A stretch of DNA of 64,000 nt from Mitsuokella multacida DSM 20544. GTDB lineage: Bacteria; Bacillota; Negativicutes; Selenomonadales; Selenomonadaceae. Below the pieces are notes generated by a model. That model ran no database searches. It was given only the letters and a program-made list of their open reading frames with translations, and was not told the DNA's origin. The stretch is taken from NCBI RefSeq assembly GCF_000155955.1, contig NZ_GG697141.2, forward strand, positions 754,855 to 818,854, written 5' to 3'. This document shows, in pieces, positions 1-64,000 of the stretch. A program made the translations under genes and the position numbers. Numbering within the stretch: the stretch's first letter is position 1; each line of letters begins with the position of its first letter.

Positions 1-671
1 GCGACGCAGAAGGCAACGATCGAGATGGCCGTGACTTTCGGCTCGAGGAAGTTGGCGATGTGGATCTCCTTGAGGGCAGCGCGGTGCTCCTCCGTGAGTT
101 CCATCTCCTCAACATGCATGACAGCCGCAGCACCGAGGCAGACGACGATCATCGCGATGCAGAAGTAAATGATATCCTTGAACGGGAAGATTTGCTGCAT
201 GAGCATGCCGATGAAGGGGCCGATCGCGGCAGCGAGGCTCATCGAGAGGGCATAGTAGTTGATGCCCTCACCGCGGCGCTCTGCCGGGATCATCGTCGAG
301 ACGATCGTGCTCGTCGCCGTCGAGGCGATGCCGTAGCCGATACCGTTGAGGCAGCGGACGAGGTAGAGCATGGCCATCGAGTGGATGCCGAAGTACATGA
401 ACGTCGTCGCGAGATAGAAGAGGATACCGGCGAACAGCATCTTTCTGCGGCCGTAGAGCTCGACCGAGCGGCCAGCGAACAGGCGGGCGACGAGCGTGCC
501 GAGGATGAAGATACCGGAAGCGAGGCCAGCCTCACTCATCGAGGCATGCAGCGAGTGGATAGCCTCCGATGCGATGATGACCATCAGCATATAGTAGATG
601 ATATAAATCAGGAAATTAACGAGTGTGTCAAGAATGAATCCTTTTGTCCATAACCGTGGTTTGGAAGACAT
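1..671 (-). CDS. MFS transporter, partial (C-terminus outside window)
   Basis: About 223 N-terminal residues of a major facilitator protein can be read; the gene runs off the left edge. The frame gives hydrophobic helices separated by short loops. The typical MFS loop 2-3 motif appears as GRSVELYGRRKM, followed by a long helix pair rich in Gly and Ala (residues about 75-170). The start at 671 has a purine-rich ribosome site (agaaagg) 13 bases upstream. A promoter at 728-756 and a terminator at 770-802 separate it from the LysR gene, so it is probably a separate transcript that the neighbouring LysR may control. The substrate cannot be told from the sequence. The family call is secure; function is unknown. 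Confidence 0.85.
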   Translation of the reverse strand, partial: MSSKPRLWTKGFILDTLVNFLIYIIYYMLMVIIASEAIHSLHASMSEAGLASGIFILGTLVARLFAGRSVELYGRRKMLFAGILFYLATTFMYFGIHSMAMLYLVRCLNGIGYGIASTATSTIVSTMIPAERRGEGINYYALSMSLAAAIGPFIGMLMQQIFPFKDIIYFCIAMIVVCLGAAAVMHVEEMELTEEHRAALKEIHIANFLEPKVTAISIVAFCV

Positions 672-727
672 AAATAAAATCAACGACCTTTCTCACAAAG
701 AATAAACGAAATATATGACAGTTATTG

Positions 728-756
728 ATTATAGGGGGTGGAATCGTTTTTGTGTA
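728..756 (-). promoter_or_regulatory. Promoter for the MFS gene
   Basis: On the minus strand TACACA (751-756) and TATAAT (728-733) are separated by 17 bases, about 57 bases upstream of the start codon at 671. The -10 is perfect and the -35 matches 4 of 6. Confidence 0.6.
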
Positions 757-769
757 GCGCATAAAAAAG

Positions 770-802
770 ATGCGTGTCATCGTAAAAACAGATGACACGC
801 AT
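770..802 (-). terminator. Intrinsic terminator downstream of the LysR gene
   Basis: A perfect 12-bp stem (770-781 with 791-802, arm atgcgtgtcatc) and 9-base loop are followed on the minus strand by TCTTTTTT. It ends the LysR transcript about 170 bases after the stop codon. The intervening 803-970 holds no gene I can support. Confidence 0.8.
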
Positions 803-970
803 TATTTGTTATGGATTTTATCGATATTCCTCGGAGTCCTGTCTTTTGTGCATAGTATGCATAACAGCGTCCATCCTCTCTGGATGTTTTGGCCGTTTTA
901 GGAGGGAGCGCCATGCTGAGCTGCTAAAAAACTTCTCATTCTATCGGTTTTGATGCACCGGCCGCTCCGC

Positions 971-1906
971 TTACTCTGCCTTATCGTTGAAGCTCTGCAG
1001 CACATGGTCGGCGTAGCTGCGGATCAGGCGGATCTTGGGGCTGTTCTTCTTGTAGATCAGGCAGGCATCGGCGCGCAGCGGCACCTCGAGCTCATACCAG
1101 CCGTCCTCGCAGCCGAGCGTGCGCAAGAGGCGCTCGGGCAGCAGGGCCCCCGCCTCGTTCTGCTGGCAGTAGTAGACCATCGCATAGGGCGTCGAGAGAC
1201 GCGTCGAGAGACGCGCCGAGATGACAGGCTCCGCCTTCTCGAGCACGGGCGCGAAGTACGCGTGGAACGTCTTGTTCATGAAGTAGTTCTTCGGGTAGAT
1301 GACGACGGGATTACGGAGGATTTCCTCGCGCGAGACCGGCACGCTCTGCGGCTGCAAGAGTGGCGCGTAGTAGACAAGATTGTCCCAGCAGAAGTGCGCG
1401 GTCTCATACTCGTCTGTCGCCCCGCCATCGGGCAGGGAGTCGGCGACGTAGTACGTCGAGACGACGTCGAGACGGTCGTCCTGCAGGGCGCGCGCGATCT
1501 GGTCAGTCTCAAGGTCGAAGACGTTGAAGTGCAGGTTCTTGTTCGTCTGGCGGAAGTGCGCGATGTGGCGGTTCACCTGGATGTCGCCGAGCGTCCGCAG
1601 GATGCCGACATTGAGCTCGACGGACTGCGTGGCGGCCGTCGACTGCAGGTCGTAGACGATCTTGTGCAGGCCGTCCATCCAGGCCGTGATGCGCTTGAGG
1701 AAAGCCTCCCCCTCAGGCGTCAGATGGCTGCCGCGCTTCGAGCGCTGGATCAGCGCGACGCCGAGGGTGCTCTCGAGATTCTTCATCTGCGCGCTGAAGG
1801 CCGACTGCGTGATGTTCGCCTCCTTGGCCGCGCGCGTGAAGTTCTGCACCCGCCCGTATATAATGAAGCATTCCATCTGCTGGATGCTTGGCAAATCTCC
1901 TGTCAT
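971..1906 (-). CDS. LysR-family transcriptional regulator
   Basis: A 311-residue protein with the usual LysR layout. An N-terminal winged helix-turn-helix (residues about 6-65, containing FTRAAKEANITQSAFSAQMK) is followed by a linker helix and a substrate-binding domain (about 95-300). Length is normal for the family. It lies upstream, on the same strand, of the MFS gene, with a terminator between. LysR proteins usually bind a promoter of an adjacent gene and respond to a small metabolite, so the MFS gene is the natural target, though this is inference. The effector cannot be predicted. Upstream of the gene, 1907-2050 shows no further coding sequence. Confidence 0.9.
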   Translation of the reverse strand: MTGDLPSIQQMECFIIYGRVQNFTRAAKEANITQSAFSAQMKNLESTLGVALIQRSKRGSHLTPEGEAFLKRITAWMDGLHKIVYDLQSTAATQSVELNVGILRTLGDIQVNRHIAHFRQTNKNLHFNVFDLETDQIARALQDDRLDVVSTYYVADSLPDGGATDEYETAHFCWDNLVYYAPLLQPQSVPVSREEILRNPVVIYPKNYFMNKTFHAYFAPVLEKAEPVISARLSTRLSTPYAMVYYCQQNEAGALLPERLLRTLGCEDGWYELEVPLRADACLIYKKNSPKIRLIRSYADHVLQSFNDKAE

Positions 1907-2052
1907 AAAAGCCTCTCAATCTATCCGCCTGCCGTTTTCAATGCAGCAGGCAAATCAAACCCATAAACACCGTTTATCAAAAATATTGACTATCATTTTA
2001 ACAGAGCTGCCTTCATTTTGCAACCACCTGACGCGCTTGGCACAAAATATGT

Positions 2053-2208
2053 AAAAAAGAGGCCATCGCATCGCTGCGACAGCCTCTGTTGTTTTCGGTC
2101 GAAGGGCGCCGGCTCCCATCACGTTGACTTGTGGTTGGCGTTCAAATCAATGGACTTGACTGGAGCCGGCAAGATAAAGCCTTTCGGCTTGCCAACCTAC
2201 CCCCTTCA
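2053..2208 (-). ncRNA. Structured RNA with pseudoknot, family unknown
   Basis: A stand-alone RNA of about 150 nt is predicted on the minus strand. A TATAAT lies at 2215-2220, and transcription would start near 2208. P1 pairs 2202-2207 with 2101-2106 (GAAGGG/CCCTTC). P2 is a perfect 9-bp stem, 2162-2170 with 2108-2116 (GCCGGCTCC/GGAGCCGGC). A GAAA-capped hairpin sits at 2177-2190. A perfect 7-bp pairing joins 2191-2197 (GGTTGGC on the RNA) with 2133-2139 (GCCAACC) in the apical loop, making a pseudoknot. A terminator hairpin (2058-2087) followed by six U residues ends it. The size recalls 6S RNA, but I see no decisive match to any family. It fills most of the gap between the exonuclease and LysR genes. 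Confidence 0.6.
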
Positions 2209-2320
2209 TCTATTATTATACTGGATGGCACCCCCCGATGAAAGGGAGTGTCCATCGTAGAATCCTACAAAAATTACGGTTGACGCACTCAAAACGGCCT
2301 CAAAAGCCCATCAAGATCCA

Positions 2321-3046
2321 TCAGGAAGCATCTTCCTTGTAGTCGAGGTACTGCAGGACGAGCTCGCGGCCACCCTGCCGCGTGAGCAGGTCCGGCAGCC
2401 AGTCGGGCTTCTCTGCGCTGTCCTCGAGCAGGCACTCGAGCAGGACGTACGAGGCGAGCGCGTCCTCGAAGGCGCGGTGCTTCTTCTTCGAGTGCCAGCC
2501 GAACGACTCCAAGAGCGCGATGAGATTGTACTTCTTGCGCTTCGGCAGGAGCTGCTGCGCGAGCCGCACGGTGTCGAGGTAGCGTGGGCAGAAGCGGATG
2601 TTCGTGCCGTTCTTGTGGTTCATGCGAATGAGCGCGAGGTTGATGCTCAAAAGGTCGTTGTCGCCGATGGCATGGCCGACGACGAGGTCCTCAGGGTCGA
2701 CGAAGTCGAGGAACTCCGGCAGGATGACGTCGAGTGTCGACTTGTCCCGGAGGTCCTCCTTCGTGAGGCCCGTCATGTCGCGCACTGTGCGGTTGATGAA
2801 CGTCCGCGGGCGGATCAGGCGGCGGAAGACCTCAATCTTGTCGTTGCCGAGCGGCAGGCGGATGGCCCCGATCTCGATGATGTCGTCGGGGAAAGCCCCG
2901 GCCATCTCGAGGTCGAACGAGACGACGCCGCGCGGATGGAGCTCTGCGAGCCCGTCGAGACTGACCGACTGCGCATGGATCGCCCGCTCGAGTTGTTTCT
3001 TGCGCCGTCTCTGACGACGCTTGTTTTCCTGTTCTTTACTGCGCAT
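2321..3046 (-). CDS. DEDDh-family 3'-5' exonuclease, stand-alone
   Basis: A 241-residue protein. A very basic N-terminal tail (residues 1-20, mostly Arg/Lys/Gln) precedes an RNase T/DnaQ-type exonuclease domain. ExoI is FDLEM with D45 and E47, followed by IIEIGAIR. ExoII is in VGHAIGDNDL (around 123-132). ExoIII is HRAFEDA with H190 and D195, giving the DEDDh set. Such enzymes remove nucleotides from 3' ends of DNA or RNA. It could act as a proofreading subunit, in RNA turnover or in repair; the sequence does not decide. It is noteworthy because the PolC polymerase in this window lacks its own inserted exonuclease domain. It lies divergently from crcB. Confidence 0.85.
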   Translation of the reverse strand: MRSKEQENKRRQRRRKKQLERAIHAQSVSLDGLAELHPRGVVSFDLEMAGAFPDDIIEIGAIRLPLGNDKIEVFRRLIRPRTFINRTVRDMTGLTKEDLRDKSTLDVILPEFLDFVDPEDLVVGHAIGDNDLLSINLALIRMNHKNGTNIRFCPRYLDTVRLAQQLLPKRKKYNLIALLESFGWHSKKKHRAFEDALASYVLLECLLEDSAEKPDWLPDLLTRQGGRELVLQYLDYKEDAS

Positions 3047-3145
3047 GATACTCTCCTGTTCTGCTCGCTCTGGGGAAGATACTCAGAGCCTTCGCGATAT
3101 CGGTGCATAATGGCCGCTATCTTTCGTCATCGCCTTGTCTGCTCA

Positions 3146-3174
3146 TTGCACGGAAAGACGGTCCGGCGTATAAT
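3146..3174 (+). promoter_or_regulatory. Promoter of crcB
   Basis: TTGCAC (3146-3151), a 17-base spacer and a perfect TATAAT (3169-3174). The ribosome site aggagg at 3205-3210 is five bases before the ATG at 3216. I looked for a fluoride aptamer in the short leader and found none. Confidence 0.75.
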
Positions 3175-3215
3175 GAGCCTACAGCTTGCGCTGACAACAA
3201 AAAAAGGAGGATATT

Positions 3216-3614
3216 ATGCAAAATCTCTTACTCGTCTTCATCGGCGGCGGTCTCGGCGCCGTCTGCCGCTACATCAGCACGACGCACATCGGCGCGCTCT
3301 TCGGCACGTACTTCCCGTTCGGCACGCTGTTCGTCAATACGCTCGGCAGCCTGCTCATGGGCTTCATCATGGGCTCGCTCATCTTCCTGATGGAAAAGAC
3401 GGGCCTGCGGCTCGCCGAGCCGGCCCGCCTGCTCCTGACCGTCGGTTTTCTCGGCGGCTTCACGACGTTCTCTTCGTTCAGCCTCGAGACCGTCACCCTG
3501 CTCGAGGGCGGCAGCTTCTTCTACGCGGCCATGAACATCGCAGCCAATCTCGGCCTCTGTTTCCTAGCGGCGTTCTTGGGCCTCAGCCTTGCCAGGACCC
3601 TCGCGGCCTTCTGA
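3216..3614 (+). CDS. crcB: Fluoride channel CrcB/FluC
   Basis: A 132-residue membrane protein with four hydrophobic segments, the normal size for a Fluc subunit, which forms a dual-topology dimer exporting fluoride. Family motifs are visible: GGGLGAVCRY at the N-terminus, GTLFVNTLGSLLMG in helix 2, and GFLGGFTTFSSFSLE in the helix-3 break, where Phe and Thr residues line the pore and bind the structural sodium. A single complete copy suggests a homodimer. The start has a strong ribosome site (aaaggaggatatt). It is monocistronic, with its own promoter, and convergent with the GH84 gene 12 bases downstream. Confidence 0.93.
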   Translation: MQNLLLVFIGGGLGAVCRYISTTHIGALFGTYFPFGTLFVNTLGSLLMGFIMGSLIFLMEKTGLRLAEPARLLLTVGFLGGFTTFSSFSLETVTLLEGGSFFYAAMNIAANLGLCFLAAFLGLSLARTLAAF

Positions 3615-3626
3615 GCCATTAAGCCG

Positions 3627-5075
3627 TCAGCGCCGCTTCGCCACATTGCGGACAAAGGCGCCCATCGCCTGTTCGCTGACCTTTGCCTCCAGCTCCTGCT
3701 GCTCGATTGTCATAAACTCTCGTTGCAGCTGAGCCTGGAGGCGTCTTTCGTTCTGACTGTCATTTGCCTGCTGGGCCTGCAGCAGGTCAAGTGCCGTCTT
3801 CGTGGCAGCAGCGAGACGCACCGTCTGCTCGAGCTGCGGGCGGCACTCCTCAAGCTGCTCGGGCGGCAGCTTCCTCAGGAGCCTCTGGGCGGCCTTGGCG
3901 CGCGCCGCGGCCATCTGTCTGAGGGCCTTATGGTCCGCCTTGGCCCCTTCTCTATCCGGCCAACGCTCCAGCAGCCGCTCGGCACACGCTGCAAAATCCG
4001 GGTCATCAGCGAGCCCGATCGAGGCCCAGTCATTCTCGAGATGACGCGAGCCTGCGGCGAAGAGCGTCATGTCGCTCGCGAGCGGCCCGTACTGCTCCTT
4101 GATGGCCGCCTGCCACGCCTTCTCGGGATCGTAGTGCTCAGGGTCCTTCGCGTAGTCGGCCCCTGTCGCGAGCGCGATCTTCGACAGGGCTTCGTACTTC
4201 ATCGGGTTGAAGAAGATGGCGGGCAGATTTCCCTTCGGCAACGGGTCTACAGGACCAAGGGCGAGCTTTGACTCCATGTAGTCGTTGACGGGATAGTTCC
4301 ACCAGATGCCGAGTTCGCGCCCGTAGAGCTTCTCCGCCTTGGCGAGCGCTTCATCTGTCAGCGGGCCCTTGGCCACGCCGTCACCCGTGTAGAGTACTAG
4401 GATGTCAGGCGAGAGTGTCCGCGCAAATGCATCCGTATAGGGCTTGCGCGCCCCGTCCACCTGCATGTCCGCATAGAAGTACTCCGTCGGCACCGTCAGG
4501 AAACTACCGATGTCATCATGGCGCTTCTTGAGCTCGCGTGCGACATCGTTGAGGAAGACGGCCTGTCCCGCGCCGTCCTTGTCCTTGATATCGTCAAAGA
4601 AGATGGCGAAGTCGCGCACGCCGAGCGCATAGAGCGTCTCGAGCTTCGCGATCATCTTCTGGCGGTCGACAAAGCCCTTATAGCCGTGCAGCGAGACATC
4701 GAGTCCCGGCGATACGGCGAAGATGAAGCGCACATCCTGCGCCTTCGCCGCCTTGACGAGCGCACCGAGCTCCGAGAGCTTCTCCGCAGGATACGGCTCA
4801 CGCCACTTCTCACGATGATACGGATCATCCTTCGGCGCGTAGAGATAAGCGTTGTAGCCTTCTGCGCGACAGAATGAGAGGATGTCGAGCCGGTCGCTCT
4901 GCTGCCACGGCGTGCCGTAGAAGCCCTCGATGACGCCGCGCAGCGGCACAGGCGCCGCCGAGGCCGTGCCAGAGGTCCCTGCAACAAATACCGCACTGCT
5001 CAGGAGCAAGCCCCCAAAGCAGGCGCCCATCTTCTCCACGCGTCTCTTTTTATTCCAAAGCCGTATCACACACAT
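3627..5075 (-). CDS. Secreted GH84 beta-N-acetylglucosaminidase
   Basis: A 482-residue protein with a Sec signal peptide (basic residues 6-15, hydrophobic core 18-35, cleavage near ASA/AP at 40). The catalytic barrel begins with GVIEGFYGTPW (48-57), the hallmark of glycoside hydrolase family 84. The catalytic Asp pair is in IFFDDIKD (D161, D162), used in substrate-assisted hydrolysis through the acetamido group. Family members remove GlcNAc from glycoproteins or act as hyaluronidases. The protein stops after a C-terminal helical segment and lacks the carbohydrate-binding and FIVAR modules common in clostridial homologues. It may act on host glycans or on the cell's own wall sugars; location is periplasmic or secreted. 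Confidence 0.9.
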   Translation of the reverse strand: MCVIRLWNKKRRVEKMGACFGGLLLSSAVFVAGTSGTASAAPVPLRGVIEGFYGTPWQQSDRLDILSFCRAEGYNAYLYAPKDDPYHREKWREPYPAEKLSELGALVKAAKAQDVRFIFAVSPGLDVSLHGYKGFVDRQKMIAKLETLYALGVRDFAIFFDDIKDKDGAGQAVFLNDVARELKKRHDDIGSFLTVPTEYFYADMQVDGARKPYTDAFARTLSPDILVLYTGDGVAKGPLTDEALAKAEKLYGRELGIWWNYPVNDYMESKLALGPVDPLPKGNLPAIFFNPMKYEALSKIALATGADYAKDPEHYDPEKAWQAAIKEQYGPLASDMTLFAAGSRHLENDWASIGLADDPDFAACAERLLERWPDREGAKADHKALRQMAAARAKAAQRLLRKLPPEQLEECRPQLEQTVRLAAATKTALDLLQAQQANDSQNERRLQAQLQREFMTIEQQELEAKVSEQAMGAFVRNVAKRR

Positions 5076-5274
5076 CTTCCTTTCCTTCTATCTATATCAT
5101 AACACATTCCGGCGAGAAAGTATCTCATCCGGCGGAAATTCCGCAGAAAATTTTCACAGATGACACATTTCTTCCTGTCTTTTAAAAAAGACCTCATCAT
5201 GATACAATAAGAAGATGAAAAAAGTCAGCAATATCAACTAACTGTTCAAAAAATATGCGAAAGAAGGTGACTGT

Positions 5275-6690
5275 ATGCGCGCGAAGAAATACCTCAAGCG
5301 GCTCGGGCTCATCCTGCTCATCACCTGCGCCGTCATCCTCGTCACGCTCGAGGTCATCAGCCGCGGCGCGGCGCAGATCTTCAACCACGCGATGGCCAAT
5401 CAGGACATGCTGCGCGGTACGATCACGGTCGAGCGGCTGATCTCAGACATCACGGGGCACGTCTACTTCACGAACCTCGTCTGGACGGACCGCGAGGGCA
5501 ATCCCATCCTCGAGATCCCGAGCGGCGACTTCCGCGTCAACGTCTGGGACGTCCTCACGCGCGATTTCAAGTCGACGACAATCCGCGAGCTCACGGTCGA
5601 TCAGCCCGTCGTCTCCGTGCGCCTCTCAGACGACATGAAAGTCGACTTCGTGCGCCCCTCGCCCGACATGGATAAACTCAAGAAAGAGCCCACGGACTGG
5701 CGTGAGAAGGTCAATCTCTCGTCGCTCGACGCGCGTGGGCGCCGCGAGGTCGGCCAGTGGCGCCGTGAGCACCGCCAGCAGAAGATGCAGCGCGACTGGC
5801 GCAATTTCAACGCCGCAGGCAAGAAGCTCAAACTGCGCCTCAACGTCCACGACGGCGGCGTCGAAGTCTTCTACCGCGAGCGCCATTACGTCATGAGCCA
5901 CGTGCAGATGGCCGTCGGCATCGACACCGACCGGAAGATGGACATCGACATGTCAATCGGCGGCTTCGGCGGCACGATGATTGGCGACGCCATCTCGCTT
6001 AATGGCACGGTCGACTTCCAGCAGGACCCGGAGCCAGAGTGCAGCCTCGCGCTCGTGCTCTACCAGATCGACCCGTCGTCGCTCGGCTTCGGCATGAACA
6101 TCCACGACAAGATGACCCTTTCGACGTACTTCACGGGGCCCGTCTCCCACCCGATTGGCACGGGCAAGGTCGAGATGGACGAGCTCCACATCCCGGGCCT
6201 CGACTTCGCGAATGTCGAGGGCAATGTCTACTACGAGAACTCCCTGCTGCAGTTCACCGATGTCACGGCGGACGTCTACAAGGGCAAGCTCGCGGCCTAC
6301 GGCGACTACGACCTCGACACGCGTTTCTACAACCTCTACGGCCACGGCTCAGAGCTCCAGACGGAGTCCGCCCTGCCGAAGAGCGGCCTGCACACGCGCG
6401 TCGACCTCGACCTCGAGATCCACTCAGAGGGCTCGGCCAAGAGCACCGTCTCGTCCGGCTCTTTCCTCTCCGGCCCCGGACGCTACCACCTGCTGCCGTT
6501 TGACAGCCTCTCCGGCAAGGTCACGGATGCCGGCGGCGACCTGCACTTCTACGACGCCGTCATCAAGCTGCCGGGCTTCACCATCTCGACCGACGCTTTC
6601 CACATCCAGCACGGCAAGCTGCACCTGAGTCCAATCCGGCTGACGGACAAAGAAGGCCATCCACTCTACACCTACACGCCGGACCAATGA
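5275..6690 (+). CDS. AsmA-like/DUF748-type envelope protein
   Basis: A 471-residue protein with one N-terminal transmembrane helix (about residues 10-29) and the rest soluble and rich in beta strands. Repeated short strand patterns ending in LxVDxPxV or FxVxxGDFR resemble the AsmA/TamB superfamily. In diderm bacteria those proteins bridge the periplasm and help outer-membrane lipid or protein traffic. A charged insert of Arg, Gln and Glu (about 140-185) may be helical. The start was chosen for the AAGGTGA ribosome site five bases upstream. It is followed 62 bases later by an EamA transporter on the same strand, possibly co-transcribed. Function is inferred from fold-like features only. Confidence 0.6.
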   Translation: MRAKKYLKRLGLILLITCAVILVTLEVISRGAAQIFNHAMANQDMLRGTITVERLISDITGHVYFTNLVWTDREGNPILEIPSGDFRVNVWDVLTRDFKSTTIRELTVDQPVVSVRLSDDMKVDFVRPSPDMDKLKKEPTDWREKVNLSSLDARGRREVGQWRREHRQQKMQRDWRNFNAAGKKLKLRLNVHDGGVEVFYRERHYVMSHVQMAVGIDTDRKMDIDMSIGGFGGTMIGDAISLNGTVDFQQDPEPECSLALVLYQIDPSSLGFGMNIHDKMTLSTYFTGPVSHPIGTGKVEMDELHIPGLDFANVEGNVYYENSLLQFTDVTADVYKGKLAAYGDYDLDTRFYNLYGHGSELQTESALPKSGLHTRVDLDLEIHSEGSAKSTVSSGSFLSGPGRYHLLPFDSLSGKVTDAGGDLHFYDAVIKLPGFTISTDAFHIQHGKLHLSPIRLTDKEGHPLYTYTPDQ

Positions 6691-6752
6691 GCTGTCGACT
6701 GCACCACAAAGCTGAAAGAAGCTGAAATCTAAAAGCAGAAAGAAAGATTCCC

Positions 6753-7673
6753 ATGACTCTTACCTCTCCATCAAAATCCCCTAATCCAAAATCGCCTGTG
6801 CGCCGCCGCGGCATCGCACTCGCCCTGACGGGCGCCGTCCTCTGGGGCGGCTCAGGCGTCGCCGGCCAGTACATCCTGCAAGACTGCGCCTTCGCGACGG
6901 AATGGCTCGTCGGCGTGCGCATGCTCATCTCGGGCGCCCTGCTGCTGCTCATCGACCTCGCCGTCTACCGGCAGGACATCTTTGTGGTCTTCCGCGGGCG
7001 GCGCGACCGCCTCGAGACGATTGCCTTTGCCATCTTCGGCATGCTCGGCGTCCAGTACACCTACTTCGCCGCCATCAAGTTCAGCAACGCCGCGACCGGC
7101 ACAATCCTCCAGTACCTCATGCCGGTCGTCATTGTCGGCTGGACCGCACTGCGCACGCGCCGGATGCCGCCCCTTGGCGAGCTCGCCTGCGTCGCGCTCG
7201 CCGTGCTCGGCACCTTCCTGCTCGTGACGCACGGCAGCCTGACGAGCCTCGCCATCTCGCCGCCCGCCCTGTTCTGGGGCCTGCTCTGCGCCTTCGCCGC
7301 GGCCTTCTACACCGTCCAGCCGAAGCGCCTGATCTGCAAGTACCGCCCGACACTCATCGTCGGCTGGGGCATGCTCGTCGGCGGCCTCTTGTTCCTGCCC
7401 ATCTCGAATCCCTGGGCCTTCACCGGCATCTGGAACACCGCTGCCGCCCTCAACTTTGCCTACATCATCCTCTTTGGCACCGTCATCGCATTCGTCTGCT
7501 ACCTCGGCAGCCTCCAGTACATCCAGCCCGCCGAGACCAGCATCCTCGGCTCCGCCGAACCCCTCTCCTCCATCCTGCTCTCCATCGCCCTGCTCCACAT
7601 CACCTTCACCCCTGCCGACCTCCTCGGCGCCATCAGCATCCTCGCCGCCGTCATCCTGCTGACGCGAAAATAA
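6753..7673 (+). CDS. EamA/DMT-family exporter
   Basis: A 306-residue integral membrane protein with about ten hydrophobic helices arranged as two EamA repeats (about residues 22-155 and 170-303). This is the layout of drug/metabolite transporter proteins such as RhaT and YdcZ relatives. The first repeat opens with ALTGAVLWGGSGVAGQYI; the second ends with the typical GSAEPLSSILLSIALL helix. The N-terminal 20 residues are polar and Ser/Pro/Lys-rich. Substrates in this family range from amino acids to nucleotide metabolites and cannot be assigned here. A short gap links it to the AsmA-like gene, and a promoter for the purine operon begins only 48 bases after its stop. Confidence 0.88.
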   Translation: MTLTSPSKSPNPKSPVRRRGIALALTGAVLWGGSGVAGQYILQDCAFATEWLVGVRMLISGALLLLIDLAVYRQDIFVVFRGRRDRLETIAFAIFGMLGVQYTYFAAIKFSNAATGTILQYLMPVVIVGWTALRTRRMPPLGELACVALAVLGTFLLVTHGSLTSLAISPPALFWGLLCAFAAAFYTVQPKRLICKYRPTLIVGWGMLVGGLLFLPISNPWAFTGIWNTAAALNFAYIILFGTVIAFVCYLGSLQYIQPAETSILGSAEPLSSILLSIALLHITFTPADLLGAISILAAVILLTRK

Positions 7674-7721
7674 GGGCATGGATGCGCAACCATCTACATA
7701 AACTATTTTGCATTCACCAGA

Positions 7722-7750
7722 TTGACAGATGAAAACTGGGTGAGTATAAT
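7722..7750 (+). promoter_or_regulatory. Consensus promoter of the purine operon
   Basis: A perfect TTGACA (7722-7727), a 17-base spacer and a perfect TATAAT (7745-7750). Transcription should start near 7757. It is among the strongest sigma-A-type promoters in the window. Confidence 0.9.
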
Positions 7751-7756
7751 GAGCAT

Positions 7757-7850
7757 AGAATCAATTCTATAATATGGTCTTCAGTGGCGCTGGAGACCTG
7801 AGGACTATATGGCTGTTGTACGCTGATGGCGTGTGACAGTCTATTTTTTT
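7757..7850 (+). promoter_or_regulatory. Leader with terminator, riboswitch-like
   Basis: Between the promoter and the first purine gene the RNA can form an 11-bp hairpin (7772-7782 with 7800-7810, two G-U pairs). It competes with an internal 5-bp pairing GGTCT/AGACC (7776-7780 with 7794-7798). An intrinsic terminator follows (7811-7823 with 7829-7841, then T7 at 7844-7850). Promoter, alternative hairpins and terminator ahead of purine transport and deamination genes are the layout of a ligand-controlled attenuator. The conserved core of the classical guanine/adenine aptamer is not present, so the sensor is unidentified. Confidence 0.65.
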
Positions 7851-7869
7851 GCTAACAGGAGGGGTATCC

Positions 7870-8886
7870 ATGGCTACAGAAGTCACGAAAGAGTTTATCG
7901 TAGGCATGCCGAAGGCAGAACTGCATCTGCATATTGAAGGCACGCTGGAGCCGGAATTGAAATTGAAACTGGCTCAGAAGAATCATGTGGACATTGGCCA
8001 GACTACGATTGAAGAAGTACGCGCTTCCTACCAGTATGACGATTTGGCATCGTTCCTGGCCGTCTACTATCCAGCCATGAACGTACTGCAGACAGAAGAA
8101 GATTTCTATGACCTGGCCATGGAATATCTCCATCACGCTGCAGAAAACAACGTCCGCCATGCGGAGATTTTCTTCGATCCTCAGGCCCATACGAGCCGCG
8201 GCGTTGCCTTTGAGACGTTCATCAACGGTCTGTACCGTGCGACGGTCGATGCCCGCGCACTCCATGTCGATGCCAGACTGATCATGTGCTTCCTGCGCGA
8301 CCTGTCGCGTGAGTCGGCTCGCAAGACTCTGGAAGAATCCCTGCCCTACCGCGACAAATTCATTGGTGTCGGTCTGGATTCCGATGAGCACAACAATCCG
8401 CCGATGAAATTCTTCAACCAGTTCACGCAGGCAGAGCAATACGGCCTGCACCTCACGGCACATGCGGATATCGACCAGAAGGATTCCATTGAGCACATCC
8501 GTGACCTGTTGGAAGTCATCGGTGTCGAGCGCATCGACCATGGCACGAACATTGTCGAAGACCCGGACCTCGTTGAATATGCGGCCAAGCACCACATCGG
8601 TTTCACGACATGCCCATTATCCAACACGTTCGTGCGTCCGGAAATGAAAGGACCGGAAGTACTTGAACTGCTCGCCAAAGGCGTAAAAGTCTCGGCTCAT
8701 TCCGATGACCCGGCTTACTTTGGCGGCTACATCAGTGACAATTATTACGCACTGGCCGATGCCTTCAATCTGACGAAGGAACAGGTCGTGACGCTGGCCC
8801 GCAACTCGTTTGAAACGTCCTGGATCAGTGATGAGCAGAAGGCAATCTATATTGCAGAGCTCGAAGAATATGCGCGGACGCACTGA
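7870..8886 (+). CDS. add: Adenine/adenosine deaminase (AAH subgroup likely)
   Basis: A 338-residue zinc amidohydrolase of the adenosine deaminase family. Zinc ligands are in ELHLHIEG (H19, H21), the active-site Glu region follows LTAHAD, and the catalytic Asp pair is in SAHSDDPAYFGGY. The stretch GVGLDSDEHNNPP with FGGY after the Asp pair resembles fungal/proteobacterial adenine aminohydrolases more than true adenosine deaminases, so free adenine to hypoxanthine is the likelier reaction (inference). The ATG at 7870 was chosen over an upstream in-frame TTG because aggaggg lies seven bases before it and the TTG falls inside the leader terminator. It is first in an operon with a purine permease and an AdeC-like enzyme. 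Confidence 0.88.
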   Translation: MATEVTKEFIVGMPKAELHLHIEGTLEPELKLKLAQKNHVDIGQTTIEEVRASYQYDDLASFLAVYYPAMNVLQTEEDFYDLAMEYLHHAAENNVRHAEIFFDPQAHTSRGVAFETFINGLYRATVDARALHVDARLIMCFLRDLSRESARKTLEESLPYRDKFIGVGLDSDEHNNPPMKFFNQFTQAEQYGLHLTAHADIDQKDSIEHIRDLLEVIGVERIDHGTNIVEDPDLVEYAAKHHIGFTTCPLSNTFVRPEMKGPEVLELLAKGVKVSAHSDDPAYFGGYISDNYYALADAFNLTKEQVVTLARNSFETSWISDEQKAIYIAELEEYARTH

Positions 8887-8949
8887 AGAAACGCCCGTAA
8901 ACGCCCGTAAAGGATTTAACGCATAACGAAACAAGAGGTATTTATTTTC

Positions 8950-10284
8950 ATGTCTAACCAATCCACCGGAGTTCTAGAAAGGCTCTTTCACCTGTCGGAA
9001 AATAACACCACGGTAAAGCGCGAATGCCTGGCCGGACTGACGACCTTTGTCTCCATGGCCTACATTCTCTTTGTCAATCCAATCATCCTCGGCGATGCCG
9101 GCATGGATGCCGGAGCCGTTTTCACGGCCACGGCCCTGTCGGCCATCATGGGCTGCCTGCTCATGGGCTTCCTTGCGAATTACCCCATTGCCATTGCACC
9201 GGGTCTCGGTGACAATGCGTTCTTCACGTATTCGGTCGTGCTGGCTATGGGCATTCCTTGGCAGCAGGCCATGGGCGGCGTCTTCGTCGCTTCCATCCTT
9301 TTCACGCTGGTTTCCCTGTTCAAGATTCGCGAGATCATCATCGATGCTATCCCGCAGGACCTGAAGTACGCGATGGCCGCCGGTATCGGCATCTTCATCT
9401 CCTTCGTCGGCCTGCAGGGCGGCGGCATCGTCGTCTCTGATCCGTCATCCCTAGTCGCCATTGGTTCATTCAAGGTGCCAACGACCTGGCTCACCATCTT
9501 CGGTCTGTTTGTCACGGCTATCCTCATGGCAAAGAAAGTACCCGGTTCTATCTTTTATGGCATCGTACTGACAGCCATCATGGGCCTCGTTACCCAGATC
9601 ATCCCACCGCCAGAGAGCATCATCTCCATGGCACCGAGCCTCGCCCCAACGTTCGGCATTGGCGTCAGCAACATGACATCCATCTTGTCTGACCCGCAAA
9701 TGTGGGCAGTTGTCGTCATCTTCTTCCTAGTCGCGTTCTTCGATACGGCGGGCACGCTTATTGGTCTGGCCCAGCAGGCCGGCATCATGCGCAACGGCAA
9801 GATGCCGCGTATCGGCCGCGCGCTCATGGCAGATTCTCTGTCCATGCTCGGCGGTGCTGTCATGGGCACAACGCCTACAGCAGCTTACGTTGAGTCCTCG
9901 GCTGGTATAGCCGTCGGCGCTCGCACGGGTCTAACGGCTATCGTCGTCGCCGTGCTCTTCGCCTTCAGCATGATCTTTTCGCCGCTCCTGGCCGTCGTCA
10001 CGGCTCAGGTCACAGCTCCGGCTCTGATCATCGTTGGTGTGCTCATGACGTCTTCCCTGCGTGAAATCCATTGGGATCAGTTTGAAGTTGCCTTCCCGGC
10101 CTTCATGGTCATCATCGGCATGCCGCTGACGTTCAATATCTCCTATGGTATCGCCTTCGGCTTCCTATTCTACCCAATCCTGATGATGATTGCCGGACGC
10201 CGCAAGGAACTCAATCCCCTCATCTGGGTCATGTTCGTGCTCTTCCTCGTCCTGCTCTACACCTTGACCATGCTTAAATTCTAA
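8950..10284 (+). CDS. NCS2-family purine permease (AzgA/PbuG type)
   Basis: A 444-residue membrane protein of the nucleobase-cation symporter 2 superfamily, guanine/hypoxanthine/adenine branch. It begins with the typical REXLAGLTTFVSMAYI pattern and has PIAIAPGLGDNAFFTY in helix 3, VAFFDTAGTLIGLAQQAG in helix 8 and TPTAAYVESSAGIAVGARTGLTA in helices 9-10, where the substrate-binding Glu and Thr lie. Twelve to fourteen hydrophobic segments are present. It would import purine bases by proton symport. It sits between the two deaminase genes: 63 bases after the first, where a short direct repeat acgcccgtaa occurs twice, and 11 bases before the second. Confidence 0.92.
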   Translation: MSNQSTGVLERLFHLSENNTTVKRECLAGLTTFVSMAYILFVNPIILGDAGMDAGAVFTATALSAIMGCLLMGFLANYPIAIAPGLGDNAFFTYSVVLAMGIPWQQAMGGVFVASILFTLVSLFKIREIIIDAIPQDLKYAMAAGIGIFISFVGLQGGGIVVSDPSSLVAIGSFKVPTTWLTIFGLFVTAILMAKKVPGSIFYGIVLTAIMGLVTQIIPPPESIISMAPSLAPTFGIGVSNMTSILSDPQMWAVVVIFFLVAFFDTAGTLIGLAQQAGIMRNGKMPRIGRALMADSLSMLGGAVMGTTPTAAYVESSAGIAVGARTGLTAIVVAVLFAFSMIFSPLLAVVTAQVTAPALIIVGVLMTSSLREIHWDQFEVAFPAFMVIIGMPLTFNISYGIAFGFLFYPILMMIAGRRKELNPLIWVMFVLFLVLLYTLTMLKF

Positions 10285-10295
10285 GGAGGATCGAT

Positions 10296-12074
10296 ATGCT
10301 TACAAAAGAATTGTTATCCGAGTACATCGATGCCGGTGCGGCCAAGAGAAAGGCTGATATGGCCATCCTCGGCGGTACGCTCATCAATGTCAATACGAGC
10401 GAATACTACCAGGCAGACGTAGCCATCTACAAAGGAAAGATTGTCGCTGTAGAAAGCGATATTTCCGACTACATCGATGAGCATACGCAGAAAATCGATG
10501 CCACCGGGAAGTACCTGGCTCCGGGACTCATCGACTGCCATATTCATGTAGAATGCAGCAAGATGAGCATGACCCGCTTTGCCCAGGCCGTCGTCCCGCA
10601 CGGCACGACAAGCATCGTCAGCGGTCTCGATGAATACATCTCTGTCATCGGCGTCGACGGCCTCAAGGCCATCTTCGAAGAAGTCGACGCTTCGCCCCTG
10701 AAGGTATTCTGGGCGCTACCGTACAAGACACCGTACACAATCCCGGTTTCGACGATTGCCTATAACGTGACGGCCAAGGATCATGCCAAGTATCATCAGG
10801 ATCCGCGCTGCTACGGCATCTGGGAACTCGTGCGCGAAGCCGTCCAAACAAAGGACCCCGATACCATGGAAGCCTTGGTACTCGCGCAGAAATACCATCG
10901 TCCCATTTTCGGTTGCAGCCCGCTGGCAACTGGTAAAGCTCTCAACGAATACCTCATGAGCGGCGTCCGCGTCGACCACGAGAGCTATGACCATGAAGAA
11001 TTCCTTGAAAAGGCCCGCAAGGGTATTCATACGATTATCCGGGAATCCGCCGTCACGAAATTCCTCAAGGAGAATGTCCGCGCTATCACTGAGGGCGCGC
11101 CAGGCATGGCACGCCATACGAGTTTCTGCTCCGATGACGTAAACGCTCGCGGCATCCTCAAGGAAGGCCACATCGATCACATGATACATCTGGCCATTGC
11201 CGCCGGCGTCGAGCCCATGACGGCCATTCAGATGGCCACGATCAATGCTGCCGAGGCCTACCAGATTGACGACCATGTCGGCTCAATCGCACCGGGCAAA
11301 GATGCTGATATCCTGCTCGTCGATCAGCCGGGCACCTTCCAGGTGGAAACGGTCATCAGCAAGGGTACATTGGTCACCGAGAATGGCGAAAATAAATTCC
11401 ACTACGTTATCCCTGAGCGTACAGACGACCTGCTCCATACCGTGCAGCATACGCCTCTGACAGCAGATGATTTCGCCTATCACGTAGACCTCGACGAGGG
11501 AACGGCCGTAGTCGAGACCATCAATAGCATCGGCCCCTTCATGCGTAAGCGTCGCGATGTCGAACTCGAAGTCCGTGGCGGCATTGTCTGTCCCAGTGCC
11601 GAGAAAGACGTGGCGCTCGTATCGGTCATCGAACGCTATGGCCTGAACGGCAACATGTCTAAGGGCTTCATTTCCGGCTGGTCCTTCCAAAAAGGTGCGA
11701 TTGCCACGACTGCTGCGCCTGATGACAACAATCTCGTTGTTGCCGGTGCCAATTACGAAGACATGGCCCTGGCGGCTAATACACTCATTGAGCAAGGTGG
11801 TGGCCAGATTGTCGTCATCGACGGCAAGATTGTCTCGTTCCTACCTCTGCCGATTGCCGGCATCGCCTCAGATCTGTCACCGGAGGAACTGGCAGCCAAG
11901 GAAAACGAGCTCGACAATGCAGCCAAGGCCATCGGCAGCCGTCTCCCCGATCCAATTTTCTACCTTTCGTTCCTGCCTATCACGGCTATTCCGGATCTGG
12001 CCATCACCGACGGCGGCAATGTAGACTATACGAAGTTGTCCTACTTCGACCCCATCCTGGAATTAAAAAAATAA
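10296..12074 (+). CDS. Adenine deaminase-like amidohydrolase (AdeC/YerA type, divergent)
   Basis: A 592-residue protein with the full AdeC layout: amidohydrolase domain (about 70-360) and C-terminal adenine-deaminase domain (about 400-585). The first metal motif is DCHIHVE (H82, H84), and SDDVNARGILKEGHIDHMI plus GSIAPGKDADILLVD match the family. Two His-containing segments usual in adenine deaminases differ. The DPHEIAN-type motif reads SGLDEYIS (about 109-116), and the C-terminal HDSHN-type motif reads APDDNNL. The enzyme may therefore deaminate another purine or lack activity. The ribosome site ggagg is seven bases upstream. It ends the purine operon before a strong terminator. Confidence 0.85.
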   Translation: MLTKELLSEYIDAGAAKRKADMAILGGTLINVNTSEYYQADVAIYKGKIVAVESDISDYIDEHTQKIDATGKYLAPGLIDCHIHVECSKMSMTRFAQAVVPHGTTSIVSGLDEYISVIGVDGLKAIFEEVDASPLKVFWALPYKTPYTIPVSTIAYNVTAKDHAKYHQDPRCYGIWELVREAVQTKDPDTMEALVLAQKYHRPIFGCSPLATGKALNEYLMSGVRVDHESYDHEEFLEKARKGIHTIIRESAVTKFLKENVRAITEGAPGMARHTSFCSDDVNARGILKEGHIDHMIHLAIAAGVEPMTAIQMATINAAEAYQIDDHVGSIAPGKDADILLVDQPGTFQVETVISKGTLVTENGENKFHYVIPERTDDLLHTVQHTPLTADDFAYHVDLDEGTAVVETINSIGPFMRKRRDVELEVRGGIVCPSAEKDVALVSVIERYGLNGNMSKGFISGWSFQKGAIATTAAPDDNNLVVAGANYEDMALAANTLIEQGGGQIVVIDGKIVSFLPLPIAGIASDLSPEELAAKENELDNAAKAIGSRLPDPIFYLSFLPITAIPDLAITDGGNVDYTKLSYFDPILELKK

Positions 12075-12112
12075 TATAAGATGGTCTCCATCGGGATCAT
12101 TGATTGAAAGAA

Positions 12113-12153
12113 AAGCGTCTCATGCTGCAAAGTGCAGCAGAGACGCTTTTTTT
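12113..12153. terminator. Bidirectional terminator, purine and polyamine operons
   Basis: Stem AAGCGTCTC/GAGACGCTT (12113-12121 with 12140-12148) encloses a second stem, TGCTGC/GCAGCA. Seven T follow on the plus strand, and CTTTTCTTT follows on the minus strand. It lies between convergent operons. Confidence 0.9.
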
Positions 12154-12169
12154 CTGAGTGTTGCCCGGC

Positions 12170-13324
12170 TCAGAGCCTCATCTTGAAGTCTTCGTAGCCG
12201 AACTGGCGGACGGTTTGCCAGCTGCCGTCTTCGTCGCTGGCGATGATGGCGGGCAGGGGCATGCCGTTGAAGGTGTTGTTCTTGACCATGGTGTAGATAG
12301 CCATGTCACAAAAGACGATGCGGTCGCCGATGGCGAGGGGCTCGTCGAAGGAGTAGGTGCCGATGGTGTCGCCGGCGAGGCAGGTCGGGCCGGCGAAGGT
12401 GTAGGTATGGGCCTTCTCCCCCGGCTCGCCACTGCCAAGGACGGGCGGGCGGTAGGGCATCTCGATGACGTCGGGCATGTGGCAGGCGGCCGAGGTGTCG
12501 AGGATGGCGATGGCGTTTTCCTGCTGGATGTCGAGCACCTCGGCGACGAGGAAGCCGGCGTTCAGCGCGACGGCCTCGCCGGGCTCGATGTAGACGGTCA
12601 GGCCGTACTCCTGCTGCATATGGCGGATGCACTTCTTGAGAAGCGCGATGTCATAGCCCGGCTTCGTGATATGGTGGCCACCGCCGAAGTTGATCCACTT
12701 CATCTGCGGCAGGTACTTGCCGAACTTCGCCTCGACGGCCTCGAGCGTGACGGCGAGCGCGTCGGCGCCCTGCTCACAGAGCGTGTGGAAGTGCAGGCCT
12801 TCAAGCCCCTCGAGGGCGCTCTCGTCGAAGTCGCGCAGCCGCACGCCGAGACGCGAGCCTGCGGCGCACGGGTCGTAGATGGCGTGCTCCTGCGTCGAGC
12901 GCTCGGGGTTGATGCGCAGGCCACACGAGACGCCGGCCGCAAGCGCTGCGGGGCCGAATTTCTTCCACTGCGCGAACGAGTTGAAGACGATGTGGCCGCA
13001 GATCTTCGTGAGCTCCGCGAACTCGGCCTCCTTGTAGGCCGGCGAGAAGACATGGGTCTCCTTACCGAACTTGCCCATCTCCTCATGGCCTAGCCTCGCC
13101 TCGTAGAGGCCGCTGGCCGTCGTGCCCGAGAGGTACTCGGCGATCAGCGGGTAGTAATGGTACATGGAGAAGCACTTCTGGGCGAGCAGGACATGCGCGC
13201 CCGTGCTCTCCTCCACCTCATGCAGGATGCGCAGGTTGTGCTCGAGCAGGTCCTTTGCGATGACGTACGAGGGCGTCGGCACCTCGAAGAACTCTTTGCG
13301 GTAAAGCGATGTGAACGTTTTCAT
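12170..13324 (-). CDS. nspC: Carboxynorspermidine/carboxyspermidine decarboxylase
   Basis: A 384-residue PLP enzyme of the alanine-racemase-fold decarboxylases. The PLP lysine is in LLAQKCFS (K50); the GGGHH segment (about 225) and the C-terminal DTSAACHMPDVIEMPYRPP stretch match carboxyspermidine decarboxylases. It converts carboxyspermidine (or carboxynorspermidine) to spermidine (or norspermidine), the last step of the alternative spermidine route. It is last in the polyamine operon. Its start overlaps the stop of the dehydrogenase gene by one base, showing translational coupling of the two steps. Length is normal. Confidence 0.92.
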   Translation of the reverse strand: MKTFTSLYRKEFFEVPTPSYVIAKDLLEHNLRILHEVEESTGAHVLLAQKCFSMYHYYPLIAEYLSGTTASGLYEARLGHEEMGKFGKETHVFSPAYKEAEFAELTKICGHIVFNSFAQWKKFGPAALAAGVSCGLRINPERSTQEHAIYDPCAAGSRLGVRLRDFDESALEGLEGLHFHTLCEQGADALAVTLEAVEAKFGKYLPQMKWINFGGGHHITKPGYDIALLKKCIRHMQQEYGLTVYIEPGEAVALNAGFLVAEVLDIQQENAIAILDTSAACHMPDVIEMPYRPPVLGSGEPGEKAHTYTFAGPTCLAGDTIGTYSFDEPLAIGDRIVFCDMAIYTMVKNNTFNGMPLPAIIASDEDGSWQTVRQFGYEDFKMRL

Positions 13325-14526
13325 CAGTCGACGAGCTCCGGGTCAAAGCTCTCTTTCCACGGCAGGCCCCACTTGTTGAGCGCCTCCATGAACGGGTCCG
13401 GATCGAACTCCTCGATGTTCTTGACGCCGGGGCCCTTCCAGGTGCCGTTCATGATGAGCATCGCGCCGATCATGGCCGGCACGCCCGTCGTATAGGAGAC
13501 GGCCTGCGAGCCGACTTCCTTGTAGCACTCCTGATGGTCGCAGACATTGTAGAGGTAGTACGTCTTGTCCTTGCCATCCTTCTTCCCGCGGAAGATGCAG
13601 CCGATGTTCGTCTTGCCCTTCGTGCGCGGGCCGAGGCTCGCCGGGTCTGGCAGTACGGCCTTGAGAAACTGCAGCGGCACGATCTTCTTGCCCTCGAACT
13701 CGATCGGCTCGATCGATGTCATGCCGACGTCCTCGAGGCACTTGAGGTGCGTGAGGTAGCTCTGACCGAACGTCATGAAGAAGCGGATGCGCTTGATGCC
13801 CGGGATGTTGAGGCCGAGGCTCTCGAGCTCCTCGTGGTGCAAGAGGTACATGTCTTTCGGGCCGACTTCGGGGAAGTTGTAGACGCGCTTGATCTCCATC
13901 GGCTTCGTCTCGACCCAGTGGCCGTCCTCCCAGTAGCTGCCGTTGGCCGAGACCTCGCGGATGTTGATCTCGGGATTGAAGTTCGTCGCGAACGGGTAGC
14001 CGTGGTCGCCGGCATTGCAGTCGAGGATGTCGATGTAGTTGATCTCGTCGAAGTGGTGCTTGAGCGCGTAGGCGGCAAAGACGCCCGTGACGCCCGGGTC
14101 AAAGCCGGAACCCAAGAGTGCCGTGATGCCGGCCTTCTCGTAGCGCTCGCGGTAGGCCCACTGCCACTTGTACTCGAACTTCGCCGTGTCCTCCGGCTCG
14201 TAGTTGGCCGTGTCGACGTAGTTCGTCTTCGTCGCGAGGCAGGCATCCATGATGTGCAGGTCCTGATACGGCAGCGCGAGGTTCAGCACGACGTCCGGCT
14301 GGAACTCCTCGATGAGCGCGATGAGCGCATCGACGTCGTCCGCGTCGACCTGCGCCGTGCGGATCTTCGTCTTCGTCGTGCCCTCGAGCTTCTCCTTGAG
14401 CGCGTCGCACTTCGACTTCGTGCGCGATGCGATCATGATCTCACTGAATTCGTCCGAGTTCTGGCAGCACTTGTGGATGGCGACACTCGCCACACCACCG
14501 CAGCCGATGATCAAAGCTTTTCCCAT
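13324..14526 (-). CDS. Carboxyspermidine dehydrogenase (saccharopine dehydrogenase family)
   Basis: A 400-residue protein with an N-terminal Rossmann motif (GKALIIGCGGVASVAIHKC) and the saccharopine dehydrogenase-like catalytic domain. LGSGFDPGVTGVFAAYALKHHFDEI is characteristic of the carboxynorspermidine dehydrogenase branch. It reductively condenses putrescine (or diaminopropane) with aspartate beta-semialdehyde, using NADPH, to give carboxyspermidine. Position directly before the matching decarboxylase confirms the role. The ribosome site (taggaggcat) is strong. It is 45 bases downstream of agmatinase, which makes its putrescine substrate. Confidence 0.92.
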   Translation of the reverse strand: MGKALIIGCGGVASVAIHKCCQNSDEFSEIMIASRTKSKCDALKEKLEGTTKTKIRTAQVDADDVDALIALIEEFQPDVVLNLALPYQDLHIMDACLATKTNYVDTANYEPEDTAKFEYKWQWAYRERYEKAGITALLGSGFDPGVTGVFAAYALKHHFDEINYIDILDCNAGDHGYPFATNFNPEINIREVSANGSYWEDGHWVETKPMEIKRVYNFPEVGPKDMYLLHHEELESLGLNIPGIKRIRFFMTFGQSYLTHLKCLEDVGMTSIEPIEFEGKKIVPLQFLKAVLPDPASLGPRTKGKTNIGCIFRGKKDGKDKTYYLYNVCDHQECYKEVGSQAVSYTTGVPAMIGAMLIMNGTWKGPGVKNIEEFDPDPFMEALNKWGLPWKESFDPELVD

Positions 14527-14571
14527 GATATGCCTCCTAGGTTTGAGATTGTATAGATAAAATAGACTTGC

Positions 14572-15447
14572 TTACTTGAGGTAGGGCTTCTCGAGTGCCA
14601 GCAGCATCTCGCGCAGAAGCTTGAGGGCCGTGGCCGTCGAGGTGCCGCTCGGGTCGAGCGGTGGTGAGAGCTCGACCATGTCGCAGCCGACGATCTGGCA
14701 GCCGCGGATGGTACGCAACGCGGCAGAGAGAAGGTCCGTGAAGCGCACGCCGCCCGCCTCGGGCGTCCCCGTGCCCGGGAAGCACGAGGGGTCGAGCACA
14801 TCGAGGTCAATCGTCAGGTAGATGGGACGTCCCTTGAGCGCTGCGATTGTCTCATCAAGGCCAGCGAAGCTGAACTTCTGGATCTTCGTATGGCCCTCGG
14901 CCGACCAGTACCACTCCGCGCGCTCGCCGCTGCGGATGCCGAACTGAAAGATGCGGCCGTCGCCGATGAGCTCCCAGATGCGGCGGATGACCGTCGCGTG
15001 CGAGAGGCGGTTGCCGAGGTATTCCTCGCGCAGGTCCGTGTGCGCGTCGAAGTGGATGACGGCAACGTCGGGGTACTTCGCCTGCACGGCGCGGAAGGCC
15101 GGCAGCGTCACGAGGTGCTCGCCGCCAATGAGGAACGGCAGCTTGCCGTCCGCGACGATGTCCCGCGCGCACGCTTCGATGTCCGCGAGCGCACGCTCCG
15201 TGTCGCCGAAGCAGAGCTCGAGGTCGCCACCGTCGAAGACCTTTGCGTCCTCGAGGTCGAGGTCCTGATACGGGCTGTACGTCTCGAGGCCGTACGACTC
15301 CGCGCGCATCGTGCGGCTCGCAAAGCGCGTGCCCGGCCGATACGACGTCGTCGAGTCAAATGGCGCGCCGTAGAGCACGATGCGGCTCTCCTCGTAGTCG
15401 CTTTCACAGCCGAGGAAGGTCTCGACATTACGATTCCGGTTCAACAT
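14572..15447 (-). CDS. speB: Agmatinase
   Basis: A 291-residue ureohydrolase. All manganese-binding motifs are visible: GGEHLVTLP, HFDAHTDLR, SHATVIRR and TIDLDVLDPSCFPGTGTPE. It hydrolyses agmatine to putrescine and urea, and length is typical. The start at 15447 overlaps the end of speE by 20 bases, so translation is likely coupled. Its presence shows that putrescine is made by way of arginine decarboxylation, and so that the PLP decarboxylase upstream probably acts on arginine. I cannot exclude that a related guanidino compound is the substrate. Confidence 0.93.
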   Translation of the reverse strand: MLNRNRNVETFLGCESDYEESRIVLYGAPFDSTTSYRPGTRFASRTMRAESYGLETYSPYQDLDLEDAKVFDGGDLELCFGDTERALADIEACARDIVADGKLPFLIGGEHLVTLPAFRAVQAKYPDVAVIHFDAHTDLREEYLGNRLSHATVIRRIWELIGDGRIFQFGIRSGERAEWYWSAEGHTKIQKFSFAGLDETIAALKGRPIYLTIDLDVLDPSCFPGTGTPEAGGVRFTDLLSAALRTIRGCQIVGCDMVELSPPLDPSGTSTATALKLLREMLLALEKPYLK

Positions 15448-16288
15448 CTCTTAGCATCTTCTCCACATAATTCGGCAGGGCAAAGGCGCCCGCGTGCAGC
15501 TGCGTGTTGTAGTAGCGCGTCTTGAGGCCGATGGCGTTCCAGCGCACCCAGTTGACGTCCTTGACGGGATGGCGCTTCTTGGCGGCAAAGCCGAAGAGCC
15601 AGTGGCCCGATGGATACGTCGGGATGTGCGCCTGATAGACGCGGCTTATGGGGAAGGAATCGACGATGCGCTTGTGGGCGCGCTGCATCGCATAGGCGTC
15701 CTGCTGGTAGAACGGGCTCTCGTGCTGATTGACCATGATGCCGTCCTCGCGCAGCGCCTTGTAGCAGTTGCCGTAGAACTCCTTCGTGAAGAGGCCCTCG
15801 CCCGGGCCGAACGGGTCCGTCGAATCGACGATGATGAGGTCGTAGGCGTCCTCCGCATGGCGCACGTACTTGAGGCCGTCCTCGTAGTGGATCGTGACGC
15901 GCGGGTCGCCAAGGCAGCCCGCCGTCTGCGGCAGGTACTTCTTGCAGACCTCGACGACGAGCTCGTCAATCTCGACGAGGTCGATGTGGCGCACCGTCGG
16001 ATAGCGCAGGAGCTCGCGCACCGTGCCGCCATCGCCGCCGCCGATGACGAGGATGTCGTGCGCGTCGGGATTGACGCACATCGGCACGTGCGTGATCATC
16101 TCGTGGTAGATGAACTCATCCATCTCCGTCAGCATCATGTAGCCGTCGAGCGTCAAAAAGCGGCCGAACTCCTTCGAGTCGAAGATGTCGATGCGCTGGA
16201 ATTCGCTGCGGCCTGAGTAGAGCTGGCGGTCCACCTTGATGGAAAAGCGGACATTCGGTGTGTGATGTTCGGTAAACCAGAGTTCCAT
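15428..16288 (-). CDS. speE: Spermidine synthase
   Basis: A 286-residue aminopropyltransferase. It begins MELWFTEHHTPNVRFSIKV, as SpeE proteins do, and has the nucleotide motif VIGGGDGGTVRELLRY, the acidic VEIDELVVEVCKKYLP and the catalytic stretch IIVDSTDPFGPGEGLF, where the Asp activates putrescine. It transfers the aminopropyl group from decarboxylated S-adenosylmethionine, made by SpeD of the same operon, to putrescine. Together with the carboxyspermidine pair this gives the operon two complete routes to spermidine. The gene is 23 bases downstream of the decarboxylase. Confidence 0.93.
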   Translation of the reverse strand: MELWFTEHHTPNVRFSIKVDRQLYSGRSEFQRIDIFDSKEFGRFLTLDGYMMLTEMDEFIYHEMITHVPMCVNPDAHDILVIGGGDGGTVRELLRYPTVRHIDLVEIDELVVEVCKKYLPQTAGCLGDPRVTIHYEDGLKYVRHAEDAYDLIIVDSTDPFGPGEGLFTKEFYGNCYKALREDGIMVNQHESPFYQQDAYAMQRAHKRIVDSFPISRVYQAHIPTYPSGHWLFGFAAKKRHPVKDVNWVRWNAIGLKTRYYNTQLHAGAFALPNYVEKMLRDVEPES

Positions 16289-16311
16289 AAAATCCCCCCT
16301 CTATTTCACGA

Positions 16312-17763
16312 TTATTTTACGACATTGAGCCGCGCGAGCGTCATGTCCTCGGGGCCCGTCATCTGGCAGCCCTTCTTGCGCGCGTAGCGGATGTAGGTCA
16401 GGATCTCGTCCGTGATGCGCTCGCCCGGCGCGAGGATCGGGATGCCAGGCGGGTAGCACATGACGAACTCACTGCAGACGCGGCCTGAAGTCGACTCGAT
16501 AGGCAGCGACTCCTTCTCGGCGTAGAACGCCTCCTGCGGCCCGTAGACGACTTCCGGCTCGATGTACTCGGCCTTGAGCATCTTCGAGGAATCCTTGCGG
16601 TAGTTGCGCCGGATCTCCGCGAGCGCGGCGACGAGCCGTTCGATGTCCTTAGGCCGGTCGCCGACTGAGACGTAGGCCAAGAGGTTCGCAATGTCGCCGA
16701 ACTCCGTCTGGATGTCGTACTCGTCACGCAGGAGGTCGTAGACCTCGATGCCCGCAAGGCCCGTCGGCCGCGTGAAGATGGAGAGCTTCGTCGTGTCAAA
16801 GTCGTAGATGGAGTCGCCGTTGATGAGCTCGCGGCTGTAGGCATAGTAATCGCCAATCGCGTTGATCTCGTCGCGCGCGTACTCGACGAGCCCGATGACC
16901 TTATCGAAGATCTCCTGCCCGTGCAGGGCGAGGTTGCGGCGGCTGATGTCGAGGCTCGAGAGCAGGAGGTACGAGCCCGAGGTCGTCTGCGTGATGTTGA
17001 TGACCTGATGGACGTAGCCCGCATTGACGTTCGGACCGCAGAGCAGCATCGAGCTCTGCGTCAGCGAGCCGCCCGACTTGTGCATACTGATCGATGCCAT
17101 GTCGGCGCCAGCCGCCATCGCCGAGACGGGCAGCTTGTCGTGGAAGTAGAAATGCGTGCCGTGCGCCTCGTCGGCGAGCACCATCATGCCGTGCGCATGT
17201 GCGAGGGCTACGATCTCGCGCAGGTTCGAGCAGATGCCGTAGTACGTCGGATTGTTGACGAGCACGGCCTTGGCGTCAGGATGACGCCGTATCGCGTCCT
17301 TGACTTCCTCGACGCGCATGCCGAGCGAGATGCCGAGCGTGTGGTCCATCTGCGGATTGACATAGACCGGGACGGCACCGCAGAGGATCAGCGCATTGAT
17401 GGCGCTGCGGTGCACATTGCGCGGCATGATGATCTTGTCACCGCGCCCGACTGCCGTCAGCACCATCGCCTGCACGGCCGACGTCGTGCCGCCGACCATG
17501 AAGAACGCATGTGCCGCGCCAAAGGCCTCTGCCGCGAGCGTTTCTGCATCGCGGATGACCGAGACGGGATGGCAGAGATTGTCGAGCATCTTCATCGAGT
17601 TGACATCGACGTCGAGGCACTTCTCCCCGAGGAAGTCCCGGAGCTCCGGATTGCCGCGGCCGCGCTTGTGGCCCGGCACGTCAAATGGCACGAGGCGCGC
17701 GCGCTTCATGCGCTCGAGCGCCTCGAGAATCGGTGCACTCTCCTGAGTCAGATATCGTCCCAC
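16312..17763 (-). CDS. Arginine/lysine/ornithine decarboxylase, fold-type I PLP
   Basis: A 483-residue Orn/Lys/Arg decarboxylase of the short type that lacks the N-terminal wing domain, as in Bacillus SpeA. PLP-binding features are HGTHFYF with the preceding Asp (LADEAHG) and the Schiff-base lysine in SMHKSGGSLTQ (about residue 226). A C-terminal domain contains CYPPGIPILAPGE. Context (agmatinase two genes downstream) points to arginine as substrate, giving agmatine. The family cannot be resolved from sequence alone, and lysine decarboxylation to cadaverine, used in Selenomonas peptidoglycan, remains possible. It is 42 bases from speD. Confidence 0.87.
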   Translation of the reverse strand: MGRYLTQESAPILEALERMKRARLVPFDVPGHKRGRGNPELRDFLGEKCLDVDVNSMKMLDNLCHPVSVIRDAETLAAEAFGAAHAFFMVGGTTSAVQAMVLTAVGRGDKIIMPRNVHRSAINALILCGAVPVYVNPQMDHTLGISLGMRVEEVKDAIRRHPDAKAVLVNNPTYYGICSNLREIVALAHAHGMMVLADEAHGTHFYFHDKLPVSAMAAGADMASISMHKSGGSLTQSSMLLCGPNVNAGYVHQVINITQTTSGSYLLLSSLDISRRNLALHGQEIFDKVIGLVEYARDEINAIGDYYAYSRELINGDSIYDFDTTKLSIFTRPTGLAGIEVYDLLRDEYDIQTEFGDIANLLAYVSVGDRPKDIERLVAALAEIRRNYRKDSSKMLKAEYIEPEVVYGPQEAFYAEKESLPIESTSGRVCSEFVMCYPPGIPILAPGERITDEILTYIRYARKKGCQMTGPEDMTLARLNVVK

Positions 17764-17805
17764 CGTCTTTCACTTCCTTATCTTTATCATCTTTATCGCA
17801 TTTTT

Positions 17806-18597
17806 TCAGTAGAGATTGCGGCCGCTGTAGATCTCGATCATCTCGCGGCGCAGGCTGTTGCTGATGGCGAGGCGGTCCTTCGGCGGGATCTCGTAGATGT
17901 CCGTATTGAACAGGTAGTTCTGCAGCTGCGGCTCCTTGATGAGCATGCGCGTGTGGTAGAGATTCGCCTGGTAGAGGTTGATGTCGACGGCGTCGTAGCG
18001 GTCGAGCGTCTCCTGCGCGATGAACTCCTGGATGGAGCGCATCTTCGAGTCCATGAAGAGCTTGCGGCCGTCGAGGTCGCGCGTGAAGCCGCGCACACGG
18101 TAGTCCATCGTGATGATGTCCGAGTCGAACTGCGCGATCATGTAGTCGAGCGTCTTGAGTGGCGTGATCTCCCCGCACGTCGCGACATCGATGTCGACGC
18201 GGAAGGTCGCGATGCTCGTGCCCGGATGGAACTCGGGGTACGTATGTACCGTCACATGGCTCTTGTCGAGATGCGCGAGGATCGTGTCGCCGAGGATGGC
18301 CGACTCGACCGGCTTTTTGCGTCCCGATGTCACCGCGTCTTCTTCCGCGATGAGCATCGTCACGCTCGCGCCCTGCGGGTCGTAGTCCTGCTTCGCGATG
18401 TTGAGGATGCGCGCGCCGATCATCTCCGTGACCGTCGACAAGATCTTCGTCAAGCGCTCCGAGTTGTACTGTTCGTCGATGTACTTGATGTAGTCCTGCT
18501 GCTCCCGCGCCGACTTCGCATAACAGATGTCATAGATGTTGAAGCTCAATGCCTTCGTCAGGTTGTTAAAGCCGTACAGCTTCAGCTTTTCCTCCAA
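17806..18597 (-). CDS. speD: S-adenosylmethionine decarboxylase proenzyme
   Basis: A 263-residue protein of the longer, Escherichia coli-type SpeD class. Self-cleavage should occur before Ser113 in DKSHVTVHTYPEFHP, producing the pyruvoyl cofactor. It supplies decarboxylated AdoMet to SpeE. I place the start at the TTG of 18597, giving MEEKLKLYGFNNLTK, which aligns with the usual N-terminus. An open frame extends to a GTG at 18645, but that start would lie within the terminator hairpin of the leader and has no ribosome site. The start choice is the least certain point. It is the first gene of the polyamine operon. Confidence 0.9.
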   Translation of the reverse strand: MEEKLKLYGFNNLTKALSFNIYDICYAKSAREQQDYIKYIDEQYNSERLTKILSTVTEMIGARILNIAKQDYDPQGASVTMLIAEEDAVTSGRKKPVESAILGDTILAHLDKSHVTVHTYPEFHPGTSIATFRVDIDVATCGEITPLKTLDYMIAQFDSDIITMDYRVRGFTRDLDGRKLFMDSKMRSIQEFIAQETLDRYDAVDINLYQANLYHTRMLIKEPQLQNYLFNTDIYEIPPKDRLAISNSLRREMIEIYSGRNLY

Positions 18598-18636
18598 TCC
18601 ACCAAAACCTGCCTTTCTTTTTATAGCTTTCACCAA

Positions 18637-18667
18637 AAAGGCCACGGCTCCAGAAGCCGTGGCCTTT
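18637..18667 (-). terminator. Terminator hairpin in speD leader / after trmD
   Basis: A 13-bp perfect stem (18637-18649 with 18655-18667, loop five bases) is followed on the minus strand by CTTTTTGG. It lies downstream of trmD, but also downstream of the predicted speD promoter, so it could attenuate the polyamine operon as well as end the trmD transcript. Confidence 0.75.
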
Positions 18668-18684
18668 CTGCTAACTTTAGCTTT

Positions 18685-18713
18685 ATTTTAGCAGATTCAA
18701 CTCGTTGAAACAA
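18685..18713 (-). promoter_or_regulatory. Promoter of the polyamine operon
   Basis: TTGTTT (18708-18713) and TAAAAT (18685-18690) are separated by 17 bases on the minus strand. Transcription would begin near 18678. The next element is a small GCTAA/TTAGC hairpin, then the terminator hairpin, then the speD start. Confidence 0.6.
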
Positions 18714-18761
18714 GTGGAATCTTGCGCCCGAAGGCGTGGATTTTGAGCGGATCGCGTGCGG

Positions 18762-19514
18762 TTATTCAGACTGCTCTTCCGACTGTGCAAAGCGCTGCAG
18801 GAGCTCGAGGTCCTTGTCGCTTAGCTCCTTCTTCGCCAAGAGGTCGGGGCGCTTTGCCTGCGTCAGGCGCAGCGACTGCTCGTGGCGCCACTGGCGGATC
18901 TTCGCGTGGTCGCCCGAGAGCAGCACCTCCGGCACCTCCATGCCCTCGAAGTCGCGCGGGCGCGTGTACTGCGGGAAGCCCAAGAGGCCGTCGTAGAACG
19001 AGTCCGTCGGCGCCGACTCCGCATCGCCGAGCACGCCCGGCAGCATGCGCGAGACGGCGTCCGTGATGACCATCGCCGGCAGCTCGCCGCCCGTCAGCAC
19101 GAAATCGCCAATCGAGATGGCCTCGTCGGCGAGCGGGTAGATGCGCGCGTCGAAGCCCTCGTAATGGCCGCAGATGAAGACGAGCTGCTCATAGCCCGCG
19201 AGCTCCTTGGCCTTCGCCTGCGTAAAGACAGGCCCAGCGGGGTCCATGATCAGCACGCGGCGGCTCGCCGCATGCGCCGCTGTCTCCTCGAGCACCGCGC
19301 GCACGGCGCGGTACATCGGCTCCGGCTTCAGCACCATCCCCGCGCCGCCGCCAAACGGCGAATCGTCGACATGCCTGTGCTTGTCGTGCGAGTAGTCGCG
19401 GAAATTCGTGAAGTGGATGTCGAGGATGCCCTTGTCGACGGCGCGCTTCGTGATGCTCGCACCGAACGGCCCCGCAAACATCTCCGGGAACAGCGTGATC
19501 ATGTCAATGCGCAT
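18762..19514 (-). CDS. trmD: tRNA (guanine-N1-)-methyltransferase
   Basis: A 250-residue SPOUT methyltransferase. The start MRIDMITLFPEMFAGPFGAS, the HVDDSPFGGGAGMV loop and the knotted AdoMet site (ICGHYEGFDARI, SIGDFVLTGGELPAMV) are diagnostic. It methylates G37 of tRNAs reading CNN codons, preventing +1 frameshifts. It overlaps rimM by 11 bases and is the last gene of the ylxM-ffh-rpsP operon. The C-terminal helix ends in Glu/Gln/Ser-rich sequence. Start and length are normal. Confidence 0.96.
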   Translation of the reverse strand: MRIDMITLFPEMFAGPFGASITKRAVDKGILDIHFTNFRDYSHDKHRHVDDSPFGGGAGMVLKPEPMYRAVRAVLEETAAHAASRRVLIMDPAGPVFTQAKAKELAGYEQLVFICGHYEGFDARIYPLADEAISIGDFVLTGGELPAMVITDAVSRMLPGVLGDAESAPTDSFYDGLLGFPQYTRPRDFEGMEVPEVLLSGDHAKIRQWRHEQSLRLTQAKRPDLLAKKELSDKDLELLQRFAQSEEQSE

Positions 19515-20046
19515 CGTCCGTCTCCTCCGGCAGGTCGACGACCATGCGGCCGCCCGCGACGTCGATTACCTTGACGACCGCCTTGAGCGCTGGGATCAGC
19601 AGCTCGCGGCCGTCCGGGCGGCGCGCCTGATAGACGTCGTTGCTGCCCGTGCGCAGGACGTTTTCGACCGTGCCGAGCGTATTGCCCGTCTCATCGTAGA
19701 CCGTCAGGCCGATGATGTCGAACGTGTAGAACTCGCCTTCCTCAAGCGGCACGGCCTCGCTGCGGTCGACCGTCAGCAGGCGGCCCGTCAGGCGCATCGC
19801 GTCCTCGCGCACGGGGTACTCGCGGAACTTCAGCAGGATGAACTGCTTGTGGTACTTGCAGCTCTCGATGTGCAGCAGCTCGTCGCCGACCATGACTTCC
19901 TTCATATCGGCAAAGCGCTCCGTGAAGTCCGTCAGCGGGATGATGCGCATCTCGCCGTGGATGCCGTGCGCCGCACCGACCTTGCCGATCGTCACACGGT
20001 CCTTGGCCGCATTTTTCTTAGCCGCGGATGGCGATAATCTTGTCAT
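19504..20046 (-). CDS. rimM: 16S rRNA processing protein RimM
   Basis: An assembly factor for the 30S head that binds S19. The conserved core starts VTIGKVGAAHGIHGEMRI and ends with the PRC-barrel segment LLIPALKAVVKVIDVAGGRMVVDLPEE. Start assignment is uncertain. The ATG at 20046 (180 residues) overlaps the upstream gene by 29 bases and has a weak ribosome site. A GTG at 19995 has AAGGA four bases upstream and would give the more usual N-terminus just before the IGK motif. Position between the YlqD gene and trmD is the standard Firmicute order. Confidence 0.92.
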   Translation of the reverse strand: MTRLSPSAAKKNAAKDRVTIGKVGAAHGIHGEMRIIPLTDFTERFADMKEVMVGDELLHIESCKYHKQFILLKFREYPVREDAMRLTGRLLTVDRSEAVPLEEGEFYTFDIIGLTVYDETGNTLGTVENVLRTGSNDVYQARRPDGRELLIPALKAVVKVIDVAGGRMVVDLPEETDDAH

Positions 20047-20449
20047 CTTCCACCAGCACTTCCACATTCATGAGCTCGCGCATGTCGTCGCCGACCTTGA
20101 CGTCGACCTGGCGCTCGAGCGTGCCCTGCACGATCTCCGAACCGATCTTGAGCTTCTCCGTCTGCTCCTTCTGCGCGAGAGCCTGTGCGCGGTAGTCCGC
20201 ACGCTTCTGGCGCTCCTGGCCGAAGTGCTGCTGGATAGCGTGCAGGCGCTGGATTTCCTGCGGCGTCGGGTCATCGGCATTGGCCGGGCCGTTCTCCTGC
20301 AGGACGCGCTTCTCCTGGATGTCGAGCTGCTGCAGCTCGAGCTCCGCGCGCTGGATGCCTTCCGTGAGTTCTTTGAGCATCTTTTCCTTGAGCTTTTCCG
20401 TGACCTTTGCCTTGATCGTCACCGGCATCTTGAGCGAAATCGTATCCAT
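20018..20449 (-). CDS. ylqD: YlqD-family protein
   Basis: A 143-residue protein starting MDTISLKMPVTIKAKVTEKL. It has a long charged helical middle (about 20-95), rich in Glu, Gln, Lys and Arg and likely a coiled coil, and a C-terminal beta segment ending VLVEDDKIIAIRG. This matches the Firmicute YlqD family of unknown function, which is encoded beside rimM. The ATG at 20449 was chosen over a longer frame because GAGGAAC lies seven bases upstream and the longer frame would enter a terminator hairpin. Confidence 0.8.
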   Translation of the reverse strand: MDTISLKMPVTIKAKVTEKLKEKMLKELTEGIQRAELELQQLDIQEKRVLQENGPANADDPTPQEIQRLHAIQQHFGQERQKRADYRAQALAQKEQTEKLKIGSEIVQGTLERQVDVKVGDDMRELMNVEVLVEDDKIIAIRG

Positions 20450-20489
20450 GTTTGTTCCTCTTTTCTGCTCGAACTTGAAATACAAAAAC

Positions 20490-20529
20490 AGCGGCAAAGC
20501 CCACAAGTCTTTGTGTGGGCGATGCCGCT
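20490..20529 (-). terminator. Internal terminator between khpA and ylqD
   Basis: A long hairpin (AGCGGCATCGCCCACA paired with TGTGGGCTTTGCCGCT, small mismatch) is followed on the minus strand by GTTTTTGT. It probably reduces transcription from the rpsP part into ylqD-rimM-trmD. Confidence 0.7.
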
Positions 20530-20545
20530 CTTCTTCTGATTTCAT

Positions 20546-20776
20546 TTATTCAATGATATCAACCGAGACTTTTTTGTTCTCCCGGGTGGCTGCGGCCTTG
20601 ACAACCGTGCGCATGGCTTTCGCGATGCGGCCCTGGCGGCCAATGACCTTGCCCATGTCATCCTCATCCACGTGGAGTTCGAGCGTGACCTGACGGTCCT
20701 GCTGCTTCTCCTCGACGCGGACATCTTCGGGATGATCCACTAAGGACTTCGCGATGACTTCAACAAGTTCTTTCAT
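20546..20776 (-). CDS. khpA: KH-domain RNA-binding protein KhpA
   Basis: A 76-residue protein consisting of one KH domain, with the GxxG loop in MGKVIGRQGRIAKAM (the GRQG segment around residue 46). The family (YlqC) forms a heterodimer with KhpB/Jag in Firmicutes and affects translation and cell division. It is in the usual place after rpsP. Length and sequence are typical. Confidence 0.93.
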   Translation of the reverse strand: MKELVEVIAKSLVDHPEDVRVEEKQQDRQVTLELHVDEDDMGKVIGRQGRIAKAMRTVVKAAATRENKKVSVDIIE

Positions 20777-20793
20777 GCTGTAGCCTCACTCAA

Positions 20794-21069
20794 TCAGTTC
20801 TTAGCGTTCTTTGCCTCAGCAAACTTAGCCATGAGGCCCTTCTTGCTGAAGAGATTCTTAACGGTGTCCGTCGGCTGAGCACCCTTGCCCATCCAATCGA
20901 GAACCTTCTCCTCGTCAACATTGACGACTGCCGGGTTCTGGGACGGATCGTAGTTACCGAGGACCTCGATGAAACGACCATCGCGCGGTGCGCGGGAGTC
21001 CGCGACAACAATGCGATAGAACGGATTCTTCTTTGCACCCATACGGTTCAGACGAATCTTTACTGCCAT
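20794..21069 (-). CDS. rpsP: 30S ribosomal protein S16
   Basis: A 91-residue protein with [31 protein letters not shown], split here for brevity at [11 protein letters not shown] and [12 protein letters not shown], the universal S16 N-terminus, followed by IEVLGNYDP and the GAQPTDTV motif. It is a core small-subunit protein. Forty bases separate it from ffh, with a strong ribosome site (gaaaggtggtga) before the ATG. Confidence 0.97.
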
Positions 21070-21108
21070 GTGAATTCACCACCTTTCAAATCTTGATTGG
21101 GAAATATC

Positions 21109-22482
<1,374 letters not shown>

Positions 22483-22485
22483 AAA

Positions 22486-22848
22486 TCATACCTCCCGGCC
22501 ATATTCATTGCTGCCAAGTAACGGCACGAGGCGCGCGAGGATATCGCGGACTGCCGCGTTGTTCTCATCCGTCCGCAGGGCCTTGACCGAGCGGCAGATG
22601 TCCGCGAGCACCGCACGCTCCTTCTGGTAACGCGCCACGAGCCCGAGCTTCGCCTCATACGATTCCATGGCCTTCTCGGAGCGATGGATGTTGTCATAGA
22701 CCGCCTGCCGGGAAATCCCGAGCTCCTCGCCGATCTCCGACAACGAGAAATCCTCAAAGAGATGCATCTTGAGGCATTCCTGCTGCTTCTCTGTCAAAAG
22801 CGCCCCATAAAAATCAAACAGCGCCGACAAATACAAAAGCTGCTCCAT
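22486..22848 (-). CDS. ylxM: YlxM-family helix-turn-helix protein
   Basis: A 120-residue protein with a sigma-70 region 4-like helix-turn-helix: LTEKQQECLKMHLFEDFSLS, then EIGEELGISRQAVYDNIHRS (about residues 18-57). This is the UPF0122/YlxM family, always next to ffh and thought to modulate SRP function. It is the first gene of the operon, reading from the promoter at 22903-22931. Confidence 0.93.
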   Translation of the reverse strand: MEQLLYLSALFDFYGALLTEKQQECLKMHLFEDFSLSEIGEELGISRQAVYDNIHRSEKAMESYEAKLGLVARYQKERAVLADICRSVKALRTDENNAAVRDILARLVPLLGSNEYGREV

Positions 22849-22902
22849 CCTGCCCCACCTTCATCTTGATATCGTGCCAAGGCTTTTTGCTTGACATAGG
22901 CT

Positions 22903-22931
22903 ATTATAGCCGCCCCCCGCCCCCGTGTCAA
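22903..22931 (-). promoter_or_regulatory. Promoter of the ylxM-ffh-rpsP operon
   Basis: A perfect TTGACA (22926-22931), a 17-base spacer and a perfect TATAAT (22903-22908) on the minus strand, about 55 bases before ylxM. The spacer is almost pure G+C. Confidence 0.9.
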
Positions 22932-22956
22932 GCATTTTTCCTTGTCAGATGCAAAA

Positions 22957-22985
22957 AAGCCTCCGGGGAGACTCCTCGGAGGCTT
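22957..22985 (-). terminator. Terminator of the giant adhesin gene
   Basis: Stem AAGCCTCCG/CGGAGGCTT (22957-22965 with 22977-22985) followed on the minus strand by TTTTTTGC, 22 bases after the adhesin stop codon. Confidence 0.88.
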
Positions 22986-23006
22986 CTTGCCTATCGTTAT
23001 CCAGTT

Positions 23007-26000
23007 TTACTTTGCGGCATCAGCCGGCGCATCTTTCTCGATCACGCTGCCGTAGACATCACGGTAGCGCTTCTTCTGCTCGCCGTTCTTCTGCTTGACC
23101 AGCTCGTCGCGGTCGTTGACGCGGACGCGCTCGATCTTGTGGCGGTCATTATCCTTGCCCTCGACGCGGTCGACACGGAAGCGGTTGAGGGAAAGCTCGC
23201 GGATCTCCGGCTCGAACTCCTCCGACATGCGCTCCATGTCGGTGTCGACGCTCGCACCGTTCTCGAGTGCCCGCGAGAAGATTGCGGCAAACTCATAGCG
23301 CGTGATCGTGCGGTCCCCCTTGAACTCGCCGTCCGGATAGCCCTCGAGCAGGCCGCGGTCCGCCAATTTCTTGACGTACGCATAAGCCCAGTGGTTCTCC
23401 GGCACATCCGGGAACAGGATGGAGCGGCGCTTCGGCGCTGCTGCCGTGCCCTGCTTGCCAACGAGCGCCTCAAGCTGCTCAATCTTCTCGTCCTGTTTCT
23501 GGACATAGTCCTTGAGCGCAAGGAGCTCCTTCGCCATCGCGACGCGGCTGTTCGTCACATGGTTGCCCTGGCCGAACTTGAAGCTGATGCCCGCGTTGAC
23601 CATGTTCTCACCGCCGCCGACCGTGCCGCCGACCGACAGCGTCGTGTCCTCATTCGGACGGTAGAACGCGCCGACAGCCGCCGCATTCGCGCCGCGGTAA
23701 TTGCCGTAGCCAACAGCGAAGTCCCACTTGTCATCCGGGTCGAAATCCTGCGGATGCAGTGCAGCAAGAGCCGCAGCACCAGCGCCGACACGGTCCACAC
23801 GGCGGTCGAGGCTGCTAACCTCGCCACCGAGCTTGCCAATCGCCTGATCGCGCTGCGCGAGCTGGCTGCCATTGATGGCCTCCGTCGAATCCGGCGCGAC
23901 CTTGCCCGGTGCGACACCTTCAATCTTGTTGCCGCCCATGTTGACACTGCCCTGCTGGACCGTGATGTCCTTGTGCTTGTCATCGCCCTTGACCGTCAGG
24001 CCGCCATTGTTGATGGTGGTATTGCCCGCCTGGAACGTCTCACTGTTGACCGTCTTTGCATTGACGGTATTCGCCTCAACGCTGTTGAGTCCCTTGAGGT
24101 CCTTGGCCAGGCGGATGGAAAGGCCGGTGAGTTTCTCACCCTTGTTATCCGGATCTTCCTTCTCCTGCTGGATGACACCGAGGTTGCCCTCATCTGCCAG
24201 CGCCTCAACCTTGGCACCGCCCGTCAGGCTCAGGAAGCGGCCGAACTTGACGTTGACACTCTTCTTGGTCGCGGCATCATCGCCCTGATACTGACGGTCT
24301 GCCTTGACATCCTGCTGGAGCTGCGTGACATCCGTCTGGAGCTTATCGACATGCTGACCAATCTGATTGACATTGTTGGTCACGTTCGTGACGTTCTGCT
24401 CAACCTTGCCCGCGATATTCTTGACATCGCCGATGCTGGCCGCATTGTTGTCCTTGGCATCCGCGTACGTCTTGCCATCGATGCCGCTGGCAATGTTCGT
24501 AATCTGCTTGCCACCGCCATTGATGCCATCCTTGCTGATGCTGATACCAGAATCCTTGATTGTGACCTTGTTGGTATCTACGCCATTCTGGTCTACCTTC
24601 GTCTGGCCGGCATTGATACTGCCGTTGCCACCCAGGTCGACATCCTTCTTCAAAGAGACTTCCAGAGAGCCATTGACTACCTTCGTCTCGATGTTCTTGC
24701 CATCGCCCTTGACCGTGACGGTCTGGCCCAGGTCTTTTTTCACGGTGTTCCTAGCTTCATCGGCCAGGCCAAAGCCGCCGCCCTGACTCTGGTTCGTGAT
24801 GGAACCAGCAACATCGCGGAGCTGGCCTTCCGTAGCAGCACGGTTCTCAACCACATTGTCCTTGTTCCACTTCGTGTTGTCCAGACCCGTGATGTATTTG
24901 CCCGTCTCTGCTGTTCCAGCAGTGCCGTCCGACTTCTTGCCCGTGACCGTCTGCTTGCCAATGATGATCTTCTGAGTCGTGTCAGTTCCCTCACCGACCG
25001 TGACCTTCGTGAAGTCCGGTGTATTGGTCATGACGAGCTCAAGGCCATCACCATTTGTATTGCTGCGGACGCCCAGATTCTTAGAAGAAGCCGTTGCTAC
25101 GGCATCCTTGTCCATGCCGCCCGTAAGCGACAGCGTCGAATTGAGTTTCTTTGCGACTTCCTTTCCGTCATTGCCGACGAACTTCAGGCCGTCATCCATC
25201 GTAGCGACTTCATGGGTAATGGTCTTAGTTTTGCCATCTTCTGTGGTAACGGTCGTCTGATACTGGATGCGGGATGCCTTGTCCTTCGTGCTGTCTTTAT
25301 CCTTGACTTCGTTCTGGTTGCGATCAAGTGTGGCCGTGCCAAGAATCGTGGAAAGATCCGTGAATGCACCGTCTTTGCCATCTGCGCCTTTCTGGCCAGT
25401 CAGGCCGATATGACCAACGCCGTCCTTGCCAGAAATGGAAACGGCATCTTTACCCGGCTGGCCGTCTTTGCCCGGCGTACCGATGGCAATCTTGCCATCA
25501 ATGCCATTCTCACCATTAAGGCCATTCGAGCCAGTGATGCTGACGCCATTCTTACCATCTGTACCAATGACAGAAATGCCATCCTTGCCGTTGAGACCGA
25601 TGCTGGATTTGCCATCTGCACCCTTGAGACCAACGGTGCCATCGACACCATCCTTGCCCAGCGTGACTTTATCGTTGAGTTTCAGGTCATACGTCTTCTG
25701 GCCATCTTCATCCGTGACTTTCAGCTTCAGGTTTTCGCCATTATAGTCTGTAGTTCCGGCGGCTTTCCCGTTTTCTACCGTAATGACGGTATGCTTACCG
25801 GCTGTAGTGGCGGCTTCTTTGACCGCGTCACTGATTGTCTTGAGCTGATCCTCAGTAGCCGCACGGCCGCTGACGTATTCCGGCTTGTCGACATTCCAGT
25901 CCTTGTTGTCAAGACCCGTGACATAGTCGCCAGCCTTGCCTTCCTTGGCAATAATCGGCTTGCCTTTCTTGTCGACGCCTGTAATCACATCGAGCGTCTT

Positions 26001-29000
26001 GTCGTCGAAGTGCTTGATGACAATCGGGTCATTTCCATCGGCAGCATTACCATTCTTGCTGCCGCCGACGGTCAAGTAGCCATCCTGATGCAGGTTAATC
26101 TTGTCGCTCAGAGAAACCTTGACCGCGCCATTGTCGACAGAAGTCTTGATGTTGCCATCATCAGCTACAGTATTCTTCTTCTCGTCATAAGTACCGTCGC
26201 CGCGAATCTGCAGGGTTTCGTTGAGTTTCTTGGCAACTGTCGTATGCGCATCATCACCGGCGAACTTCAGGCCGTCTCCCATCGTGGCGACTTCATGGGT
26301 AACATGATTGTGGTCTTCATAGACAACGCGGTCCATGCCATTCGTGCCTTTATTGCCGTCGGTACCATCGACACCTACCTGACCATTCTTGACGTGGATA
26401 TCAGCCGATGCGTTCTGGCCATCCTTGCCATCTGCACCCTTCGGTCCCTTCGGACCGATGAGCCCGATATGGCCTTCCGTACCAGCTTTGCCATCAACGC
26501 CTTTGATGGTCACACCATTCTGGCCATCTTTGCCATTGATGGAGATACCATCCTGGCCTTTGATGACCACGCTCGAGCCGTCTTTGCCGTTAACGCCAAT
26601 TGTACCGTCAACGCCATCCTTGCCCGGCGTACCCGATTCGCCCTTTTCACCCTTTTCACCGACGGTAACACTATTGCCAGTGATGTCTTTGTCCATAAGG
26701 ACCTTGACCGTCGTGTTTCCATTCTCATCCTTTTTCACTGTCGTGGTCAGATTGTCGTCGGTATAAGTATGACCGGCTTTAGCAGCCGAACCCATGATAT
26801 TGATGGTACTGTTCAGCTTATTGCTGACAGGATTAGCAGTTTTTCCTAAAGCTGCGGCATTGGCACCGATTTTCAGACCATCATCCATGGTAGCCACTTC
26901 ATAGTTCTTGCCATTGCTATCGTACTGGATGCGCGGAGCCTGGATGATGGTCGTTTCCTTGTCATCCTTGTCTTTGATGACCGTCTTGACATTCTTGCCA
27001 TCATCCAGCGTAGCCGACTTGAGATCCGTCGTGATGTCGATGGAGATACCATCCTTGCCCGGCGTACCGTCAGCGCCCTTCTCGCCTTTTGGGCCGGTCA
27101 AGCCGATATGGCCGACGCCGCCCGTACCAGAGATGGAGACTGCATCCTTGCCGTCTTCGCCAGCGATGCCGACTTTGCCATCGACACCATCTTTGCCAGC
27201 AATACCGTCCGGACCGGTGATGGAAACGCCAGACTTGCCGTCTTTGCCATCCTTACCGATAACGAAGAGGCCATCTTTGCCATTATCACCGTCTGCACCA
27301 TTACGGCCGACGACGACGGTCGTGCCACCCTTGGTCTCAACGGTGACTTTGCCGTCCTTGCCATTCTGGCCAACGGAAATCTGGTCGTTGAGGGAAATCT
27401 GGATAGCACCGTCTTTTACAGTGGTCTTGATATTGCCATCTTTGGCAACCGTACCATCTGCATTGTAGACGGTATCGCCTTTGACCTTGACGGTATCGCC
27501 CAATTTTTTCGTCACAGTCGCGCCAGCTTCATCAGCCAGGCCAAAACCTTTATCAACGGAGCCATTTACGCTGTTGATGGCATCTCTCAGCTGACCTTCC
27601 GTCGCGGCTCGATTTTCAACTACATTGTCTTTATCCCAGGCCTTGTTGCCCAAGCCGGTGATGTAGTTGCCGGTCTGAGATGTTGCAGATGCACTTCCGT
27701 CCGACTTCTTGCCGGTAACAGTCTGCTTACCAATGATGATCTTCTGTGTCATATCAGTCCCTTCACCGACCGTGACTTTCGTGAAGTCCGGCGTATCGGT
27801 CATGACGACTTCAAGGCCATCTTCTTTGCCATCTGCTTTTTCATTCTGGCGGACACCCAGATTCTTAGAGGAAGCATTCTTCAACGCGTTTGCATCCGTA
27901 ATGCCGCCTTTGATAGGCAGGGTGGTGTTCAGCTTTCGGATAACTTCTTTGCCGTCGTTGCCCACAAACTTCAGTCCGTCGTCGAGCGTGGCCACCGTAT
28001 GGGTCGTAGTGCCGACTTCGCCGTCTTTACCATTCTGATAGACAATGCGGGTAATATCTGTGCCGTCCACACCGGTTTTGCCATTCTGACCATTCGCACC
28101 CGGCTGTCCTTTTTCCGTCTTGATGATGGTGGTGCTGTATCCCTGCTTGCCATCAGTGTCCGGGACGCCATCTTTACCGGTCAGGCCAATGGTGCCTTCC
28201 TGGCCGTCTTTGCCGTCAGAGGTATCCTTGCCCAAAACCAGCTTATCCTTCGTGGCAATCGAAATCTTGCCATCGGTCTGGGTCAAAGAAATATTCTTAC
28301 CAGCATCGATTGTCACGGTATCGCCCGGATGAATCAAGGTCTCTTTGTTGCCAGCCACCGCACCTTCGGACGCCGATGCGGTCAGCTTAAAGCCGGATTT
28401 GTTGATGGCATCAGCAACACTCTGTCCTGTTACATAGGCATTCTTATTTTCCACAGTCTGCCCATTCTCTGTATATGTCGGATTGGTGACAGCAACCTTA
28501 CCGGTTGCCACAGCACTGTCTCCCGAGCCGGTCGTTTCCGACGACAAGGTGGCCGTAGCAATCTTCAAGTCGTAATTCGTATGCTTATCCGTTGCATTAT
28601 TATCAGAGGTAACCGTTACAGAATGATCATTCGATGTCACCGTCGTCTTGGCTGCGTTAAGCTGCGATACGTTGACGGCATCGCTATCCTTCGTGCCGTT
28701 TCCGACATTGGTGATGGTCTTGCCGCCATTATTGAGTCCATCTTTTGTCAAGCTGATTGGATTGTTTTTATCGCCATTTTGGTTAATGGTCACGCCACCA
28801 TTGTTGATGGTGGTATCACCCATCTCGACAGAGCCCTTGTCACCCAAGTTAATGTTCTGAGCAAGCTGGACTTTCATTAAACCGTCCTTAACATTGACGC
28901 CGATGTTGTTATCCGTCAGAACGCCAGTTGCGCCGCCCTTGATGTCAAGACGCTCGTTGAGTTTCTTGAGAAGGACGTTCTGCTCTTCTTTCGTGACAGT

Positions 29001-31580
29001 CGTAGTGGTCTTGCCATCGACAGTTTTTGTTTCGGTCTTAGCGGCCTCGTAGTTGTCACCGGCATACTTCTGGCCGTCGTCCAAGGTAGCAATAAATTGA
29101 ATTGTCCCCGTGTGATAGTCGCCGTATTCCAGGCGATTGAACTCATTGGACGCGCGCTCATCGTTCGGATTTGTCAGGTCAGGCGTCAGATACGAATTCT
29201 TATCTTTCAGATACGTAATACCGCCACTGATTGCATTGTAGATATAGGTCGGTTTCCTGCCTGTGTTATCATACAGTGCGACATATCCGCCCGCATCCTG
29301 ATCAACACCCAAGACGACCTGACGCTGATCGTTATCCGCAGCCGAGCCATCGTGTTTTACGACTGATACCGTCTTGCCATCAATCTTAACGGCTTCTTTG
29401 ACTGTGGTATCCGGTAAAGGCTTACCATCTTTATCATAATTCTTGAATTTATCAACGTTATTGACGGTCAGCTTACCGCCATTATTCTCAACCTGCTCGC
29501 CAAGGATCACATTTTTGTCCAATGACAGGTCATACGTTTCCTGCCCATTGGTGGCAGTCGTGCGCTTCAAGTCGAGGTTGCCGCCGTTAACCGGTGTATT
29601 GTCTGCCGTTACCGAATTGCCGCCGACTGTGACAATCGTGTGCTTTGCGTCAACTGCTCTGAGCTGGGCCACGTTGACAGCATCCGTATCCAGTGAACCT
29701 GCTGCCACGCCGGTGATCTGACGGGTGGTAGTGCTGTCATTGCCTACAGCAATGGCATTATCCGTTGCTTCCCAAGCTGAACCAGTAGAAGTGCTGCCCT
29801 TCGCATAGGCCGCTTTTTCTTTAGCATCGGTCAAAGCACTGTACTTGGCACGGGTGGTCTTGGAATTGCTGCCCAATGCGACGCTGTCGATGAGAGTTGC
29901 CTGTGCACCGTTGCCGATGGCTGCTGCATTCTCTGCCGATGCCGTGCCACCCAGTGCGGCGAGGGAGTTCCTGCCCGAAGCAGTGGAACTGATGCCGAAA
30001 GCTGTAGATGCTTCGCCAGAAGCTGTGCTGCTCTCGCCGAAGGCGGTGGCATTGTCACCGGAAGCAGTTGACGAGCTGCCGAAAGCGGTTGCCTGCTTGC
30101 CGGAAGCTGTAGAGCTGAGGCCGAAGGCCGTAGCATTGTCGCCCGAAGCCTTCGTTGTCGTGCCAAAGGTCGTGGCACCTGTTGCCTTTGCCTGGGTGTC
30201 ATTGCCAAAGGCCGTGGCGTAGTCGCCGGAGGCTTCGGTCGAGTAGCCGAAGGCCGTGGCATCTTTATAGCCGTCAATATTATAGCCGTTACTGCCTTCA
30301 TGGGCTTTTTTTAGCACACTGTCCGGCGTGATGGCGACTTCTGTTCCATTGACCGTTGTCGTAGCCTTGGAACCGACTGTTCCAGCTTTGCTGTTATTGT
30401 TGTATACTTTACCATTATCGCCGACTGTCGTGTCGACAGTAGCCGTCTTGCCATCAGCGCTAACCGTGACTCTCCAGAGACTGCCCTGATAGTCACGGAC
30501 ATAGGTATTGCCGTCTTGGCCGTCCAATACCACGTAATCGTGCTTTTCGGTATTACCGCCGATATCCATCTGCCTGACACCGACTGTACTGCCGTTCTGG
30601 GTATAAGCCAGATTGCCATGGACATCCATCTTTTCCGTTGCAGTCTTCGGTTGCTCGTTTTTATCGTCCGGGTTATTCTTGTAGGTATAGATATTGGTCA
30701 CAGCACCGTTGTCATCAAGTTTAGCACCGGCGATGGTGTCGCTACCCCAAGCAGTGGATTCTTCATCAGCTGCGACGGTAGCATTGCCCCAGGCTGTAGA
30801 ATACGATGACAACGCACGCGTGCGGTTGCCAAAGGCCGTAGCGCCGGTAGAGAGTGCGCGCGTATCATTGCCGAAGGCGACAGAGTCGTTGTAATTTGCT
30901 ATCGTGTATTCACCAAAGGCAACAGAGCGGCCGCCTAATGCTTTCGTGTAATTGCCGAATGCAATCGAGTTCTGACCTCCCTTACCATCTTCAGCTCCAG
31001 CCTGCGTACCCATGCCAAATGCTACAGATCCAAGGCTCTTTGCCTGTGTATTTTGGCCAAATGCTACGGAAGCATCCCCGCTGGCTGTATTACCTGCATT
31101 AACCATCACAGCAGTAGCCGTTGATGCATCTCCAGTAAATTTCATATTGTCTTCTGTACTGAAGTAATCATTTTCATTCTTGTAATACGTTTTGTCCCCA
31201 ATCTGGTAAACAAAGTAGTTCTTTCCATGATTCCTGAAGGTCTGCTGGATAGACGTGCCGCCAAAGGCTACAGACCACTTGCCTGATGCCGTATTATGCG
31301 TTCCAAGGGCAATGCTCTCTTGACCGGAGGCCGTTGTCGTGTTGCCAGCGGCAATCGAATTTGCCCCCGATGCCGTAGTCGAGTCACCAAACGCTTGTCC
31401 CTGAGCTGCTTCTGCCGTCAAAAGCCCCCCACCGGTGAACAGCATACTGCTGATCAGGGCGGTGCCGAGGACGGCTACGACTTTCTGGGAGCGGGTCTTG
31501 CCGTTGCTCCTGGCAATCTCGGCTACGACGACGTAGCACCCGCGGACTTTGCTCCATACGACTTTGTAGATGTGGTTCAT
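23007..31580 (-). CDS. Giant trimeric autotransporter adhesin with collagen-like tracts and SLH domain
   Basis: A 2857-residue type Vc adhesin. An extended signal peptide (ESPR, MNHIYKVVWSKVRGCYVVVAE, then a hydrophobic core) is followed by YadA-type head repeats (AxAxGxxxxASGxxSxAxG, to about residue 690). Alternating stalk modules follow, with recurring ATMDDGLKF units and neck-like GxxxxDAVNVxQL segments. Four collagen-like Gly-X-Y blocks lie near residues 1120-1180, 1405-1510, 1640-1745 and 1970-2065. The YadA membrane anchor is at about 2600-2675. After it come a coiled coil, an SLH domain (FPDVPENHWAYAYVKKLADR, about 2720-2770) and a charged tail. The SLH should lie in the periplasm and hold peptidoglycan (inference). 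Terminator at 22957. Confidence 0.93.
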   Translation of the reverse strand: MNHIYKVVWSKVRGCYVVVAEIARSNGKTRSQKVVAVLGTALISSMLFTGGGLLTAEAAQGQAFGDSTTASGANSIAAGNTTTASGQESIALGTHNTASGKWSVAFGGTSIQQTFRNHGKNYFVYQIGDKTYYKNENDYFSTEDNMKFTGDASTATAVMVNAGNTASGDASVAFGQNTQAKSLGSVAFGMGTQAGAEDGKGGQNSIAFGNYTKALGGRSVAFGEYTIANYNDSVAFGNDTRALSTGATAFGNRTRALSSYSTAWGNATVAADEESTAWGSDTIAGAKLDDNGAVTNIYTYKNNPDDKNEQPKTATEKMDVHGNLAYTQNGSTVGVRQMDIGGNTEKHDYVVLDGQDGNTYVRDYQGSLWRVTVSADGKTATVDTTVGDNGKVYNNNSKAGTVGSKATTTVNGTEVAITPDSVLKKAHEGSNGYNIDGYKDATAFGYSTEASGDYATAFGNDTQAKATGATTFGTTTKASGDNATAFGLSSTASGKQATAFGSSSTASGDNATAFGESSTASGEASTAFGISSTASGRNSLAALGGTASAENAAAIGNGAQATLIDSVALGSNSKTTRAKYSALTDAKEKAAYAKGSTSTGSAWEATDNAIAVGNDSTTTRQITGVAAGSLDTDAVNVAQLRAVDAKHTIVTVGGNSVTADNTPVNGGNLDLKRTTATNGQETYDLSLDKNVILGEQVENNGGKLTVNNVDKFKNYDKDGKPLPDTTVKEAVKIDGKTVSVVKHDGSAADNDQRQVVLGVDQDAGGYVALYDNTGRKPTYIYNAISGGITYLKDKNSYLTPDLTNPNDERASNEFNRLEYGDYHTGTIQFIATLDDGQKYAGDNYEAAKTETKTVDGKTTTTVTKEEQNVLLKKLNERLDIKGGATGVLTDNNIGVNVKDGLMKVQLAQNINLGDKGSVEMGDTTINNGGVTINQNGDKNNPISLTKDGLNNGGKTITNVGNGTKDSDAVNVSQLNAAKTTVTSNDHSVTVTSDNNATDKHTNYDLKIATATLSSETTGSGDSAVATGKVAVTNPTYTENGQTVENKNAYVTGQSVADAINKSGFKLTASASEGAVAGNKETLIHPGDTVTIDAGKNISLTQTDGKISIATKDKLVLGKDTSDGKDGQEGTIGLTGKDGVPDTDGKQGYSTTIIKTEKGQPGANGQNGKTGVDGTDITRIVYQNGKDGEVGTTTHTVATLDDGLKFVGNDGKEVIRKLNTTLPIKGGITDANALKNASSKNLGVRQNEKADGKEDGLEVVMTDTPDFTKVTVGEGTDMTQKIIIGKQTVTGKKSDGSASATSQTGNYITGLGNKAWDKDNVVENRAATEGQLRDAINSVNGSVDKGFGLADEAGATVTKKLGDTVKVKGDTVYNADGTVAKDGNIKTTVKDGAIQISLNDQISVGQNGKDGKVTVETKGGTTVVVGRNGADGDNGKDGLFVIGKDGKDGKSGVSITGPDGIAGKDGVDGKVGIAGEDGKDAVSISGTGGVGHIGLTGPKGEKGADGTPGKDGISIDITTDLKSATLDDGKNVKTVIKDKDDKETTIIQAPRIQYDSNGKNYEVATMDDGLKIGANAAALGKTANPVSNKLNSTINIMGSAAKAGHTYTDDNLTTTVKKDENGNTTVKVLMDKDITGNSVTVGEKGEKGESGTPGKDGVDGTIGVNGKDGSSVVIKGQDGISINGKDGQNGVTIKGVDGKAGTEGHIGLIGPKGPKGADGKDGQNASADIHVKNGQVGVDGTDGNKGTNGMDRVVYEDHNHVTHEVATMGDGLKFAGDDAHTTVAKKLNETLQIRGDGTYDEKKNTVADDGNIKTSVDNGAVKVSLSDKINLHQDGYLTVGGSKNGNAADGNDPIVIKHFDDKTLDVITGVDKKGKPIIAKEGKAGDYVTGLDNKDWNVDKPEYVSGRAATEDQLKTISDAVKEAATTAGKHTVITVENGKAAGTTDYNGENLKLKVTDEDGQKTYDLKLNDKVTLGKDGVDGTVGLKGADGKSSIGLNGKDGISVIGTDGKNGVSITGSNGLNGENGIDGKIAIGTPGKDGQPGKDAVSISGKDGVGHIGLTGQKGADGKDGAFTDLSTILGTATLDRNQNEVKDKDSTKDKASRIQYQTTVTTEDGKTKTITHEVATMDDGLKFVGNDGKEVAKKLNSTLSLTGGMDKDAVATASSKNLGVRSNTNGDGLELVMTNTPDFTKVTVGEGTDTTQKIIIGKQTVTGKKSDGTAGTAETGKYITGLDNTKWNKDNVVENRAATEGQLRDVAGSITNQSQGGGFGLADEARNTVKKDLGQTVTVKGDGKNIETKVVNGSLEVSLKKDVDLGGNGSINAGQTKVDQNGVDTNKVTIKDSGISISKDGINGGGKQITNIASGIDGKTYADAKDNNAASIGDVKNIAGKVEQNVTNVTNNVNQIGQHVDKLQTDVTQLQQDVKADRQYQGDDAATKKSVNVKFGRFLSLTGGAKVEALADEGNLGVIQQEKEDPDNKGEKLTGLSIRLAKDLKGLNSVEANTVNAKTVNSETFQAGNTTINNGGLTVKGDDKHKDITVQQGSVNMGGNKIEGVAPGKVAPDSTEAINGSQLAQRDQAIGKLGGEVSSLDRRVDRVGAGAAALAALHPQDFDPDDKWDFAVGYGNYRGANAAAVGAFYRPNEDTTLSVGGTVGGGENMVNAGISFKFGQGNHVTNSRVAMAKELLALKDYVQKQDEKIEQLEALVGKQGTAAAPKRRSILFPDVPENHWAYAYVKKLADRGLLEGYPDGEFKGDRTITRYEFAAIFSRALENGASVDTDMERMSEEFEPEIRELSLNRFRVDRVEGKDNDRHKIERVRVNDRDELVKQKNGEQKKRYRDVYGSVIEKDAPADAAK

Positions 31581-32050
31581 CTTGCATCCTCCATCTCTTC
31601 TTGCATTTCCCTCTGTGTCGCCGGATGTGGAGCGTGTCCTCCATGACTGGCTTCTGCCTTGCTCGCGCTAACCGGTTCCACACTTGCCTGCAATCAAACT
31701 TGCTTCTCATTACAGGTGATGTGTTCTAAATTTGATTGTATAAACTACAGTCTACATCAAAATGTGTTAGAAGTCACTAGGAATCTTAATAAAAAGATGA
31801 AAAACCCTGCATATATATCATATGCTTTAGTAGAAGCATCACTTTATGCTAATATAAACAAAATAAATACAGCACTATGCTCTAATTTTTAAGCGTATTC
31901 TGCCCCTGTCCTTGCTGTTTGAAATCCTCTAAAATCTCGTGGCAAAAAAGGGTTTTTCTTGCACGGTGTCGAATATCCCTAGGAACGCATCTGGACTGAG
32001 AGCCATTCGCAGGGATGGCCGCCCGGTCATGATAGAAAGGGGTCTTTTTC
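31581..32050. other. 470-base gap: AT-rich regulatory region
   Basis: No convincing gene. The part from about 31720 to 31890 is far richer in A+T than anything nearby. An inverted repeat at 31731-31761 (TTTGAT...ATCAAA with TGTA/TACA inside) overlaps a possible minus-strand -10 (TACAAT, 31735-31740) for the adhesin, leaving a leader of about 150 bases. It could be an operator. The cfa promoter must also lie here, but I cannot place it. A 77-codon plus-strand frame at 31659-31892 has no ribosome site or family match and is not called. Confidence 0.5.
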
Positions 32051-33226
32051 ATGCATTTCCAGAAACTCATGGACAATTTCCTGCTTCATTATCTCAACCA
32101 CTTCGACAAGCACTGCTTCAATGTGAAGCTGCACGACCAGGAGTACACGATTGGTCAGGGCGAGCCGGAGTTCACGGTGATTGTGCACAAGGACATCCCG
32201 AAGGCGGAGCTCTTGGAGTCGACCGAACTGGCGCTCGGTGAGGCCTACATGCGCGGCGACATCGAGATCCAGGGCGACCTCTTCCACATGCTCTGCACGT
32301 TCCTCGAGCAGGCGGACCGCTTCTCGCTCGACCGCAAGGGGCTGCGCAACATCCTCTACATGTCGGAAAAGAAAAAGGACCAGGCCAAAGAGGTCTCGTC
32401 CCATTATGATTTAGGCAATGAATTCTATAAACTCTGGCTCGATCCGACGATGAGTTATTCGTGCGCGTACTTCAAGCACGAGGATGACACGCTCGAGCAG
32501 GCGCAGCGCAACAAGGTCGACTACATCCTCGAGAAGCTCTACCTCAAGGAGGGCATGACGCTCCTCGACATCGGCTGCGGCTGGGGCTTCTTGCTGATTG
32601 AAGCGGCGAAGAAGTACGGCGTCAAGGGCTACGGCTGCACGCTCAGTAAGGAGCAGTGGAAGAAGGGTCAGGAGCGCATCAAGGCGGAAGGGCTCGAGGG
32701 CCAGGTGCAGATCGAGCTCGTCGACTACCGCGACCTCGAGGACAAGGGGCTGATCTTTGACCGCATCGTCAGTGTCGGCATGATGGAGCATGTGGGCCGG
32801 TCGAACTACGCGACGTACATGGAGACGGCGAACCATCTGCTGAAGGATGGCGGCATCTTCCTACTGCACACGATCACGGGCCACGATGAGGTGGTGTCGG
32901 AGCCGTGGATCCGCAAGTACATCTTCCCGGGCGGCACGCTGCCGTCGCTGCGCGAGCTGATCTCGCACGCCTACGATGCGGACTTCCGCGTGCTCGATGT
33001 AGAGAGCCTGCGGCGCCACTACTATCGGACGCTGATGTGCTGGTACCACAATTTCCTCAAGGTCCACGAGAAGGTGGCGGGCTGAAAGAATGAGGAGTTC
33101 GTGCGCATGTGGGACCTCTACCTCGCCGGGTGCGCGGCGGCGTTCTACATCGGGTACATCGATATCCATCAGGTGCTGATGACGAAGGGCAACAACAATG
33201 AGCTGCCGATGACGCGCTGGTACTGA
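32051..33226 (+). pseudogene. cfa: Cyclopropane-fatty-acyl-phospholipid synthase with in-frame TGA
   Basis: The first 344 residues match Cfa: SSHYDLGNEFYKLWLDPTMSYS, the AdoMet motif LLDIGCGWGFLLIEAA (about 174-188) and MMEHVGRSNYATY. At 33083-33085 an in-frame TGA follows HEKVAG. The same frame then continues [20 protein letters not shown] and ends ELPMTRWY at 33226, exactly the conserved Cfa C-terminus. Without the stop the protein would be 391 residues, the normal length. A recent nonsense mutation (for example from TGG), a sequencing error or readthrough could explain it. Loss of about 47 conserved residues would probably inactivate the enzyme. The gene methylates unsaturated membrane lipids to cyclopropanes when intact. 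Confidence 0.85.
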
Positions 33227-33244
33227 GGTGGTGGTTCCGGTGGC

Positions 33245-33425
33245 GCGCAGGGATGGATTCCGGCTTCGTCGCTCCGTTGAAATGGCCCTCATGGCGTTTG
33301 TGTGCACGGAGGCAGATTCGCCGCCTGCCGCGGCGTTCTGACATCGACTGCTTTTGTATATGCGGCTTGAGGGCCAGCCCTGCGGGCGGTCACTGCACTC
33401 CTGCAGGCGGAATCCATCCCTGCGC
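33245..33425. repeat. Palindromic intergenic element, copy 1
   Basis: A 181-base element with perfect 18-base terminal inverted repeats, gcgcagggatggattccg (33245-33262) and its complement (33408-33425). An inner 9-bp stem is TGGCCCTCA/TGAGGGCCA (33283-33291 with 33368-33376). The core matches a second copy at 39635-39820. No open frame with coding character is present. Confidence 0.85.
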
Positions 33426-33452
33426 TGAAGAACAGCTCTGCCAAGCGAGGGC

Positions 33453-33546
33453 GCTCGGGGCCCCTACCCCATTGCGCGGATTACCTTGGTCTGGGGCTCG
33501 ATGTACGAGAGAGCTCGGGGCCCCTGCCCCATTGCAGGATTACCTT
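33453..33546. repeat. Tandem 35-base repeat at the kinase gene 3' end
   Basis: Two copies (33453-33487 and 33513-33546) of a unit that begins gctcggggcccct and ends ggattacctt, 60 bases apart. The second copy contains the stop codon and last codon of the P-loop kinase gene, so the 3' end of that gene appears duplicated downstream. Confidence 0.75.
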
Positions 33547-34055
33547 TTGATTTTCAAGTCCAGCAGGACTTTGTCGGTCTCCCACGGGGATATGACGGTG
33601 TATGGCACGCTGTATTTCTCGAGGACGGCGAGGATCTGCTGGTCTTTTTCTTTTGCTTGTGGCAGGTCGGTTTCGGGGCGGCCGTCTACGGCTAGGAATT
33701 CGTCGTTGCGACGCAGGAGGTAGTTCAGGTTGTCGTAGCGGTTGAACTCCTGCATGACGAGGGTGTTAAAGGCGTCGGAGGGCTCGCGGTTGTAAATGAT
33801 GTTGAGGGGCAAGGGCGAGTCGCAGATGGCAAAGTCGACACTGTATTTCTCGAGGGTGCGGGTGCGGTGGGCCTGCTCGGCGAAGAGGTAGAGCTGGTCT
33901 TCGACGATGTCGGTGGCGTTCTGGTACCAGAGCCATTTGGCGAATTCGCCGACGAGCTCGGTGCGATAGCCCATGCGCTTGAGTTTGGAGTACATGTCGG
34001 CGGCAATGGTGCTCTTGCCAATGGCGGCGCCGCCGTAGAAGTTGATGACTTTCAA
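33540..34055 (-). CDS. P-loop kinase/NTPase, NadR-kinase or phage-kinase like
   Basis: A 171-residue protein beginning with a TTG start eight bases after GGGGAGG. Residues 3-16 hold a Walker A loop (FYGGAAIGKST). Further features are LVGEFAKWLW, EDQLYLFAEQAHR and FAICDSPLPLNIIY (Walker B-like Asp), in the order seen in the AAA_28/NadR ribosylnicotinamide kinase and phage nucleotide kinase families. The longer open frame to 34454 is not coding; it runs antiparallel through a terminator. It is probably a small-molecule or nucleoside kinase. No neighbour explains it, and it is flanked by repeats, so an acquired gene is possible. Confidence 0.75.
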   Translation of the reverse strand: MKVINFYGGAAIGKSTIAADMYSKLKRMGYRTELVGEFAKWLWYQNATDIVEDQLYLFAEQAHRTRTLEKYSVDFAICDSPLPLNIIYNREPSDAFNTLVMQEFNRYDNLNYLLRRNDEFLAVDGRPETDLPQAKEKDQQILAVLEKYSVPYTVISPWETDKVLLDLKIKR

Positions 34056-34137
34056 AGGTGATTCCTCCCCTGTTCTTGACTGCAATACCCCTATTCTAGC
34101 ATGTTCCGGCAGGAAAGAAAATGGAAAATGGCAGACA

Positions 34138-34173
34138 AAAAAGCCTGTCCCGCGGAAACGGGACAGGCTTTTT
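34138..34173. terminator. Terminator after PFOR
   Basis: Perfect stem AAGCCTGTCCCG/CGGGACAGGCTT (34141-34152 with 34159-34170), extended by A/T pairs, with T runs on both strands. On the minus strand it ends the PFOR transcript. Confidence 0.92.
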
Positions 34174-34216
34174 GTCGTTGCGCAAGAGCGCTGTATGTCA
34201 GGCGGCTGCGGACGGC

Positions 34217-37200
34217 TTATTTGCCGGCGAGTGCCTTGTAGTTGTTGTAGCGGATCTCGGCGTCGTGCTGGGTCTTCTCGAAGAGGGCTTCGGCTGCTTC
34301 TGGGAAGGAACGCTTGAGGTTGATGTAGCGGTTCTCGCCCATGAGGAAGTCCTGGAACTTGGAGAAGTCCGGCTCTTTGGAGTCGAGGCTGAACGGGTTC
34401 TTGTCGGTGCCGATGAGCTGCGGGTTGTAGCGGTAGTTTGCCCAGTAGCCGCACTCAACGGCGAGTTTCTCTTCGAGCTGGCTGCAGCCCATGCCCTTGC
34501 GGATGCCGTGGTTGATGCACGGTGCGTAGGCGATGATCAGGGACGGGCCCGGATAAGCCTCGGCCTCGGTGATGGCCTTGAGCAGCTGATTCTGGTCGGC
34601 GCCCATGGCGACCTGTGCGACGTAGACGTAGCCGTAGGTCTTGGCCATCATGCCAAGGTCCTTCTTGCGGGTCTTCTTGCCCGTTGCGGCAAACTGCGCG
34701 ATGGCTGCTGCCGGCGTTGCCTTGGAGGCCTGGCCGCCCGTGTTGGAGTAAACCTCGGTATCGAAGACGAAGACGTTGACGTCGGCGCCGGAAGCGAGGA
34801 CGTGGTCGACGCCGCCGTAGCCGATGTCGTAGGCCCAGCCGTCGCCGCCGAAGATCCACTGGGAACGCTTGACGAAGTAGTCGCGGTTCTCGTAGAGCTT
34901 GTTGAGCAGTGCGTCCTCACCCTTCTCGGCTGCGAGCAGGGCTTCGAGGCGGTCGGCGCGGTCGCGCGTGCCGTTGCCGTTGTCGATGTTCTCCACCCAA
35001 TCCTTGAGGACTGCCTGGAGGTCTTCGCTGCCGAGACCTTCTTCGATGGCTTTCTTGGCGTCATCGGCGAGGCCGTTGCGGACGGACTGCGTGCCGAGGA
35101 ACATGCCGAGGCCGAACTCTGCGTTGTCCTCGAACAGGGAGTTATCCCAAGCCGGGCCGTGGCCCTTGGCGTTCGTCGTGTACGGCATGGCCGGTGCGCT
35201 GCCGCCCCAGATGGAGGTGCAGCCCGTGGCGTTGGCGATCATCATGCGGTCGCCGAAGAGCTGCGTGACGAGCTTGGCGTACGGCGTCTCGCCGCAGCCG
35301 GCGCAGGCGCCGGAGAACTCGATGAGCGGCTGCTCGAACTGGCTGCCAATGACGGTCTCTTTCTTCATCGGGTTCTTCTTCGGCGCGACTTTCGTCTTGT
35401 CGACGCCGTAGTCGAAGTACGCCTGCTTTGCCTTGAGCTCGTCGTCAAGCGGCGTCATGTCGAGGGCCTTGACCGGGCAGACCTGCGCGCAGTTGCCGCA
35501 GCCGAGGCAGTCCATCGTGGAGACGGCCACCGTGAAGTGGTAGTCCTTGACGGCGCGGACGTCCTTGGACGGGAAGCCCTCCGGTGCTGCCGCGAGCTCT
35601 TCGTCGGTCGTGAGGACCGGGCGGATGGAAGCGTGCGGGCAGACGTAGGAGCACTTGTTGCAGCCGATGCACTTCTGGGTGTTCCAGACCGGCACGTTGA
35701 TGGCCGTGCCGCGCTTCTCGTAGGCGGCGCCGCCGAGCGGGTACGTGCCGTCGGCGCGGTCGCCGGCGAACTTCGAGACCGGCAGCTTGTCGCCTTCCTG
35801 GCGGTTCATGACTTCCTGGATCTCCGTGATGAACTCCGGCAGGTCGCGCTTCTCCTGCGGCTCATCCTGCGCATCCGCCCACGAGCTCGGGACCTCGACC
35901 TTGTGCAAGGCCTCGATGCCCTGGTCGATGGCGCCGTTGTTCATGTCGACGATGTTCTGACCCTTGCGGCCGTACGACGTGACGACGGCTTCCTTGAGGT
36001 AGCCCACAGCCGTCTCGATCGGGATGATGTTCGCGAGCTTGAAGAACGCGGACTGCATGACCATGTTGAAGCGGCCGCCGAGGCCGAGGCCTTTGGCGAT
36101 GGAGACAGCGTTGACCGTGTAGAACTGAATCTCGTTCTTCGCGATGTAGCGCTTCATGGCTGCCGGCAGGTGCTGCGTGAGCTCCTCATCGCTCCAGACC
36201 GTGTTGAGGAGGAACGTGCCGCCCTTCTTGAGGCCGGCGAGCAGGTCGTACTTGTAGACGTAGGACTGCTGCGAGCAGGAGATGAAGTCGGCTTTGTTGA
36301 TGAGGTACGGGCTCGTGATCGGCGACTTACCGAAGCGCAGGTGCGACATCGTGATGCCGCCCGACTTCTTGGAGTCATAGGCGAAGTACGCCTGTGCGTA
36401 CATGTCCGTCTTGTCGCCGATGATCTTGATGGCGCTCTTGTTTGCGCCGACCGTGCCGTCCGAGCCGAGGCCCCAGAACTTGCAGGCCGTCGTGCCCTCT
36501 GGCGTGAGGTCGACATCCGTCAGGGCCGGCGTCAGGCTCGTATGCGTGACATCGTCGTCGATGCCAATCGTGAAGCCATCCTTCGGCGCGTCCTTCTTGA
36601 GCTCCTCGAAGACGGCGAAGATCTGGTCCGGCGTCGTGTCCTTGCCGCCGAGGCCGAAGCGACCGCCGACGATCGTCGGATGCATGTCGGAGTGGTAGAA
36701 CGCTGCCTTGACATCGAGGTAGAGCGGCTCGCCGAGGGAGCCCGGTTCCTTCGTATGGTCGAGGACGGCGACTTTCTCGATCGTCTTCGGCAGGAACTTG
36801 AAGAAGTGCTCGATGGAGAACGGACGGTAGAGGTGGACGTTCAAGAGGCCGACCTTCTCCCCCTTCGCGTTGAGGTAATCGACCGTCTCCTGGACCGTCT
36901 GGCAGACGGAGCCCATCGCGATGATGACGCGGTCGGCATCCTTCGCACCGTAGTAGTCAAAGAGATGATGCTCGCGGCCCGTGACCTTCGCGACGTCGGC
37001 CATGGCCTCTTCAACGAGCTCCGGCAGCGCATCGTAGAAACTGTTGGCCGCTTCACGCGACTGGAAGTAGATGTCCGGGTTCGTCGCGGAGCCGCGCAGG
37101 ACCGGATGGTCCGGATTGAGCGCGCGGCGGCGGAACGCCTTGACGGCATCCCAGTCGAGCAGCTTGCCGAGGTCTTCGTAGTCGACCATCTCGATCTTCT

Positions 37201-37741
37201 GGATCTCGTGCGACGTGCGGAAGCCGTCGAAGAAGTTGATGAACGGCACGCGGCCCTTGATGGCGACGAGATGTGCGACGGCCGAGAGGTCCATGACCTC
37301 CTGCACGCTCGCCTCAGCGAGCATGGCGCAGCCCGTCTGGCGTGCGGCCATGACATCCTGGTGGTCGCCGAAGATGTTCAGGGAGTTCGCAGCGAGTGCG
37401 CGCGCGGAGACGTGGAAGACGCCCGGCAGCAGCTCGCCGGCTACCTTGTAGAGATTCGGGATCATCAGCAAGAAGCCCTGCGAAGCCGTGTACGTCGTCG
37501 TCAGAGCACCGGCCTGCAGCGAGCCGTGCACAGCGCCAGCGGCGCCTGCCTCGGACTGCAGCTCGATGACCTTGACCTTCTGGCCAAAGAGGTTCTTGAC
37601 GCCCTTGGCAGCCATTTCATCAACATGCTCAGCCATCGGCGAGGACGGCGTGATCGGGTAGATCGCGGCGACGTTGGTGAAAGCATAGGAGATGTAGGCG
37701 GCAGCTGTGTTGCCGTCCATGGTTTTCATCTTTTTGCTCAT
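34217..37741 (-). CDS. nifJ: Pyruvate:ferredoxin (flavodoxin) oxidoreductase
   Basis: A 1174-residue single-chain PFOR. Domain order is pyrimidine-binding domain I (AAYISYAFTNVAAIYPITPSS), domain II, the gamma-like domain III, and a ferredoxin domain with two [4Fe-4S] sites (CIGCNKCSYVCP about 687 and CLGCGNCAQVCP about 745). The thiamine diphosphate domain follows, with CAGCGETPYAKL and GDGWAYDIGYGG. It oxidises pyruvate to acetyl-CoA and CO2 while reducing ferredoxin, the central step of anaerobic fermentation. The ATG at 37741, after GAGGGGAG, is preferred over an upstream frame that reads through the leader hairpin. Confidence 0.97.
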   Translation of the reverse strand: MSKKMKTMDGNTAAAYISYAFTNVAAIYPITPSSPMAEHVDEMAAKGVKNLFGQKVKVIELQSEAGAAGAVHGSLQAGALTTTYTASQGFLLMIPNLYKVAGELLPGVFHVSARALAANSLNIFGDHQDVMAARQTGCAMLAEASVQEVMDLSAVAHLVAIKGRVPFINFFDGFRTSHEIQKIEMVDYEDLGKLLDWDAVKAFRRRALNPDHPVLRGSATNPDIYFQSREAANSFYDALPELVEEAMADVAKVTGREHHLFDYYGAKDADRVIIAMGSVCQTVQETVDYLNAKGEKVGLLNVHLYRPFSIEHFFKFLPKTIEKVAVLDHTKEPGSLGEPLYLDVKAAFYHSDMHPTIVGGRFGLGGKDTTPDQIFAVFEELKKDAPKDGFTIGIDDDVTHTSLTPALTDVDLTPEGTTACKFWGLGSDGTVGANKSAIKIIGDKTDMYAQAYFAYDSKKSGGITMSHLRFGKSPITSPYLINKADFISCSQQSYVYKYDLLAGLKKGGTFLLNTVWSDEELTQHLPAAMKRYIAKNEIQFYTVNAVSIAKGLGLGGRFNMVMQSAFFKLANIIPIETAVGYLKEAVVTSYGRKGQNIVDMNNGAIDQGIEALHKVEVPSSWADAQDEPQEKRDLPEFITEIQEVMNRQEGDKLPVSKFAGDRADGTYPLGGAAYEKRGTAINVPVWNTQKCIGCNKCSYVCPHASIRPVLTTDEELAAAPEGFPSKDVRAVKDYHFTVAVSTMDCLGCGNCAQVCPVKALDMTPLDDELKAKQAYFDYGVDKTKVAPKKNPMKKETVIGSQFEQPLIEFSGACAGCGETPYAKLVTQLFGDRMMIANATGCTSIWGGSAPAMPYTTNAKGHGPAWDNSLFEDNAEFGLGMFLGTQSVRNGLADDAKKAIEEGLGSEDLQAVLKDWVENIDNGNGTRDRADRLEALLAAEKGEDALLNKLYENRDYFVKRSQWIFGGDGWAYDIGYGGVDHVLASGADVNVFVFDTEVYSNTGGQASKATPAAAIAQFAATGKKTRKKDLGMMAKTYGYVYVAQVAMGADQNQLLKAITEAEAYPGPSLIIAYAPCINHGIRKGMGCSQLEEKLAVECGYWANYRYNPQLIGTDKNPFSLDSKEPDFSKFQDFLMGENRYINLKRSFPEAAEALFEKTQHDAEIRYNNYKALAGK

Positions 37742-37820
37742 GTTTTGGATTACTCCCCTCTGATATTGGATTTGACAAGATGGAGGCTCTGCCCCCATCA
37801 CATGGTCAGGATAAATAGAA

Positions 37821-37855
37821 AAACCTGATGGCAAGATTGCAATGCCATCAGGTTT
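37821..37855 (-). terminator. Terminator-type hairpin in the PFOR leader
   Basis: A 13-bp stem (37821-37833 with 37843-37855, arm aaacctgatggca) is followed on the minus strand by TTTTTCTATTT. It lies 95 bases downstream of the APC permease stop and starts at the predicted PFOR transcription start. Confidence 0.75.
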
Positions 37856-37856
37856 C

Positions 37857-37885
37857 ATTATACGTGCTATGCAAAAAAATGTAAA
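37857..37885 (-). promoter_or_regulatory. Promoter of PFOR
   Basis: TTTACA (37880-37885), a 17-base spacer and TATAAT (37857-37862) on the minus strand. Start of transcription near 37850, within the arm of the hairpin just downstream. Confidence 0.75.
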
Positions 37886-37949
37886 GATATATTCATCACA
37901 CCTGTTCCCCTGTCAGCAAGTGTACAGGCAGGCTGCACAACGGGGAAAA

Positions 37950-39338
37950 TCAGGCCGCATCCTCTTTATTCTCGCGGCTGTGGCGGTAGCCGTAGAGGAA
38001 GTAGATGAGGATGCCGAGCGCACTCCAGACCCAGAAGCGCTCCCAGGTCATCGAGGAGAGGTTGTACATGATGTAGCCGCAGCTCACGATGGCGAGCGTG
38101 CCGACGACGTAGATGGCTGGGCAGCGGAACGGGCGCGGCAGGTCCGGATACTTGCGGCGCATGACCATGACGCCGATGGACGAGATGATGAAGGCAAACA
38201 GCGTGCCGACGCTGCACATCTCGGCGATGACGTTGATCGGCGTGAAGCCGCTGATGATGGCGACGGCGATGCCGACGATGATCGTGATGCGGTGCGGCGT
38301 CGCGAAGCGCGGGTGTATCTTGCAGACGGACTGCGGAATGAGGCCGTCGCGGCTCATCGCGAAGAAGGCGCGCGTCTGCGCGTACATCATGACGAGCAGC
38401 ACGGTCGTCAGGCCTGCTATGGCGCCCGTGCCGACGAGCGCGGAGCCGAAGCGGTAGCCGAGCTCGCGCAGCACGAAGGCGACCGGCTCGGCGTTGTCGA
38501 GCTCGGTATAGGGCACGTTGCCCGTCATGACGGCCGTCACGGCGATGTAGAGCACGGTGCAGATGAGCAGCGATGCGATGATGCCCGTCGGCATGTCGTG
38601 CGCGGGGTTCTTCGTCTCCTCTGCCGCGGTCGCGATGGAGTCAACGCCGAGGTAGGCGAAGACGATGACGGCGGCGCCGGCGGAGACGCCGGAGAAGCCG
38701 AACGGCATGAAGGGCTCCCAGTTCGTCGGGTCGACGGACGGCGCGGCGAGGAACAGGAACAGGAAGATGGCGGCGAGCTTGACGCCGACGAGGACCTTGT
38801 TGACCGTGACGCTCTCGCGCACGCCGCGCACGAGCAGGCAGGTCAGGAAGAGCGTAATGAGCACCGCGGGCAGGTTGACGATGCCGCCGTCGGCGGGCAC
38901 GGTCGTCCAGGCGGCGGGCAGCTCGATGCCGGCGGTCTTTAGGAGGCCGACGACGTAGGCGGACCAGCCGCCGGCGACGGCGCTCGCGCCGACGGAGTAC
39001 TCGAGCACGAGGTTCCAGCCGACGAGCCAGGCGAAGAATTCGCCGACGGAGGTATAGGCGTAGGCGTAGGCGCTGCCGGCGACGGGGACCATGCTGGCGA
39101 GCTCGGAGTAGGCCATGCTGACGAAGCCGCAGGCGATGCTGGCGAGCAGGAAGGACAGCATGAGGGCGGGGCCGGCGTACTTGGCGGCGGCGACACCGGT
39201 CAGGACGAAGATGCCGGTGCCGACGATGACGCCGATGCCGAGCAAGGTGACGTCAAGGGAGCCCATGGCGCGCTTGAGGTGGGACTGGTGGGCATCGGCC
39301 TTGTACGCGGCGATGCTCTTGGTCCGGAAGATATTCAC
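37950..39338 (-). CDS. APC-family amino acid permease
   Basis: A 462-residue transporter with twelve predicted helices. The first opens LGIGVIVGTGIFVLTGVAAA, the APC helix-1 break motif. AYLGVDSIATAAEETKNPAHDMP in helix 6-loop, and the overall likeness to YfnA/CAT-type cationic amino acid permeases, support the family. It probably imports an amino acid by proton symport; the substrate is not decidable. It is monocistronic, downstream of tRNA-Pro and upstream of PFOR. Confidence 0.9.
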   Translation of the reverse strand: MNIFRTKSIAAYKADAHQSHLKRAMGSLDVTLLGIGVIVGTGIFVLTGVAAAKYAGPALMLSFLLASIACGFVSMAYSELASMVPVAGSAYAYAYTSVGEFFAWLVGWNLVLEYSVGASAVAGGWSAYVVGLLKTAGIELPAAWTTVPADGGIVNLPAVLITLFLTCLLVRGVRESVTVNKVLVGVKLAAIFLFLFLAAPSVDPTNWEPFMPFGFSGVSAGAAVIVFAYLGVDSIATAAEETKNPAHDMPTGIIASLLICTVLYIAVTAVMTGNVPYTELDNAEPVAFVLRELGYRFGSALVGTGAIAGLTTVLLVMMYAQTRAFFAMSRDGLIPQSVCKIHPRFATPHRITIIVGIAVAIISGFTPINVIAEMCSVGTLFAFIISSIGVMVMRRKYPDLPRPFRCPAIYVVGTLAIVSCGYIMYNLSSMTWERFWVWSALGILIYFLYGYRHSRENKEDAA

Positions 39339-39426
39339 GATTCAACAACTCCTTCTATTGCGTTTACAGGTATACATTCTATCATTAATATCGGATTACA
39401 GCAAGGCGCGCGGCGTACAAAAAAAA

Positions 39427-39448
39427 GACCAGCCCGATTGGACTGGTC
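39427..39448 (-). terminator. Terminator of tRNA-Pro
   Basis: Stem GACCAG/CTGGTC (39427-39432 with 39443-39448, further G-C pairs inside) followed by eight T on the minus strand, 17 bases after the tRNA. Confidence 0.9.
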
Positions 39449-39464
39449 TCTGATCTCTTATAAA

Positions 39465-39541
39465 TGGTCGGGATGACAGGATTCGAACCTGCGGCCTCAT
39501 CGTCCCGAACGATGCGCGCTACCAAACTGTGCCACATCCCG
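39465..39541 (-). tRNA. tRNA-Pro (anticodon CGG)
   Basis: A 77-base tRNA with encoded CCA. The acceptor stem is CGGGATG/CATCCCG. The D arm lies in GCACAGTTTGGTAGCGC. The anticodon stem is CATCG/CGATG with a TTCGGGA loop giving anticodon CGG, and the T arm contains GGTTCGAATCC. It has its own terminator. It reads CCG, a codon expected to be common in this GC-rich genome. Confidence 0.96.
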
Positions 39542-39634
39542 ACAACGTAGACTAGTATAGCGTATATTGCGGGATTTGGCAAGGGGTGTGGCGAAAAAAG
39601 TTTTGTTCGGGGAAACGAGGGAGTGTTGGCAAGG

Positions 39635-39820
39635 GGGCCGGGGCGACCTGTTCCGGCTTCGTCGCTCCGTTGGAATGGCCCTCAACTCGGCTGTGCGCAT
39701 GGAGGCAGGTTCGCCGCCTGCCGCGGCGGGTTTCATCGGCTTCTCTCGCCCATCGTCACTTGAGGGCCAGCCCTGCGGGCGGTCACTGCGCTCCTGCAGG
39801 CGGAACAGGTCCCCCGTCCC
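39635..39820. repeat. Palindromic intergenic element, copy 2
   Basis: The core matches copy 1 (33245-33425), including ttccggcttcgtcgctccgt, tggccctca, gccgcctgccgcggcg, tgagggccagccctgcggg and tcctgcaggcggaa. The terminal stem pairs 39645-39655 with 39801-39811 (GACCTGTTCCG/CGGAACAGGTC). It continues outwards after one bulged base for at least eight further pairs. The outer arm sequence is unrelated to that of copy 1, yet is still self-complementary. Confidence 0.85.
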
Positions 39821-39868
39821 TCAGTTACTTCTTCGCGGTTCGCTCCGAGGCAGGGACTCGCGGTCGGG

Positions 39869-40006
39869 GGACGGACGCTGCGCTGCGTCCCCCTGCTCGC
39901 TTGGTTGCTGGAAGTTTGCGGGATGGGGGGCGGACGCTTCGCTGCGCCCCGGATTGCCTCGGTTGCCTGAGATTTGCTTGACGAGGGCGAGCGCTTCACT
40001 GCGCCC
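39869..40006. repeat. Tandem imperfect repeat of about 58 bases, hairpin-forming
   Basis: Three units, each with a core like gggcggacgcttcgctgcg and flanking G and C runs, at 39869-39890, 39928-39950 and 39985-40006. Each core can fold as a short GC hairpin. They fill the gap between element copy 2 and the end of the RND gene. I see no gene in 39542-40023. Confidence 0.65.
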
Positions 40007-40023
40007 CAGCGGCTTGGATTGCG

Positions 40024-43000
40024 TTACGTCTCTCCCCTACTCGGCTTTTTCTTCTTTTTATGATTGGCGAAGAAGAGGAAGATGATCGGGATGACGATCA
40101 AGGTGAAGACCGTGGAGGTCAGGAGGCCGCCGATGATGACCCAGGCCATGGAGACGCGGGATTCGGAGCCGGGGGTCATGGCGAGGGCCATCGGGGTCAT
40201 GCCGACCATCATGGTGATGGTAGTCATGAAGATCGGCTTGAGGCGGACGCGGCCGGCTTCGATGACGGCCTCTAGGGCGCTGTGGCCCCTATCCATGAGC
40301 GTCAGGGTGTAGTCGATGAGCAGGGTGCCGTTCTTGGCGACGATGCCGTCCATGACGAGGATGCCGATCATGGAGAATAGGTTCAGGGTGTTATGCGTGA
40401 TGAAGAGTAACAAGATTGAACCGATGAGGCCGAGCGGCAGGGAGAACATGCGGATGAACGGGGTGATGGTGGACTCGTAGAGGACGGCGAGCAGCATGTA
40501 GATGAGGACGAGGGCGAGGAACAGAGCGGACAGGAGTTCGCTGAAGGTCTCGTTCATGCGGGTGGCCTGGCCTTTGAACTGGTAGGTGACGTTCGGGCCG
40601 AGGTCGGCGGTGGCGAAGGCTTTCTTGACGTCACTGGTCACGGCGCCCATGGGGCGGCCGCTGAGGTTCGCGCCGATGGCGACGGAGCGCTGTTTGTCGA
40701 CGCGACGGATGGTGACGGGGCCTCTGCCGTTCTGGATGGTGGCGACGTCGCCGAGGTAGATGAGCTTACCGGACGCGGAGAGCGGCACGCGGGCGGCGTC
40801 GGATGCCTTGTAGCTGTCGGCGTCTTTGAAGCGGACTTTTATGTCGGTGTCTTGGCCGCCGTTATTGGGGTCGCTCTTGAGCTCGCCGGCGGAGAGGCCG
40901 GAAATAGCACTCGCAAAGGCGGTATCGACGTCCTGCAGGGAGGTGCCGTAGGCCTTGAGCTTCTGGCGGTCAACGGTCAGGCGAAGCTCTGGCATGCCCT
41001 CGACATACGACGAGTTGACGTCGGTGACGCCGTCGATGGCACGGAGGGTGTTCATGGCCTTCTCGGCGGCGTCGTCGAGCGCGGCGCCGTCGTTGCTGCG
41101 CAGCTCGATCTGCAGGGCGCCGCCGCCGTTCTTCGCTCTCCCGCCGCCCGCGATGCCGGCGACGTTTGTCTGAGTTTCGGAGACGCGCACGTCGGCCGTT
41201 TTGATGGTGGCGGCGAACTTGCGCACGTCATTGGCGACCTGCCAGACGGTGCGGCTGCGCTCGCGCCGGTCGACAAGCTGGACCTTGATGCGGCCCTCGT
41301 AGGCCGTGCTGCCGCCCGCCTGCGTCATGTAGTACTTGACCTCGGGCAGCTCGGCGAGTTTGCCTTCGATGCGCTCGGCGACGCGGTTCGTCTCCTCCGG
41401 CGAGGAGCCGACGGGCGCCTGGATGTTGATGGTGAAGCTCGACTCGTCAGTCTGCGGCATGTACTCCATGCCGACAAAGCCGAGCGGCACAAGCGCGACG
41501 ACCGCGACAAATACAGCGAGAATGGAGACGAGCAGCTTCTTCGTGTGGCGCAGGCTCCAGTTGAGGATTTCGACGTAGAGGCGCTGCGCCCGCTCCTCCA
41601 CGCGGTCCATAAAGGCGAACGCACGGTTCGTCCCTGGATGATAGCCCTTGCGGAAGAAGCGCGAGGCGAGCATCGGCGTCAGGGTGAACGAGACGAAGAG
41701 CGAGAACAGGCCCGCGAAGACGATCGTCAGGCCGAACTGGCGGAAGTACTGCCCCGTCATGCCCTGCATGAAGGCGATTGGCATGAAGACGGCAGCATCG
41801 CAGAGCGTGATGGCGATGGCCGCCATGCCAATCTCCGTGCGGCCTTTTTCGGCCGCAGTGTCCGGCGCCTCCCCCATCTTGAGATGGCGCACGATGTTCT
41901 CGAGCACGACGATCGAGTCGTCGACGAGGATGCCGACGCAGAGCGTCATGCCCATCAGGGACATCATGTTGAAGGTGAAGCCCGCGAGGTACATGACGAA
42001 GAACGTCGATATGAGCGACGTCGGGATCGCGATCATGACGGCCGCCGTCGAACGCCAGCCGCGCAGGAACAGGAACAGCACGAAGCCCGTGGTGATCAGG
42101 CCCTCTATGAGCGTGTTCATCGTGCTGTGCAGCGAGTCCCGCACGTAATCGGCATCGTTCGAGACGACGACGAACTGGTAGTCGGGATACGTTTTGCGCA
42201 GCTTCTCGACGCTCTTCATGATATTGTCGGCCGTCTCGACGACGTTGGCATCACTGTTCTTATAGATGAGGACATTGATGGCGTCCTCGCCGTTGAGCCG
42301 GCCATAGCGCACCGTGCGGGCCTCGCGCTCGCGGACCTGTGCGACGGCCGTCAACGGAATCATCTTGCCCGCCGTGTTCTGCACCTGGATCTTCTCGATG
42401 TCGCTCGGCTTCTGGAACTGCGCGACGACGCGCACGTCCGACTTCGTCGTCTCCGTGAAGACGGAGCCCGACGGCACGAGCTGGTTCTCGTTCTTGATGG
42501 CCGAAGCGATCTTTGCGAGCGTCAGCTTGTAGGCCGCCATCTTCTCGCGGTCGACGTCGATGGCGACTTCCTTGTCGCGGCCGCCGTGCAGCTCGACCTC
42601 CGAGACGCCGCCCGCCTGCTGCAACACCTCCGTGAAGACATTGTCCGTCGCCGTGTAGGTGTCGGCGAGGCTGTGGTTCGAGAGCACGGCGAGCTCGACG
42701 ACCGGCTTCGCGTTCATATCGCGCTTGATGACGACTGGCGAGTCGGCCTCATCGGGCAGCTTGTTGGCGATGGCCTCGACTTTCTTGCTCGCGTCGATGG
42801 CCGCTGTGTCGGCATCCGTCGAGAAGTCGAGCTCGAGCGTCACGCGGGCTCTCTCGTAGCTCGCCGTCGACGTGATCTTCTTGACGCCCGACACCGAGGC
42901 CAGCGCGTCTTCGACCGGCTTGACGACCTCCTGCTCCACCGACTCCGCGCTCGCGCCCGGGTACTTGACCGAGACCGTCACATACGGCGTGTTGAGCGCC

Positions 43001-43113
43001 GGTAAGAGCTCAACGCCAATGCGGTAATAGCTGTATAATCCCAGCACGACAAAGAACGCGACGATCATCGAGATGCCGACCGGCCGCTTGATGGAAAGGC
43101 GTGTCATGTTCAT
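40024..43113 (-). CDS. RND efflux pump, inner-membrane transporter (AcrB/MdtB type)
   Basis: A 1029-residue HAE1-type RND protein. The N-terminal helix and porter domain begin MTRLSIKRPVGISMIVAFF. Helix 4 carries the proton-relay Asp pair in CVGILVDDSIVVLENIVRHL, and the second half repeats the fold, with NLFSMIGILVMDGIVAKNGTLL. It uses the proton gradient to push drugs, bile salts or similar compounds out across the envelope. It overlaps the adaptor gene by four bases (ATGA). No TolC-type channel is next to it. Presence supports an outer membrane. Confidence 0.95.
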   Translation of the reverse strand: MNMTRLSIKRPVGISMIVAFFVVLGLYSYYRIGVELLPALNTPYVTVSVKYPGASAESVEQEVVKPVEDALASVSGVKKITSTASYERARVTLELDFSTDADTAAIDASKKVEAIANKLPDEADSPVVIKRDMNAKPVVELAVLSNHSLADTYTATDNVFTEVLQQAGGVSEVELHGGRDKEVAIDVDREKMAAYKLTLAKIASAIKNENQLVPSGSVFTETTKSDVRVVAQFQKPSDIEKIQVQNTAGKMIPLTAVAQVREREARTVRYGRLNGEDAINVLIYKNSDANVVETADNIMKSVEKLRKTYPDYQFVVVSNDADYVRDSLHSTMNTLIEGLITTGFVLFLFLRGWRSTAAVMIAIPTSLISTFFVMYLAGFTFNMMSLMGMTLCVGILVDDSIVVLENIVRHLKMGEAPDTAAEKGRTEIGMAAIAITLCDAAVFMPIAFMQGMTGQYFRQFGLTIVFAGLFSLFVSFTLTPMLASRFFRKGYHPGTNRAFAFMDRVEERAQRLYVEILNWSLRHTKKLLVSILAVFVAVVALVPLGFVGMEYMPQTDESSFTINIQAPVGSSPEETNRVAERIEGKLAELPEVKYYMTQAGGSTAYEGRIKVQLVDRRERSRTVWQVANDVRKFAATIKTADVRVSETQTNVAGIAGGGRAKNGGGALQIELRSNDGAALDDAAEKAMNTLRAIDGVTDVNSSYVEGMPELRLTVDRQKLKAYGTSLQDVDTAFASAISGLSAGELKSDPNNGGQDTDIKVRFKDADSYKASDAARVPLSASGKLIYLGDVATIQNGRGPVTIRRVDKQRSVAIGANLSGRPMGAVTSDVKKAFATADLGPNVTYQFKGQATRMNETFSELLSALFLALVLIYMLLAVLYESTITPFIRMFSLPLGLIGSILLLFITHNTLNLFSMIGILVMDGIVAKNGTLLIDYTLTLMDRGHSALEAVIEAGRVRLKPIFMTTITMMVGMTPMALAMTPGSESRVSMAWVIIGGLLTSTVFTLIVIPIIFLFFANHKKKKKPSRGET

Positions 43114-44402
43114 GATGCAGCCGCCTCACTCGTATCGCCTGAGTTACTGGAATCGCCTTCGTACGGCTCCGTCTCGACCTTCTTGCCGTCCTGCAGCTTA
43201 TCCTGATTCGTCACGACGACCGTATCGCCGGGCTCGATGCCATCGAGCACCTCGACCTCCGCGTCATTCATCAGGCCAATCTTGACTTCGCGCGACTCTA
43301 CCTTGCCATCCGCGTCCACGACAAAGAGCATCTGGCGGCCGTTGCGCGAGAGCACGGCTTCCTTCGGCACGCAGAGCGTCGCGCGGCGCTGCAGGATGTC
43401 GATGGCCGTGTGGGCAAAGAGTCCCGCCTTCATCTCATCCGAGTCCGTCTCGAGCTCGATGCGCACCTGATACGTCTTGCTCGTGTCATCCATGGCCGGG
43501 CTCACGTAGACGATCTTGCCCGGGTAGTCGGCGCCGAGCGCGTCGATCGTCACCTCGACCTCCATGCCTGGCTTGAGGATGGCCGCATCGCTCTCCGCGA
43601 GCGTGCAGTCGACGTTGAGGTGGCTGTTATCGACGAGCGAGAAGACCTTCGTGCCCGCCGAGACAATCTCGCCCGCCTCAACATTGCGGTAGCCGATGAC
43701 GCCTGCACGCGGCGCGCGCAGGTACATGTCCTCGCGCTGGCGGCGCAAAGCATCCGTCGCGTGCGCCGACTTCTCCGCCGTGTACGCCTTCGATTCGACA
43801 CTCGCCGCACTGCCGCCCTCGACCTGGTCCGCGAGCACATCGAAGGCCGCCTTCGAGGCGAGGTACTCCTGCTTGACTGAGTCGAGCGTGTCCTGCGAGA
43901 TCGCCCCAATCGAGTAGAGATACTGGTTGCGCTCGTACTTGCTCTGCTCGAGCTCGAGGTCATTGCGCGCCTTGATGTAGTTCGCGTCGTACGAAGCCCT
44001 TGCCTCGCGCGCATCGGCCCGCGCCGCTCCCGTCGCCGCTGCATTCTCCGCAATCGAGATGTCGAGGTCGCCCGTGTCCTGCACCATGAGCACATCGCCG
44101 GCCTCGACCGCGTCGCCGAGCTTCGCGCGGACCTCCGTGACGCGGCCCGTATACTTCGGCGCGAGCGGGATATTCGCGTCCGCCACCGTCTGGCCCGAGA
44201 GATCGATGTGACGCATCATGTCCGCGCGCGTGACCGTCACCACCTTGACGAGCGGCTTGCCGCCACCCGTCTTGACCTTCTGGTTCGCACTCTTGCCGAG
44301 AAAGCCGTAGAGCGCGAGTGCCAGCACTGCGAGGCACGCCACGCTAGCAACGACAGCCTTCCTGCGATCGATACGGTTGAATTGTGTGAATCTATGCCGC
44401 AT
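43110..44402 (-). CDS. RND efflux periplasmic adaptor
   Basis: A 430-residue membrane-fusion protein. One N-terminal anchor helix (about 15-34) is followed by a lipoyl half-motif (PLAPKYTGRVTEVRAKLGDAVEAGDVL, residues about 80-107), a coiled-coil hairpin (about 120-225), the second lipoyl half (LRAPRAGVIGYRNVEAGEIV), and beta-barrel and membrane-proximal domains ending in an acidic Ser-rich tail. It links the RND pump to an outer-membrane channel. It is first in the two-gene operon. No lipobox, so it is anchored by the helix. Confidence 0.93.
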   Translation of the reverse strand: MRHRFTQFNRIDRRKAVVASVACLAVLALALYGFLGKSANQKVKTGGGKPLVKVVTVTRADMMRHIDLSGQTVADANIPLAPKYTGRVTEVRAKLGDAVEAGDVLMVQDTGDLDISIAENAAATGAARADAREARASYDANYIKARNDLELEQSKYERNQYLYSIGAISQDTLDSVKQEYLASKAAFDVLADQVEGGSAASVESKAYTAEKSAHATDALRRQREDMYLRAPRAGVIGYRNVEAGEIVSAGTKVFSLVDNSHLNVDCTLAESDAAILKPGMEVEVTIDALGADYPGKIVYVSPAMDDTSKTYQVRIELETDSDEMKAGLFAHTAIDILQRRATLCVPKEAVLSRNGRQMLFVVDADGKVESREVKIGLMNDAEVEVLDGIEPGDTVVVTNQDKLQDGKKVETEPYEGDSSNSGDTSEAAAS

Positions 44403-44531
44403 ATATATTCTGCCCTCCTGCTGTTTCGGTCGTTACTTCTAGATTACCGCATCTGCGTGCACCTGACAAATAAATTTTTCATAATAAAAGCGATGGCACG
44501 CTGGCGTATGGGGCAACTGTGACAATCGCTG

Positions 44532-44560
44532 TTTACAAGATGATGAAGTCGATATAAAAT
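44532..44560 (+). promoter_or_regulatory. Promoter of the flavodiiron gene
   Basis: TTTACA (44532-44537) and TAAAAT (44555-44560), 17 bases apart. The ribosome site aagaggt is seven bases before the ATG at 44621. The rest of 44403-44620 shows no gene. Confidence 0.65.
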
Positions 44561-44620
44561 GGAAGCATAATGTGAAAATTTCAGGCAAGCCCTGTAATCC
44601 CAAAAGAAAGAGGTAACATC

Positions 44621-45784
44621 ATGAAAGCAGTTGAAATCCGCAAAGATATCTACTGGGTCGGCGCCATCGACTGGTCCATGCGCAGTTTCCACGGCTACGA
44701 GACGAGCCGCGGCTCGAGCTACAACGCCTACCTGATCCTCGACGAGAAGATCACCCTCATCGACACGGTCAAAGAGCCGTTCAAGGAAGAACTCCTCGAA
44801 CGCGTCGCTTCCGTCATCGACCCTGCCAAGATCGACTACATCATCTCCAACCACGTCGAGCCCGACCACTCCGGCTCTCTGCCCTTCATGATGGCCCACT
44901 GCCCGAACGCCAAGGTCATCACGAGTGTACCGAACGGCCTCAAGGGACTCAAGGCGCGCTACGGCGACCTGCCGTACGAGGGCGTCAAAGCCGGCGACAC
45001 GCTCTCCCTCGGCAAGCGCACGCTGCAGTTCGTGCCGACCCCGATGCTCCACTGGCCCGACAGCATGGTCACCTACTGCCCCGAGGAGAAGATCCTCTTC
45101 TCGAACGACGCCTTCGGCCAGCACCTCGCCTCCGGCAGCCGCTTCGACGACGAGAACGACCTCTCCGTGCTCTACTACGAGGCCAAGAAGTACTACGCCA
45201 ACATCCTCACGCTCTACGGCCGTCAGGCACAGGCCGCCCTCAAGGCGCTCCAAGGTCTCGACATCGAGATGATCGCGACGGGCCACGGCATCATCTGGCG
45301 CTCCCATGTCAAAGAGATCCATGACCTCTACGAGAAGTGGTCGACGGGCGTCCTCGAGAAGCGCGCCGTCGTCGTCTTCGACACCATGTGGCACTCCACC
45401 GAGCAGATGGCCCGCACCATCACCGAGGCCTTCCAGGAGAAGGGCATCCCCGCAACCTTCTACGACATCAAGGAAAACCCGCTCTCCGACATCCTGACCG
45501 ACATCCTCACGAGCGAATACCTCGCCGTCGGCTCCCCGACCATCAACAACCAGATGATGCCGACCATCGCCTCCTTCCTCTGCTACCTCAAGGGCCTGAC
45601 CGCCAAGGGCCACAAAGCCTTCGCCTTCGGTTCCTACGGCTGGGGCGGCCAGAGCATCGGCCTCGTCGAAGAAGAACTCAAAGCCGCCGGCTGCGACATC
45701 GTCCTCGACAAACAGCGCCTGCTCAATACCCCAGATGAAAACACCCTCGAAGCCCTGCGCGAAGCAGTTCACACGATCATCTGA
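44621..45784 (+). CDS. fprA: A-type flavodiiron protein (FprA family)
   Basis: A 387-residue protein. The N-terminal beta-lactamase-like domain carries a diiron site, NHVEPDHSG (H78, E80, D82, H83) with the later His in PTPMLHWPDSM and in ATGHGIIW. The C-terminal flavodoxin domain (about 255-387) contains DTMWHSTEQMARTI and GSYGWGGQS, which bind FMN. Such enzymes reduce O2 to water or NO to N2O with electrons from rubredoxin or F420-type donors and protect anaerobes. No rubredoxin gene is adjacent. Transcribed alone between a promoter and a terminator. Confidence 0.95.
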   Translation: MKAVEIRKDIYWVGAIDWSMRSFHGYETSRGSSYNAYLILDEKITLIDTVKEPFKEELLERVASVIDPAKIDYIISNHVEPDHSGSLPFMMAHCPNAKVITSVPNGLKGLKARYGDLPYEGVKAGDTLSLGKRTLQFVPTPMLHWPDSMVTYCPEEKILFSNDAFGQHLASGSRFDDENDLSVLYYEAKKYYANILTLYGRQAQAALKALQGLDIEMIATGHGIIWRSHVKEIHDLYEKWSTGVLEKRAVVVFDTMWHSTEQMARTITEAFQEKGIPATFYDIKENPLSDILTDILTSEYLAVGSPTINNQMMPTIASFLCYLKGLTAKGHKAFAFGSYGWGGQSIGLVEEELKAAGCDIVLDKQRLLNTPDENTLEALREAVHTII

Positions 45785-45807
45785 GCATCGCAAACGATTG
45801 CATAAAA

Positions 45808-45828
45808 AAACCGCCATCTTGGCGGTTT
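45808..45828. terminator. Bidirectional terminator fprA/polC
   Basis: Stem AAACCGCC/GGCGGTTT (45808-45815 with 45821-45828) with T7 on the plus strand and T7 on the minus strand, between convergent genes. Confidence 0.93.
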
Positions 45829-45839
45829 TTTTATTTCAC

Positions 45840-48800
45840 TCAGCTGAACAGGGCGATTTGGTCGCTCTCGCTCATGCCGTCGAGGCAGCCGTGGCTGCGC
45901 AGGATCTCGATGTTGGTCTTGGAGATGCCGGAGCGGCGGCGCAGGTCTTCGATGGACGTAAAGGCGCCCTCTTTGCGGGCTTCGACAATGCCCTGGGCGG
46001 CTTTCTGGCCCATGCCGGCGAGGGCGGCAATCGGCGGCAGGAGTGCGTTGCCGTCGATGATGAACTTGTCGGCGCCGGAGCGGTAGAGGTCGACGCGCTC
46101 GCAGGAGTAGCCGCGCAGGTACATCTCCCAGGCAAGCTGGAGGACGATGAGGGTGGCGTTCTGCTTGGCGTCGAGCTTCTTCTCCTTGCCCATGGCCTCG
46201 AGCTCTTTAATCTGCTGGCCGACATAGTCCTTGCCGCGCGCGATGACGTTGGCGTCGAATTCGGCGGCGCGGATGGAGAAATAGGCGGCGTAGTACGCGA
46301 GCGGATAGTGGACCTTGCAGTAGGCGATGCGGTAGGCCATCATGACGTAGGCCGTCGCATGGGCGCGCGGGAAGAGATATTTTATCTTCTGGCACGACTC
46401 GATGAACCACTCAGGGATGCCGCCCTTCCTGAGGATCTCGACGACGTCGTCGGCGATGCCCCTGCCCTTGCGGACTTTCTCCATCGTCTTGAAGGAGAGC
46501 AAGGGGTCGATGCCGTTGTGTATGAGGTACATCATGATGTCGTCGCGCGCGGAGATGGCGTTCTTGATGGTGCACTGGCCGCTCCTTATGAGGTCCTGGG
46601 CGTTGCCGAGCCAGACGTCGGTGCCGTGGGAGAAGCCTGATATGCGCACGAGGTCGGAGAAGACATCGGGCTGCGTATCGTCGATCATCTGGCGCGTGAA
46701 CGGCGTGCGGAACTCGGGGATGCCGAAGGTGCCGCTCGTCGCGCCGAGCTCCTCGGGCGTGACGCCGAGGGCTGTCGTCGAGTTGAAGATGGACATGGTC
46801 GCCGCGTCGTCGAACGGGATGGTCTTCGGGTCGCGGTGCGTGAGGTCTTCGAGCATCTTGATGACGGTCGGGTCATCGTGGCCGAGGATGTCGAGCTTGA
46901 CGAGTCGGCTGCTGATGGAGTGGTAATCGAAGTGCGTCGTGATCGTGCCGCAGTTCATGTCATTGGCCGGATGCTGGATCGGCGTGAAGAAGTGGACGTC
47001 CATGTTGCGCGGCACGACCATGATGCCGGCCGGGTGCTGGCCCGTCGTCGACTTGACGCCCATGCAGCCATGGGCCATCTTGTCGATGTAGGAGATGTGC
47101 TTCTTGACGCCTTTCTCCTCGTAAAACTTCTTGACGTAGCCGAAGGCCGTCTTGTCGGCGACGGTCTGGATGGAGCCGGCGCGGTAGACGTTGTCCTTGC
47201 CGAAGAGGATCTCCGTGTACTTGTGGGCAACGGGCTGGTAGGCACCGGAGAAGTTCAGGTCGATATCCGGGACCTTATCGCCGTCGAAGCCGAGGAAGAC
47301 GGCAAACGGGATGTCGTGGCCATCCTTGATGAGCGGCGTGCCGCAGACGGGGCAGACTTTGTCGGGAAGGTCGTAGCCGCAGCCGTAGGAGCCGTCGGTG
47401 ATGAACTTGCTGTACTGGCAGTGCGGGCAGCGCCAGTGCGGCGGCAGCGGGTTGACCTCGGTGATGCCCGTCATCGTGGCGATGAAGGACGAGCCGACGG
47501 AACCACGCGAGCCGACGAGATAGCCGTCGTCGTTCGACTTCTTGACGAGGCGCTGCGCGATGAGGTAAAGGACGGAGAAGCCGTGGCCGATGATGGGCTT
47601 GAGCTCCTGCTTGAGGCGGTCCTCGACGATCTTCGGCAGGTTCTCGCCGTAGAGCGCGCGGGCCTTCTTGTAGGACATCTCGCGGATCTCCTCGTCGGCG
47701 CCCGGGATCTGCGGCGAGTAGAGGTCGTCCGGGATCGGCTTGAAGCGCTCGATCTGGTCGGCGATCTTGCGCGGGTTCGTCACAACGGCCTCGTAGGCCG
47801 CCTCCTCGCCGAGGTACTCGAACTCCTTGAGCATCTCGTCTGTCGTGCGCAGGTAGAGCGGCGGCTGCAGCTCGGCGTCGTCGAAGCCCTTGCCCTTCAT
47901 GAGGATGGCGCGGTAGATGCTGTCCTCAGGGTTGAGGAAGTGGACGTCGCAGGTCGCGACGAGCGGCTTGCCGAGCTTCTTGGCGATCTCGGCGACCTTG
48001 AGGTTGATCTGGATGAGGTCTTCATCCGTCTGGATATCCGGGTACTTGTCGCTGCGCTTGAGGAAGTCGTTGTTGTGGATGGGCTGGATCTCGAGGTAGT
48101 CGTAGAACGAGGCAATCTCCATGAGCTCCTCGTCCGTGCGCTGCTCCTCGATGGCGCGGATGAGCTCGCCGGCCTCGCAGGCGGAGCCGATGAGCAGGCC
48201 GCTCCTGTACTCCTCGATGATGTGTTTCGGCAGGCGCGGCTGGCGGTGGAAGTAGCGCAGGTGCGCGAGCGAGACGAGCTGATAGAGGTTGCGCAGGCCG
48301 TTGGGGTTCTTGGCGAGCATGATGATGTGGTTGGCGCGCTTCTGCAGGTGGTCCTTCTGGACAAGGTAGCCCTCCATGCCGTAGATGACCTTGAGGTCGC
48401 TCTTGCAGCTGCTCAGGGCCTTGGCGGCGTCCGGGAATGCCTGCACGACGCCGTGGTCGGTGACGGCGACGGCGGGCCAGCCCCAGCGGTCGGCCGTCTT
48501 GATGAGGTCCTTGACGGAGACAACAGCGTCCATGCTGCTCATCGTCGTGTGCGCATGGAGCTCGACGCGCTTGACCTCGGCATGGTCCTCGCGGCTCTTC
48601 TTCTCCTTCTTGGCGAGGCTGTTGACGAAGAGCACGTACTCGTTCATGAAGGTGTCGAAGCGCACGGAACCCTGCACGCGCACGGCCATGCCCTCTTTGA
48701 GCGCGGCCATGACTTCATCGCAGTCGGGCTCCGGCTCGCCGCTCTTGCGGCGGCGTCCCTTCGTGAAGAACTTCTTGCAGGCGATGCCGTCGGTGTCGTC

Positions 48801-49829
48801 AGAGATGCAGAAGGTCAAGAGCTTCGTGCCCGACTTGAACTCGAGCAGGCGGATGCCCGAGCCCGGGCCCTCGCCAATCGTGCCCTCGACGACGACGCTC
48901 TTGATCTCGCCGACAAGCTCTGTGATCTTGTGGAGCGCGCCCGAGACGCCACGACCAAAGATGAGATTATCGCTCGACTGTACAACGACGGGCTTGTGCG
49001 CGTCCTCATGTTTCTTGACCGGCTTTTTCGCAGGCTTAGCCGGCTTGGCGGCAGGCGTTGCGGCGGCTTCGTCCGCTGCGCTGTACGAGGACGCGGCCGG
49101 CTCGTAGCTTGGATAAGCGGATGCCGATAGTGTGTCGTCGGCCGTGCGGGCAAAGGCCGGTGCGGGGATGCCGCCCGCCTCTTCCTGGTCTGCCAAAGCG
49201 GCGCGCTCGGCAGCCTCGGCAGCTGCGCGCTCGGCTTTGGCGCGACGGACCTTCTCATGCTGCAGGGCCTCGAGGTAGTCGGGGTCCTGGAAGCTGTCGT
49301 CGACCTCGAGGTTCTGCAGAACTTCCTCGCTGGCCTCGCACTCGACGTGGCAGCGGTAGCCGACGCGCTTCTCGATGAGCTGGCTCATGGTCTGCGTGAC
49401 GGAATGGGCGCGCATGATCTCGCCGCCGAGCTCGCCGGGCACGTCGATGAGGATGTGGCTGCCGTCGACGGTGTACTTCGAGCGCTTGAGGAGCTCGTAG
49501 ACGGTCGGGTTGCCCTCGGCCGTCTCGTAGACGAGCTTCGGCCAGATCTTCGCGAGCGCGTCCTCGATGTTGACGACATCCTGATAGAAGATGACGGAGT
49601 CGAGCTGGTACTTCGCGGCGATCTGGTCCGCGGCCGACGCGAGCAGGTTCTCAGAGAGCAGCGTCTGCGTGCTCAGCGCGATCTCCCAGCTGTTCGTGCG
49701 CGTGCAGACCTCGACATGGCGGATCGTGGCCGCCCGCAAGAGCGCCTTCTCCTCCTCTTCCAGCCGCATGCCCTGCACGAGCTGCCAGAACATATTCTTC
49801 TGACTCGGGACAATCCGGAATTTCTGCAT
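45840..49829 (-). CDS. polC: DNA polymerase III alpha subunit, PolC type, exonuclease domain absent
   Basis: A 1329-residue replicative polymerase. An N-terminal domain and Ala/Pro-rich linker (about 200-280) precede an OB fold (VQGSVRFDTFMNEYVLFVNSL) and a PHP domain (LHAHTTMSSMDAV, AVTDHGVVQ). Next are a zinc finger (CPHCQYSKF...CPVCG), the palm with PDIDLNFSGAYQP, and the C-terminal clamp-binding motif QIALF. In standard PolC, a DnaQ-like exonuclease of about 170 residues is inserted in the PHP domain after GMEGYLV. Here only QKDHLQKRAN links it to HIIMLAKNPNGLRNLYQLVS, so proofreading is missing. The ATG at 49829 has AAGGA nine bases upstream. Confidence 0.96.
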   Translation of the reverse strand: MQKFRIVPSQKNMFWQLVQGMRLEEEEKALLRAATIRHVEVCTRTNSWEIALSTQTLLSENLLASAADQIAAKYQLDSVIFYQDVVNIEDALAKIWPKLVYETAEGNPTVYELLKRSKYTVDGSHILIDVPGELGGEIMRAHSVTQTMSQLIEKRVGYRCHVECEASEEVLQNLEVDDSFQDPDYLEALQHEKVRRAKAERAAAEAAERAALADQEEAGGIPAPAFARTADDTLSASAYPSYEPAASSYSAADEAAATPAAKPAKPAKKPVKKHEDAHKPVVVQSSDNLIFGRGVSGALHKITELVGEIKSVVVEGTIGEGPGSGIRLLEFKSGTKLLTFCISDDTDGIACKKFFTKGRRRKSGEPEPDCDEVMAALKEGMAVRVQGSVRFDTFMNEYVLFVNSLAKKEKKSREDHAEVKRVELHAHTTMSSMDAVVSVKDLIKTADRWGWPAVAVTDHGVVQAFPDAAKALSSCKSDLKVIYGMEGYLVQKDHLQKRANHIIMLAKNPNGLRNLYQLVSLAHLRYFHRQPRLPKHIIEEYRSGLLIGSACEAGELIRAIEEQRTDEELMEIASFYDYLEIQPIHNNDFLKRSDKYPDIQTDEDLIQINLKVAEIAKKLGKPLVATCDVHFLNPEDSIYRAILMKGKGFDDAELQPPLYLRTTDEMLKEFEYLGEEAAYEAVVTNPRKIADQIERFKPIPDDLYSPQIPGADEEIREMSYKKARALYGENLPKIVEDRLKQELKPIIGHGFSVLYLIAQRLVKKSNDDGYLVGSRGSVGSSFIATMTGITEVNPLPPHWRCPHCQYSKFITDGSYGCGYDLPDKVCPVCGTPLIKDGHDIPFAVFLGFDGDKVPDIDLNFSGAYQPVAHKYTEILFGKDNVYRAGSIQTVADKTAFGYVKKFYEEKGVKKHISYIDKMAHGCMGVKSTTGQHPAGIMVVPRNMDVHFFTPIQHPANDMNCGTITTHFDYHSISSRLVKLDILGHDDPTVIKMLEDLTHRDPKTIPFDDAATMSIFNSTTALGVTPEELGATSGTFGIPEFRTPFTRQMIDDTQPDVFSDLVRISGFSHGTDVWLGNAQDLIRSGQCTIKNAISARDDIMMYLIHNGIDPLLSFKTMEKVRKGRGIADDVVEILRKGGIPEWFIESCQKIKYLFPRAHATAYVMMAYRIAYCKVHYPLAYYAAYFSIRAAEFDANVIARGKDYVGQQIKELEAMGKEKKLDAKQNATLIVLQLAWEMYLRGYSCERVDLYRSGADKFIIDGNALLPPIAALAGMGQKAAQGIVEARKEGAFTSIEDLRRRSGISKTNIEILRSHGCLDGMSESDQIALFS

Positions 49830-49879
49830 CAAGTGCCATCCTTTCGCAATTTTCGCATCTCACATAGATATATAGAAAA

Positions 49880-49896
49880 CCGGCACAAAGTGCCGG
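49880..49896 (-). terminator. Terminator hairpin between potD and polC
   Basis: Stem CCGGCAC/GTGCCGG (49880-49886 with 49890-49896) followed by TTTTCTAT on the minus strand. It also lies downstream of the predicted polC promoter. Confidence 0.7.
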
Positions 49897-49915
49897 CATT
49901 GGGTTCTGCTACTCT

Positions 49916-49944
49916 ATTATATTGGAATACACAGGAGACTGCAA
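49916..49944 (-). promoter_or_regulatory. Promoter of polC
   Basis: TTGCAG (49939-49944), 17-base spacer, TATAAT (49916-49921) on the minus strand, starting only 15 bases after the potD stop codon. Confidence 0.6.
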
Positions 49945-49958
49945 GAGGCAGTTCATCG

Positions 49959-51047
49959 TCATTCGACTTTGACCTGCAGCCAAAGCTTGGTGTAGAGCTT
50001 GTCGATGGCCTCGCCGAGGTACTGGTAGGTCTCCTGCCCTTGGTAGACGGAGGGGTCGGGGAAGGCGATCTCGATCTCTTCCTCGTCCATGTCTTCCTCG
50101 ACGATGGACTGCACGGCAGTGTTCGGCGTGGAGTAGCCGAGGGCCTCGAAGTTCTTGGCGGCGATGTCCGGGCGGCAGAGGAAGTCGATGAACTTATGGG
50201 CGTTCTCTACGTGCTTGGCCTGCTTGGGGATGACCCAGCCGTCCATCCAGAGGTTCGTGCCCTCTTTTGGTGCGGGGCAGAACGCGAGGTCGGGGTTGGC
50301 CTTGAGCAGGTTGATGGCCTCGCCCGAGTAGATGACGCCGAGCGCGGCCTCGCCCGAGGCGAGCTTGTCGCGGATGTCGTCGACGCCGTAGGCCTGGACG
50401 AGCGGCTTCTGCGCAATCAGCATGTCGCGCGCGGCCTCGAGCTCAGCGGGGTCCTTCGTGTTCATCGAGTCGCCCATGAGGCGCAGCGGGATCATGAAGG
50501 CATCGCGCGCGGAGTCCTGCATGAGGATCTCGTCCTTGTAGGCGGGGTCGAACAGCACGGACCAGCTGTCAATCGCACCATCTTCCGCGTGGACAAGCTT
50601 CTTGTTGTACATGAGGCCGACCGTGCCCCAGCAGTACGGGATGGAATAGCGGTTGCCCGGGTCATACGACTCGGCCTGCTTGAGGAAGTCCTCGCCGATG
50701 TATTTCTTGGCGTTCGGCAGCTGACTGTAGTCGAGCGGCTGCAGCAAATCGTTCTCGGCCATCTTCTGGATCATGTAGTCCGACGGGCAGATGAGGTCGT
50801 AGCTCGTCGCGCCCTCTTTGACGCGCGGGTACATGCTCTCATTCGTGTCGAACTCGTCGAGCACGACGTGGATGCCCGTCTCCTCCTCGAACTGCGCGAT
50901 GACGTCGGGGTCGAGGTAGTCGCCCCAGCTGTAGATGTAGAGCGTGTCCTCGCCCTCCGCCTCTTCTTCGGCAAAGCTGTCGCAGCCCGCCGTGAAAAGA
51001 GCCGTCACAAAGCACAGGAGCAACAGAAAAATCGGTAATCGCTTCAT
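49959..51047 (-). CDS. potD: Spermidine/putrescine ABC transporter, substrate-binding lipoprotein
   Basis: A 362-residue protein with a lipoprotein signal (hydrophobic 5-18, lipobox LFTAGC), so it is tethered to a membrane. The mature part begins with an acidic stretch and then TLYIYSWGDYLDPDVIAQFE, the PotD/PotF start. WGTVGLMYNKK and the GVIYSGEA segment line the ligand cleft. It captures polyamines for PotABC. The start ATG overlaps the potC stop (ATGA). It is last in the potABCD operon. Confidence 0.93.
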   Translation of the reverse strand: MKRLPIFLLLLCFVTALFTAGCDSFAEEEAEGEDTLYIYSWGDYLDPDVIAQFEEETGIHVVLDEFDTNESMYPRVKEGATSYDLICPSDYMIQKMAENDLLQPLDYSQLPNAKKYIGEDFLKQAESYDPGNRYSIPYCWGTVGLMYNKKLVHAEDGAIDSWSVLFDPAYKDEILMQDSARDAFMIPLRLMGDSMNTKDPAELEAARDMLIAQKPLVQAYGVDDIRDKLASGEAALGVIYSGEAINLLKANPDLAFCPAPKEGTNLWMDGWVIPKQAKHVENAHKFIDFLCRPDIAAKNFEALGYSTPNTAVQSIVEEDMDEEEIEIAFPDPSVYQGQETYQYLGEAIDKLYTKLWLQVKVE

Positions 51048-51838
51048 TCTTCTTCCCACTCCTTTCCCTGGCGGCCCTTCAACAGGCGCCAGTTGACCAT
51101 CAGCAGGGCGACGAAGACGATGACGCCGAGGAAGAACAGCGTGGAGAGCGCGTACATCTCGGGATGGATGCCGAGCTTGAGCTGCGCGTAGATGGCCGTC
51201 GTCAGCGTGTCGATGCCCGCGCCCTTCGTGAAGTAGGTCACGATGAAGTCGTCGGCCGACATGGCAAACGACAGCAGGAAGGCCGCGGCGATGCCGGGCC
51301 GGAGCTCCGGCAGGATGACCTTGCGGAATGCCTGGAAGGGCGTCGCGCCGAGGTCGAGTGCCGCCTCGTAGCAGACGCGGTCGAGGCCCATGACCTGCGG
51401 CAGGATGCAGAGCATCGCGTAGGGCAGGTTGATGACGATGTGCGCCATGAGGATCGTGTCGTAGCCGAGGCGCAGGCCGAAGCCGAGGAACAGGAGCATC
51501 AGGGCGATGCCCGTGACGATGTCGGCATTGAGGAGCGGCACATTCGCGAGGCCGCGGATGACGAGCTGGCTCTTCTTCGAGAAATTGCGGATGGCGAGCG
51601 CCGTGACGAGGCCCAGAAGCGTCGCGAAGAACGCCGCCGTCAGGCCAATCGTCAATGTGTTGAGGAAGGCCTCGATGATGTCCTCGCTCGTGAAGAGCTT
51701 CTCATACCACTGCAAGGTGAAGCCCGTCCACTGGCCGCGGTAGCGGCTCGCATTGAACGACTGCGCGATCAGCACGAGGATCGGCGCGTAGAGGAACAGG
51801 ATGATAATGCCAAGATACACTTTCTTGAGCTTTGCCAT
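51044..51838 (-). CDS. potC: Spermidine/putrescine ABC transporter permease PotC
   Basis: A 264-residue inner-membrane protein with six helices and the EAA loop (YEAALDLGATPFQAFRKVILP) that contacts the ATPase. YLGIIILFLYAPILVLIAQSFN near the start is typical of PotC. It overlaps potB by one base (TGATG) and potD by four, so the four genes are translationally coupled. Confidence 0.93.
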   Translation of the reverse strand: MAKLKKVYLGIIILFLYAPILVLIAQSFNASRYRGQWTGFTLQWYEKLFTSEDIIEAFLNTLTIGLTAAFFATLLGLVTALAIRNFSKKSQLVIRGLANVPLLNADIVTGIALMLLFLGFGLRLGYDTILMAHIVINLPYAMLCILPQVMGLDRVCYEAALDLGATPFQAFRKVILPELRPGIAAAFLLSFAMSADDFIVTYFTKGAGIDTLTTAIYAQLKLGIHPEMYALSTLFFLGVIVFVALLMVNWRLLKGRQGKEWEEE

Positions 51839-52692
51839 CAGGACTTCACCCCCTGTTCTGCCTGCTCGACCTTCTCCTCTGCATCATGGCCCGAGAAGGC
51901 CTCGAGCACGATGTTGAGGATGATGAAGACCATGAGGATCATCGAGAGGGCGCTGCCGAGCTGCCAGTCATAGGCCGCCGTGAACTCCTGCTCGATGATG
52001 TTGCCGATTAAGAGGATCTTGTTGCCGCCTAAGAGCGCGCTGATGACGAAGGTCGTCAGCGCGGGGATGAAGACCATCGTGCAGCCGCTGATGACGCCGG
52101 GCAAAGAAAGCGGGAAGACGATGCGGCGGAAGGTCTGCCAGTGGCCCGCGCCGAGGTCGTGCGCCGCCTCGATGATGCTCTTGTCGATGTGCGAGAGCGA
52201 GACGTAGAGCGGCAGCACCATGTACGGCAGGAAGTTGTAGACCATGCCGATGACGATGGCCAGCGGCGTGTTGATCAGCGTGACCTCCGGCAGCGCGAGC
52301 GCGTGCAGCACCATGTTGATAATGCCGTTCTTCTCGAGAATGGTCTGCCAGGCCATCGTCGTCAGGAGCGAGTTCATCCAGAGCGGCAAGAGGAACAGCA
52401 GGAAGATCAGCAACATGCGGCCGCGCTTGATCTGCTGCAGGATCATGCAGAGCGGGTATGCGAGCACGAGGCAGATGAGGGTGCTGATGAGCGCGAGCTC
52501 CACCGAGAGGCCGAGGGCCTGCAGGTACTCGAGCTGCACGGCCTCCCAGAGGTTCGCGAGCGTGAAGGCCCCTTGCCCGTCCGTCAGGCCGTGGTAGAAG
52601 ACGAAGAAGAGCGGCAGCACGATGAAGATGGCCGCCCAGATGGCGAACGGCGCGGCGAAAAGGCGCGCGACGCCCTTGCTGTCATGCATCAT
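51838..52692 (-). CDS. potB: Spermidine/putrescine ABC transporter permease PotB
   Basis: A 284-residue permease with six helices and the EAA loop (IEAAHDLGAGHWQTFRRIVFP). The ATG at 52692 was chosen because AGGAGG lies six bases upstream inside potA; the frame extends five codons further without a better signal. It overlaps the end of potA by 11 bases. It pairs with PotC to form the channel for polyamine import. Confidence 0.93.
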   Translation of the reverse strand: MMHDSKGVARLFAAPFAIWAAIFIVLPLFFVFYHGLTDGQGAFTLANLWEAVQLEYLQALGLSVELALISTLICLVLAYPLCMILQQIKRGRMLLIFLLFLLPLWMNSLLTTMAWQTILEKNGIINMVLHALALPEVTLINTPLAIVIGMVYNFLPYMVLPLYVSLSHIDKSIIEAAHDLGAGHWQTFRRIVFPLSLPGVISGCTMVFIPALTTFVISALLGGNKILLIGNIIEQEFTAAYDWQLGSALSMILMVFIILNIVLEAFSGHDAEEKVEQAEQGVKS

Positions 52693-53752
52693 GCGCCGCC
52701 TCCTCATCTTCCGAGGCGGGCTTGGCCATGATCTGGATGTTCGATGGCGCTAAGCGGATGCCGACCTCCTTGCCCTGCTCGTGGCCCGTGATCGTCTGGA
52801 CGAGCCACGAGAAGCCGCCCGCCTCGATCGTGATGTCGTAGACCGTGCCCTTGAAGACGACGGAGCGGATGATGCCGCGGTACTGTCCTTCTTCCGGCGC
52901 ACAAATCTGGATGTCCTCGGGGCGGATCTGGACGTCGACGGGGACGTTTTCTCCGAAGCCCGTGTTGATGCACGGGATGTCTTTGCCGAGCAGGTGGACG
53001 AGCTTGTCGCGCACCATGATGCCGTCAATGATGTTGCTGTCGCCAATGAAGTCCGCGACGAAGGCGTTCTCCGGCTCGTTATAGACGCTCTCCGGCGTGC
53101 CGATCTGCTGGATCCAGCCCTGGTTCATGACGACGACCGTGTCCGACATCGAGAGCGCCTCCTCCTGGTCGTGCGTGACGAAGATGAAGGTGATGCCGAG
53201 CTCGCGCTTGATCTTGACGAGCTCGCGCTGCATGCTCTGGCGCAGCTTGAGGTCGAGGGCCGAGAGCGGCTCGTCGAGGAGCAGGACCTTCGGCTCGTTG
53301 ACGACGGCGCGCGCGATGGCGATGCGCTGCTGCTGGCCGCCCGAGAGCGCCGTGACGTCGGCGTGCTCATAGCCGTCGAGGTTGACGAGCTTCAGCGCGT
53401 ACTTGATCTTATCGCGGATGTAGGCGGCCGACTTGCCCTTGATTTTGAGGCCGAAGGCGATGTTCTCCGCGACATCCATGTTCGAGAACAGGGAATACTT
53501 CTGGAACACCGTATTGACCTGCCGCTTCTCCGGCGGCAGCTTCGTGATGTCCTGCCCGTCGAACAGGATGCGCCCCTTGTCGGGCAGCTCAAAGCCGCCA
53601 ATCAGGCGCAGTGTCGTCGTCTTGCCACAGCCCGACGGCCCCAAGAGCGTCAGGAATTCATTTTCGTGAATGGTCAGGTTCAGGTCCTCGAGGATCTGAC
53701 GGCTGCCATAGAACTTGTCGATATGCTCGAGTCTCAGCAATTCTTTCGCCAA
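52682..53752 (-). CDS. potA: Spermidine/putrescine ABC transporter ATP-binding protein
   Basis: A 356-residue ABC ATPase: Walker A GPSGCGKTTT, signature LSGGQQQR, Walker B VLLLDEPLSALD, then switch His in FVTHDQEEA, and a C-terminal TOBE domain (about 270-345) usual for PotA. It starts with TTG six bases after GGGGGAG. First gene of potABCD; together with the synthesis operon it gives this cell both supply routes for polyamines. Confidence 0.95.
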   Translation of the reverse strand: MAKELLRLEHIDKFYGSRQILEDLNLTIHENEFLTLLGPSGCGKTTTLRLIGGFELPDKGRILFDGQDITKLPPEKRQVNTVFQKYSLFSNMDVAENIAFGLKIKGKSAAYIRDKIKYALKLVNLDGYEHADVTALSGGQQQRIAIARAVVNEPKVLLLDEPLSALDLKLRQSMQRELVKIKRELGITFIFVTHDQEEALSMSDTVVVMNQGWIQQIGTPESVYNEPENAFVADFIGDSNIIDGIMVRDKLVHLLGKDIPCINTGFGENVPVDVQIRPEDIQICAPEEGQYRGIIRSVVFKGTVYDITIEAGGFSWLVQTITGHEQGKEVGIRLAPSNIQIMAKPASEDEEAAHDA

Positions 53753-53809
53753 TTTTCACTCCCCCATCTAAAAACCAACATAAAATATGCCCACAAAAAG
53801 GGCCCTTCT

Positions 53810-53839
53810 ATTTTAACATAGCAGTTCCCTTTGTTTCAA
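53810..53839 (-). promoter_or_regulatory. Promoter of potABCD
   Basis: TTGAAA (53834-53839) and TAAAAT (53810-53815), 18 bases apart, on the minus strand, about 60 bases before the TTG start. Confidence 0.6.
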
Positions 53840-53886
53840 TCGTATTGCTGTTAAGTTCCAGTAAAGGATGGTGTCCCAAACGCCGC

Positions 53887-55341
53887 TCAGGATTTCTGGC
53901 CGGCGAGCTCGTCCTCGGCAGCTTCACTCTCCCCCTGGTAGTCAATCTGCTCGCCCTTTTTCTCGAAGGTGACGACGTGCTCCTCGTAGTCGAAGCACTC
54001 CTCGGCGATGTCCTTGTTGAGCCAGAGCAGACAGATGAGGTTCGGGATGATCATGAGGCCGTTCATCGTGTCGGAGAAGTTCCAGACGACTTCGAGCGTC
54101 GTCGTCGCACCGACGAAGGTCACGAGCGAGAAAATGATGCGGTAGGCCATGATGACGGGGCGCTTCTCGATCAGGTACTCGAGAGCCTTCTCGCCGTAGT
54201 ACTCCCAGCCGAGGATGGTCGAGAAGGCAAAGAGCGCAATCGAGACGGAGACGATGAGCTTCGCGTACGGGCCGAAGACGGTCGAGAACGCGAGGATCGT
54301 CAGCTGCACGCCGGAGACGAGCTTGCCCGTCGCGGGGTCGACCGTGCCGAGCACGCCCGACGAGGCGATGACGAGGCCCGTGAGCATGCAGATGATCATC
54401 GTGTCGAAGAAAGTGCCCGTCATGTTGACGTAGCCCTGGCGCGAAGCGTGGTCCGTGCGGGCCGCGGCGGCCGCAATCGGCGCGGAGCCAAGGCCTGCCT
54501 CATTCGAGAAGACGCCGCGCGCGACGCCCCAGCGCATGGAGGTCAGCATCGAGGCGACGATGGAGCCGCCGATACCGCCCGCGACGGAGTCGACGGAAAA
54601 CGCCATGCGGAACATCTCCGCGATGCCTGCCGGCACGGCCTCGAAGTTGGCACAGATGACGACGATCGAGACGAGGAAGTAGAATGCGGCCATGACGGGC
54701 ACGATGATGCTCGAGACGAAGCCGATGCTGCGGATGCCGCGCACGAGGACGCTGAGCGCCATGATGGCGATAACGCCGCCAATGAGCCATGTCGGGATGC
54801 CGTAGCTGCTCGAGAGCGCGGCGGCAATGGAGTTGGCCTGCGTCATGTTGCCGATGCCGAACGACGCGAGCACGACGAAGAGCGAGAACAGGAAGGCGAG
54901 CGTGCGGCCGACGTACTTGTTCTTGATGCCGTTCTTCATCGCGTACATCGGGCCGCCGGCCATCTCGCCGACGCTGTTCGTCTCGCGGTACTTGACGGCC
55001 AGGACCGACTCACCGTACTTCGTCGAGAGGCCGAACGCCGCGCTGATCCACATCCAGACGAGCGCGCCCGGGCCGCCTAAGACCATGGCCGTCGCAACGC
55101 CGACGATGTTGCCCGTGCCGATCGTCGCCGACAGCGCCGTCATGAGCGACTGGAACGGCGAGATGTCGCCCGCGTGCTTGTCGCGCTTCGAGAAGACCAT
55201 GTGGATCGCGTAGCCGAGGTTGCGCCACGGCAGGAACTTCAGCCGCACGGTCAGGAAGATGCCCGTGCCGACGAGCAGCACCAGCATAACCGGGCCCCAG
55301 ACAAAATTGTTGACCTCCGCCAACAGCTTCGAGAAATCCAT
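53887..55341 (-). CDS. Sodium:alanine/glycine symporter (AGCS family)
   Basis: A 484-residue transporter with about eleven helices. Family features are TALSATIGTGNIVGVATAMVLGGPGALVWMW, read here as TALSATIGTGNIVGVATA, then GIKNKYVGRTLAF and GVFSNEAGLGSAPIAAAAA, which contribute the sodium and substrate sites. It imports alanine or glycine with sodium. The ATG at 55341 (MDFSKLL) has AAAGGG nine bases upstream. The gene has its own consensus promoter and a terminator-type leader. Confidence 0.93.
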   Translation of the reverse strand: MDFSKLLAEVNNFVWGPVMLVLLVGTGIFLTVRLKFLPWRNLGYAIHMVFSKRDKHAGDISPFQSLMTALSATIGTGNIVGVATAMVLGGPGALVWMWISAAFGLSTKYGESVLAVKYRETNSVGEMAGGPMYAMKNGIKNKYVGRTLAFLFSLFVVLASFGIGNMTQANSIAAALSSSYGIPTWLIGGVIAIMALSVLVRGIRSIGFVSSIIVPVMAAFYFLVSIVVICANFEAVPAGIAEMFRMAFSVDSVAGGIGGSIVASMLTSMRWGVARGVFSNEAGLGSAPIAAAAARTDHASRQGYVNMTGTFFDTMIICMLTGLVIASSGVLGTVDPATGKLVSGVQLTILAFSTVFGPYAKLIVSVSIALFAFSTILGWEYYGEKALEYLIEKRPVIMAYRIIFSLVTFVGATTTLEVVWNFSDTMNGLMIIPNLICLLWLNKDIAEECFDYEEHVVTFEKKGEQIDYQGESEAAEDELAGQKS

Positions 55342-55402
55342 GATACCCATCCCTTTCTGGTTCCGATAGATCAATGATGTAAAGATGATTCCCTAAAAAG
55401 AA

Positions 55403-55455
55403 AAAGCAATGTTGCCGGACCCATCCGCGGGGACTTCTCAAGCAACATTGCTTTG
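55403..55455 (-). terminator. Terminator-type hairpin in the AGCS leader
   Basis: A 13-bp perfect stem AAAGCAATGTTGC/GCAACATTGCTTT (55403-55415 with 55443-55455) encloses a 27-base loop with CCC/GGG potential. TTCTTTTTAG follows on the minus strand. The 5' arm begins at the predicted transcription start of the symporter gene; it also lies downstream of mgsA. Confidence 0.8.
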
Positions 55456-55462
55456 TGGATTA

Positions 55463-55491
55463 TTATAATTTATAATGGGATTATTGTCAAT
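55463..55491 (-). promoter_or_regulatory. Consensus promoter of the AGCS gene
   Basis: A perfect TTGACA (55486-55491), 17-base spacer and perfect TATAAT (55463-55468) on the minus strand. Confidence 0.85.
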
Positions 55492-55536
55492 CTTTATCCA
55501 TTATGTATACACAAGTGTACACAACCTATATCAGGA

Positions 55537-55935
55537 TCATGCCTGCTCGGCTGGCTCATCACCCTCGTGTGCGGCGGCGTAGGCCAGCAGGATGTGGGCG
55601 CTCTTGCGGTTCGTCGCGAGCGGCACGTCGTGGACGTCGCAGAGGCGCAGGAGCGCATTGATGTCCGGCTCGTGCGGCTGGGACGTCAGCGGGTCGCGCA
55701 GGAAGACGACGTAGTCGACTTCACCGACGGCGACGCGCGCGCCAATCTGCTGGTCGCCGCCGAGCGGGCCAGAGAGCATCGTCTCGACGCCGAGGCCGAA
55801 GGTGTCGTTGATCAGCGTTCCGGTCGTGCGCGTCGCGATCAGGTGGAACTTCGCGAGGAAGTCCTTGTGGTGGCCGACGAACTCGAGCATCTCGCTCTTC
55901 TTCTTGTCGTGGGCAATCAGGGCAATCGTTTTCAT
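55537..55935 (-). CDS. mgsA: Methylglyoxal synthase
   Basis: A 132-residue enzyme converting dihydroxyacetone phosphate to methylglyoxal and phosphate. It starts [14 protein letters not shown] and has the phosphate-binding TGTLI, the catalytic region [12 protein letters not shown], and [16 protein letters not shown] with the catalytic Asp and His. It is a bypass of lower glycolysis used under phosphate limitation. Length is normal. It stands alone between an intergenic region and the AGCS promoter. Confidence 0.95.
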
Positions 55936-55991
55936 GGGTAATCATCCTTTCTAGAAACATTCTCCCCTATCATTTCGCCCTAGAACGCCAA

Positions 55992-56031
55992 AAATCCTGC
56001 TGCATCTGGAAATCCAGATGCGGCAGGATTT
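55992..56031 (-). terminator. Terminator of the OFA-type MFS gene
   Basis: A 17-bp nearly perfect hairpin (AAATCCTGC/GCAGGATTT outside, GCATCTGG/CCAGATGC inside) with TTTTTGG on the minus strand. Confidence 0.85.
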
Positions 56032-56045
56032 GCTGACCCCGGCGC

Positions 56046-56089
56046 CGCCAACCAAGCGTGACGCTATGCCTAGCGCCACGCGCCAACCA
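56046..56089. repeat. Small hairpin between 9-base direct repeats
   Basis: The direct repeat cgccaacca occurs at 56046-56054 and 56081-56089. The 26 bases between contain an 11-bp stem (one G-U) with a four-base loop. It lies between the MFS stop and its terminator. Confidence 0.6.
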
Positions 56090-56126
56090 TAGAGAGCCGG
56101 AGTCAAAGGGTTTGTCGATATAGAGA

Positions 56127-57264
56127 TTAAATTGCCGTGCGCGTCTCCTTCTTGCGCTGGCCATACTGCTTGAGCACGGCGGCGATGATGAAGTTGAGCA
56201 CGAAGCAGGCGGCGAAGAAGTAGAGCGAGGCCGTGTAGCCGCCCGTCTGTGCATGGAAGTACGAGACGATGGACGGGCCGGCGACGCCCGCGAGGCCCCA
56301 GGCCGTCAGGATGCGGCCGTGGATGGCGCTGAGCTGGCGCGTGCCGAAGATATCGGAGAGATAGGCCGGCATGCACGAGAAGCCACCGCCGTAGCAGCTG
56401 ATGATCAGCAACACGAGCAGCTCAAAGACGAAGGCTTCTCTCGTCTGGCCGAGCTGCCAGAACGCGAGGACCTCGAGCAGGAAGAAGAGCATGTAGACGC
56501 GGCCGCGGCCGATGTAGTCGGAGACCGTCGACCAGACGATGCGCCCGCCGCCGTTGAAGACGCCGATGATGCCGACCATCGACGCCGCAGGTGATGTTGA
56601 CGAAGAAGATCCACCAGAGCGAGGCGAACTGCCAGGTCTTGAGAGCCTCATTGGCCGTCACACCCTGCTGGATGTGCGTGACCTTGCCCGTGCTGTCCTT
56701 GAGGACGGGCGGCTTGAGGTACAGAGAGGACGCGCCCATGATGAGCATGTAGACGCAGCCGAGGATCAGGAAGTTGTTGACGAGGCCGACGGTCGCCGTC
56801 AGGTACTGCATGACCGGGCCCGCAATGAGTGCGGCGAAGCCAAAGCCCATGATGGCAAGCCTCGTCGCAAAGCCGCGATGGTCCGGGAAGTACTTGACGA
56901 GCGTCGAGACCGGCGTGATGTAGCCGACGCCGAGGCCGATGCCGCCGATGACGCCGTAGAAGAGATACAGGAGCGTCAGGCTCTGCGCCGCGATGGCGTA
57001 GGCCGTGCCGAGCATGCCCGTGCCGAAGAACGCCATGGCGATGAGGCCGCTCTTTTTCGGGCCAATCTTCTCGACGAAGCTGCCGAGGAAGCCGGCGGAA
57101 AAGCCGAGGAACAGGATGGCTAACGAGAAGGTCCAGGTCGTCTCGGCGAGCGAGAAGCCCATCTCCTTCATGATGGGGCGCGTCAGCACGCTCCATGCGT
57201 AGACGCTGCCGATCGAGATGTGGATCCCGACGGCGCTCAGTGCGATAAGCCAGCGATTTCTCAT
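56127..57264 (-). pseudogene. OFA-family MFS transporter (oxalate/formate or lactate), internal deletion
   Basis: The N-terminal 230 residues read MRNRWLIALSAVGIHISIGS to LWWIFFVNITCG. The C-terminal part reads ASMVGIIGVFNGGGRIVWS to the stop at 56127, but in another frame. The join lies near 56585. Intact OFA proteins have about 20-25 residues between those two conserved segments; these are absent. A deletion of about 70 bases therefore removed part of helix 7 and shifted the frame. Either the gene is broken or the assembly collapsed there. The start at 57264 has GGAGG eight bases upstream. A structured leader precedes it. Confidence 0.85.
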
Positions 57265-57312
57265 TTGATCTACCTCCAGAGATGCTCGGGGCATCTGCGG
57301 GGGTAGCAAAAA

Positions 57313-57420
57313 GACCGTCCGGAACAGATACCCTGCCCAGACGGTCGGCTGATCATGACATTGCAGGACATGTGGTCAATTCCACTCATCCGTCAGCCCT
57401 GCAAGGCTCTTTCTTTTTTC
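57313..57420 (-). promoter_or_regulatory. Riboswitch-like leader of the OFA transporter
   Basis: From a start near 57420 the RNA forms P1 TTGCAGG/CCTGCAA (57398-57404 with 57361-57367) around an internal loop and P2 GTGG/CCAC (57382-57385 with 57372-57375). GACGG in the internal loop (57390-57394) can pair with CCGTC (57340-57344), which is also the 5' arm of the intrinsic terminator (57313-57346, then TTTTT). The segment CCGTCTGGGCA resembles the 3' CCGCCTGGGC signature of ZTP riboswitches, and P2 resembles theirs, but the GGGGAGCG element is not found. Confidence 0.65.
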
Positions 57421-57426
57421 ACTTTC

Positions 57427-57455
57427 ATTATAAGAGCCCCGCGGGGCGGCGTCAA
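57427..57455 (-). promoter_or_regulatory. Promoter of the OFA transporter
   Basis: TTGACG (57450-57455), 17-base spacer, TATAAT (57427-57432) on the minus strand. Confidence 0.8.
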
Positions 57456-57486
57456 GTTAGAAATCTCACAGAATAGAAATTTTCTG

Positions 57487-57915
57487 TTACGGCTGCTTCT
57501 GCTCCTTCTGGTAAGCCGTGCGGGCGAGCTCAGCGCGCAGGCCTTCGTAGAACTGCACGAGGCCGCTCGTGATGCTCTCGCGCACGTCCTTGTCGATCTT
57601 GGACTTCTTCTTGAGCTCGCGCGTCGTCTCAATGATGTTGCCGATGGTCAGGATGTAGTTGTACTCCTCCTCGAGCACGGAGGCGGCATCGAGCGGCGGC
57701 AGGCAGCTGACCTCCTTGGCGAGCTCGTCATACTCGGCCGAGAGCGCGCGCAGATTCTTCTTCTGCGTCAGCGCGAGGTCGAGGTTCTCCTCCGTCACGC
57801 GCGCGAGGCCCGCGTTCATCTTGTCGCGCAGGGCGTGCATCTTCTGGATGCGCTTCTGGAGCTGCGCGAGCGCGCGCCCCGTCCGGCGCTGCTCCGGTGT
57901 CATCTCATTTGTCAT
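57487..57915 (-). CDS. Coiled-coil protein of unknown function
   Basis: A 142-residue, strongly helical and charged protein without signal peptide or membrane segment. Residues about 10-60 (EQRRTGRALAQLQKRIQK onwards) and 65-125 show heptad-like spacing of Leu, Ile and Val, suggesting an antiparallel coiled coil. Only one Cys. I recognise no family. The start has ggaaag ten bases upstream. It lies between the his operon terminator and the OFA leader, on the same strand. A short promoter-like signal precedes it, so it may be its own transcript. Confidence 0.7.
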   Translation of the reverse strand: MTNEMTPEQRRTGRALAQLQKRIQKMHALRDKMNAGLARVTEENLDLALTQKKNLRALSAEYDELAKEVSCLPPLDAASVLEEEYNYILTIGNIIETTRELKKKSKIDKDVRESITSGLVQFYEGLRAELARTAYQKEQKQP

Positions 57916-57954
57916 ACGTCTTTCCTTTCCAGTCTATCACTTGCCACCCATGAA

Positions 57955-57981
57955 AAAGCCCCCGGTGACCCGAGGGACTTT
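57955..57981 (-). terminator. Terminator after the his operon
   Basis: Stem AAAGTCCCTCGG/CCGGGGGCTTT (57970-57981 with 57955-57965, one mismatch) followed by TTTTTC on the minus strand, 53 bases after the hisIE stop and upstream of the coiled-coil gene. Confidence 0.82.
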
Positions 57982-57993
57982 GCAAACGAGTAT

Positions 57994-58023
57994 AGTATAC
58001 CACAGGCGCAGCTGCCACTGCAA
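57994..58023 (-). promoter_or_regulatory. Possible promoter of the coiled-coil gene
   Basis: TTGCAG (58018-58023) and TATACT (57994-57999), 18 bases apart on the minus strand. It is placed between the hisIE stop and the terminator hairpin. The -35 match is poor. Confidence 0.4.
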
Positions 58024-58033
58024 TCGGACAGCA

Positions 58034-58759
58034 TCAGAGGTCTGGGCGCACGCCGGTCTTGCCGGTGAACTTGTGGTAAGCAGCGCCCTTCCGGCGGCCC
58101 ATGAGCTCGGCGAAGAGCTCTTCTGGCGAGATGTTGTGGTAGGCGAGCAAGACGAGGCAGTGGTACCAGAGGTCGCCCATCTCGTAGACGACATCCTTGC
58201 GGACGTTGTTCTTCGAGGCGATGATCGTCTCGACGGCTTCCTCACCGACTTTCTTCAAGATCTTGTCCTGGCCCTTCTCGAAGAGGTAGTTCGTGTACGA
58301 GCCCTCGACCGGGTTGAGGCGACGGTCCTGGATGACGTTGTAGAGGTCGTAGAGGACTTCGGCGAGGTCGGCCTTCTTCTCCGGCGGCACGACGGCGATG
58401 CCCTTCTCCTCCCCGCCCATGAGCTTGCGGCCGCTGAAGCAGGTGTAGGTGCCCGTGTGGCAGGCGACGCCCGTCTGATGCACGCGCACGAGCAAGGTGT
58501 CGCCGTCGCAGTCGTAGGAGATCTCCTTGACCTTCTGGACGTTGCCGGATGTCTCGCCCTTCTGCCAGAGCTTCTGGCGGCTGCGGCTGAAGAACCAGGT
58601 GTAGCCCGTCTCGAGCGTCTTCTTGAGGGATTCCTCGTTCATGTAGGCCAGCATGAGGACCTGGCCGTTCTCCTCCTGCACGACGGCGGGCACGAGGCCC
58701 TTCTCGTCGAATTTGACCATCGAGATGTCAATCGCATTTGCATTTTCGGTATTTGCCAT
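58034..58759 (-). CDS. hisIE: Bifunctional phosphoribosyl-AMP cyclohydrolase/phosphoribosyl-ATP pyrophosphatase
   Basis: A 241-residue fusion. The HisI part (about 15-125) contains [43 protein letters not shown] and the zinc ligands in [12 protein letters not shown]. The HisE part (about 140-235) contains [21 protein letters not shown] and [10 protein letters not shown]. It catalyses histidine steps 2 and 3. It is last in the his operon; its ATG overlaps the hisF stop (TAATG). Confidence 0.96.
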
Positions 58760-59517
58760 TAGAATCGAACCTCCACTCCGCGGGATTGCAGGTATTCCTT
58801 GACCTGACGCACGGTGAACTGGCCGTAGTGGAAGACGGACGCTGCGAGCACGGCGTCGGCATGGCCGAGGGTCAGCACGTCGTAGAAGTGCTCGAGCTTG
58901 CCGGCGCCGCCCGAGGCGATGACCGGCACGTTGACGGCGTCGGAGACGGCGCGCGTCAGCTCAATGTCGTAGCCGTCCTTCGTGCCGTCGGCGTCCATAC
59001 TCGTCAAGAGGATCTCACCGGCGCCGAGCGCGACGGCCTTCTTGACCCACTCGAGGCAGTCGAGGCCCGTCGGCGTGCGGCCGCCGTTGACGTAGACCTC
59101 CCAGCGGTGGTTGCCCGCGCGGCGCGCATCGACGGCGAGCACCATGCACTGGCGGCCGAACTTCTCCGCGCCTTCCTTGAGGAGACCCGGATTCTTGACG
59201 GCTGCGGTATTCAGCGACGTCTTATCGGCACCGGCCTTGAGCATGCGGCGCATGTCCTCGACCGTGCGGATGCCGCCGCCGACCGTGAACGGGATGAAGA
59301 CCTTCGAGGCGCAGTCGCGCGCGACGTTGACCATCGTGCCGCGGTTGTCGCTCGAGGCCGTGATATCGAGGAAGACGAGCTCATCCGCCCGTTCCTCGTC
59401 GTAGCGGGCAGCGAGCTCGACGGGATCGCCCGCGTCGCGCAGTCCGACAAAGTTCGTGCCCTTGACGACGCGCCCGTCCTTGACATCAAGACAAGGGATA
59501 ATGCGTTTCGTATACAT
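58759..59517 (-). CDS. hisF: Imidazole glycerol phosphate synthase, cyclase subunit
   Basis: A 252-residue TIM barrel beginning [20 protein letters not shown] (catalytic Asp in CLDV), with [29 protein letters not shown] (second catalytic Asp) and [13 protein letters not shown]. It uses ammonia delivered by HisH to form IGP and AICAR. Sits beside hisA in the usual order. Confidence 0.97.
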
Positions 59518-59522
59518 CTATT

Positions 59523-60254
59523 TTAGCCCTCCTTCGCCGCGATTTCAATAGCCTCCGCGAGGTCCAGAGTCCCCATGTAGATGGACTTGCCGACGATGAC
59601 GCCCTCGATGCCAGCCTTCTCGTAGGGCTTCAGGGCCTCGATGTCGGCGATGGACTTGACGCCGCCCGAGGCGACGACGGCGACGCCGCTCTCGCGCGCG
59701 AGCTTGGCCGTCGCCTCGACGTTGACACCTGCGAGCGTGCCGTCGCGCGAGATGTCCGTGTAGATGATCGTCTTGACGCCGGCCTTCTTCATCTCCTTGG
59801 CGAGCGCCGTGGCCTCGACGTCACCCGAGACGCCCCAGCCATCGACGGCGACGATGCCGTCCTTGGCGTCGATGCCGACGACGATGCGGTCGCCGTACTT
59901 CGCGCAGGCCGTCTTGACGAGCTCGGGATCGCGCACGGCGACGGAGCCGAGGATGACGCGGCGCACGCCAAGCGCGAGGACCTCGTCGATGCTCTCCAGC
60001 GTGCGGATGCCGCCGCCGAGCTCGACAGGGATATCGACGGCCGCAAGGATGGCCTTGACCGTCGCAAGGTTCTGCGGTCTGCCGGCCAGCGCGCCGTCGA
60101 GGTCGACGAGGTGCAGGAACTGGGCGCCCTGCGTCTGCCACTTCTTCGCCATCTCCTCTGGCTTGTCCGAGAAGACCGTCTCCTTGGCAAAGTCGCCCTT
60201 CAAGAGGCGCACGCACTTGCCGCCGCGGATGTCGATTGCTGGGAATATGATCAT
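59523..60254 (-). CDS. hisA: Phosphoribosylformimino-5-aminoimidazole carboxamide ribotide isomerase
   Basis: A 243-residue TIM barrel beginning MIIFPAIDIRGGKCVRLLKG, with LHLVDLDGA, VELGGGIRTLE, YTDISRDGTLAG and VVASGGVKSI. It opens the ribose ring in the fourth histidine step. Twelve residues shorter at the end than none of the usual members: length is normal. It is five bases before hisF. Confidence 0.96.
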   Translation of the reverse strand: MIIFPAIDIRGGKCVRLLKGDFAKETVFSDKPEEMAKKWQTQGAQFLHLVDLDGALAGRPQNLATVKAILAAVDIPVELGGGIRTLESIDEVLALGVRRVILGSVAVRDPELVKTACAKYGDRIVVGIDAKDGIVAVDGWGVSGDVEATALAKEMKKAGVKTIIYTDISRDGTLAGVNVEATAKLARESGVAVVASGGVKSIADIEALKPYEKAGIEGVIVGKSIYMGTLDLAEAIEIAAKEG

Positions 60255-60269
60255 GGGATTCTCCTCTTC

Positions 60270-60881
60270 TTAACCTTCAACAAAATTCTTCAGGATGGCG
60301 AGGCCGACGTCACCGGACTTCTCCGGGTGGAACTGCGTGGCCTGGATGTTGCCGCAAGCGATGGCGGCCGTCAGCTGCTCGCCGTACTCCGTCGTGGCTG
60401 TGATGACGCTCGCATCCTCCGGCACGGCATGGTAGCTGTGCACGAAGTAGACGTAGGGCTTCTCTGAGAGACCTTGGAAGAGGTCGAGCTTCTCGCGCGG
60501 CTCGCGGACCTTGATGGAGTTCCAGCCCATGTGCGGGACCTTGAGGCCCGGCGCCTGGATCTTCTTCACCATGCCGTGGATGAGGCCGAGACCTTTTGCC
60601 CCCGGGCTCTCCTCGCTGCCGTCGAAGAGGACCTGCAGGCCGACGCAGATGCCGAGCAGCGGCTTGCCGGCGGCGACCGACTCCTTGAGCACGGGAATCA
60701 GGCCGCTCTCTTCGAGGTTCTTCATGCAGTCGCCAAAGGCGCCGACGCCCGGCAGCACGATCTTCGCGGCCTCGCGGATCACGCTTTCGTCACTCGTCAC
60801 GCGGACGTCCGCGCCGAGCGCGACGAACGCCTTCTCGGCACTGAAGAGATTGCCGACGCCGTAATCAATGATTGCAATCAT
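60270..60881 (-). CDS. hisH: Imidazole glycerol phosphate synthase, glutaminase subunit
   Basis: A 203-residue class I glutamine amidotransferase. The nucleophile Cys is in PLLGICVGLQVLF and the catalytic His/Glu in ATQFHPEKSGDVG. It starts MIAIIDYGVGNLFSAEKAF, typical of HisH. It produces ammonia for HisF. It lies 15 bases before hisA. Confidence 0.96.
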   Translation of the reverse strand: MIAIIDYGVGNLFSAEKAFVALGADVRVTSDESVIREAAKIVLPGVGAFGDCMKNLEESGLIPVLKESVAAGKPLLGICVGLQVLFDGSEESPGAKGLGLIHGMVKKIQAPGLKVPHMGWNSIKVREPREKLDLFQGLSEKPYVYFVHSYHAVPEDASVITATTEYGEQLTAAIACGNIQATQFHPEKSGDVGLAILKNFVEG

Positions 60882-60912
60882 GGGATACTCCTCCTAACTA
60901 TCGGGCACGGGC

Positions 60913-61503
60913 TCAGAGCGAGCCCTTCGTCGACGGGATGCCATCGACGCGCGGGTCCTTCTCGACGGCGATGCGCAGGGCGTGGCCGAGCGCCTTGAAG
61001 ATGGCCTCGACTTTGTGGTGCGAGTTCTTGCCGTAGAGCACGCGGACGTGCAGGGTGATGCCGGCGTTGACGGCGAAGGCGCGCAGGAATTCCTCCGTGA
61101 GCTCCGTGTCGTAGCCGCCGATCATCGGGGCCATCTCACCGCCGTCGTAGACGAGGAACGGGCGGCCGCTGATGTCAAGTGAGACGAAGGCCAGCGCCTC
61201 GTCCATCGGCAGGTAGAACGTGCCGTAGCGGCGGATGCCCTTCTTGTCGCCGATGGCCTGCTTGAACGCCTGGCCGAGCGTGATGCCGATGTCCTCGACG
61301 GAGTGGTGGCCGTCGACGTCGATGTCGCCGTCACAGGCCAGCGTGAGGTCCATGAGGCCGTGGGCCGTCATGAGGTTGAGCATGTGGTCGAAAAAGCCGA
61401 TGCCCGAGTCGATGACGCCGTGGCCATTGCCATCGAGATTTAAGATGAGCTTGACGCTCGTTTCTGCCGTCTTGCGCTCGACGGTCGCTGTGCGGATGCT
61501 CAT
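60913..61503 (-). CDS. hisB: Imidazoleglycerol-phosphate dehydratase
   Basis: A 196-residue monofunctional enzyme with the two manganese-binding motifs DGHHSVEDIG and KNSHHKVEAIFKA, and the start TATVERKTAETSVKLIL. It dehydrates IGP to imidazole acetol phosphate. Its ATG overlaps the hisC stop by four bases. Confidence 0.97.
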   Translation of the reverse strand: MSIRTATVERKTAETSVKLILNLDGNGHGVIDSGIGFFDHMLNLMTAHGLMDLTLACDGDIDVDGHHSVEDIGITLGQAFKQAIGDKKGIRRYGTFYLPMDEALAFVSLDISGRPFLVYDGGEMAPMIGGYDTELTEEFLRAFAVNAGITLHVRVLYGKNSHHKVEAIFKALGHALRIAVEKDPRVDGIPSTKGSL

Positions 61504-62567
61504 GCTCTCCCCTCCGTGAATGCCTTGAAGTAGCTGTACCAGATGTCGTTCTCCTCGCGGCGGCCCATCGAGATGCGCAGGCAGTCCTTGAGGCCCGGCG
61601 CATCGCCGAAGTGGCGCACGCCGATGCCCTTCGACTCGAAGAGCGCGTTGAGCTCCTGCGCCTTATCGTAGTGGACGAGGATGAAGTTCGTCTCCGACGG
61701 GAAGACCTTGACGCCCGGCAGCTTCTTGAGCTCCTCCTGCATGCGCTTGCGCTCCGAGATCATGATCTGGATGTGCGGCACGAACTCCTGGCGCATCTGG
61801 TAGCAGATGTCGGCCGTGACGAGCGAGAGCACATTCATGTGGTACGGCATGTAGGACTTGTCGATCATCTCGACAATCTTCGCATCGGCGAGCATGTAGC
61901 CGACGCGACACGAGGCGAGGCCGTAGGCCTTCGAGAACGTGCGCGCGATGATCATGTTCGGGTACTTCGCGAGCAGGCGCACGGCCGTCTGGCCGTAGAA
62001 CTCCATATAGGCCTCGTCGACGAGGAAGGCGCATTCGATGTTCTTTGCGATCTTCTCGATTTCCTCGACCGTGAAGGCGTTGCCCGTCGGGTTGTTCGGG
62101 TTGCAGATGACGGCGAGCGTCGCCTTCTCGTCGTTGACCGTCTTGATGAACTTGTCGATGTCGAGCGAGTAGTCCTCCGGGTCGAGGTCGACCGGCACGC
62201 CCGTGGCCTCAGCGGCCTTGGCGTAGATCTTGTACATCGAGAACGACGGCTGCGGGTAGACGATCTTGGCCTCCGGACTGCCGCCGAAGCAGTAGAAGAG
62301 CTTCTCGATGATCTCGGACGAGCCGCTGCCGATCAGCACGTTCTCGCGCTGCATGGAGAAGTTGCGCGCAATCTGGTCGCGCAGGTCGTCGTACTGCTCG
62401 TTCGGGTAGCGGTTGAAGGCGACCGTGCCGAGGCGGTTCATGACGCGTTCTTCGACGAGCGGCGGCAGGCTCATGTTGCATTCATTGGCATTGATCTTGA
62501 TTTCCCACGGACGTTCGACGACGTCGTACGATGGCATGTCGGCAAGGCCGTTGCGGTAGTTCAGCAT
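61500..62567 (-). CDS. hisC: Histidinol-phosphate aminotransferase
   Basis: A 355-residue fold-type I aminotransferase with ICNPNNPTGNAF, the Asp of VDEAYMEFYG and the PLP lysine in IARTFSKAYGLASCRVGY. The C-terminal arginine lies in DCLRISMGRREEN. It converts imidazole acetol phosphate to histidinol phosphate. It lies 48 bases after hisD, with a weaker ribosome site (ataggggaat). Confidence 0.96.
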   Translation of the reverse strand: MLNYRNGLADMPSYDVVERPWEIKINANECNMSLPPLVEERVMNRLGTVAFNRYPNEQYDDLRDQIARNFSMQRENVLIGSGSSEIIEKLFYCFGGSPEAKIVYPQPSFSMYKIYAKAAEATGVPVDLDPEDYSLDIDKFIKTVNDEKATLAVICNPNNPTGNAFTVEEIEKIAKNIECAFLVDEAYMEFYGQTAVRLLAKYPNMIIARTFSKAYGLASCRVGYMLADAKIVEMIDKSYMPYHMNVLSLVTADICYQMRQEFVPHIQIMISERKRMQEELKKLPGVKVFPSETNFILVHYDKAQELNALFESKGIGVRHFGDAPGLKDCLRISMGRREENDIWYSYFKAFTEGRA

Positions 62568-62615
62568 ATTCCCCTATCCCCTTCTATATGAAATCTCTGT
62601 TGGCTTGACTATCGA

Positions 62616-63959
62616 TCACTTCTGCTCGCGGCGGATGCGGATGGCGTTAGCATGTGCCTGCAGGCCCTCCGTCTCGGCGAGGCGGATGATGTCCTCGCTG
62701 ACGTCTGAGAGCGCCGGCTGCGTGTACGAGATGATGCTCGTGCGTTTCATGAACGTCTCGACGTTGAGCACGGAGTAGTAGCGCGCCGTGCCGCCCGTCG
62801 GCAGCACGTGGTTCGGGCCGGCAAAGTAGTCGCCGAGCGGCTCCGGCGAGTAGGCGCCGAGGAAGACGGCGCCGGCGTGGCGCACGTACGGCAAGAGCTG
62901 GAACGGCTGGGCCGTCAAGAGCTCCATGTGCTCCGGTGCCGAGACATTGGCGAAGCGCATGGCCTGCATCATGTCGTCGGCGACGACAATCAGGCCATTG
63001 CGGTCGATCGAGGCCTGCGCGATCTCGCGGCGCGGCAGGGCGGCGAGCTGCTTCTCGGCTTCTTTGGCGACCTTCTCGGCGAGCTCCGCGTCGTCCGTGA
63101 TGACGATGCTCGAGGCCAGCGGGTCGTGCTCGGCCTGGCTCAGCATGTCAGCCGCCGTGTAGACGGGGTCGGCCGTCTTGTCGGCGACGATGAGGATCTC
63201 ACTGGGCCCTGCGAGCATGTCGATGTCGACGTGGCCGTAGACTTCCTTCTTGGCCAAGGTGACGAAGATGTTGCCCGGGCCCGTGATCTTGTCGACGCGC
63301 GGGATGGTCTCCGTGCCGAAGGCCATCGCGGCGATGGCCTGGGCGCCGCCGATCTTGTAGATCTTCTTGACGCCGGCCGCGCGCGCGGCGATGAGCACAT
63401 ACGGGTTGATCTTGCCGTTCTTCGGCGGCACCATCATGATGATCTCGCCGACACCGGCGACGGAGGCCGGCACGGCGTTCATGATGACGGAGGACGGATA
63501 GGCAGCCGTGCCGCCCGGCACATAGATGCCGACGCGGTCGAGCGGGATGATGGACTGGCCGAGGATGGAGCCCTTCTCGCGGTACGTCATCCACGAGTTC
63601 GGCTTCTGCTCCTGATGGTAGCGGCGCACGTTCTCAGCAGCCTTGCGCAGCGATTCGACGACGGCGGGGTCAGCGGCTTTCTCGGCGGCTTCGTACTCGG
63701 CCTCCGTCACGAGGAAGTCCTCCGGCTTGTAGTCGACCCGGTCGATGAGATGCGTGTAGCGGATGACGGCGGCGTCGCCCTCGCGGCGCACATCGCCGAC
63801 AATCTGGCGCACGAGCTCGGCGGCCGTCATGTCGCGGCCGAACGTCTTCTTGTTGGCCTCGCGGATCTTCGGGCTGAGCTCGACTTCATCAAAGGATGCC
63901 TTCGTCAGCATCTTCTCAATGGCATATTCTCCGACTTCACTGGCTTTTACGATTTTCAT
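62616..63959 (-). CDS. hisD: Histidinol dehydrogenase
   Basis: A 447-residue zinc enzyme oxidising histidinol to histidine with two NAD. Family signatures are IYVPGGTAAYPSSVIMNAVPA, read here as IYVPGGTAAYPSSVIMN, then AGPSEILIVAD, QAEHDPLASS and the ligand His in SAPEHMEL. The ribosome site gaggaag is seven bases before the ATG. About 40 bases remain upstream, probably after hisG, which lies outside the window. Confidence 0.97.
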   Translation of the reverse strand: MKIVKASEVGEYAIEKMLTKASFDEVELSPKIREANKKTFGRDMTAAELVRQIVGDVRREGDAAVIRYTHLIDRVDYKPEDFLVTEAEYEAAEKAADPAVVESLRKAAENVRRYHQEQKPNSWMTYREKGSILGQSIIPLDRVGIYVPGGTAAYPSSVIMNAVPASVAGVGEIIMMVPPKNGKINPYVLIAARAAGVKKIYKIGGAQAIAAMAFGTETIPRVDKITGPGNIFVTLAKKEVYGHVDIDMLAGPSEILIVADKTADPVYTAADMLSQAEHDPLASSIVITDDAELAEKVAKEAEKQLAALPRREIAQASIDRNGLIVVADDMMQAMRFANVSAPEHMELLTAQPFQLLPYVRHAGAVFLGAYSPEPLGDYFAGPNHVLPTGGTARYYSVLNVETFMKRTSIISYTQPALSDVSEDIIRLAETEGLQAHANAIRIRREQK

Positions 63960-64000
63960 CTATACTTCCTCGCTTTCCACTGTCTATCTCATCTGCACCG

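Follow-up and report, generated by a model that had tools for sequence, protein, structure and literature searches.

A segment of the Mitsuokella multacida DSM 20544 chromosome, on the minus strand between positions 2220 and 2053 of the 64,000-nucleotide stretch analysed here (the window), has in our estimate about an even chance of encoding a stand-alone base-pairing regulatory RNA of approximately 150 nt that belongs to a new family, and whose hairpin-loop seed could be masked by the RNA's own 5' arm. This reading is built on comparison of genome sequences, in which we found a conserved structure, a gene-like anatomy with -10 box and terminator, a conserved loop, and conserved complements of that loop. 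The features are collected in Table 1.

Table 1. Coordinates in the window of the elements of the putative RNA and of the transporter locus carrying complements of its loop.
Feature	Position	Strand	Remark
-10 box TATAAT	2215..2220	-	NATAMT-form box at the same position in 13/13 copies (by eye, upstream sequences)
Structured core, 113 nt	2098..2210	-	Identity to M. jalaludinii vs 49% in flanks; covariance models R1/R2
P1 5' strand GAAGGG	2202..2207	-	Pairs with CCCTTC 2106-2101
P1 3' strand CCCTTC	2101..2106	-	Pairs with 2207-2202
P2 GGTA/TATC	2201-2198 / 2176-2173	-	Encloses P3
5' arm GGTTGGC	2191..2197	-	Pseudoknot partner of the P6 loop; in 9/13 copies (one is GGTTGGT)
P3 hairpin GCC-GAAA-GGC	2179..2188	-	Inside P2
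P4 5' strand GCCGGCTCC	2162..2170	-	Pairs with 2116-2108; covaries
P4 3' strand GGAGCCGGC	2108..2116	-	Pairs with 2170-2162
P6 hairpin TGATTTG-AACGCCAACCA-CAAGTCA	2125..2149	-	Stem 2149-2143 / 2131-2125; stem covaries, loop nearly invariant
Loop GCCAACC	2133..2139	-	Pseudoknot strand, proposed seed
Intrinsic terminator	2053..2087	-	Hairpin 2087-2058 and T run
Site 1, TGGTTGGCG, 9-nt loop complement	56081..56089	-	3' UTR of L-lactate-type MFS transporter; proposed target/decoy
Site 2, TGGTTGGCG, 9-nt loop complement	56046..56054	-	Same 3' UTR; aligned in three g1 genomes
Structured 3' UTR element, stem GACTCCGGC/GCCGGGGTC	56030..56105	-	Frames both sites; z -4.59, 0/200 shuffles
ZTP riboswitch	57328..57410	-	Upstream of the transporter gene; 48.7 bits, cut-off 39

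From 5' to 3', the locus consists of a TATAAT box, the core and, after a short linker, a hairpin terminator with its T run. An earlier note on this DNA had proposed that the RNA has a promoter and a terminator of its own. The terminator is indeed present on the minus strand, and we recovered one in 12 of the 13 copies of the RNA described below, seven by a strict script, two by their fold (L015 and L016, with long stems) and three by eye (L018, L019, L037); two scans of the L004 copy found none. The promoter fared less well, for although the TATAAT is perfect and a -10-like box stands in every copy, we could recognise no -35 box here and none is conserved among the 13 copies, and a promoter scan of the minus strand called no promoter at the TATAAT. 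Directly upstream of this box, at 2225-2260, we also noticed by eye an imperfect inverted repeat, GATGG..CACTCCC..GGGGGGTG..CCATC, which appears to be absent from M. jalaludinii (by eye). The neighbouring LysR-type gene starts at 1906, 147 bases beyond position 2053 and thus where it had been placed (about 150 bases on), while the statement that no open reading frame overlaps the RNA has to be withdrawn, because a mechanical 80-aa plus-strand frame (2018-2260) does. A coding role for the RNA itself was rejected, as the sense-strand copies differ by indels of lengths not divisible by three, and no open frame persists among them (by eye).

All the pairings previously listed on the minus strand are present, including the GAAA-capped hairpin, the perfect 9-bp stem (formerly called P2, here P4), and the loop-to-linker pseudoknot in which GGTTGGC is complementary to GCCAACC; to these we add two more, here named P2 and P6. 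The 6 bp given for P1 apply to this genome, but the helix has 5 bp in three genomes of genus g17 (A.C). In a possible fold of the core, P1 closes the whole, P2 surrounds P3, and the remaining helices are the 9-bp P4, the short P5 and P6; GCCAACC lies in the 11-nt P6 loop, AACGCCAACCA. Calculated without the pseudoknot, the minimum free energy is -67.6 kcal/mol (z -4.88), and the loop has a probability of 0.98 of being unpaired in the ensemble. It had also been argued that the perfect complements are unlikely by chance. This is borne out for the fold as a whole, since none of 200 shuffles folded as stably, but not so clearly for the 7-nt complement of the loop, which arose in 2213 of 100000 shufflings of the 5' segment. 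We therefore find the RNA structure convincing because it is conserved, and not because of a single-sequence statistic.

Using covariance models, we accepted the RNA in 13 of 189 genomes of the family; the models listed 14, of which G076 was rejected (its match, L039, was dropped as a chance hit with a loop lacking GCCAACC), and a search of 380 genomes of the class returned the same 14. All three genomes of genus g1 and all three of g17, both Mitsuokella-like, carry the RNA, and the models revealed it in a third genus, g16, where 7 of 22 genomes have it. When 151 genomes of the family were searched at the DNA level, eight had given a match, six of which are the RNA; the other two, L007 (terminator only) and L008, were dropped as chance, as were the matches G009/L017 and G045/L020. 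With a pattern scan we found the RNA in M. jalaludinii DSM 13811, Mitsuokella sp. oral taxon 131, two Mitsuokella MAGs and one Selenomonadaceae MAG. There is a single copy in the present genome, plasmid and phage records contained no match to the RNA, and viral contigs contained no match to its exact pattern.

This genome and M. jalaludinii agree at 113 of 113 core positions, compared with 49% identity over the 100 bases before the -10 box and 50% over the 100 bases past the terminator. In a comparison of five distinct Mitsuokella-type sequences, pairs are formed in 96.9% of cells, and six pairs have changed on both sides, a count reached in 5 of 500 shuffles; the 9 cells and the covariation score were each equalled in 0 of 500. 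When the partners were slid by 1-3 columns, only 0-3 two-sided pairs were left. A measure of further pair types gave no signal in these five sequences (359 of 500 shuffles as high). The pair counts were made without alignments A1 (mixed strands), A5 (two reverse-strand rows), A6 (P4 shifted in g16) and A7. The two-sided changes are confined to P4 and P6, so the covariation that the earlier note asked for in homologues was found in P4-P6, whereas P1 and the pseudoknot, like P2, are conserved but hardly vary across the five sequences. In the pseudoknot all 35 of 35 cells are paired, with one change to G-U and no two-sided change, and because the helix is otherwise invariant, covariation cannot serve as a test of it.

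The loop is nearly invariant over three genera while its stem has been rewritten. In four g16 copies, L015, L016, L018 and L019 (from G098, G108, G134 and G079), the 5' arm is missing and the loop retains ACGCCAACCAC, which is suggestive of a loop that matters even without an internal partner, although loop conservation among four such closely related copies has little power. In the g16 copies L036-L038 the 5' part is otherwise very different, with both GGTTGGC and GCCAACC kept, and L037 has a changed loop, AATGCCAACC. The predicted folds of these three full-length copies are no more stable than those of shuffled sequences (z -0.08, -1.58 and -0.64), while L003, L006, L015 and L016, folded together with the whole or the greater part of their terminators, gave z-scores of -4.50, -4.04, -7.60 and -8.42.

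The same conservation could be read differently, namely as that of a structured RNA associated with a protein or with the ribosome, in which the pseudoknot would be architectural, GCCAACC would be a protein recognition loop, and the complements in mRNAs would be incidental. Such an RNA would explain why this genome and M. jalaludinii share an unchanged core rather than an unchanged loop alone, and why all nine full-length copies have an intact pseudoknot helix. The four copies that lost the arm and kept the loop argue in the other direction, and we regard this explanation as possible but rather doubtful.

We then considered whether the RNA might belong to one of its neighbours. In this genome and in G039, the terminator is followed by a co-directional LysR-type gene, as would be the case if the RNA were its cis-acting leader, i.e. 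a riboswitch or an attenuator. However, among nine loci with ORFs listed, the next gene is convergent in six (L003 and L005 of g17; L015, L016, L036 and L038 of g16), with NFACT domains in the case of L003, and a co-directional LysR gene is found in two (the window and L006), L004 being unassigned. No conserved co-directional downstream gene was thus found in these nine loci, and because the next gene is convergent in most of them, the RNA does not appear to be tied to a downstream gene. Nor did any Rfam riboswitch match the RNA at E up to 10, and we consider a LysR leader highly unlikely.

On the other side, the homologues do adjoin the same exonuclease gene: in five of five Mitsuokella-like loci with ORFs listed, the RNA is preceded on its own strand by an exonuclease-like gene, whose family was confirmed for two of these. 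This arrangement, and a scan that found no strong terminator between that gene and the RNA, would fit an RNA that is no independent gene but part of the exonuclease mRNA, as its 3' UTR or as a fragment processed from it. We find this very unlikely, given that the -10 box sits at the boundary of conservation and that in the g16 locus L036 the RNA is instead divergent from a pyruvate formate-lyase-like gene (by eye, the remaining g16 copies have a similar flank). Beyond the exonuclease gene, the window contains a CrcB-like gene (3216-3614, plus strand) and a beta-N-acetylglucosaminidase-type gene (3627-5075, minus strand).

A search against Rfam 15, which the earlier note had recommended, returned no family at the gathering cut-off over the RNA, either here or in seven relatives. 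The best match on the minus strand was sroE (18.6 bits against a cut-off of 51), and at the terminator region there were weak matches to MIR9481 in L016 (23.5 against 130) and to STnc250 in L036 (23.5 against 42, on the opposite strand). The size had invited a comparison with 6S RNA (RF00013), which is of similar length; identity with 6S RNA was rejected, since the only 6S match of the genome, which is above cut-off, lies elsewhere (C6:1318954-1319126). The note's broader reading, of an apparently stand-alone structured RNA outside the catalogued families, is supported by the comparison. The compact, pseudoknotted and ribozyme-sized fold might also suggest an undescribed self-cleaving ribozyme, but no Rfam ribozyme matched at E up to 10, there is one copy in this genome and none in phage or plasmid records, and the exact pattern is missing from viral contigs, all of which makes a ribozyme extremely improbable.

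Literature searches turned up no description of such an RNA in Mitsuokella, although an earlier, unnamed listing in the supplements of large motif surveys is possible. None of the names we looked for occurs in the main text of PMC11109978 and PMC8040213. Structured RNAs reported in the same class, Negativicutes, are the gltD and ldh2 motifs (PMC8632094) and the SLH motif (PMC6429828), of which gltD and SLH are riboswitch candidates. The three motifs are described as lying mostly in front of genes, whereas the present RNA is no leader in most of the loci that we read.

Returning to the base-pairing RNA as the preferred reading, we infer its transcription, the masking of its loop, its pairing in the cell and the direction of regulation in the following way. 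The seed would be the P6 loop GCCAACC (ACGCCAACCAC in most copies), held in the resting RNA in a pseudoknot by the 5' arm GGTTGGC. Messenger RNAs offering a longer complement, for example TGGTTGGCG or GTGGTTGGC, could push the arm aside. The strongest candidate partner in the three nearest genomes is the 3' UTR of an mRNA for an L-lactate-type transporter linked to a ZTP riboswitch, where the site would probably act either as a decoy (sponge) or as a site controlling mRNA stability, the data being compatible with both.

The transporter site emerged among the GTGGTTGGC sites of five further genomes. In G039, the stretch separating an MFS transporter gene from mgsA forms a strong hairpin just before a terminator; on the gene strand, its loop displays GTGGTTGGCGTTC, which is perfectly complementary to GAACGCCAACCAC over 13 nt. 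This transporter scores 369 (cut-off 320) with the NCBIfam model for L-lactate MFS transporters, and its leader contains a ZTP riboswitch (L104 2843-2924). A search with GAACGCCAACCAC gave 30 matches, of which seven are the RNA and one is L104; the remaining 22, mostly in stretches that recur between genomes and with no flanking stem (by eye), were discarded. The same transporter-mgsA gene pair, again with a ZTP riboswitch, is found in the window (Table 1), and M. jalaludinii (G010), whose 3' UTR was located by synteny, also has both 9-nt sites. In the three-way alignment of the g1 genomes, site 2 is an invariant block amid diverged DNA. As many GGTTGGC motifs were seen in 2 (own UTR), 0 (G010) and 31 (G039, which has one site) of 2000 dinucleotide shuffles, and as low a pairing energy in 15, 13 and 0 of 2000, respectively, the G010 stretch reaching into the 3' end of the transporter coding sequence. 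The computed duplexes have energies of -16.8 and -17.4 kcal/mol (own), -18.2 kcal/mol (G010, site 2) and -25.2 kcal/mol (G039), against a weaker -14.1 kcal/mol for the RNA's own arm with the loop, although the two sites in the window lie partly within predicted stems that would have to open. The terminator scan made no call for the hairpin after the transporter element, though the fold shows one. The window's transporter gene (56127-57309, minus strand) is split into two overlapping frames, 57309-56422 and 56651-56127, where the G039 copy is one frame of 402 aa, which would be due to a frameshift or an assembly error.

A conserved seed is thus accompanied by conserved complements in mRNA, the latter in the three g1 genomes only; in g17 and g16 this UTR was not found, the search there covering one 20-kb stretch of G017, chosen by synteny, that contained no transporter. 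The recurrence of complements in the same 3' UTR of three genomes speaks against the protein- or ribosome-associated RNA, where they should be incidental.

A second, weaker candidate for a target, compared with the transporter 3' UTR, is the 5' UTR of carD. This genome has 21 GTGGTTGGC sites against 9 for the reversed pattern, and five further genomes have 84 against 64, so that the motif is not clearly enriched. We examined 103 sites in the six genomes, i.e. the 21 and 82 of the 84, omitting the two that belong to the RNA itself in G039 and G121; among the 103, another four likewise fall in the RNA, in other genomes. Stems scoring at least 8 occurred at 2 of the 103 sites and at 70 of 4120 random positions, which is no enrichment, and stems scoring at least 10 at 2 of 103 and 17 of 4120. 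In G000, the carD site was the sole one resembling a 5' UTR site (by eye); it was picked after scanning 21 sites, lies approximately 25 nt before the start, and precedes a gene with CarD domains. GGTTGGC is present in the carD 5' UTR of all three g1 genomes, though that of G039 has diverged, and is absent from 17 other carD UTRs, 10 of them from genomes bearing the RNA (the protein was found in 21 of 25 genomes, and 20 UTRs were taken, L076 being left out). Pairing is predicted to be of modest strength there, with 9, 7 and 27 of 300 shuffles equalling it in the three g1 genomes, and two g17 carD UTRs without GGTTGGC scored alike (30 and 19 of 300). The carD duplex has -16.8 kcal/mol in this genome and -14.9 kcal/mol in G039, where it barely beats the RNA's own arm.

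Lastly, a loop GCCAACCAC caps the terminator of a gene for a universal stress protein (Usp) in this genome (L045 1487-1522, on C5 near 577040; loop ATGCCAACCAC, the same 9-mer as in the RNA loop). Recurrence of the motif outside the RNA is in favour of a protein recognition loop, and either a protein-binding or a decoy role could explain it.

RsaE, RNAIII and similar small RNAs of Firmicutes act in trans through a C-rich seed in a hairpin loop, a seed of the UCCC anti-Shine-Dalgarno type. The present RNA has in common with them a gene-like anatomy, a C-rich loop, a terminator and complements in mRNAs, but its loop is GCCAACC rather than UCCC and is complementary to its own 5' arm, and no Rfam model of a small RNA reaches its cut-off over it. 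We rate it as a new family with an unusual self-complementary seed. Sponges of small RNAs in the 3' UTRs of mRNAs are likewise a known class, and the transporter site resembles them in placing a seed complement between stop codon and terminator; the difference is that the putative site here belongs to a host gene with a ZTP riboswitch. On a more speculative note, and in our view unlikely, the small RNA would keep its seed locked with an internal copy of its target sequence, and a dedicated pre-terminator element of the ZTP-riboswitch-controlled transporter mRNA, with its seed complements, would both unlock and titrate it, in which case one-carbon or purine status would feed into a small-RNA network that may reach the RNA-polymerase regulator CarD and fermentation genes. 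The loop's partner within this compact RNA, the copies from another genus that naturally lack it, and the 3' UTR site in the same 64-kb window would together make the putative gating of a small-RNA seed directly testable by mutation.
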